Shown here: positions 1 through 32,709 of the stretch, piece after piece
Position numbering within the stretch: the first letter of the stretch is position 1
Layout: each line of letters starts with the position of its first letter
DNA from: Deltaproteobacteria bacterium
GTDB lineage: Bacteria; Desulfobacterota; Binatia; UBA12015
NCBI GenBank assembly: GCA_016874795.1
Contig: VGTG01000056.1
Coordinates: forward strand, 1-32,709
Direction: 5' to 3'
DNA length: 32,709 bases
The notes under the pieces: model-generated
The model's database searches: none
The model's input: the letters and a program-made list of their open reading frames with translations, nothing else
What the model was told of the DNA's origin: nothing
Position numbers and translations under genes: made by a program

Positions 1-987
1 CGACACGACGCGCGCTCGCTTCTCGCGAACTTCGCGTACGGGGAGCGCGAGCGCGGGCTGATCGTGGAGGCGTGCGGCGCGCCCGGCCGCGTGAAGGAGC
101 TGAGCGTCTCCTACACCCCGTCCACGATCCATCGCGTCTGGGAGTTCTATGCCGAGCACGCACTCCTGCCGGTCCGGCCGCAGCGGCGGATGCACTCGGT
201 GCTGGAGCCGCTCGACGACCTGATCACTGCGATCGAGACGGAGCGTCCCGACGTCCTCGTCGGCTACGGGTCGTTCCTCGATCTGCTGTTCCGCTACCTG
301 CGGGAGACCGGCCGATCGATGCGGCCGCCGAAAGCTCTGCTGTACGTCTGCGATGCGATGAGCGAGGAGAGCCGGCGCCGGATCGAATCGGAGCACGGCG
401 TGCCCGTCTTCTCGCGGTACAACGCGGTCGAGGCGTTCAAGGTCGGCTTCCTCTGCGAGCATCGCGAGGCGTTCCACGTGCACGAGGACCTGTGCCACGT
501 GCGGGTCGTGCGGCCGGACGGGAGCGCGGCGGCGGAGGGGGAGGTCGGCGAGATCGTGATCTCGAACCTCGTGAATCGCGCGACCGTTCTCCTGAACTAC
601 CGCATCGGCGATCTCGGCTCGCTCCGCGAAGCGCCGTGCACCTGCGGGCGGAGCTTCCCGCTTCTCGGCGACCTCGACGGCCGCCGCGAGGACATCCTAC
701 TCTCGACCGACCGCCGTTACGTTCATCCGCGCGCGATCTGGGGCGCGCTGAAGCACGCGCGCGGGCTGCTCCGGTATCAGCTCGTGCAGCGCGCGCACGA
801 CGCGTTCGACCTGCGCGTCGTCACGACGGACGAAGCGGCGTACCGCTCGATCGTCGATGGGCCGCTTGCCGAGCTCGAGCGGATGCTCGGACCGGCGGCG
901 CGGATCGACTCGCTGCGCGTGGACGCGATCGCGCTCGAGGGCGGGGGGAAGTTCCGCACGACCGTGCGGCGGACGGGAATCGCGTAG
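1..987 (+). CDS. PaaK-like phenylacetate--CoA ligase family protein (C-terminal part)
   Basis: The frame is open from base 1 to a TAG at 985-987, so the 5' end lies outside the window and about 328 residues are seen. The fragment looks like the C-terminal half of the PaaK/CapK branch of adenylate-forming enzymes, which activate a carboxylate with ATP and often pass it to CoA. Supporting motifs are YNAVE (nt about 418-432) at the place of the usual YGxTE adenylate-binding motif, NYRIGDLG (about 595-618) resembling the Y-R-T-G-D hinge motif, and CTCGRSFPLLGDLDGRRED (about 637-693), the Cys-rich CxCG...GRxxD segment typical of this branch. The substrate cannot be told. A phenylacetate role is not implied, since no paa genes are nearby. 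The thiolase, SDR and DUF1214 genes in the window would suit an acyl-CoA pathway. Confidence 0.8.
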   Translation, partial: RHDARSLLANFAYGERERGLIVEACGAPGRVKELSVSYTPSTIHRVWEFYAEHALLPVRPQRRMHSVLEPLDDLITAIETERPDVLVGYGSFLDLLFRYLRETGRSMRPPKALLYVCDAMSEESRRRIESEHGVPVFSRYNAVEAFKVGFLCEHREAFHVHEDLCHVRVVRPDGSAAAEGEVGEIVISNLVNRATVLLNYRIGDLGSLREAPCTCGRSFPLLGDLDGRREDILLSTDRRYVHPRAIWGALKHARGLLRYQLVQRAHDAFDLRVVTTDEAAYRSIVDGPLAELERMLGPAARIDSLRVDAIALEGGGKFRTTVRRTGIA

Positions 988-1000
988 GCGACCGATCGTG

Positions 1001-2104
1001 TCACTCGAACTCGCGCTTGCTCGGCGAGCGTCCGCCCGGGCCGCTGTACGCGAGCCCGTAGCCCGGCTCCTCGTCGAACTCTGCGCGAGGCATCGACGCG
1101 AGAGCCGCGCGCCACGCGGCGATCAGCGCATCCTCCGCGGCGTAGTCGAACGGGTCCTGCAGCACCGTCTCTTCGAGGCCTCCCGGCGGAGGCGGGTTCG
1201 CGGCGAGCCAGCGCGCGGTGAGCGCGACGGCTTCCCGCGCCGGCACGACGTCTCGATAGCCGAGCTCCGTGCGGAGCTTCGCGACGTCGACCACGCGATG
1301 GCTCGGCCGCGGCTGCATCAGGAGAGGCCGCGCCGGCAGCGCGATCGTCCACGGCATCGAGACGATCTCGAGAACGTGGTCGAGCGCCGTCGCGGCGATC
1401 TCGACGACCTGTCGGATCGTCAGCACCTCCTCGTCGGCGCAGTTGTAGACCTGCCCGGCCGAGAGCGCGGCGTGGTCGACCGCGAGCAAGACGGCGTGCG
1501 CCAGGTTCTCGACGTAGCCGAAGCTCGCGAGCGTCAAGCCGTCGTCGGCGAGCACGATGTGGGGCCGGCCGTCGAGGATGCGGCGCACGATGCACCACTC
1601 GCGCGGCACGAGCTGATGCGGACCGTACACGTACGGATACCGGAGGTGCGTCGCGTCGGGATGCAGCGCGAACACCTGATCCTCCGTGCGCGCGATGCGG
1701 TAGCCCTTCTCGTCGTGCGACGGATCCGTGACCCGCGGCGCGTCCTCGCGCGTCGGCACCGGCAGGCCCGCGGGGAAGCCGACGTACGGGTTCATGTAGC
1801 CGTGGTACGCGGGAAAGCCTCCGATCGAGACGAATTTTCCGCAGCGCCCGACGAGCAGCTCCGCGATGCGGCGGAGACGGCCGTACGTCGCGACGCAGAC
1901 GTCGAAGTGGCCGAGGCCGTCGAGCGCCGAAGAGAGAGCTTCCGCGTCGTACGGGTCCGTGTGGACGTGCACGACGTCGTCGGGGATCTCGGGTCGCTCG
2001 TGGCGTCCGGTGTGCAGCATCGACACGCGGAAGCCGCGTGCGCGAAGCCCGTTCACGATGAAGGGCCCGGTCGGTCCCGTTCCGCCGATGACGAGAGCGC
2101 GCAC
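1001..2104 (-). CDS. NAD-dependent epimerase/dehydratase family protein (extended SDR)
   Basis: A 367-residue protein that starts at GTG 2104. The N-terminus has a beta-strand followed by GGTGPTG (residues 7-13), the NAD(P)-binding loop of extended short-chain dehydrogenases. The substrate half contains a YPYVYGPHQ segment (about 157-164) and YNCADEE near residue 240, typical of nucleotide-sugar epimerase relatives. The expected catalytic Ser is plausibly S93 (FVSIGG). The expected YxxxK appears as Y135-R-I-A-R139, so Lys is replaced by Arg. Such changes occur in atypical, sometimes non-catalytic, members such as CSP41-like proteins. It is convergent with the ligase (13 bp gap) and divergent from the SDR gene (44 bp gap). 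The substrate is unknown. Confidence 0.85.
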   Translation of the reverse strand: MRALVIGGTGPTGPFIVNGLRARGFRVSMLHTGRHERPEIPDDVVHVHTDPYDAEALSSALDGLGHFDVCVATYGRLRRIAELLVGRCGKFVSIGGFPAYHGYMNPYVGFPAGLPVPTREDAPRVTDPSHDEKGYRIARTEDQVFALHPDATHLRYPYVYGPHQLVPREWCIVRRILDGRPHIVLADDGLTLASFGYVENLAHAVLLAVDHAALSAGQVYNCADEEVLTIRQVVEIAATALDHVLEIVSMPWTIALPARPLLMQPRPSHRVVDVAKLRTELGYRDVVPAREAVALTARWLAANPPPPGGLEETVLQDPFDYAAEDALIAAWRAALASMPRAEFDEEPGYGLAYSGPGGRSPSKREFE

Positions 2105-2128
2105 GCGACCCGTCTAGCGCAGCGGCGC

Positions 2129-2137
2129 GGAGGTGAT
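2129..2137 (+). promoter_or_regulatory. Strong Shine-Dalgarno sequence for the SDR gene
   Basis: GGAGGTGAT is fully complementary to the 3' end of 16S rRNA. It lies 11 bases before ATG 2149, at the long end of normal spacing, inside the 44-bp divergent spacer. It supports 2149 as the start of the three-gene operon. Confidence 0.6.
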
Positions 2138-2148
2138 AAGGGGCGGAC

Positions 2149-2955
2149 ATGGAGCTCGGATTACGCGGAGCGGCGATGGCGGTGACCGGTGCCTCGGAAG
2201 GGATGGGGCGCGCCACGGCGGAATGGCTCGCGAAGGACGGAGCGCGCGTCGCGGTTCTCGCGCGCACGAAGGATGCGGTGGAGAAGGCGGCGGAAGCGCT
2301 CCGCGCGCTCGGCAGCCCGGATGCGATCGGCATCTCCGTCGACGTCGCCGACACCGCCTCCGTCGAAGCGGCGTTCGCCGAGATCGGACGGCGCTGGGGC
2401 GAGCTGAACGCGCTCGTCAACACCGTCGGCCCGGGCATCACGGGCACCATCGACGAGCTTTCGGACGAGCAGTGGCGCGCTTCACTCGAGGTCGGGACGC
2501 TCAGCGCGGTCCGCTGCGTGCGCGCGGCGCTGCCGCTCCTGCGGAAGGCGGAGTGGGCGCGGATCGTCAACGTGTCGGCGCACTCGACGAAGCGTCAAGC
2601 GCCGACGCTGATCGCCTACACGGCGGCGAAGAGCGCCGTCACGAGCCTCAGCAAGAACCTCGCGAAGACGCTCGCGCCGGAGAACATCCTCGTCAACACG
2701 GTGTCGCCGGGGACGTTCCTCACGGGCGGCGTACGGCGCTGGCTCGAAGGGATGGCCGAGGAGCGCGGCATCGATCCGACGAACCTGGCCGATCTGAACC
2801 GCATCATCGCCGAGGACTACGGCGAGCCGTGCGACCTCGGGCGCGCGGGCCTGCCCGAGGAGATCGGCGTCGTGATCGCGTTCCTCGCCTCGAAGGCGAA
2901 CTCGTACATGACCGGAGCCGACGTCAACGTCGACGGCGGGTCGGACTTCGTATGA
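2149..2955 (+). CDS. Short-chain dehydrogenase/reductase (classical SDR)
   Basis: A 268-residue classical SDR, the usual family length. It has TGASEGMG (13-20) for NAD(P) binding, NTVG (91-94) in place of NNAG, a catalytic Ser143 (NVSAHS), and Y157-T-A-A-K161, so the catalytic set is complete. The C-terminal TGADVNVDGG segment is typical of the 3-oxoacyl-reductase/hydroxysteroid dehydrogenase branch. It should oxidise or reduce an alcohol/ketone pair with NAD(P)H in the cytoplasm; the substrate is not predictable. It is the first gene of an operon: its TGA overlaps the ATG of the sulfotransferase as ATGA at 2952-2955. Confidence 0.93.
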   Translation: MELGLRGAAMAVTGASEGMGRATAEWLAKDGARVAVLARTKDAVEKAAEALRALGSPDAIGISVDVADTASVEAAFAEIGRRWGELNALVNTVGPGITGTIDELSDEQWRASLEVGTLSAVRCVRAALPLLRKAEWARIVNVSAHSTKRQAPTLIAYTAAKSAVTSLSKNLAKTLAPENILVNTVSPGTFLTGGVRRWLEGMAEERGIDPTNLADLNRIIAEDYGEPCDLGRAGLPEEIGVVIAFLASKANSYMTGADVNVDGGSDFV

Positions 2956-4127
2956 GCGCGCCGTCGCGTCCGGGGCTCGAGCCCGACGAGCTCGTCGACG
3001 CCGCGCGCGTGCAGACGGGCCTCGACGACTTCGGCGGCGACTCGTACCGCGAAGGGCTCGAGATCCTCACCCGGGGAATGGAGACCGAGTCGAGCCTCAG
3101 CACGATCGGCCGCCACGTCGCGCGCGGGCACGTTCTCCGGCTCCTCGCGAGCCGCCTGCAGATCGAGGACTGGTACCGGAAGCATCCCGAGATCGACGCG
3201 CAGAAGACGCCGGCGCCGATCGTCGTCCTCGGCTTGCCACGTACCGGGACGACGGCGCTCTCCGCGCTCCTCGCGTGCGATCCGGAGACGCGCTCCCTCC
3301 GCACGTGGGAGTCGAGCGCGCCGACGCCGCCTCCCGAGAAGTCGACGGAGGACACCGATCCGCGCATCGACCGCGCGCGAGCGAGCCAGGAGCAGATGCA
3401 CGCCGCGTTCCCCGCGATGAAGATCATGTACGACGCGGAGCCGACGGGCCCGACCGAATGTCAGGACCTCCTCGGCATGGACTTCAAGACGGAGCACTTC
3501 TGCGGCATGTACCGCTCGCCGACGTACGCGGCGTGGGTGCGGGGCTGCGACATGACGAGCGCGTACCGCCTCCACCACCGCACGCTGAAGCTCCTGCAGT
3601 GGCGCTGTCCGCCGAACCGCTGGCACCTGAAGACGCCCGTGCACATGCTGTCGCTGGACGCGCTCGACCGCGAGTATCCCGACGCGCGCTTCATCATGAC
3701 GCACCGGGATCCCGCCCGGGTTCTCGGCTCGGTGTGCAGCCTGATCCAGGTGACGCGGAGCATGGCGAGCGACGAGCGCGATCCGCTCGGGCTCGGGAAG
3801 GAGCAGGTCGACATCTGGTCGCTCGCGCTCGAGCGTGCGATGGCGTTCCGCGCGCGTATCGGCGAGGAGCGGTTCGCCGACATTCCGTTTCGCGAGCAGG
3901 TGAAGGACCCGATCGGATCGGTCGAGCGCGCCTACGCGAAGCTCGGGATTCCGTTCACGGAAGCGGCGCGCGCGGGCATGACGTCGTGGGCCGCGGAGCA
4001 TCGCAAGGGACGCCACGGCGAGCACCAGTACCGGCTCGCGGACTTCGGTCTGGCGATCGAGCCGGTGCGCGAGCGCTTCCGCGCGTACGTCGAGCGCTTC
4101 GACGTTCCACTCGAGGAGGGAGAATGA
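2952..4127 (+). CDS. Sulfotransferase family protein (Sulfotransfer_3 type)
   Basis: 391 residues from ATG 2952, chosen because it forms an ATGA overlap with the SDR stop. The frame stays open further upstream, but only as a shadow. GLPRTGTT (94-101) is the 5'-phosphosulfate-binding loop of PAPS-dependent sulfotransferases, HRDPARVLGS (251-260) matches the 3'-phosphate-binding motif, and WHLKTPVH (224-231) is a conserved family segment. It probably moves a sulfuryl group from PAPS to a hydroxyl group of a small, likely hydrophobic, acceptor. Coupling to an SDR and a DUF1214 protein suggests one pathway acting on an alcohol-bearing lipid or sterol-like compound, which is inference. No PAPS synthesis genes are in the window. 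Confidence 0.88.
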   Translation: MSAPSRPGLEPDELVDAARVQTGLDDFGGDSYREGLEILTRGMETESSLSTIGRHVARGHVLRLLASRLQIEDWYRKHPEIDAQKTPAPIVVLGLPRTGTTALSALLACDPETRSLRTWESSAPTPPPEKSTEDTDPRIDRARASQEQMHAAFPAMKIMYDAEPTGPTECQDLLGMDFKTEHFCGMYRSPTYAAWVRGCDMTSAYRLHHRTLKLLQWRCPPNRWHLKTPVHMLSLDALDREYPDARFIMTHRDPARVLGSVCSLIQVTRSMASDERDPLGLGKEQVDIWSLALERAMAFRARIGEERFADIPFREQVKDPIGSVERAYAKLGIPFTEAARAGMTSWAAEHRKGRHGEHQYRLADFGLAIEPVRERFRAYVERFDVPLEEGE

Positions 4128-5365
4128 GCAACGCGCCGGCGGGTTGGCCCGGTGGAGTACGCGCCGCGGGGCGCACGGCGCCGCCCGAGCATCCCGGCAT
4201 CGAGAGCGGTGCCGCGTGGAAGGGCTTTCTCGAGACGCTCGCGCGCGCGGGCGAGCTCGTGATGGGCGGCGGCGCGCCGTCGACCGACATCGACCGCGCC
4301 GAGGGCTGGCGCCACCTCGTCGGGCTCCTGCGCATCGGCGCCGGCGAGATGCTGCTCGAGGTCGACCCCGAGCGTCCGCGCTTCCACTGGAACGACGCGA
4401 CCGGCAAGTGGGGCCTCGACTGCTCCGACGCCCTCTATGCGCAAGCGCCGGTCCGGACGGGTGCTGTGTATCGCGTGCGCGGCAATCGCGGCTCGGTGCA
4501 CTTCCTCGGCTTTCAGCTGATCGCACGGATGCGCGCCGTGTCGGACCTCGACGGCGACGCGCTCGAGCGCGCGCCGGACGGGAGCTTCGAGCTGATCCTC
4601 GGCGGCGAAGAGCCCGCGTCCGGGAACTGGATCCCGCTCCCCGAGGACGCGAGCACGCTGATCGTCCGCCAGTTCTTCTACGACTGGGACCGCGAGATTC
4701 CGGCGACCTTCGAGATCGAGCGGATCGACACGGGGCCGCGGAAGCCGCCGCTCACGCCGACGCCGGGCGCGATCGCGGCCCAGCTCGAAGCGCTCGGACG
4801 CTTCGCGCACGACAACACGGTCTGGTGGAAGGACGTCGCAAACGCGAAGCGCGATCCGCACGTGAACACGTTCCCCGACGACGCCGGCGGGCTCGGCGTC
4901 GTCGCCTCGGCCGCGCAGAAGTACCAGGCGTTCGGCATCGGCTGCTTCGCGCTCGCCGACGACGAAGCGCTCCTCGTCGAGGTGAAGCCGCCGCGCGCGA
5001 AGTACTGGAGCCTCCACCTCGGCAACTACTGGATGGAGTCGCTCGACTTCGCGAACTACCAGTCGAGCCTGAACGGGCATCAGGCGGTGCTCGACGCGGA
5101 CGGCGTCTTCCGCGCGGTCGTCGCGAAGACGGATCCGGGCGTGCCGAACTGGCTCGACACCGCGGGCCGCGCCGAGGGCTCGATGATCTACCGCTGGAAC
5201 CAGGCGGACGGCGCGCCGATCCCGCAGGCGCGCGTCGTGAAGCTCGCGGAGCTGCGCTCGGTGCTGCCGCGCGAGACGCCGACGGTGACTCCGGAGGAGC
5301 GTGCCGCGGCGCTCGAGCGCCGCCGCGAGCACGTCCGCCGCCGCTTCGCACGGCCGATGGCCTGA
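4124..5365 (+). CDS. DUF1214 domain-containing protein
   Basis: 413 residues. ATG 4124 overlaps the sulfotransferase TGA (ATGA), with GAGGAGGGA at 4114-4122 as the ribosome-binding site. The C-terminal half (about residues 280-380) carries the pattern YWSLHLGNYWMESLDF followed by a Trp/Asn-rich stretch and W...EGSMIYRW, as I know it from DUF1214 proteins. The N-terminal half resembles the extension found in versions that sit next to sulfotransferases and dehydrogenases. There is no signal peptide or membrane segment, so it is probably cytoplasmic. The biochemical role of DUF1214 is not established. It ends 3 bp before the convergent GNAT gene. Confidence 0.75.
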   Translation: MSNAPAGWPGGVRAAGRTAPPEHPGIESGAAWKGFLETLARAGELVMGGGAPSTDIDRAEGWRHLVGLLRIGAGEMLLEVDPERPRFHWNDATGKWGLDCSDALYAQAPVRTGAVYRVRGNRGSVHFLGFQLIARMRAVSDLDGDALERAPDGSFELILGGEEPASGNWIPLPEDASTLIVRQFFYDWDREIPATFEIERIDTGPRKPPLTPTPGAIAAQLEALGRFAHDNTVWWKDVANAKRDPHVNTFPDDAGGLGVVASAAQKYQAFGIGCFALADDEALLVEVKPPRAKYWSLHLGNYWMESLDFANYQSSLNGHQAVLDADGVFRAVVAKTDPGVPNWLDTAGRAEGSMIYRWNQADGAPIPQARVVKLAELRSVLPRETPTVTPEERAAALERRREHVRRRFARPMA

Positions 5366-5368
5366 CCG

Positions 5369-5953
5369 TCAGCGGGGCGGACGAACCATCGGCGTGACCG
5401 GCGGCGCGCCCTCGATGCGGATCTCGCGGACGACCTCGAATCCGTGCCGCTGGTAGAAGTGGACGTTCCGCGGGTTCGAGGACTCGAGGTACGCGTACGC
5501 TCCTTCGGCGTCGATCTGCGCGAGGCGGTAGCGCATCAAGTCGCCGCCGGCGCCCTTTCCCTGATGAGCGGCGTCGACGCCGATGAAGGCGAGATGCCAG
5601 TGCCGTTCGTCCGGATGCGAGGCGCCCATCTCCTCGAGCATCGCCTCGACCTGCGCGCGCTTCGGCGCCGGCAGCGTGTCCTCCATCAGCTCCCCGAGCG
5701 ATTCCTCTTCGGGCGAGACGCCGGGCGGGAGCCACAGCGCACCACCGACGAATCCCTCGCAGACGTCGGCGCCGTCGTTCTGGAACGCACCTCCACCGAA
5801 GCCGTGCACGAGTCGCTCGAGATTTGCGATGTAGGCGTGCGCCTCGGGCCACATCCAGCGCATGATCGGATCCGCGACGAACGCAGCGACCTGCACGGAG
5901 ACCGCGCGCGGGATCTCGCCCGGACGGACCGATCGACAAGGCATGGCCTGCAT
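5369..5953 (-). CDS. GNAT family N-acetyltransferase
   Basis: 194 residues from ATG 5953, preferred because a GGAGAG element sits 3 bases upstream. The frame stays open to 6157, but that extension looks non-coding. A second ATG lies at 5944. The acetyl-CoA-binding region reads HLAFIGVDAAHQGKGAGGDL, with the Q/RxxGxG/A loop as QGKGAG, followed by YLESSNPRNVHFYQRHGF, the usual final beta-alpha element (N..FY...GF). The acceptor is unknown. It is convergent with the DUF1214 gene and divergent from the DUF2461 gene (97 bp spacer). Confidence 0.88.
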   Translation of the reverse strand: MQAMPCRSVRPGEIPRAVSVQVAAFVADPIMRWMWPEAHAYIANLERLVHGFGGGAFQNDGADVCEGFVGGALWLPPGVSPEEESLGELMEDTLPAPKRAQVEAMLEEMGASHPDERHWHLAFIGVDAAHQGKGAGGDLMRYRLAQIDAEGAYAYLESSNPRNVHFYQRHGFEVVREIRIEGAPPVTPMVRPPR

Positions 5954-6050
5954 GGCTCTCTCCGCCTTCTCGCGTTTTCCAGATCGCAGCGGGTGAGTCG
6001 AGATCGTCGAGCGGTTGACCTCGAGCCCGGGCGCACCGTACGGGGCGTGC

Positions 6051-6755
6051 ATGCCGAAAGCATCGTCGACCGCCTTCGCCGGCTTCTCGCCGAAAACCGT
6101 CGCGTTCCTTCGCGGGCTCGAAGCGAACAACAACCGCGACTGGTTCCAGAGGAACAAGGCCCGCTACGAGTCCGACGTCCGCGAGCCGGCGCTCGACTTC
6201 ATCGCCGCGATGGGCACCGCGCTGAAGCGCTGCGCGCCGCATCTCGAGGCCGTCCCGAAGGCGGTCGGCGGCTCGCTGATGCGCGTCCACCGCGACACGC
6301 GTTTCGCGAAGGACAAGCGTCCCTACAAGACGAACGTGGGCATCCACTTCCGGCACGAGGTGGGCAAGGACGTGCACGCTCCGGGTCTCTACTTCCACAT
6401 CGACCCGGAGCGGGTCTTCCTCGGTGCGGGGCTCTGGCACCCCGAGGCGGAGGTTCTCGCCAAGATCCGGGGCTCGATCGTCGACGACGGAGCAGCGTGG
6501 AAGCGCGCTCGCGACGACAAGCGGTTTCGCGGCGTCTGGGAGATCGACGGCGAATCGCTGTCACGCCCGCCGCGCGGCTTCGACAAGGATCACCCGTACG
6601 TCGAGGACCTGAAGCGGAAGGACTTCATCGCGGTGATGGACCTGCGGTTCAAGGACATCCAGGGGAAGGACGTGGTCGCGCGCGTGACGGAAGCGTGCGC
6701 CGCCGCGACGCCGTGGATGCGCTTCCTCTGCCGCGCTTGCGAGCTCCCGTACTGA
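6051..6755 (+). CDS. DUF2461 domain-containing protein (TIGR02453 family)
   Basis: 234 residues from ATG 6051; a TTG at 6015 would add 12 residues unlike the family. Diagnostic segments are FLRGLEANNNRDWFQRNKARYE near the N-terminus, the RVHRDTRFAKDKRPYKTNVG block and the FHIDPERVFLGAGLWHPE block. All are hallmarks of the widespread DUF2461 proteins, which are about 220-230 residues long. Function is unknown. There is no signal peptide. A strong hairpin 30 bp downstream may end its transcript. Confidence 0.88.
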   Translation: MPKASSTAFAGFSPKTVAFLRGLEANNNRDWFQRNKARYESDVREPALDFIAAMGTALKRCAPHLEAVPKAVGGSLMRVHRDTRFAKDKRPYKTNVGIHFRHEVGKDVHAPGLYFHIDPERVFLGAGLWHPEAEVLAKIRGSIVDDGAAWKRARDDKRFRGVWEIDGESLSRPPRGFDKDHPYVEDLKRKDFIAVMDLRFKDIQGKDVVARVTEACAAATPWMRFLCRACELPY

Positions 6756-6785
6756 TCGCAAGCGCGGGGGCGCCGCCCCCTCGCC

Positions 6786-6810
6786 GAAGGCGTGGCAAAG
6801 CCACGCCTTC
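6786..6810 (+). terminator. Perfect 11-bp hairpin downstream of the DUF2461 gene
   Basis: GAAGGCGTGGC (6786-6796), loop AAA, GCCACGCCTTC (6800-6810): a perfect 11-bp inverted repeat with a 3-base loop, 30 bases after the stop. It is followed by TCTACTC rather than a T-run, so intrinsic termination is uncertain. It may instead be part of an intergenic repeat element with the adjacent GC repeats. Confidence 0.45.
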
Positions 6811-6814
6811 TCTA

Positions 6815-6860
6815 CTCGGCCGCGCGCGCTCCGCTCGGCCGCGCGCTCCGCGCGCGGAGC
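6815..6860. repeat. GC-rich tandem repeat and 16-bp palindrome in the spacer before the MFS gene
   Basis: CTCGGCCGCGCGCGCTCCG (6815-6833) is followed directly by a second copy lacking one GC (6834-6850). The second copy runs into the perfect palindrome GCTCCGCGCGCGGAGC (6845-6860). With the hairpin at 6786-6810 this makes a compact block of secondary structure in an otherwise gene-packed region. Confidence 0.6.
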
Positions 6861-6918
6861 TCGTTGCGTCGAGTGGCCTGCTTGCGCTGCCATGCGCGGG
6901 CTGCTTCCCGAGCGGGGG

Positions 6919-8205
6919 ATGGCTGCACCGGAGATCGCGCCGGAAACGCCTCGCGCTCGGAATCCGTGGTGGATCCCGCCGTTCTTCGGGCGCGTGCCCG
7001 ACGTGCCGCGCGACCAGCTGAGCCTTCTCGGCTTCGTCTCGCTCGCGCTCCTCTTCGAGAACTACGACTTCTCGCTGCTCACCGCGGCGCTGCCGTTCAT
7101 CGCGGAGAGCCTGGCGCTCGACGAGGCGAGCCTCGGGAGCTTCACCGGATTGATCCGTCTCGGCGCGCTGCCGGCGTTCTTCGTCGTGCCGCTCGCCGAC
7201 CGTCTCGGGCGTCGGCGCGTCTTCCTCATTTCCGTGATCGGCCTCGGTCTCGGCACCGCGGCGACCGGGCTTTGCCAGACGGCGACGCAGTTCCTCCTCG
7301 TGCAGCTCGTCACGCGGACGTTCATGCTGACCTCGGCGACGCTCGCGTTCGTCATCGTCGCGGAGGAGCTTCCCGCGGCGCATCGCGGCTGGGGCCTCGG
7401 GATGCTCGGCGCGCTCGCTTCGCTGGGGCACGGGCTTTCCGCGATGCTCTTCGCGGCGATCGAGGTGCTGCCGTGGGGCTGGCGCGCGCTCTACATGTTC
7501 GGTCTCGTGCCCGTGCTCTTCATCGGGCGCTTCCGGAGCGGCGTGCGCGAGACGACGCGCTTCGCTTCGCTCGATCCGAGTGCCGTCGCCTCCGACTGGC
7601 TCGCTCCGTTCAAGGCGCTCGTGAGGCGCTTTCCGGCGCGCACCGCGGGCGTCGCGGTGCTCTCTTTCGCGTCCTCCGCGGGGCAGAGCAGCGTGTACCA
7701 GTTCACCGCGCAGTTCCTGCTCGTCCACCGCGGCTGGGAGCCGGGTCAGTACTCGCTCCTCGTTCTGACCGCCGGCGTGCTCGGCGTCTTCGGCAACATC
7801 GCCGCGGGGAAGCTCGGCGACCGGCTCGGCCGGCGCGTCGTCGGGTTCGCGTTCCTCGCGATCTTTCCGGCGCTCGCGTGGTGGTTCGTGACGGCGCCGA
7901 GCGGGTGGATCATCCTCGCCTGGGGCGGGCTCGTGTTCCTCCTGACGGCGAGCTCCGTGATCTCTCGTGCGTTTGCGACGGAGCTCTTCCCGACCTCCTA
8001 TCGCAGCACGGCCGCAGGCTCGGTGGCGGTGATGGAGACGATCGGCGCCGCCGCGGGGCTCGCGCTGGTCAGCGGTGTGATGAGCTTCGGATACTCGCTC
8101 GGTCCCGCGCTCGGGATCGTGAGCCTCCTGGCGCTCCTCGGCGCGCTCGCGGTGTTCACGTTCCCGGAGACCCGCAGCCGCGAGCTCGAGTCCATCAGCG
8201 GCTGA
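6919..8205 (+). CDS. MFS transporter
   Basis: 428 residues from ATG 6919; an in-frame ATG at 6892 would add nine residues and cannot be excluded. After an N-terminal PWWIPPFF segment there are about 12 hydrophobic segments in two halves. The MFS signature loop between TM2 and TM3 is present as PLADRLGRRRVFL, and the equivalent second-half loop is KLGDRLGRRVVG. NYDFSLLTAALPFI in TM1 resembles the sugar/aromatic-acid porter branches, where a TM1 Asp is common. The substrate is unknown. Its stop overlaps the convergent thiolase by 11 bp. Confidence 0.9.
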   Translation: MAAPEIAPETPRARNPWWIPPFFGRVPDVPRDQLSLLGFVSLALLFENYDFSLLTAALPFIAESLALDEASLGSFTGLIRLGALPAFFVVPLADRLGRRRVFLISVIGLGLGTAATGLCQTATQFLLVQLVTRTFMLTSATLAFVIVAEELPAAHRGWGLGMLGALASLGHGLSAMLFAAIEVLPWGWRALYMFGLVPVLFIGRFRSGVRETTRFASLDPSAVASDWLAPFKALVRRFPARTAGVAVLSFASSAGQSSVYQFTAQFLLVHRGWEPGQYSLLVLTAGVLGVFGNIAAGKLGDRLGRRVVGFAFLAIFPALAWWFVTAPSGWIILAWGGLVFLLTASSVISRAFATELFPTSYRSTAAGSVAVMETIGAAAGLALVSGVMSFGYSLGPALGIVSLLALLGALAVFTFPETRSRELESISG

Positions 8206-9394
8206 GGACCTGCGGAGCTTCCACCGCCATCGCGGTCGCCTCGCCGCCGCCGATGCAGAGGCTCGCGACGCCGCGCCGGAGTCCGTACTTCCGGAGCGCG
8301 CCGAGGAGCGTCACGAGGAGGCGCGCGCCGGACGCGCCGATGGGGTGACCGAGCGCGCAGGCGCCTCCGTGGACGTTCACGCGATCGTGTGGGAGGCCGT
8401 GCTCCTGCATCGCGGCCATCGTGACGACGGCGAAGGCCTCGTTGATCTCCCAGAGGTCGACGTCTCGTGCGCTCCAGCCGGTTCGCTCGAGGAGCTTCGT
8501 GATCGCACCGACGGGTGCCGTCGTGAACCAGCCCGGCTCCTGCGCGTGCGTCGCGTGGCCGACGACGACCGCGAGCGGTGCGAGCGCGCGCGCTTCGGCC
8601 GTACTGCGGCGCATCATCACGAGCGCCGCCGCGCCGTCGGAGATCGAGCTCGCGTTCGCGGCGGTGACCGTTCCGCCCTCGCGAAACGTCGGCTTCAAGG
8701 ACGGGATCTTCTCGACGTTCGCTTTGAAGGGCGCCTCGTCGGCGGAGACGACCTGCTCCTTCTTGCCGGCCGCGAGGGTGAGCGGCGTCGTCTCCCAGGC
8801 GAACCAGCCTTCGCGGTTCGCCTTCTGCGCTCGCTCGAGCGAGGTGACGGCGAACGCGTCCTGCGCCTCGCGCGAGAAGCCGTATCGCTCGGCACAGTCC
8901 TCGGCGAACGTGCCCATCAGGCGCCCCTTGTCGTACGCGTCCTCGAGCCCGTCGAGGAACATGTGGTCGACGAGCTTTCCGTGTCCCAGCCGAAAGCCGG
9001 CACGCGCCTTCGCGACGAGGTAGGGCGCGTTCGACATCGATTCCATGCCGCCCGCGACGATCGCTTCCGCGCTTCCCGCGACGAGGAGATCGTGCGCGAG
9101 CATCGCCGCCTTCATGCCGGAGCCGCACATCTTGTTGACGGTCGTGCAGCCAGTCGCGAGCGGCAGCCCGGCGCCGAGGGCCGCTTGACGTGCGGGTGCC
9201 TGTCCCTGTCCCGCCGGCAGGACGCAGCCCATCAGGACCTCGTCGACGCTCTCGGCCTTCACTCCCGCGCGGTCCACGGCGGCGCGGATCGCCGCCGCGC
9301 CGAGCTCGGGCGCGGCGAGGCTCGCGAGCTCGCCCTGCAGGGCACCCATCGGCGTGCGTGCGGCGGAGACGATGACGATCGGATCGGCGCTCAT
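8195..9394 (-). CDS. Acetyl-CoA C-acyltransferase (thiolase)
   Basis: 399 residues, the typical thiolase length. It has the acyl-accepting Cys90 in VNKMCGSGMKA, the NEAFAV motif, His350 in HGGACALGHPIGASGAR and the second catalytic Cys380 in CIGGGEATAM, so all catalytic residues are present. It condenses two acyl-CoA units or cleaves 3-ketoacyl-CoA in the cytoplasm. The sequence reads most like the acetyl-CoA acetyltransferase (AtoB/PhaA) branch. It lies 42 bp downstream of the PhoH gene on the same strand and overlaps the convergent MFS gene by 11 bp. Confidence 0.95.
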   Translation of the reverse strand: MSADPIVIVSAARTPMGALQGELASLAAPELGAAAIRAAVDRAGVKAESVDEVLMGCVLPAGQGQAPARQAALGAGLPLATGCTTVNKMCGSGMKAAMLAHDLLVAGSAEAIVAGGMESMSNAPYLVAKARAGFRLGHGKLVDHMFLDGLEDAYDKGRLMGTFAEDCAERYGFSREAQDAFAVTSLERAQKANREGWFAWETTPLTLAAGKKEQVVSADEAPFKANVEKIPSLKPTFREGGTVTAANASSISDGAAALVMMRRSTAEARALAPLAVVVGHATHAQEPGWFTTAPVGAITKLLERTGWSARDVDLWEINEAFAVVTMAAMQEHGLPHDRVNVHGGACALGHPIGASGARLLVTLLGALRKYGLRRGVASLCIGGGEATAMAVEAPQVLSR

Positions 9395-9436
9395 GCCGAT
9401 CCGATAGCACGCCGCTGCGGCGGCGGGGCGAGCCGT

Positions 9437-10855
9437 CTACAGCAGGTCCGAAGCGAGGTCGGCGAGCCGCGAGCGCTCGCCCTTCACGAGCGTGATGTGC
9501 GCGTAGATCGGCTGTCCCATCATGCGGCTGATCAGGTAGCTCAGCCCGTTCGACGAGTCGTCCAGGTACGGCTGGTCGATCTGGTAGATGTCGCCGGTGA
9601 AGACGATCTTCGTTCCCTCGCCGGCGCGCGTGATGATCGTCTTCACCTCGTGCGGCGTCAGGTTCTGCGCTTCGTCGACGATGAAGAAGACGTGCTGCAG
9701 GCTTCGGCCGCGGATGTACGAAAGCGGCGTGATCAGCAGCTTCTGGCCCTCGATCATCGACTGGATCCGCTGCGCGTTCGGGTCCGACTCCTTGAACAGG
9801 TGGCGGATCACCGTCAAGTTGTCGAAAAGCGGCTGCATGTAGGGATCGAGCTTCGCCGCGACGTCTCCCGGCAGGTAGCCGAGGTCGCGGTTGGAAAGAG
9901 CGACGACCGGCCGTGCGAGCAGGATCTGCCGGTACTTCGCGCGAAGCTGCAGCGCCGCGGCGAGCGCGAGGAGCGTCTTTCCCGTTCCCGCCTTGCCCGC
10001 GAGCGTCACGAGCTTGATCTCGTCGTTCGTGAGCACCTCGAGAGCGAACGACTGCTCCGCGTTCCGCGGAACCACGCCGTACGCGGGGTTCTTCTCGACC
10101 CGCGCGAGCACGTTCTCGGGCGAGCGATAGGTCGCGAGGACCGACTTCGAGCCGTTTCGCAGGACGAAGCTCTCGTTGGGGATCGGATCGACGACGGCGG
10201 GCACCTCCGAAGTCGGCACGCGTCCGCCGTTCGCATAGAAGGCGCTGATCGTGTCGGACGGAATGCCTTCGAGGACGCGCGAGCCCGTATAGAGGTTGTC
10301 GATCCGCTCGACCTTGTCGCTCGTGTAGTCCTGCGCGACCATGCCGAAGGATTTCGCCTTCAATCGCAAGTTCGTGTCCTTCGACACGAGGATGACCGTG
10401 CGCTTCGGCTCCTGACGCTGCAGGTCGATCGCCGCGGCGAGGATACGATGATCGGGCGTGTCGCTCAGGAAAGCGGCACGAAGCTCGTCGAGGGGCCGCG
10501 CGCCGACGACGACCCGGACGCGTCCGAGGCCTTCACCGATCGGCGCTCCCTCCTCCGAGAGGACGTCCCCCGTGATCCCGTCGAGACGGCGCAGGAACTC
10601 GCGCGCCTGTGCGTTGATGTCCCGGCTGCCCCGCTTGAAGCGGTCGAGCTCCTCGAGGACGGTGATCGGGACCGCGACGTCGTGCTCTTCGAAGCTCTGG
10701 ATGCAGCGCGCGTCGTGGAGGATGACGTTCGTGTCGAGGACGAACAGCTTGGCGGCGTGCCCTCCGTCTCCACGACCCCGGGACGACCTCGACGGGCGAC
10801 CACCGCGTCCACCACCCACCTCCTCCTGTGTACGCGGACGCGAGGCACGGATCAA
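9437..10855 (-). CDS. PhoH family protein with N-terminal PIN domain
   Basis: 472 residues if the TTG at 10855 is the start. The only other in-frame candidate is GTG 10819, which directly abuts AGGAGG. The PIN domain (about 37-175) starts LDTNVILHD with acidic residues D41, E69, D135 and D160, fitting a metal-dependent ribonuclease site. The PhoH ATPase domain (about 255-472) has Walker A GKAGTGKT (287-294), Walker B-like VDEAQN (393-398) and FTGD (419-422). PIN-PhoH (PhoH2) proteins are known as RNA helicase/ribonucleases. The first 35 residues are Gly/Arg-rich low complexity, possibly RNA-binding or not translated. It may be co-transcribed with the thiolase. Confidence 0.92.
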
Positions 10856-10914
10856 TCACCAACGGTGAAGTTTGTTCCTGCACGCACGAGAATGGCCGTG
10901 CTGTCACGGCGTCG

Positions 10915-11156
10915 TAACCGACGATCCGCGCGAGCTCGCTCGCACGGCGCTCCTCGAAGCGGCTGTAGCGGCTCATCGCGCGAAGGCGGTGAAGCTGGTA
11001 GCCCGAAGGCGGCGCGTAGAGCTTCGCGACGTCGTCCGGGTCCGGCATCGGATCGACGCGGATCAGGCCGCAACCGCGACAGGTGACGAGCGCGAACCCC
11101 TTCTTCGTGAAGAGCGGCTCGTGCTCGGTGCCGTCGCACAGGTTGCAGCGGCTCAC
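10915..11156 (-). pseudogene. Truncated class I SAM methyltransferase (N-terminal zinc-ribbon segment only)
   Basis: Translation starts at GTG 11156, which overlaps the stop of the upstream FG-GAP gene as GTGA. The first 77 or so residues read CNLCDG...FALVTCRGCGLIRVDPMPDP...LY, the CxxC/CxxCG N-terminus of Methyltransf_23-type proteins. After SELARIVGYD (about 10920) the family resemblance stops, just before the SAM-binding GxGxG motif should appear. The frame stays open to 10533 only as an out-of-frame overlap with the PhoH gene. So the catalytic domain is missing. Either a deletion joined this stub to the PhoH promoter region, or the assembly is wrong here. Confidence 0.6.
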
Positions 11157-12754
11157 TCGGCGATCAGCACCTTCATCGTCTTCGCGAGATCCTCGCCGTC
11201 GACGTGCCCGTAGCGGACCAGGAGGTCGTCCTTGCCGTCGCCGTTGACGTCGGCGGCGCTGACGAGCTCGCGGCCGTTTCCGGGAATGCGGACCTTCGTC
11301 ACCTCGGCGTCCACCGTGAAGAGGTCTGCGCTGCCGTTGCCGGGGAAGACCCGGATCTCGTTCTCGCCGCCGAGGATCAGGTCCTTCCGGTGATCGCCGT
11401 TCACGTCCGCGAGGAACGCGGGCGGCAGCGTCGGCTTGCCGCTCTGCAGATCGAAGGCGACCTCGACCTCCTCGTGCCGGCTCGGGCGCTCCGGGTATCC
11501 GCCTTCCGCGTTCAGGCGGTACAGCGAGACGTCGAGGTCGATCGTCCCCGTGACGAGCCAGCCGAGGATCGCGCCGACGCCGAACTCGACCGACCACGTG
11601 GAGAAGTCGACGCCGCCGTCGTCGTCCATGTCCTCGACGACAGGATCGTCGACGACCACCGTCGACTCGACCCGGACCGGCGGATGCTTCCCGAACTCGA
11701 GCTGCGAGCCCTTCCGCGAGCCGCGATGGAGCTCGAGCGAATGTTGCTTGTCGAAAAGGCCGGTGCTCTTCACGCGGTGCGCGAGGACGTCGACGACGCC
11801 GTCGCCGTCGAAGTCGCGCACGCGGAGCGCGCGCTTCCACGTCTGGTTCGTGTGGTCGATGTCGACGTCGCCGACGTCGTCGCCGAGGAAGCGCTCCGTC
11901 AGGCCGAGGCCGAGAGGGATCTTTTCCGCCTCGGCGAAGGCGCCCTTGCCCTCGCCGTGGAACAGCACGAGGTTGTCGCCCTGCACGGCCATCGCGTCGA
12001 CGATGCCGTCGCCGTCGGCGTCGGCGAGGTAGAGCGGAACCGCGCGGTACGTGATCCGGCGGTTGTACTCCTGGTGGTGCGCGATCGGCTGCACGCGAAG
12101 ACGCGCCGTCTCGGTGAAGGATCCGTCCTGGTCCTGCAGGAGGACCCGGTAGCCGGGGAAGTCGGGCAGGACGAGGTCCGCGTCGCCGTCGCCGTCCGCG
12201 TCGCGCAGGAAGCGGATCGGGATCAGCTCGTTCGGCGGCCGCACCTGGAACATCGAGCCGCCCTTCGCGACGGTGCGGAACTCGTCCGTCGCCGGATCCC
12301 AGCGCCACACCGCTTCGGGCGTCAGCAGGTAGAGCGACGAGCCGTCGGTGTCGAGGGCGACGACCTCGGCAGGCAGCTTCTTGACCGTCGCCGCCTTCGC
12401 GGGAAGGGAGCCGTCCTTCGCGAGCGGGAAGGCCGACATCATGGCCTCGCCGTCGTCCTTCACGCCCGCGACGATCAGGCTTCGCGTGCCCTCGGGGGTC
12501 GTGGGCACGACGAACGCGTCCTGGCGAACGGGATGCTGGAGCTGCAGCTCGTACGTTTCGAACGTCGTCGGCGCCGGCGTCTCGGCGGCGTGCACGATCG
12601 AAGCGACGGCGACCGAGGCGGCGACCGAGGCGGCGACCGAGGCGGCGACCGAGGCGGCGACCGAGGCGGCGACCGAGGCGGCGACCGAGGCGGCGAATGA
12701 GGCGGCGAAGCAAGCGGCGAGGCAGGTTCGCGAAGCGGGCGGGGGCACGCGCAT
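11153..12754 (-). CDS. Secreted FG-GAP/VCBS repeat protein
   Basis: 533 residues from ATG 12754; the frame is open further upstream but overlaps glnE. The N-terminus is an unusual signal peptide: after MRVPPP...C comes AACF, AASF and seven perfect AASV units (residues 21-48), ending about HAA-ET (57). The mature protein has repeated calcium-binding-like loops such as DADGDGDADLVLPD, DADGDGIVDAMAV, DFDGDGVVDVLAH, DVNGDHRKDLILG and DVNGDGKDDLLVR. These are the FG-GAP/VCBS pattern that builds beta-propellers in extracellular proteins. It probably acts in the periplasm or outside the cell. The partner is unknown. Confidence 0.8.
   Translation of the reverse strand: MRVPPPASRTCLAACFAASFAASVAASVAASVAASVAASVAASVAASVAVASIVHAAETPAPTTFETYELQLQHPVRQDAFVVPTTPEGTRSLIVAGVKDDGEAMMSAFPLAKDGSLPAKAATVKKLPAEVVALDTDGSSLYLLTPEAVWRWDPATDEFRTVAKGGSMFQVRPPNELIPIRFLRDADGDGDADLVLPDFPGYRVLLQDQDGSFTETARLRVQPIAHHQEYNRRITYRAVPLYLADADGDGIVDAMAVQGDNLVLFHGEGKGAFAEAEKIPLGLGLTERFLGDDVGDVDIDHTNQTWKRALRVRDFDGDGVVDVLAHRVKSTGLFDKQHSLELHRGSRKGSQLEFGKHPPVRVESTVVVDDPVVEDMDDDGGVDFSTWSVEFGVGAILGWLVTGTIDLDVSLYRLNAEGGYPERPSRHEEVEVAFDLQSGKPTLPPAFLADVNGDHRKDLILGGENEIRVFPGNGSADLFTVDAEVTKVRIPGNGRELVSAADVNGDGKDDLLVRYGHVDGEDLAKTMKVLIAE
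12608..12715. repeat. 12-bp tandem repeat inside a signal-peptide coding region
   Basis: The unit GGCGACCGAGGC occurs seven times without error at 12608-12691, followed by two degenerate copies (12692-12703 and 12704-12715). On the minus strand each unit encodes Ala-Ala-Ser-Val in the hydrophobic core of the FG-GAP protein's signal peptide. Because the unit is four codons, gain or loss of copies would keep the frame and only change core length. Confidence 0.9.
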
Positions 12755-12834
12755 GGAACCCGACGCTATCAGATTCCTCGCGAATGCGCGGCTCGGGCAG
12801 CGCGCGTTTCGTGTGATATCCTCCTCCCGCGATC

Positions 12835-15792
12835 GTGAGCTCGCCGCAGAGCGATTGGATGGAGCTCGAGAAGCGGGCCGGCCTCGACGGGCTCGCCTCG
12901 GCGACGAGCCGGGCGCTCGAGGCGTCGGCCGACCCCGCCGGTGCGGCGGCTCTCGCGCACGCGATCCTCGCGGCGCTGGACGAGACGTCCCCCGACGAGC
13001 TGCGTGCGACCTTGCGAAACCATCGCGAAGGCGTCCTGCGCGTCCTCGCGGCGCTCGGTGGCGCAGCACCGTTTCTCGCCGCAATGCTCACGCGTCATCC
13101 GGAGTGGCTCCCTCGGCTCGCCGCGGAGAGGTTCGCGGAGCCGCGCTCGCCGCAGGCACTGCGCGAGGCGCTCGACCGCGCGCTCGACGGGTCGCGCCTC
13201 GAGGACGCTCCGGCGCGCCTGCGCCGCGTCAAGTACTACGAGCTCGCGCGGATCACGGTGCGCGAGCTCGGGATCGACCTCGTCCCGGAGTCGCGCGAGC
13301 GGGAGGTCCTGGCGGAGCTCTCGCACCTCGCCGACGCGCTCCTTGCGAAGGCCGTCGACATCGCGCGCGCGCGCCTCGAGGTGAAGCGCGGACCGGCCGA
13401 ATGGATCGTGCCGGGAGCGAGCAGTCCCGTACGTCCCGGCTTCTGCGTCCTCGGGCTCGGCAAGCTCGGCAGCCAGGAGCTCAACTACTCGTCCGACGTC
13501 GACCTGATCTACGCGTGGGAGTCGCTACCCGGCGAGCCGGAGGACGGACCCGGCGGCGCGAGCCCGATCGAGTACTTCAGCGAGCTCGCGGTCGAGCTCG
13601 GACGGATCGTGACGCCCGTCACCGCGGACGGCTTCCTCTACCGCATCGACCTCGACCTGCGTCCCGAGGGCAGCCAGAGCCCGATCGTCGTCTCGACCTC
13701 GGCGCTCGTCGAGTACTACGACACGCGCGCCGCGACGTGGGAGAAGGCGGCGTTCATGAAGGCGCGCCCCGTCGCAGGCGATCTCGAGGCCGGCTGGCGC
13801 GTCGTCCGCGCGATCGCGCCGATGATCTACCGGCGCTCGATGGACTTCGCGAGCGTCGCCGCGATCCGCGACCTGAAGGAGCGGATCGAGCGCGAGAAGG
13901 GCCGCGCCGACGGGCTCTTCAACGTGAAGATCGGCGCGGGAGGAATCCGCGACGTCGAGTTCGTCGCGCAGGCGATGCAGCTCTTGCACGGCGGCCGCAT
14001 CCCGCAGGTCCGCGGACGCTCGACGGCGGGCGCTCTCGAAGCGCTGCGCGACGTCGGCCTCCTCTCGGAGGGCCGCGCTTCGGAGCTCCTCTCCGCGTAC
14101 GTCTTCCTGCGGCGCGTCGAGAACCGCATCCAGATGGTCGACGAGCGGCAGGTCTACGAGCTGCCGCGGGACGACGCGGCGCGCCTGCGGCTCGCGCGGT
14201 CGATGCTCTCTCCGGAGGAGCTCGAGAGCGAAGACGATCCGCTGGCGCGCGTCGAGAGCCGCCTCGCCGAGCACCGTGCGCGGGTGCGGCGCGTCTTCAC
14301 GGAGACTCTCCCGGACGCGCCGCAGCAACGCATCGCCGACCTGTTCGCGCGCTTCACCGCAGGCCCGGGGCGCTCGCTCCACGCGGCGCACCTGATCGAG
14401 CGCCTCGCCGAGGACTTCGCCCGCGCGATCGAGGCGGGACCGGACTCCGAGCGCGCGATGAGCAACCTCGCGCGCTTCGTCGAGGGTCTCGGCAGCCGGG
14501 CGTTCTATCACGAGCTGCTGCTCGACCGCCCGGAGCTGATTCCGCGCCTCGCGGCGCTCTTCGCGTCCTCCGACTACCTGTCCGGGATCCTGGCGAGCCA
14601 TCCGCGCTTGATCGAGCCGATCTTCGACGATCCCGAGGTTCTGCTCCTCGACCGTCCCGCGCTGGAGCGTGCCTTCGCGACGATTCACACGAAGCTCGCG
14701 AGCGAGGGACGAACGGAGCCAGAGCTCGGCCTCGCGGCGCTCCGTCTCTTCCACAGGCGCGAGGTGGTGAACGTCGGGCTCCTCGACCTCGACGAGCGCG
14801 TGAGCGCGGCGGAGTCGAGTGCTTCGCTGAGCGACGTCGCCGAGGTCGCGCTGGCGCGCGCTCTCGATTTCGCGGCGAGGGTGCTGCAGCGCACGTCGCC
14901 GTCGGTCGGCGAGTTTCTCGTCGTCGGGATGGGGAAGCTCGCGACGCGCGAGATCACCTACGGAAGCGACCTCGACCTGATCTTCCTCTACGCGGTTCCG
15001 GACGGCGACGACGCCGAAGCGATGGCCGCGCAGGAGTACTACGTCCGTCTCGCGCAGAAGCTGATCTGGGCGCTGCAGACGCGGACGCCGGAAGGACTCT
15101 GCTACGAGATCGACACGCGCCTGCGGCCGTCCGGGAACCAGGGCGTGCTCGTGACGTCCTTCCGGTCCTTCGCACGCTACCACGAGCAGCACGCGGCGCT
15201 CTGGGAGAGGCAGGCGCTGCTGCGCGCGCGGCCCGTCGCGGGAGCGGAGGCGCTCGGGCGGGCGTTCGAGGAGAATCGGCTCGAGATCCTGCTCCGCCCG
15301 CTGCCGGACGACGCGAGCGGCGAGACGCACCGCATCCGGCAGCGCATGGAGAACGAGGTCGCGCGCGAAGACCGCCATCGTCGCGACTTCAAGACCGGAC
15401 GCGGGGGGCTGACGGACATCGAGATGGCGGTCCAGCTCTTCCAGCTCCGGCACGGGCGCGAGCACGCGGCGCTTCTCGCGACGGATCGCACGGACGTGCA
15501 GCTCGAGCGGCTCGAATCGCTCGGTCTCCTCGAGCACGCGGACGTGAGCGCGTTTCGCGAGGGGTGGGCGTTCCTGACGCGTCTCTCGAGCCGGCTGCGC
15601 ATCCTCGACAACCGCTCGATCTCCGACCTCGACGAGGAGCGCGGCGACCTCGACGGCCTCGCGCGCCGTCTCGGTTACGAGTCGCAGCAGCGCGAGGGCG
15701 CGCGCCGGATCCTCCTCGCGGACTACCGGCGCGTCACGGACGAGGTGCGCGCCGCGTACCTGCGCGTCCTCGGCGTCCCCGCGAGAACGTAG
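12835..15792 (+). CDS. glnE: Bifunctional glutamine synthetase adenylyltransferase/deadenylase
   Basis: 985 residues, close to the 940-1000 usual for GlnE. There are two nucleotidyltransferase domains: GLGKLGSQELNYSSDVDL with D221 and D223 (N-terminal, deadenylylation half) and GMGKLATREITYGSDLDL with D712 and D714 (C-terminal, adenylylation half). Each is followed by helical GlnD/PII-uridylyltransferase-like regions. The enzyme adds and removes AMP on the Tyr of glutamine synthetase in response to PII and glutamine, tuning nitrogen assimilation. The start is GTG 12835; ATG 12859 is an alternative, and neither has a good ribosome-binding site. It is divergent from the FG-GAP gene (80 bp). No glnA, glnB or glnD is in the window. 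Confidence 0.96.
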   Translation: MSSPQSDWMELEKRAGLDGLASATSRALEASADPAGAAALAHAILAALDETSPDELRATLRNHREGVLRVLAALGGAAPFLAAMLTRHPEWLPRLAAERFAEPRSPQALREALDRALDGSRLEDAPARLRRVKYYELARITVRELGIDLVPESREREVLAELSHLADALLAKAVDIARARLEVKRGPAEWIVPGASSPVRPGFCVLGLGKLGSQELNYSSDVDLIYAWESLPGEPEDGPGGASPIEYFSELAVELGRIVTPVTADGFLYRIDLDLRPEGSQSPIVVSTSALVEYYDTRAATWEKAAFMKARPVAGDLEAGWRVVRAIAPMIYRRSMDFASVAAIRDLKERIEREKGRADGLFNVKIGAGGIRDVEFVAQAMQLLHGGRIPQVRGRSTAGALEALRDVGLLSEGRASELLSAYVFLRRVENRIQMVDERQVYELPRDDAARLRLARSMLSPEELESEDDPLARVESRLAEHRARVRRVFTETLPDAPQQRIADLFARFTAGPGRSLHAAHLIERLAEDFARAIEAGPDSERAMSNLARFVEGLGSRAFYHELLLDRPELIPRLAALFASSDYLSGILASHPRLIEPIFDDPEVLLLDRPALERAFATIHTKLASEGRTEPELGLAALRLFHRREVVNVGLLDLDERVSAAESSASLSDVAEVALARALDFAARVLQRTSPSVGEFLVVGMGKLATREITYGSDLDLIFLYAVPDGDDAEAMAAQEYYVRLAQKLIWALQTRTPEGLCYEIDTRLRPSGNQGVLVTSFRSFARYHEQHAALWERQALLRARPVAGAEALGRAFEENRLEILLRPLPDDASGETHRIRQRMENEVAREDRHRRDFKTGRGGLTDIEMAVQLFQLRHGREHAALLATDRTDVQLERLESLGLLEHADVSAFREGWAFLTRLSSRLRILDNRSISDLDEERGDLDGLARRLGYESQQREGARRILLADYRRVTDEVRAAYLRVLGVPART

Positions 15793-15794
15793 AT

Positions 15795-16325
15795 TCAACC
15801 AATCAGGAACTTCGTCAGGGCGCCGCCAACGATCAGGTAGAGCGGGTTCACGTGGCGTGCGAGGAGCACGGCCGTCGAGATCACGGCGATGGTCACCGTG
15901 AGCGTTCCCTCGAGAGCGAGCCGCGCGAGGAGCCACACCCCCGCCGCCATCAGCCCGATCGCGACCGGCGCGAACGCCTGCTGGATCGCGTCGAGCCACG
16001 GAGACGGCTCGAAGTGGTGCCAGAGCCGGTTTGCTCCGAAGGCGAGGACGCTCGACGGCACGAAGAACCCGATCAGCACCGCGAGAGCGCCGGGCCAGCC
16101 CGCGACGTGCTGCCCGATCACGGCGACCATCGTCATGTTCGGTCCGGGAGCGATCTGACCGAGGCTGTAGATCTCCTTGAACTGGTCGCCCGTGAGCCAG
16201 TGCGTCCGGTCGACGACGACGTTGTGCATCTCCGGTAGCACCGCGGATCCGCCGCCGACGGCGAGAATCGAGACGATGCTGAAGGAGGCGAGGAGGGAGA
16301 GGACCTTGTGCAGCTCGTCGCTCAC
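15795..16325 (-). CDS. Chromate transporter family protein, second half-size subunit
   Basis: 176 residues from GTG 16325, which overlaps the TGA of the preceding subunit (GTGA). It contains the CHR-domain pattern FSIVSILAVGGGSAVLPEM...WLTGDQF...LGQIAPGPNMTMVAVIGQHVAGWPGALA (written here in pieces), with the conserved GGG and PGP motifs, plus about five or six membrane segments. Short ChrA proteins of about 180-200 residues occur as adjacent pairs that function together, in place of the 400-residue fused ChrA. Chromate export is the known role of the best-studied members; the real substrate here is untested. It ends 2 bp from glnE, convergent. Confidence 0.88.
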   Translation of the reverse strand: MSDELHKVLSLLASFSIVSILAVGGGSAVLPEMHNVVVDRTHWLTGDQFKEIYSLGQIAPGPNMTMVAVIGQHVAGWPGALAVLIGFFVPSSVLAFGANRLWHHFEPSPWLDAIQQAFAPVAIGLMAAGVWLLARLALEGTLTVTIAVISTAVLLARHVNPLYLIVGGALTKFLIG

Positions 16326-16921
16326 GATGCGACTCCGGGAGTGGCGCCGCCTTCGCGACGCGGGCGATAGAGCCAGATCGCGATCCCGCCGACGACCGGG
16401 ATCACCCACGGCAGCGAGACCTTGAAGCCGGCGACCGTGATCGCCGTCACCAGCACGAGGACGAGGTCGAGCGGCTTCTGGAACTGCTTCTTCCCGAGCT
16501 GCAGCGTCGTCGCGAGCAGCAGACCGACGGCCGCCGCGGCCGCGCCGGCGAGAAGGTTGTTCATCCACGTCGTGTGGGCGTACGCCTGGTACACGGCCCC
16601 GATCGCGAGGACGAAGATCACGCCCGGAATCGTCATCGCGAGACCGCCGATGACGGCGCCGCGGCTGCCGCGCAGCTCGTCTCCGGCGAGCACGGCCATG
16701 TTGACCGCGTTCAGCCCGGGGAGCGTCTGGCTCAGCTCGAGGAGTCGCAGGAACTCCTCGTCGTTGAACCAGTGCTCGCGCGCGACGAGCGCCTGGCGCA
16801 GGTAGGCGACGACACCGCCGCCGAAGCTCGTCGCTCCGAGCACGGCGAACACGCGCGCGATCTGGAAGAGCGAAGGACGCGGCCGGGCGGAAGCGGTCGG
16901 AGCGACGGGCGCGCTACTCAC
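16322..16921 (-). CDS. Chromate transporter family protein, first half-size subunit
   Basis: 199 residues from GTG 16921. The CHR domain includes ATSFGGGVVAYLRQALV, REHWFNDEEFLRLLELSQT, then LPGLNAVNMAV in place of the usual PGPNA, and GSRGAVIGGLAMTIPG. The N-terminal helix orientation and FGG...R motif mark it as the partner of the second subunit, forming the pair equivalent to one ChrA. Its start overlaps the end of the CYTH-like gene by 8 bp (16914-16921), so three genes appear translationally coupled. No chrB-type regulator is visible. Confidence 0.88.
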   Translation of the reverse strand: MSSAPVAPTASARPRPSLFQIARVFAVLGATSFGGGVVAYLRQALVAREHWFNDEEFLRLLELSQTLPGLNAVNMAVLAGDELRGSRGAVIGGLAMTIPGVIFVLAIGAVYQAYAHTTWMNNLLAGAAAAAVGLLLATTLQLGKKQFQKPLDLVLVLVTAITVAGFKVSLPWVIPVVGGIAIWLYRPRREGGATPGVAS

Positions 16922-17819
16922 GGTTGTGGACCTCTTTCCCCTTCCGGCGGTACACGAGGTTCGTCTTCGTCGTGCCGAGGAAGATCCAGCGCGAGATGTA
17001 GTGCTGGAGCGTGCGGAAGAACTCCTCGGCGCCCGCGAGGTGCGACTCGACCTTGTCGTCGAGATTGTCGAACTTGAGCTGGAACCCGAGCTCGGAGACG
17101 ATCGGCGCGTAGCTCCCGGCGTCGCGCCAGAGCGCCAGGCTCACCTTGCCGGAGTATCCCTTGCCGAAGTCGAGGATGCCGAACTCGGTCAGAGTCTCGG
17201 TCACCGAGACGCGGTTCACCATCGCGATGTGCGCCTGCGCTCCGCACTTCTCGAGGAGCGGTGCGAGCGCCGGGAAAAAATCCATCATCATGTCGATGTC
17301 GCCCGACTTCTCCATCGGCGGCATCGCCATCACGCAGTTCCGGGTGTAGATGTAGCGTGAGCCGCCCACCCGGTCCGGGAGCGGAAGGATCTCGCGCTTG
17401 AACTTGATGATCGTCGGCGTCGAGACCGCAGGTCGCAGGTCGACCTTCTCGACCTCCGCCGCTTCCGCGTGGCGGTACTTGAACGTCAGCTCGTCGTGGC
17501 TCTGCGTCCAGCCGTCGCGGAAGTGCGTGCGGCGACGCAGGATGAAGTGGTTCTCGTAGAGGTCGAAGGTGGGCGTGTCGTAGAACATGATGTCGCGCTG
17601 CTTGATCACCGGGTCGCCGGGCGTCGGGATGAAGCCGACCTTCGTCTGATCGACGGCGTGGCGCATGTGCGACCAGAGCTCGTGCGCGTCGACGATCTTG
17701 CGCAGCTCCTCGGGCTTCAGGAGGAGCTTGAACTCGGCGTACTTGATCGTGTCGTGCGCCTCGTCGAGGTCGGTGCGCTTTTCGGAATGATGGTGCTTCT
17801 CTTCGTGCTTCGAAGACAT
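16914..17819 (-). CDS. Hypothetical protein, possible CYTH-like (triphosphate tunnel) fold
   Basis: 301 residues from ATG 17819 with a His/Lys-rich start (HEEKHHHSEKR). I do not recognise a named family. Several segments resemble CYTH/triphosphate-tunnel enzymes: an N-terminal acidic-basic strand YAEFKLLLKPEE (28-38) like the ExExK strand, IMFYDTPTFDLYENHFILRR (77-96) like the 'yfDTp...L...ilRiR' signature, and ELTFKYR (110-116) like the 'eltlK.R' strand. Members hydrolyse or use triphosphorylated substrates. This assignment is a pattern-based guess. No signal peptide or membrane segment is seen. Overlap with the ChrA pair implies shared expression. Confidence 0.6.
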   Translation of the reverse strand: MSSKHEEKHHHSEKRTDLDEAHDTIKYAEFKLLLKPEELRKIVDAHELWSHMRHAVDQTKVGFIPTPGDPVIKQRDIMFYDTPTFDLYENHFILRRRTHFRDGWTQSHDELTFKYRHAEAAEVEKVDLRPAVSTPTIIKFKREILPLPDRVGGSRYIYTRNCVMAMPPMEKSGDIDMMMDFFPALAPLLEKCGAQAHIAMVNRVSVTETLTEFGILDFGKGYSGKVSLALWRDAGSYAPIVSELGFQLKFDNLDDKVESHLAGAEEFFRTLQHYISRWIFLGTTKTNLVYRRKGKEVHNRE

Positions 17820-17916
17820 GGCGGCTCCACTCCAAACGGGGCGAGTCCTTCGGGCCGACCGCGGCCCGCACGCCCCCGCCCGGTGGTAGCAGATCGCTCG
17901 CCGATGCGAAGGCGAA

Positions 17917-19431
17917 TCAGTTCGGAAGCGCGCCGCCCTCGATCCAGGCGCGGATCTTGGCGACCACCGCCGGGTCGAGGAGCGTGGGCGAGTTCCTCGG
18001 CATGTGCGCCAGGACCCGACCGGCGTCGTCGCGAGGCTCGCACTTCGAGAGAAGCTGGTAGAGCCAGCTCCCCTCCGGATCGCCCGGCTGGACGCGCGGC
18101 AGATCGGTCGCCGCGGTCACGACGGGCTGGTTCACGAGCGCCGCGTGCACGTCTCCCGTCAGATCGAGGTTGCCGGCCGGCGCCTGCGCGTCGTGGCACG
18201 CCTGGAAGGTGCAGCCGCCGTCGAAGACGGTCTCGCGGATGCTCGTCAGCGTCACCGGCGGCTCGGAAAGACCCGTGCTCGAGGCATCGACGCACGTGAG
18301 CGCCGGCGGGATCTCGCCCGCGTCGCTCTCCGGGACGTACAGCGCCGCCTCGATCTCCTCCTGCGACGGCATCGTCTGTGCGGCGTTCTTCGGCAGCCCG
18401 ATGCCGGTGCACGGGCCGGTATTCTTGACGATGCCCTCCTCGACACCGACGACCTGGTTCCCGTCGACCATCGAGGCGTCCATGAGCACGGCGGAGTCGG
18501 CGAAGCCGAGCATCACGCACATTTCCTGGTCGCCGATGCCCCAGCCGACGCTCTCGTCGCGCGGATTGCCGTAGCCGCAGGTGAACCGGAGACCGCGCGC
18601 GCCCGTCAGGTCGAGCGGCGGATCGAGCGCCTTTCCGTTCGCCTCGGCGTTGAAGGTGTCGAGGCCGTGGATCACCTCGCCGTCGCGCGGGCCGCCGATG
18701 ACGGACACGCGGAAGTGGTTCCCGAGGTAGTGGTAATGCGGCAGCACCCAGTAGAGCTTCAGGTCGAACGGCTTCTTCGCCGCCTGCTCGTAGACGGAAG
18801 CGAGATCACAGTCGCTGGTGAAGTGCGCCTCGCTCCGCGGCGGGATGTCCAGGTCGAGGTAGCTCAGGCGGAACGGCGCGAGGACGACCTTGACGTCCTT
18901 CGGATGGACGAGCCCGAGCGACATGCGAAGCGCGGTCGTGTGCGTCCGCGCCGTCGGGTTCAGGAGGTGGATCCCCGCGACGACCTTGTGGCGCGGCGGG
19001 ATCTTGATCACCGCGCCGGTCGCGAGCTTCTGCTCCTCGATCTGCGACTGCGTCGACTGCGCGAAGATCACCGTGCCCGCGACCGCGGAGGCGACCTCGT
19101 CGAAGTCGCGCTCGCTGCAGCGGAAGAACCCGTCCGGTCCCGGGTAGCGGTCCTCGGGAACGACGAACCAGTTCGAGTGATGGTACGCGCCGCCGTTGCT
19201 GAGCGTGACCGTGCTCACGTAGAGCGACTTCTCGTTGCCGAGCGTCCACGCGACGCACTGCGACGAGACCTCCTGGCCGGGATCGAGCGTGTACTCCCCG
19301 AAGTCGTGCGTGACGGCCGCGACCGTGGCGGGCGGTGGCGGCGGCGTCTCGTTCCCGGAGCTTCCGGAATCTCCGGAGCCTCCGCAGGCGACGAGCCAGA
19401 GCACGGGCAGCAGGGCGAATCCTCGTCGCAT
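17917..19431 (-). CDS. Lipoprotein with PHM-like copper monooxygenase domain and C-terminal cytochrome c-like domain
   Basis: 504 residues from ATG 19431, with GGAGAGG just upstream. The signal ends in lipobox LVAC (Cys16), then a Gly/Ser/Pro linker. Residues about 40-325 match the two-part copper type II ascorbate-dependent monooxygenase fold (peptidylglycine hydroxylase/dopamine hydroxylase). H84-H85 and H155 correspond to the CuH site. H232-x-H234 (LPHYHYLG) and M304 (GDQEMC) correspond to the CuM site. The C-terminal part (about 385-504) has CTFQACH (407-413), then GNLDLTG, RVQPGDPEGSWLYQLL, HMPRN and IRAWIEGGA. This is the layout of planctomycete/myxobacterial-type cytochrome c domains with a CX4CH rather than CxxCH heme site. 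It likely sits on the periplasmic or outer surface as a copper-dependent oxidase or hydroxylase; the substrate is unknown. Confidence 0.8.
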   Translation of the reverse strand: MRRGFALLPVLWLVACGGSGDSGSSGNETPPPPPATVAAVTHDFGEYTLDPGQEVSSQCVAWTLGNEKSLYVSTVTLSNGGAYHHSNWFVVPEDRYPGPDGFFRCSERDFDEVASAVAGTVIFAQSTQSQIEEQKLATGAVIKIPPRHKVVAGIHLLNPTARTHTTALRMSLGLVHPKDVKVVLAPFRLSYLDLDIPPRSEAHFTSDCDLASVYEQAAKKPFDLKLYWVLPHYHYLGNHFRVSVIGGPRDGEVIHGLDTFNAEANGKALDPPLDLTGARGLRFTCGYGNPRDESVGWGIGDQEMCVMLGFADSAVLMDASMVDGNQVVGVEEGIVKNTGPCTGIGLPKNAAQTMPSQEEIEAALYVPESDAGEIPPALTCVDASSTGLSEPPVTLTSIRETVFDGGCTFQACHDAQAPAGNLDLTGDVHAALVNQPVVTAATDLPRVQPGDPEGSWLYQLLSKCEPRDDAGRVLAHMPRNSPTLLDPAVVAKIRAWIEGGALPN

Positions 19432-19564
19432 CGGCCTCTCCAGGGACTCTCCGCGGCCGCTCTCTGCGGCCGGGGCCGGCGATCGAGGAGCGCCGGCGGT
19501 GCGAGGATAGGGCGACCCGAGGCCGACGTGCAAGAGAGGCACTTCCCGCGTTCGGCCCGTCGTT

Positions 19565-19873
19565 TCAGGCGACTCGCTGCGTCGAGTCCGCCGAGACCAA
19601 CCGTGCGACGCGCTCGAGGGCGGCCGCGAGCTCGCGGATGCCGACCGGCTTCCGCAGGAAGTCGTCCATGCCCGCCTGGAGGCAGACGTCGCGGTCCTCC
19701 TCGAGGGCGTTCGCGGTCATCGCGACGATGCGCGGTTGCCGGAGGCTCGTGGTGGCGCGGATCCGCTTGGTCGCCTCGATGCCGTCGACGTCCGGCATCT
19801 GGACGTCCATCAAGACCACGTCGTAGGGCACTCGAGTCACGGCCAGGATCGCCTCCGCGCCGTTGGAGGCGCG
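19565..19873 (-). CDS. Sensor kinase C-terminal piece (end of second receiver domain)
   Basis: In the shifted frame the second receiver continues as [10 protein letters not shown], then [15 protein letters not shown] with its phosphoacceptor Asp, the conserved Thr/Ala region IVAMTANAL and Lys in FLRKPV, ending at TGA 19565. It has no start of its own with a ribosome-binding site. It is almost certainly the 3' end of the same gene. Confidence 0.65.
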
Positions 19874-20883
19874 ACGTCGGCGATGTAGCCCATCCGCTCG
19901 AGCATCTTGAGCGCGACCTTCTGGTTGATGTGGTTGTCCTCGGCGAGGAGGATGCGCATCGGAAGGCGCTGGCCGAGCGACGAGTCGATCGGCTTGGACT
20001 CCGCGCGCTCGCGTCCCACGGAAGCGTCTCCGCCGAGGAGCTGCGCGAGAGCGGCCCGCAGGCGGTCGGGATGCGCCGGCTTCGTGAGGATCGCACCGAA
20101 CAGTGCCGGCGCGTCGCCCTCTGCGAGGCCGCGCGTCTCCTCCGCTCCGACGGAGGAGAGGAGGATCATCGGGAGCCGTCGTCCGGGCCGCGTCTTGCGG
20201 ATCTGGCGCGCGAGCTCGATTCCGTCGACCTCGGGCATGCAGAGATCGAGGATCGCGACGTCGAAGTGCTCCTTCGCCTCGATGCGGGTGAGAGCCTGCG
20301 CCGGCGTCGCCACCGTGCGGGGATCGAGCCCCCAGTTCGACGCCTGCCGGGTCAAGACGAAGCGGTTCGTCTCGTTGTCGTCGACGATCAGGACGTGCTT
20401 CCCCGCGAGGATGCGCTGCAGCTCGGGCTCGGCGGCCTCGGTGCCCGCGCGCGTCTGGAAGGAGAAGGAGAACGTCGAGCCGCGTCCCACCTCGCTCTCG
20501 ACCGCCATCGTGCCGCCCATCAGCTCGACGAGGCGCTTCGAGATCGCGAGCCCGAGACCGGAGCCGCCGTAGCGGCGTGTGGTCGAGCTGTCGACCTGGC
20601 TGAACGCCTTGAAGAGCCGGCCGAGCCGCTCCGCCGGGATCCCGATCCCGGTGTCGCGCACCGCGATGCGGATCTCGTGGAGCCCGCCTTCGCCGCATGG
20701 CTCGGCCTCGATGCGGACCGTCACCTCGCCTTCGTGCGTGAACTTGAGCGCGTTCGAGAGCAGGTTCATCAGCACTTGACGGAGGCGCGTGACGTCGCCG
20801 ACGATGCGCCGCGGGACGCCGGGGTCGATCAGCGCCGCGAGCTCGAGGTTCCCGTCGCGCGCCTTGCACGCGAGGAGCTCCAT
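19837..20883 (-). CDS. Sensor kinase middle piece (ATPase and first receiver domain)
   Basis: The frame is open from just after the amber codon (21042), but the first possible start is ATG 20883, so 348 residues if translated separately. HATPase_c motifs are complete: N box [17 protein letters not shown]1 DTGIGIP, and G2 [18 protein letters not shown]. The first receiver begins [14 protein letters not shown] and has the phosphoacceptor Asp in [12 protein letters not shown] second receiver begins [13 protein letters not shown], then runs out of frame after GYIADVA at the 19870-19873 lesion. Confidence 0.7.
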
Positions 20884-21042
20884 CGACTCCTGGACGGCGG
20901 AGACGAGATCGAACTCCTGCTCCTCGAGCTCGAGGCGGCCCGCCTCGAGCTTCGAGAAGTCGAGGATCTCGTTGATGATCGTCAGGAGCGCGTCGCCGCT
21001 CTGGCGGATCGTGCGGACGAAGTCGAGCTGCTCGTCGTTGAG

Positions 21043-22218
21043 CTAGGTGTCGAGAAGGAGCCCGGTCATGCCGATCACGCCGTTCATCGGCGTGCGGATC
21101 TCGTGGCTCATCGTCGCGAGGAAATCGCTCTTTGCGCGCGTCGCATCGAGCGCCTGATCGCGCGCCGTCGAGAGCGCTTGCGCTTGCTGCTCGAGGTCCT
21201 TCGCCTGGCGCGCGACGTGGTCGCGCGATTCCTCGAGCTCGTGCGCGTACGCGCGGAGCTCCGTCTCCGCGAACACCTGATCGGTCGCGTCCCGGAGCGC
21301 GGACTGGAAGCGGCGCTTCGAGCCGTCTTCGTGGATGGGCTTCGTCACCGAGTCGACCCAGGTCCAGCCGCCGTCCTTCCGCTGCGCGCGGAAGCGGGAG
21401 ACGAGGACGCCTCCCTGCCGGAGGTCATCCGTGTGCTCCATGATGTGCCGGACGTCCTCGGGGTGGGAGAGGGAGATCGTCTCGCGGCCGATCAGCTCGG
21501 CGGGTCTCCAGCCGAGGAGCCGCGTCACCGACGGGCTGACGTAGTCGATGCGGTGGTCGACCGACTGGATGACGACGTCGGTCATGTTGTCGGCGAGGAT
21601 CTGGAGCCGCGCCTGGTGCTCGCTCAAGGCGAGCTCGACCCGCTTCCGCTCGACGAGGTCGCGCTCCATCAGCCGCGAGATCCACACCGAAGCGCCGAAC
21701 GCGCAGAGGATCGAGACGACGGTGTTGGTCGTCGCCACCTCCGGTGCGGGCGCCATCAGCACGTACTCCGTGACCAGCGCCACCGACGTGATGCCGACGA
21801 GGATCAGCTGGGCACGAAGGCCCCAGGGGAAGAAGATCGAGGCGCCGAGCGTGACGACGGTCTGGATGTAGGCGCTCGTCGTGAACTCGTGCGTCAGGAC
21901 GGCGATCGCCGCCATCACGATGCACGGGATGCTCGTCATCGCGGCGCTCGCGAGCGAAGCGGTGCTCCAGCTCTTCGATCCGAGGCGACCCGCGGTGACG
22001 AAGACCGCGAGGTAGAACGGAAGCGCGGCCAGCTTCACGAAAGCGAGAAGACTCGCGTAGGGGAGCTCGAAGACGACGTCGGTGACGATGCTCCCCGCGA
22101 GAGCGATCGCCGCGAAGCAGAAGAGGAATCGGACGCGCCGAATCAGGATCGGGAGAAGCTCGGCGTGAAGTACGTCCGTCACGCGATCCACCGGCATCGG
22201 CTCCTTCGCCTCCCGCAT
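21043..22218 (-). CDS. Sensor kinase N-terminal piece (membrane, PAS, HisKA)
   Basis: 391 residues from ATG 22218 to the amber codon; ATG 22197, with AAGGAG close upstream, is an alternative start. About residues 30-180 contain roughly six hydrophobic segments, a MASE-like membrane sensor. A PAS domain follows ([20 protein letters not shown]...LLGW, about 210-320, given in part) with a PAC-like tail ([11 protein letters not shown]). A coiled-coil linker leads to HisKA with the phosphoacceptor His372 in [11 protein letters not shown]. Ending here, the product would have the phosphorylatable His but no ATP-binding domain. Confidence 0.8.
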
Positions 22219-22354
22219 CTCCTCCCCCGCGCTCCGAACCGCTCCCTGTAACGCTTGTTCGACGGTCCTCGTGCACTCCTTGAGCGCAAGGGGCGCGTTG
22301 ATCCGAAAATCGGCAACGAGGCAGACGCCATGGCCAATGCGAAGAGACGAAGCC

Positions 22355-22993
22355 TCAAGGGACGCGGATCTCGGGTCCGTCCGGACACGCCGACAGGAAC
22401 TCCGGGATCGACTCGTGCGCGAACGGCAGACTCTCGAACGTGCGATCGCCGGGGCGCGATTGCAGCATGTAAGCCCAGTGGCTGAGCGTGCCGCCGGCCG
22501 CAGGGCTCGTCATCTGGTTCACCATGGTCCACTGGCCGTTCTTCTTGACCATGCTGCCGAGGGGCGTGTTGACGACCTCTCCGGTCTCGGCGTCGAACAT
22601 CGTCATGTACACGCTCCCCTCGGGCGTGACCTGGCCGAGCACGAACTGGCAGCTCGGGACGAGCGCGCTCGTCAGCTTCACCACGACCGCGCCGGTGAAG
22701 TAGCCGTTGAAGTAGTCGGTGATGTGGAAGACGGTCTGGCCTCGCAGGACCGTGAACGTGTTGTCCTCGGCCGACTGGTAGACCGAGTAGATGCCGTTCC
22801 GGGGCACGATCCAGTACGTGTCCTCGAACCACTCCCACTTGTCGTAGGCCAAGCGCGGCTCGCCCGAAGGAACCGAGAGGACGCCATCGGGCTTCGGCGG
22901 AGCGTCGATGGCGGACGACGTTCCGGATCCCGCGAGCACCAGCGAGGCGACGAGCGCCAGCGTGCGGACGGACGCGATGAGACGGCGACGCAT
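22355..22993 (-). CDS. Secreted protein of unknown family
   Basis: 212 residues from ATG 22993; GAAAGGAGG at 23010-23002 is an excellent ribosome-binding site and rules out an upstream ATG at 23053. A type I signal peptide is visible (basic MRRR, hydrophobic core, cleavage about SSA-ID at 28). The mature part is rich in Tyr/Trp/Phe and beta-type segments ([52 protein letters not shown]; each under 21 residues), with two Cys. I do not recognise the fold. It is divergent from the unknown operon at 23077, with 83 bp between the starts. Confidence 0.75.
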
Positions 22994-23076
22994 GACGAGT
23001 CCTCCTTTCTGCAGCTCATCGGCTGGCGTGAGGAGATGCTTGATGCCATACACGTCGCATCCGCGAGGAGGCGTGC

Positions 23077-24222
23077 ATGGCGGTGAGGACGGAGAGCTCC
23101 ATCGAGACCCGGATCGTCCCGTGCGTGCGCCCCGCCGACCTGTCGCCCGCGAAGGTCGAACGCGAGTTTCGCGAGCTTCTCGCCTCGGGGGCGGAGATCC
23201 GTCCCGGCGGCGAAGCGAAGCGGAACCCGCGGCGGCTCCTCGCGCTCGGCTACGTGCCGAAGTACAAGGTCGAGCTCTTCGGCACGACCTTCTATCTCGC
23301 CGTACCGCGCCAGAATCCGGATCTACGCTTCTTCGTCGCGTACCTCGTGCAGAGTCGCGGACGCGGACGTCCCGTCGTCCACCCGCGCATCCTCTACAAG
23401 GACGTGTCGCTGATCTGGCGCTCCGCCTCGCACCTCGCCGGAACGCGCGAGGACTTCTGGGTCGGCAAGGGCGACGTGCACTTCGTCTGGGAGGAGGGCA
23501 CCCGGTACACGTGCTCGATGGAGTGGACGACGGACTTGCCGATCGAGCTGCAGCCGGCGCTCGAGTCGCTGAGCCGTCTCGTCAAGCGCGTCCGGTTCGA
23601 CGACCAGGCGGTGCACCTGATCCTCCGCCGCGGTCCGGAGGAGCGCACGTCCGCGTATCCCGACTTCACCGGGCCGCGGAAGAAGGCTGCCGCGAATCCG
23701 GGCAACCTGATCCACGGTGGAAAGAGCGTCGCGTGGTTCGAGAAGAAGCACGACCCAGCGTCGCTCCGTTTCGCCTCGGGCTTCGAGCCGGACTTCGACG
23801 GCGGCTTCCTGGAGAAGGGCGGCTTGACGAGCGCGATGTACGGCGGCCCTCTCGAGTGGTTCCGCTTCCTCTCGAAGAACCGGCAGATCCAGTACCTGTT
23901 CCTCGCCGGTGCGAAGCACGTGTGGATCATCCCGCCGCAGACGCTGACGACGGAGCTTTCGAGCTACGGTGTGCGGACGGTCGACGTGGTGCTCGACATG
24001 GACCTCTGCGTCCCCGGGTTCGAGTTCCACTACGTCGAGGATCAGATCGATCCTCCCGAGGTCGTGAGCCAGATCCCGCCGGGATTCATCGGTGCCGTCT
24101 GCGAGCAGGACGAGACGCGTTCGGACGCCTCGCCATGGCTCGACAAATTGCCCATCATCCAGGAGTTCCGGAGGAAGGTCCTGAAGAAGGGCGCGAAGGG
24201 CGCAAGGGGCGCGAAGCGATGA
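23077..24222 (+). CDS. Hypothetical protein, first gene of an unknown operon
   Basis: 381 residues from ATG 23077, with GAGGAGG placed 5 bases upstream. No signal peptide, membrane span or known catalytic motif is visible. It is an even-composition globular protein with many aromatic residues (EWFRFLSKNRQIQYLFLAG, VHFVWEEGTRYTCSMEW) and a basic tail LKKGAKGARGAKR. Its codon use matches neighbours and it overlaps the next gene by ATGA, so it is a real gene. The family is not recognised. Confidence 0.8.
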   Translation: MAVRTESSIETRIVPCVRPADLSPAKVEREFRELLASGAEIRPGGEAKRNPRRLLALGYVPKYKVELFGTTFYLAVPRQNPDLRFFVAYLVQSRGRGRPVVHPRILYKDVSLIWRSASHLAGTREDFWVGKGDVHFVWEEGTRYTCSMEWTTDLPIELQPALESLSRLVKRVRFDDQAVHLILRRGPEERTSAYPDFTGPRKKAAANPGNLIHGGKSVAWFEKKHDPASLRFASGFEPDFDGGFLEKGGLTSAMYGGPLEWFRFLSKNRQIQYLFLAGAKHVWIIPPQTLTTELSSYGVRTVDVVLDMDLCVPGFEFHYVEDQIDPPEVVSQIPPGFIGAVCEQDETRSDASPWLDKLPIIQEFRRKVLKKGAKGARGAKR

Positions 24223-24434
24223 GTGATCCCAGGATTCAGGTCGAGCTGCAGGTCGACAACGTCGCGACGACGGACGAGCGGATGGGCTGGATGCGAAGCG
24301 GCGCCTTCGCGAAGAACCCGATCGGCGTCGAGTTCGATCCCGACGTGCTGGGCGCGCGCCTCGACCGCGGCGATCCGATCGAAGAGCTATTCCTGCAAGG
24401 GTCCGCGCCGCGGCCGGAAGGGGCGCCGCGATGA
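24219..24434 (+). CDS. Small hypothetical protein
   Basis: 71 residues from ATG 24219, which overlaps the preceding TGA (ATGA). It also overlaps the next gene's ATG at 24431-24434. It is acidic and hydrophilic without signal peptide or Cys (MSDPRIQVELQVDNVATTDE near the start, EFDPDVLGARLDRGDP later). Double translational coupling is the main evidence that this small gene is real. Function is unknown. Confidence 0.65.
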   Translation: MSDPRIQVELQVDNVATTDERMGWMRSGAFAKNPIGVEFDPDVLGARLDRGDPIEELFLQGSAPRPEGAPR

Positions 24435-24727
24435 GGCGGATGCTGCTCGTCGGCTTGCTGATGGGCTCGGCGCTCGCGCCGACGGACGACGCGAAAGCCG
24501 AGGAGAGCTGCCAGCTCGGACAGACCCGCTATCCGTCGAACGCGGTGGTCTGCTCGAACGGGCTCGTCCTCAACTGCTCGAACGGCGTCTGGCAGAACAA
24601 CGGCGGCCAACGCTGCGAAACGCCGGAGGGCACATACTTGACGCCTCTCCGGCCGTACCAGGAGAAGAGCAACGAGCCGATCCCGGAGTTCTACAAAGAG
24701 AAGTATCCCTGGCTGCACCTCCAGTAA
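24431..24727 (+). CDS. Small secreted four-cysteine protein
   Basis: 98 residues from ATG 24431 (ATGA overlap with the preceding gene). A short signal peptide (MRRMLLVGLLMGSALAP..., likely cut after AKA near residue 23) precedes a compact Cys-containing domain with Cys27, 41, 49 and 62, able to form two disulfides. The motif YPSNAVVCSNGLVLNCSNG recalls DUF1496-like small domains, but I am not certain. It is last in the operon. A small secreted protein following two cytoplasmic-looking ones is unusual. Confidence 0.7.
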   Translation: MRRMLLVGLLMGSALAPTDDAKAEESCQLGQTRYPSNAVVCSNGLVLNCSNGVWQNNGGQRCETPEGTYLTPLRPYQEKSNEPIPEFYKEKYPWLHLQ

Positions 24728-24909
24728 TTTCGTCAGTAGCCTGGGCCTCGGTGGGTCTCGTCGATGGCAGCATCGCGGAACTCGCCGATCTTCGGAGCTT
24801 TTCGCGAAAGTAGCCGAGCCGGTTCGTGGCACGCCGCCAGCGTCGCGAGCTTCCGCATGGCCCAACGCAGAGCGGCGTCGCGACGATCGGGCTACCCGGG
24901 TTCTCCCCC
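24728..24909. other. Intergenic region between convergent transcripts
   Basis: 182 bases between the four-Cys protein gene and the NamZ-like gene. I see no gene, no convincing terminator and only a small TTTCGCGAAA palindrome (24800-24809). Confidence 0.5.
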
Positions 24910-26106
24910 CTACAGAAGGTGCGGCGCGCGCTCGCGCTCCCACGACGCCTCGTCGGAGGCGAGAAGCGCCTCGAGATCGCCGGGCCGCGCCGACGGATCG
25001 TCGACCCATTCGCGGAGCTCGGTCCCGCCCGCGAGCAGGTCGATCGCCAGGCGATCGCGCTCGTACTCGTACTCGAACTGCCGCCAGAGCGGCGCCTCGG
25101 GGTGGAGCCGGCGGTACGCCTTCAAGAGGAGCGCCACGACGCGGAACGGACGGAACGCTTCGTGGTCGTAGCCGGGATGGTCGACGTGGAGCTGCACGCC
25201 GCCGCAGAGCACGCGGGCGTGCTTCTGGAACGTCGGCTCGAAGAAGCACGCACGGAGGCGAACGCCGCGGAGCCACTCCGGCGCGAGCGACTCCATCTCC
25301 GCGAGGATCGTCTTCGGATCGAGCCCGGGCGCGCCGATCACCTCGAGCGGCCGCGTCGTGCCGCGTCCTTCGGAGAGCTCGGTGCCTTCGATCAGGACCG
25401 TGCCGGGGTAGCAGCGCGCCATCGAGAGCGAAGGAGCGTTCGGGCTCGGGTTCACCCACGAGAGCTCGCCGAGCGGCCAGCCGAATCCCGGCGCGGCGTC
25501 CGGGCTCCATCCTTCCATCGCGACGACCTCGAGATGGACGTCGATCGCGCAGGACGCCGTGAACCAGCGCGCGAGCTCACCGAGCGTCAGGCCGTGGCGC
25601 ATCGGCAGCGGTCCCGCGCCGACGAAGCTCTCCCAGCCTGGACGAAGACGAAGACCTTCGATCGGGCGGCCGACCGGGTTCGGGCGGTCGAGGACCCACA
25701 CGGACTTCCGGCAGCGCGCGGCCGCTTCCAGCATGTACCGGAGCGTCGTGACGAACGTGTAGATGCGGCAGCCGAGGTCCTGCAGGTCGACGAGCACGAC
25801 ATCGACGCCGTCGAGCATCTCATCCGTCGGACGCCGCGTCTCGCCGTACAGGCTCCAAACCGGGATTCCGTGCACGGGATCGACGTAGTCGGCGGACTCG
25901 ATCATGTTGTCCTGCTTCTCGCCGCGCATGCCGTGCTGCGGACCGAAGGCGCAGGCGACGTCGAGGCCGCTCGCGACGAGCGCGTCGAGCGAGTGCGAGA
26001 GCGTGCGGGTCACCGAAGCCGGATGGCCGAGGAGACCGACGCGCCGCCCGCGCAGACGGTCGCGCAGCTCCGTCTCCGCGAGGAGACGATCGATTCCGAG
26101 CTTCAC
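24910..26106 (-). CDS. namZ: DUF1343 family protein, NamZ-like exo-beta-N-acetylmuramidase
   Basis: 398 residues from GTG 26106. Diagnostic segments are FGPQHGMRGE (54-63), PVWSLYGETRRPT (82-94), VDLQDLGCRIYT (106-117), VLDRPNPVG (138-146) and MRHGLTLGELA (169-179), all as in NamZ/DUF1343. NamZ removes terminal N-acetylmuramic acid from peptidoglycan fragments. Characterised members are secreted, but no signal peptide is seen here, so this one may act in the cytoplasm on recycled fragments, or a start further upstream was missed. It follows the DOMON-like gene by 13 bp on the same strand. Confidence 0.85.
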   Translation of the reverse strand: MKLGIDRLLAETELRDRLRGRRVGLLGHPASVTRTLSHSLDALVASGLDVACAFGPQHGMRGEKQDNMIESADYVDPVHGIPVWSLYGETRRPTDEMLDGVDVVLVDLQDLGCRIYTFVTTLRYMLEAAARCRKSVWVLDRPNPVGRPIEGLRLRPGWESFVGAGPLPMRHGLTLGELARWFTASCAIDVHLEVVAMEGWSPDAAPGFGWPLGELSWVNPSPNAPSLSMARCYPGTVLIEGTELSEGRGTTRPLEVIGAPGLDPKTILAEMESLAPEWLRGVRLRACFFEPTFQKHARVLCGGVQLHVDHPGYDHEAFRPFRVVALLLKAYRRLHPEAPLWRQFEYEYERDRLAIDLLAGGTELREWVDDPSARPGDLEALLASDEASWERERAPHLL

Positions 26107-26119
26107 GCCGCAGAGCGTC

Positions 26120-26662
26120 TCACGCCGGAGCGGTCGCGTAAACGAGGAGCGGCCAGCCTTCGCGCGCGTGGAAGTCGGGCTTCGGCGAAGGATGCGCGCA
26201 AGCCCAGTAGGAGAAGCGGCCGTCAATGCTCTCGAGGACCGCGGCGAGCCCGGCGCGGAGCTTCGTGTCGTGCCATCCCGCGGAAGAGGGTAGCGGAATC
26301 GAGGTTTCGAGCCGGAGCGCGCGTGGCGCATGCGAACCCTGCACGTCGAGCTTCGAGACGTGCTCGGCCGGTCGCATCCCATCGCGGTACGCGTCGAACG
26401 ACCACACCGCCCAGTCGCCCGACAGCGAAAGGTTCACTTCGAGATACGAAGCGCCGTCCGCCGGCCCGACGAAGGCTTCGACGCAGGTGTGCTCCCAGAG
26501 CCGATCGCACCGTGCGGGCTCGCGGCTCGGTGGCGGAATCGAGAGCGCGGCCAGATCGCCTTCGATGTCGAAGCGGAGCCGAACCTCCGCTCGCACGACC
26601 TCGAGCGAAGCCCGCACGGTCACCGCGATCGAGGGGCTGCTCTCATGAGGACGCAGCTCCAC
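26120..26662 (-). CDS. DOMON-like domain-containing protein
   Basis: 180 residues from GTG 26662. LWEHTCVEAFVG followed by YLEVNLSLSGDWAVWSFDAY and RDGM is the pattern of the 'DOMON-like' family I know from cyanobacteria and proteobacteria, a beta-sandwich predicted to bind a sugar or heme-like ligand. The length is typical. There is no signal peptide. It lies 25 bp after the ompA-like gene and 13 bp before the NamZ-like gene, so the three may form one transcript. Its biochemical role is unknown. Confidence 0.75.
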   Translation of the reverse strand: MELRPHESSPSIAVTVRASLEVVRAEVRLRFDIEGDLAALSIPPPSREPARCDRLWEHTCVEAFVGPADGASYLEVNLSLSGDWAVWSFDAYRDGMRPAEHVSKLDVQGSHAPRALRLETSIPLPSSAGWHDTKLRAGLAAVLESIDGRFSYWACAHPSPKPDFHAREGWPLLVYATAPA

Positions 26663-26687
26663 GCGGGACCGTGCGGGAAGCTCGGTT

Positions 26688-27659
26688 CTATCCGCCGAGG
26701 ACGCGGAGCTCGACGCGGCGGTTCTGGGCGCGTCCGGATTCGGTCTCGTTCGTCGCGACCGGATCCGATTCGCCGAAGCCGACCGCCGTCAGACGGGACG
26801 GCGAGATCCCGCCCGCGACGAGGTAATCGACGACCGCCTGCGCACGTCGGTCGGACAGCGCCAGATTGTACGCGTCCGTGCCGATCCAGTCGGTGTAGCC
26901 CTCGACCGTCACGCGGATGTCGGGCTCCTGCTGCAGCGTCTCGATCGCCGCGTCGAGGATCGGTCGTGCGTCCGGCCGGATGTTGGACATGTCGAAATCG
27001 AAGTTGACGCCGCGCAGGATGATCTTCCGTGCGACCGGGGCCGGCGGAGGCGGTGCCTCCGGAGCGGGCGGCGGCTCGGGCTGCGGCGAGAAGTCGTAGA
27101 CGAACTGGAAGCCCGTCAAGACGAACTGCCGCGTGTTGTCCGAGACCGGCGTCGCCATCAAGTTGGAGTAGTCGTAGCGCGCGAAGAGGCCGAGGCTGAT
27201 CTCGGGCGTGATGCGGAAGCCGGCGCCACCGCCGGCGTTGAAGCCGCCGCCCTGGTCGTCCATCGGACCGGACATGTCGCGGTAGTAGCCGCCCTGCGCC
27301 GTGAGGTTGAAGTCGACGTACTCGGTGAAGAACGTCACCTTCGGACCGGCCGTGTAGATGAACATGCTCGAGAAGTCGCCGTCCTCGAACGCCTTGGGAA
27401 GCGACTCCGTCGGCAGGAACGTGAACTGCGGCTGGCCGATCAGCGAGATCGCCATGTTCTCGTTCAGGTACCAGCGGTAGCCGGCGGGCAGACCGAACGT
27501 CCCGCCGACATCCTTGCCCTCGACCGTCTTGCGGTACTTCGAGAGGGGAACGACCGCTCCCGTGTTGAAGCCGACTTCCCAGCCGTCGCGCGCGTCCGCC
27601 GTGTGCGACGACGCGAGCGCGACGAGGCTCGCCATCAGGACCACCGCACCCCTCCGCAT
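26688..27659 (-). CDS. OmpA family outer membrane protein
   Basis: 323 residues from ATG 27659, with GAGAGGAG six bases upstream. The signal peptide is cut about TADA-RD (23). Residues 25-190 alternate polar and aromatic positions like an eight-stranded barrel. A Pro/Glu/Ala linker (191-210) leads to the OmpA C-terminal peptidoglycan-binding domain (about 212-321). This has NFDFDMSNIRPDA, GYTDWIG (D257), NLALSDRRAQAVVDYL (R272), and ESGRAQNRRVEL. The D257/R272 pair corresponds to residues that bind diaminopimelate. It anchors the outer membrane to the wall. A good -35 box lies upstream. Confidence 0.93.
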   Translation of the reverse strand: MRRGAVVLMASLVALASSHTADARDGWEVGFNTGAVVPLSKYRKTVEGKDVGGTFGLPAGYRWYLNENMAISLIGQPQFTFLPTESLPKAFEDGDFSSMFIYTAGPKVTFFTEYVDFNLTAQGGYYRDMSGPMDDQGGGFNAGGGAGFRITPEISLGLFARYDYSNLMATPVSDNTRQFVLTGFQFVYDFSPQPEPPPAPEAPPPPAPVARKIILRGVNFDFDMSNIRPDARPILDAAIETLQQEPDIRVTVEGYTDWIGTDAYNLALSDRRAQAVVDYLVAGGISPSRLTAVGFGESDPVATNETESGRAQNRRVELRVLGG

Positions 27660-27719
27660 TTCCCCACTCCTCTCGTTCCGGCCGCCCGTGCTGCCGTCGG
27701 GCAACCCCCTGCTGCCGTC

Positions 27720-27748
27720 CAAATGAGTCCAACCGTGCAATGTGTCAA
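27720..27748 (-). promoter_or_regulatory. Predicted sigma70-type promoter of the OmpA-family gene
   Basis: On the minus strand, TTGACA (27748-27743) is a perfect -35 box, with a 17-base spacer and CATTTG (27725-27720) as a weak -10. Transcription would begin near 27713, giving a leader of about 54 bases. The TTGACA match is striking in such GC-rich DNA, but the -10 match is poor. Confidence 0.4.
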
Positions 27749-27786
27749 GAGAAAGCGGGAACCCGACCCGGACCAAAGGAGGAACC

Positions 27787-28674
27787 GTGCGAGGACTCGT
27801 CGGATTTTTGATCGTCTGCTTGTGCAGCGCGCCTGCCCTCGGCGCGGAACCCGAGAAGCCGGCCGCGACCGTTGCGCGAGGCGGGAAGAAGGGTGCCTTG
27901 AAGGTCGATCCGAACGACATCGTCGGCACCGGAAAGAAGCGCTTCTCGCAGAAGGACGAGGAGCTGATCATCCGGGACTTCTTCAAGGATCGCCGCGACG
28001 GCTTCTACGTCGACGCGGGCTGCGCGTTTCCGCGGAGCTACAGCACGACCTTCTACCTCGAGAGCCGGCTCGGCTGGTCGGGCATCGGGATCGACGCCGT
28101 GCCCTCGTACGCGGAGGGATGGAAGAAGCTCCGGCCGCGCGGCAAGTTCGTCAACTACCTCGTCACCGATCGCTCCGGTGAGGAGGACACGTTCTACGAG
28201 GCGGATTACGCTCCGATCTCGTCGATCCACGAGCGGATCGCGGGACCGAAGCACAAGACGGTGAAGGTGCCGACGATCACGCTGAACGATCTCCTCGAGC
28301 AGAACGGCGTCGAGAAGGTCGACTTCGTGTCGATGGACATCGAAGGAGCGCAGCTCGCGGCGCTGCGCGCGTTCGACATCGAGAAGTACCGGCCCGAGCT
28401 GCTCTGCGTCGAGGTCTGGCTGCCGGACCAGAAAGAGATCGTCGCCTACTTCGAGAAGCACGGCTACGAGCGGATCGTGGACTACGCCAAGTACGACTGG
28501 GTGAACTGGTACTTCGCCCCGAAGGACCACCCGCGGCTGGCGGAGATCGCGGCACGCGAGAACGCGCGGCCGAAGCCGACGCCGGGACCGAGTGCTGCGG
28601 CACCTGCCGCGTCAGCGACTCCGGCTGCGTCCGCGATTCCTGACGAATCCGCGACCCCGGCGACCACGCCCTGA
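27787..28674 (+). CDS. FkbM family methyltransferase with signal peptide
   Basis: 295 residues from GTG 27787, chosen because AAAGGAGG stands four bases upstream and a signal peptide starts there (RGLVGFLIVCLCSAPALGA, cleavage about residue 20). Residues about 70-245 match FkbM methyltransferases: FYVDAGCAFPRSYSTTFYLE (73-92, SAM-binding motif I), GIGIDAVP (99-106), TITLNDLLEQNGVEKVDFVS (163-182) and MDIEGAQLAALRAF (183-196). A Pro/Ala tail (262-295) follows. FkbM enzymes O-methylate small metabolites or glycans using cytoplasmic SAM, so an exported copy is odd. It lies 13 bp upstream of the CehA-like gene and is probably co-transcribed. Confidence 0.85.
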   Translation: MRGLVGFLIVCLCSAPALGAEPEKPAATVARGGKKGALKVDPNDIVGTGKKRFSQKDEELIIRDFFKDRRDGFYVDAGCAFPRSYSTTFYLESRLGWSGIGIDAVPSYAEGWKKLRPRGKFVNYLVTDRSGEEDTFYEADYAPISSIHERIAGPKHKTVKVPTITLNDLLEQNGVEKVDFVSMDIEGAQLAALRAFDIEKYRPELLCVEVWLPDQKEIVAYFEKHGYERIVDYAKYDWVNWYFAPKDHPRLAEIAARENARPKPTPGPSAAAPAASATPAASAIPDESATPATTP

Positions 28675-28687
28675 AAGGTAGCTCTGC

Positions 28688-30457
28688 ATGTCCTTTGCAT
28701 CGCTCTTCCGATCGACCTTCCTCGCGCTCGCCGCGGTTCTCGTCGGCGGGTTGCCGGCGCGTGCGCACGAGGACGGCGTGGCGCGTCCGCAGGCGCTCGT
28801 CGGGGACGTCTGCGAGGGCGGCGATCCGATCGCGCCGACGCAGGTCATCGAAGGCTCGTTCCCGCACGAGCTGCAGGGTGCCTACGTGATGGTGCCGTTC
28901 ACGGTTCCCTCCGGAACGACCTCGGTCCGCGTCAAGTACTGCTGGGATGCGCCGCAGGGCGAGCCTGCGTCGGGACACACGATCGACCTCGGCCTAAGGC
29001 AGACGCCGTCTCCGGGCGAGGAGTGGGGCGTGCGGCAGTTCCGCGGCTGGGGCGGATCGAGCCATCCCGACGTCACGGTCACGCCGCAGGGCTTCTCGAG
29101 CGAGGCCGAGTACCTCGAGCGTCCGAAGGGGCACGTTCCGGGTCGGACGACCCGCGGCTTCCTTCCCGGACGGATCCCGCCGGGACGGTGGGCGGCCGAG
29201 CTCGGCGTCGCCGCGGTCGTGCCGCCGGAGGAGGGCGATCCGGACGGCGTGCGGTGGCGCGTCGAGATCGAGCTGTCGAGCGATCCTTCGTTTGCGGCGG
29301 AGCTCTACCGTCCGGCGCGCTACGACTCGTACCGCCGTCGCGAAGGCCCGGCCTGGTACGCGGGCGACATGCACGTCCACGCCGAGCACTCGGCGCTCGG
29401 CGACGCGACGATGAACGAGGTCTTCGACTACGCGTTCCGCCCGCTCGCCGAAGGCGGCGCCGGCCTCGATTTCATCACCCTCTCCGACTACGTGACGAGC
29501 GCCGGCTGGGGCGAGATCGGCCGCTACCAGGACCAGTACCCCGAGAACCTGGTGATCCGTAGCTCCGAGATCATCACCTACACCGGCCACACCAACAACC
29601 ACGCGAGCAAGACCTACGTCGACCACCGGAAGGGCCCCGTGTACGAGCGGCACGCGGACGGCAGCCTCGAGCTCTTGCGCAACGCGGGTCCCGCGAGCGG
29701 CATCTTCCGCGTGGTGCGCGGCCGCGGCGGCTTCACGCAGATCAATCACCCGACGATCTTCCCGTCTTCGGATCCGAGCCTGCGGCGCTTCTGCCGCGGC
29801 TGCCCGTGGGACTTTACGCCCGAGGCCACGGATTTCGGCCTCGTCGACGCGATCGAGATCCAGACCGGCCCCGCGGGCTTCGGCGACACGCCGAACCCGT
29901 TCACGCTGACGGCGATCGAGTTCTGGGAGGACGCGCTCTCGCGCGGGCACCATATTGCCGCGGTCGGCTCGAGCGACTCGCACAACGCCGGGCGGACGAC
30001 GAGCGCGACGCAGACGCCGATCGGCCAGGCGACGACGATGGTCTGGGCGGAGGAGCTCTCCGAGCGCGGCATCCGCGACGCCGTCCAGGCCGGGCACACG
30101 TACGTGAAGCTCTTCGGAAACGCGGGCCCCGACCTTCGCTTCGAGGCGCGGAGCCCGGAGGGCGAGAGCGGGATCATGGGCGACACGCTGTACGCGCCCG
30201 CCGCGACCTTCACCGCGCGTGTGCTCGGCATCCCGACGGACGAGGGCCGGCACACGCTCCACGTCGTGCGGAACGGAGTCGTCGTCGCATCGGTTCCGGT
30301 CGACGAGCCCGAGATCGAGTACTCGTTCTTCGCCGACGGCCCGGCGCGGTACCGCCTGCAGCTCCAGCGCGGCGCGCTCGTGATCGCCTTGACGAGCCCG
30401 ATCTACCTGGGGCGGGGGCCGCGCCCGGACTCGTCGCGCGGGATCCCGATCCAGTAG
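28688..30457 (+). CDS. Secreted CehA/McbA-like metallohydrolase (PHP superfamily)
   Basis: 589 residues from ATG 28688, with AAGGTAG upstream. The signal peptide is cut about ARA-HE (26). After an N-terminal beta-rich region (30-215) comes a PHP-type metal-binding domain: GDMHVHAEHS (227-235 region: H229, H231, H234), FITLSDY (D267), E294, H301/H305, INHPTI (H354), and SSDSHN (D430, H432). These match CehA/McbA family phosphoesterase-like hydrolases, which include a carbaryl esterase. A C-terminal beta-sandwich (about 470-575) follows. It is likely a periplasmic or extracellular hydrolase with a di- or trinuclear metal site. The substrate is unknown. Confidence 0.85.
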   Translation: MSFASLFRSTFLALAAVLVGGLPARAHEDGVARPQALVGDVCEGGDPIAPTQVIEGSFPHELQGAYVMVPFTVPSGTTSVRVKYCWDAPQGEPASGHTIDLGLRQTPSPGEEWGVRQFRGWGGSSHPDVTVTPQGFSSEAEYLERPKGHVPGRTTRGFLPGRIPPGRWAAELGVAAVVPPEEGDPDGVRWRVEIELSSDPSFAAELYRPARYDSYRRREGPAWYAGDMHVHAEHSALGDATMNEVFDYAFRPLAEGGAGLDFITLSDYVTSAGWGEIGRYQDQYPENLVIRSSEIITYTGHTNNHASKTYVDHRKGPVYERHADGSLELLRNAGPASGIFRVVRGRGGFTQINHPTIFPSSDPSLRRFCRGCPWDFTPEATDFGLVDAIEIQTGPAGFGDTPNPFTLTAIEFWEDALSRGHHIAAVGSSDSHNAGRTTSATQTPIGQATTMVWAEELSERGIRDAVQAGHTYVKLFGNAGPDLRFEARSPEGESGIMGDTLYAPAATFTARVLGIPTDEGRHTLHVVRNGVVVASVPVDEPEIEYSFFADGPARYRLQLQRGALVIALTSPIYLGRGPRPDSSRGIPIQ

Positions 30458-30710
30458 CCGTCGCCCGCCCGGTCCCCAGGCCGAGGGCCTCGGCGGTCGT
30501 CCGGTAGCGCCGCGCGATCTCGCGCAGGAAGGCCCGCCGGCGGCCGGCCGAAGCCGGGAACGGAAGCCGAATGCGCCCGCCCCAGTCCCGTCCATCGCGC
30601 GCGTCTGCCGCACGTCCCGTCGCAAGCGCGTGGAAATGCAGGAACGGCGTGCGCTTCAGGTAGAAGACGCCGGGCCTGGAGCTACTGCGCTTCGGGCGCG
30701 TGGCCGCTCG
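30458..30710 (-). pseudogene. Remnant of a small protein gene without a start codon
   Basis: Between the CehA-like gene and the peptidoglycan-binding gene, a minus-strand frame beginning after TGA 30713-30711 reads PGVFYLKRTPFLHFHALATG (from 30674), ADARDGRDWGGRIRLPFPAS, and RRRAFLREIARRYRTTAEAL. It looks like conserved protein sequence, similar to a small uncharacterised family I recall only vaguely. No ATG, GTG or TTG precedes it in frame. It has no natural stop before entering the CehA gene antisense. I treat it as a truncated gene remnant. Confidence 0.4.
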
Positions 30711-31041
30711 TCACGTCGCGGAGGTGGTCGAGAAGCTCTGGGCTCGGACCGCCGGTGACCGAGAGGCCGTGGTTCGCCTGATACGTCCGGATCGCGAGCG
30801 AGGTGCGCGGTCCGACGACGCCGTCGACCGGGCCGACGAAGTAGCCGTTCAGGTTCAGGAGGTCCTGGGTCTCGCGCACGTCGGCGTCGGAGAGACTGCC
30901 GTGCGCCGGGCCGCCGTCCTCCTCGTCGCTGCCGAACATCTTGCCCATGTCGCGGCTGGCACCCTCGAAGGTGTGCGAGCAGGCGGCCCCGATCATCGCT
31001 GCGGCGGCGAGCACCGCCAGCACTCCTCGCACCTTCACCAT
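30682..31041 (-). CDS. Peptidoglycan-binding domain lipoprotein
   Basis: 119 residues from ATG 31041. AGGAGG lies nine bases upstream, whereas for the alternative ATG 31050 it directly touches the start codon. The signal peptide ends in lipobox IGAAC (Cys21). The mature protein has one PG_binding_1 repeat (about 53-105): DADVRETQDLLNLNGYFVG, VDGVVGPRTSLAIRTYQ and GLSVTGGPSPELLDHL. It should be a lipid-anchored periplasmic protein that contacts the wall, in keeping with the neighbouring penicillin-binding protein gene. Confidence 0.85.
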   Translation of the reverse strand: MVKVRGVLAVLAAAAMIGAACSHTFEGASRDMGKMFGSDEEDGGPAHGSLSDADVRETQDLLNLNGYFVGPVDGVVGPRTSLAIRTYQANHGLSVTGGPSPELLDHLRDVTSGHAPEAQ

Positions 31042-31172
31042 GGACGCCATCCTCCTCCCATCCTCCTGCGCGGCCTCGTCCACGTGGCCCAAGATGCCGC
31101 CCCGCGAGCCGGCCGTCCAGCACGTGCGTCGGCCGGCGCGAGGAGGCGGTCGAGGGCGCGCAGTTTTCCCAG
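31042..31172. other. Spacer between inverted repeat and peptidoglycan-binding gene
   Basis: 131 bases holding the ribosome-binding site of the lipoprotein gene. Nothing else is recognisable. Short open frames here have no family resemblance. Confidence 0.4.
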
Positions 31173-31286
31173 GGGGTCCGGTTCGTTGAGCCCTTTCTGC
31201 ACCCAGGCTCCTCCTCCCATTCCGCCGACCGCAGCGGGGCTTTCGGGCGAGCCTGGGTGCAGATACGGCCGAACGAACCGGACCCC
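31173..31286. repeat. Long REPIN-like inverted repeat immediately downstream of the PBP1C gene
   Basis: Arms 31173-31210 and 31249-31286 (38 bases each) pair with a 38-base loop. The outer 15 bases (GGGGTCCGGTTCGTT) and inner 14 bases (CTGCACCCAGGCTC) pair perfectly, and 5 of the 9 bases between also pair, giving 34 of 38. The element begins 2 bases after the TAA stop of the PBP gene. The GGGGTCCGG end followed by AAAT on the outer side recalls REP/RAYT-associated palindromes, but no transposase is nearby. It could also form a transcript-ending structure. Confidence 0.75.
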
Positions 31287-31288
31287 AT

Positions 31289-32709
31289 TTACTCGCGGAC
31301 GGCGAAGCCGACGCGGTCGCGCACGAGGCCGCTCGCGTCGGTCAGCGCCAGCTCGTGCCGGCCGGGCTCCGGCCGCCAGAGGAACGGTTCGTGGGCCGGC
31401 GCGAGCGGCCGACCGTCGAGGCGCCATTCGAGCAGCTCGTCGCCCTTCGAAGCGAGGAGCGCGATTCGCTGCAGCGCGGGCGGGACGTCGGGATCGAGCG
31501 CCAGCACCCCGCCCTCGGTCGGCGCGACGATGCGCGCCCGCACCGGTGCGGCTTCGATGCGCGAGCCGGCGGGCTCGGTTCCTTCGAGGAACCACTCCGC
31601 ACGAGCGGGCTCGCCGCTCGCGCCGAAGGACACGTACCGCGCGATCACGCCGGGCGGCGGCTCCGGCGGTACGCTCGACCGCTCCGCGTGGAGCAGCGAG
31701 ACGATCTCGAGCCAGATCGGCGCCGCGCCGGTGACGCCGCTCACGTCGTGCATCGGCTCGCCGGAGAAGTTCCCGACCCACACGCCGACCGTGTAGTCGC
31801 GCGAGTATCCGATGCACCAGTTGTCGCGCATGTCCTTGCTCGTTCCCGTCTTGACGGCGGTCCAGAAGCGCGTCGCGAGCGGGTTCTCGAGCCCGAAGGT
31901 GGTGCTCCGGCTCTCGCGATCGGAGAGGATGTCGGACACGACGAAGCTCGCCGCCTCGGAGAAGACGCGTCGTCCTTCGTACGACTCGTCGTCCGGCAAG
32001 AGGCGCAGCGGCCGCCATACGCCGCCGTTCGCGAGCGTCCGGTAGGCGTTCACGAGCTCGAGAAGGCTCACGTCGGCCGAGCCGAGCGCGAGCGACGGCC
32101 CGTAGTGATCGCCCGAGTCGACTACGCCCGCGAAGTCGAGTGCGACGAGGCGCGAGACGAGGGCGGGCTCGCCGAGGAGCTCCTGCGTGCGCACCGCCGG
32201 GACGTTCAAAGACGAGGCGAGGGCGGTCCGCAGCGAGACGGCGCCGCGGAACTCGCGGTCGTAGTTGCGCGGCCGGTACACGCCGCCGAGGACCGGGATC
32301 TCGACCGGCGTGTCGTCGAGCAACGAAGCCGCGGTCAGGATGCGCCGGTCGAGCGCCAGCGCATAGAGGAACGGCTTCACGGTGGAGCCGACCTGGCGTC
32401 GCGCGAGAACGCCGTCGACGTGACGGGCGCTCGAGCCGCGACCGCTTCCGCCGACCCAGGCGAGCACGTCGCCGGTCGCGTTCTCGACCACGAGAGCGGC
32501 GCCGTCGTGCACGTTCCGGTCGCGCTCGCCGAGAAGCTCTCGCTCGAGGAGCTCGCTCGCACGACGCTGGAGAGGCTGCGCGAGAGTCGTCCGCACGTCG
32601 CCCGTCCTGCCGCGCTCGCGGAAGATCCGCCGCGCGAGATGCGGGGCTTCCCTCGGCCGCGGGCCGCGCCGCGTCGGCGTGCCGAGCGCCGACGCGGTCG
32701 CTTCTTCGA
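31289..32709 (-). CDS. pbpC: Penicillin-binding protein 1C, transpeptidase part (5' end beyond window)
   Basis: The frame is open through the window edge, so 472 C-terminal residues are seen. The start of this part (APHLARRIF...RTTL...LQ) is the linker between the glycosyltransferase and transpeptidase domains of class A PBPs. Catalytic motifs are STVK (in VGSTVKPFLYAL), SSLN (in ASSLNVPAVR) and KTGTS. The last 90 or so residues resemble the beta-sandwich found at the end of PBP1C (BiPBP_C). It would cross-link peptidoglycan in the periplasm. The TAA stop abuts a long inverted repeat. Confidence 0.93.
   Translation of the reverse strand, partial: EEATASALGTPTRRGPRPREAPHLARRIFRERGRTGDVRTTLAQPLQRRASELLERELLGERDRNVHDGAALVVENATGDVLAWVGGSGRGSSARHVDGVLARRQVGSTVKPFLYALALDRRILTAASLLDDTPVEIPVLGGVYRPRNYDREFRGAVSLRTALASSLNVPAVRTQELLGEPALVSRLVALDFAGVVDSGDHYGPSLALGSADVSLLELVNAYRTLANGGVWRPLRLLPDDESYEGRRVFSEAASFVVSDILSDRESRSTTFGLENPLATRFWTAVKTGTSKDMRDNWCIGYSRDYTVGVWVGNFSGEPMHDVSGVTGAAPIWLEIVSLLHAERSSVPPEPPPGVIARYVSFGASGEPARAEWFLEGTEPAGSRIEAAPVRARIVAPTEGGVLALDPDVPPALQRIALLASKGDELLEWRLDGRPLAPAHEPFLWRPEPGRHELALTDASGLVRDRVGFAVRE

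Follow-up and report, generated by a model that had tools for sequence, protein, structure and literature searches.

A lipid-anchored bacterial protein of the PHM/DBH superfamily carries a C-terminal c-type cytochrome domain

Peptidylglycine alpha-hydroxylating monooxygenase (PHM) and dopamine beta-hydroxylase (DBH) are two-copper enzymes that produce amidated hormones and noradrenaline, respectively. Their catalytic cycle needs two electrons, which are supplied by ascorbate (PMC4846438, PMC6123673). The two copper sites lie about 11 Å apart in the open form and 4-5 Å apart in the closed form of DBH (PMC4846438, PMC6123673). How these sites receive and share electrons is still debated. Here, we asked whether a bacterial protein could combine such a dicopper core with an electron donor on the same chain. 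The protein is encoded in the window, by which we mean the whole 32,709-nucleotide stretch of DNA that was analyzed. The coding sequence at positions 17917-19431 (minus strand, as all features of this gene) starts with ATG and yields a product of 504 amino acids. A signal peptide with the lipobox LVAC (residues 13-16, positions 19384..19431) was recognized from the sequence, with C16 as the lipidation site, and resembles the lipoboxes of many homologues. It is followed by the PHM/DBH-like dicopper core (residues 34-342, positions 18406..19332), delimited by VIA-align and by hhalign to bacterial Cu2_monoox_C relatives, and by a C-terminal c-type cytochrome domain (residues 391-502, positions 17926..18261), delimited by an AlphaFold2 domain model and VIA-align.

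The first-pass annotation had claimed a full set of dicopper ligands together with a cytochrome c-like domain, and both were confirmed. All six ligand residues were found where they had been placed. By conservation and profile alignments, H84-H85 (19177..19182) and H155 (18967..18969) are assigned to CuH, while H232-Y-H234 (18730..18738) and M304 (18520..18522) are assigned to CuM. The motif CTFQACH corresponds to C407-TFQA-C412-H413 (18193..18213), a CX4CH heme attachment site, and M477-P478 is present in the same domain. Searches of Pfam and NCBIfam gave no direct match for the protein, and such proteins therefore remain unannotated. It does not reach the curated cut-off of Pfam Cu2_monoox_C (PF03712) and has no match there, and nine of its 81 relatives match this family at E ≤ 0.1 (best 3e-5). 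Searches of the PDB with phmmer and hmmsearch, started from the protein and from the profile of its family, returned nothing usable. The link to the PHM superfamily was reached only via intermediate relatives and structure.

Conservation was analyzed at two depths. The protein was aligned with 10 full-length orthologues drawn from its genus, family and class; H84, H85, H155, H232, H234 and M304 were kept without exception, as were CX4CH and M477 in these 11 near orthologues. A family scan that included a single genome for each species yielded 78 loci, most of them from Myxococcota (Nannocystis, Enhygromyxa, Plesiocystis, Polyangia, Kofleriaceae) and some from Binatia and other metagenome-assembled genomes. 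The resulting alignment of 82 sequences, 55 with the C-terminal domain and 27 without, shows no substitution at any of the six ligands. Because GDQEMCV and HHSNWFVV served as search patterns, members with M304 or H84-H85 were favored to some extent, but neither pattern covers H155, H232 or H234. Six core cysteines (59, 105, 208, 285, 305 and 341) are likewise invariant in the 82 sequences. Identity within the family reaches down to 35%, with the metal ligands strictly conserved throughout. Since all 82 relatives, long and short, keep the ligands in full, and the near orthologues keep CX4CH and M477, the pattern is not due to chance. In four orthologues (L049, L050, L052, L053), the signal peptide is separated from the copper core by a dockerin-like pair of EF hands (DCNGDCDITISEL...DMNGDQSA) and not by a proline-rich linker.

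An AlphaFold2 model of the full protein, built with 81 sequences, had a mean pLDDT of 90.5 and a pTM of 0.87; around the CX4CH loop the pLDDT was only 54-65. The first 30 PDB matches in Foldseek were all PHM or DBH, with a best E value of 8e-14 (1sdw). VIA-align gave Z 23.4 to human DBH (4zel_A; 299 residues, 3.4 Å, model range 34-349) and Z 23.4 to PHM (6ala_C; 269 residues, 3.0 Å, model range 34-342). Open PHM structures scored about 19-20 and the first unrelated fold about 8. Matches to PNGase F and viral jelly rolls at Z 7-8 were taken as generic beta-sandwich similarity. Both methods thus recovered two linked beta-sandwich domains of the PHM fold. The model resembles the closed form, because the two best matches are closed-conformation structures; this conformation is represented by DBH chain A and the H108A-PHM-citrate complex (PMC6123673).

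The ligands were placed in register by two profile alignments. The family profile aligned to the bacterial Cu2_monoox_C relatives with an hhalign probability of 99.8 (E 1.7e-29), and these relatives in turn gave E 1.9e-13 against rat PHM, where HH, H, HxH and M fell into the same columns. Thus H84, H85 and H155 correspond to H107, H108 and H172 of PHM, and H232, H234 and M304 to H242, H244 and M314. The three histidines of CuH and the two histidines and one methionine of CuM are therefore all in place. At the level of fold and ligand register, the structural check of the earlier copper-site proposal came out in its favor, with the fold given by the model and the ligand positions by the profiles.

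The protein is a member of the PHM/DBH superfamily, but it is not a peptide-amidating PHM. In PHM, R240, N316 and Y318 bind the carboxylate of the peptide substrate. These residues align with L230, V306 and L308 of our protein. L230 is found in 76 of the 82 sequences and V306 in 74, and position 308 is occupied by leucine or alanine only. We conclude from the loss of the peptide-binding residues that the protein is no peptide amidator.

The C-terminal domain was analyzed separately. Folded alone, it gave an AlphaFold2 pLDDT of 88.5. Foldseek found no significant match for the isolated domain. In VIA-align against the PDB the three entries listed at Z ≥ 2 were all c-type cytochromes, namely FoxE (Z 6.5, 105 residues), MtoD (2.6) and cyt cH (2.2), and no non-cytochrome fold was listed at that level. 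FoxE was again the best sequence-profile match in the PDB, at E 0.12. The planctomycete-type PSCyt1 family (PF07635) was matched by 21 of 81 members at E ≤ 0.1 (best 1.2e-4); the protein itself had no match and the Pfam cut-off was not reached. The copy of the domain in P0004, a related protein of the same genome, scored E 3.4e-6 with an NCBIfam diheme cytochrome model, far under the cut-off. Both cysteines and M477-P478 are invariant over 54 aligned domains, and CX4CH is present in 53 of 54 intact fused members. Three PF01578 loci for cytochrome c assembly are present in the genome. The C-terminal domain is hence a mono-heme c-type cytochrome module, as had been proposed, and the invariant M477 (18001..18003) is probably the distal (sixth) heme ligand. 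The one exception to the heme motif is a Paraliomyxa protein (L086; L086:7078-7449), in which CSFSSCP (CX4CP) retains both cysteines and the distal methionine and the proximal histidine is changed to proline.

We consider it likely that the protein is exported, anchored by lipid, and acts as a copper monooxygenase of the PHM/DBH superfamily that brings its own electron donor. The reaction cycle proposed here is borrowed by analogy from PHM and DBH. The heme would be reduced one electron at a time by a carrier in the periplasm or outer membrane and would in turn reduce CuH, the job done by ascorbate in the animal enzymes. With oxygen activated at CuM, the enzyme would then hydroxylate a C-H bond in its substrate. 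The substrate would be small, non-peptide and probably hydrophobic. The first-pass annotation had arrived at a similar picture. Its fold, ligands and cytochrome domain held up; the electron feed from heme to copper is still inferred, and its view of the heme spacing as anomalous did not hold.

A less probable explanation starts from the same core, as a real PHM-like monooxygenase, but treats the heme domain as a generic module, serving for docking or as a wire to outer-membrane partners, with small reductants reducing the copper directly. The existence of short forms fits this explanation. In a tree of the core, the 27 short forms without heme domain make up one clade (support 98/97), and three heme-bearing proteins (L093-L095) are its probable sisters with weaker support (80/94). 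On these sequences the simplest reading would be a single loss of the heme domain, with separate gains as the alternative. Since the 27 short relatives keep the core without the domain, the domain is not essential to the copper core. No separate cytochrome gene was seen beside the short forms in the loci inspected. Against a merely generic module speaks a core residue that tracks the heme domain: H176 (18904..18906) is found in every one of the 54 heme-bearing cores, L093-L095 among them, and in none of the 27 short forms. Likewise, F260 is invariant in the same 54 cores and occurs in four of the short forms. Both residues are candidates for a docking surface or an electron path, H176 being a candidate contact to the heme domain or electron-transfer residue. 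Common ancestry alone could account for part of this pattern.

The distribution of the module in the genome bears on the same question. A profile search of the window's genome with the heme module gave 27 matches at E ≤ 0.01. The module is present on other proteins as well, for example an FG-GAP protein, as expected for a generic module, but at least 14 of the best 20 matches are on PHM-like proteins. All but one of these best 20 of the 27 carry CX4CH. The spacing that had been called non-standard is thus the norm for the module in this genome, and the idea that it marks a special site was dropped.

The other PHM-like carriers of the module that came to light in this way have the opposite domain order. 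P0004 (L044) has an N-terminal heme domain in front of a Cu2_monoox_C core. At least 13 further lipoproteins of the genome (L128-L136, L138-L140, L144 and the partial L141), of roughly 580-680 amino acids, have an N-terminal CX4CH followed by HH...H(AFN)...HxH...EM, with the motifs SHH, SHAFN, SHTHKRG and NEM. Counting P0004, the genome encodes no fewer than 14 additional heme-dicopper proteins whose heme domain is N-terminal, and Pfam misses nearly all of them. An alignment of 11 paralogues showed no variation in the heme motif, the Met-Pro pair, HH, H and HxH; ten of the sequences extend as far as EM, and all ten have it. A profile of the paralogue core alone matched the Cu2_monoox_C relatives at E 1.3e-21 and the family of our protein at E 4e-11. 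Of 148 genomes of the class, 42 have the N-terminal-heme type, often with eight or more copies per genome, a count that is a lower bound as eight or so candidates were scored in each. The C-terminal type of the window's protein was found in 11 of the 148. In the Cu2_monoox_C relatives L044, L039 (P0003) and L040-L043 the CuM methionine is changed to histidine (NEHCN), which would be compatible with an all-His CuM site. Tandem duplicates of the heme-dicopper gene were observed in Nannocystis species and Paraliomyxa (L072, L074, L075, L076, L077, L063).

The fusion of heme and dicopper core in both domain orders argues that the two work together. The case for a heme that feeds electrons to copper is strengthened by this recurrence in opposite order and by the core residues tied to the heme domain. 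The presence of more than a dozen cousins built of the same two parts in one genome suggests that the heme may replace ascorbate (vitamin C) as electron source.

Electron flow in the reverse direction appears improbable. Here, the copper sites would draw electrons from a substrate or a metal ion and reduce the heme with them, and the protein would be no monooxygenase but would work in extracellular electron transfer as an oxidase or dehydrogenase. FoxE, which the heme domain matches best in structure, is indeed a cytochrome of iron oxidation. This match, however, reflects the cytochrome fold only and is silent on function, and the copper ligands are precisely those of the oxygen-activating PHM and DBH, the CuM methionine included. 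That catalysis was lost and a copper-binding or structural lipoprotein retains the fold is very unlikely; the missing evidence for a substrate or operon and the loss of the PHM peptide-binding residues would agree with it, but a relic would not keep all metal ligands strictly conserved across so diverse a family.

Four observations count against the favored reading of a monooxygenase with a built-in donor: the short heme-less forms, the loss of the heme histidine in L086, the low pLDDT at the CX4CH loop and the lack of a conserved operon. Inspection of flanking genes revealed no conserved neighbors beyond the genus Nannocystis and one group of four loci. A shared operon was therefore given up as a clue to the substrate, as the flanking genes give no steady signal. 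Within the window, a hybrid histidine kinase gene at 19565-22218 (minus strand) is split over three overlapping frames (PAS/HisKA, HATPase-REC and REC), which suggests frameshifts by assembly error or decay. Two adjacent ORFs lie at 15795-16921 (minus strand). The first (15795-16568) matches the Pfam chromate transporter, and the second (16322-16921, minus strand) looks like the other half of such a transporter.

In the open-access literature searched, no report of cytochrome-PHM fusions was found, and the expanded heme-dicopper architecture is unreported there. The Binatota genome paper presents these bacteria as methylotrophic and alkane-degrading, with copper monooxygenases in the membrane; PHM, DBH and ascorbate are all absent from the text of that paper. 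We give about an even chance that this is the first PHM/DBH-type monooxygenase in which a covalently tethered cytochrome c, and not ascorbate, provides both electrons, with about 15 paralogues in one genome and both domain orders. If a natural enzyme carries on its own chain a one-electron donor that is visible by spectroscopy, each electron could be tracked in real time. With this family, a large group of exported copper oxygenases that has escaped annotation also comes to light in uncultured lineages and in myxobacteria, and catalysts for C-H hydroxylation that work without ascorbate might be found among them.

Compared with known systems, the protein has the two-domain fold of rat PHM (1phm, 1sdw, 6ala) across residues 34-342, all six of its copper ligands align with those of PHM, and C285 and C305 fall where PHM has cysteines near the CuM methionine. 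In contrast to PHM, to which it is about 16% identical, it has leucine, valine and leucine in place of the carboxylate-binding residues and carries a lipid anchor and a c-type heme domain without a lyase domain. DBH (4zel, closed chain A) is alike in fold and ligand types (PMC4846438), but it has DOMON and dimerization domains and uses ascorbate, whereas our protein has the C-terminal cytochrome. The bacterial Cu2_monoox_C proteins have a homologous core; P0004, which also has a CX4CH domain, differs in the N-terminal position of this domain and in a histidine (NEHC) in place of the CuM methionine. With FoxE and planctomycete-type PSCyt1 the heme domain shares the c-type cytochrome fold and the PGDP...MP...WI..GA layout. 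FoxE, a cytochrome of iron oxidation, has two hemes and CXXCH (PMC10654088), whereas the domain described here has a single heme and CX4CH.
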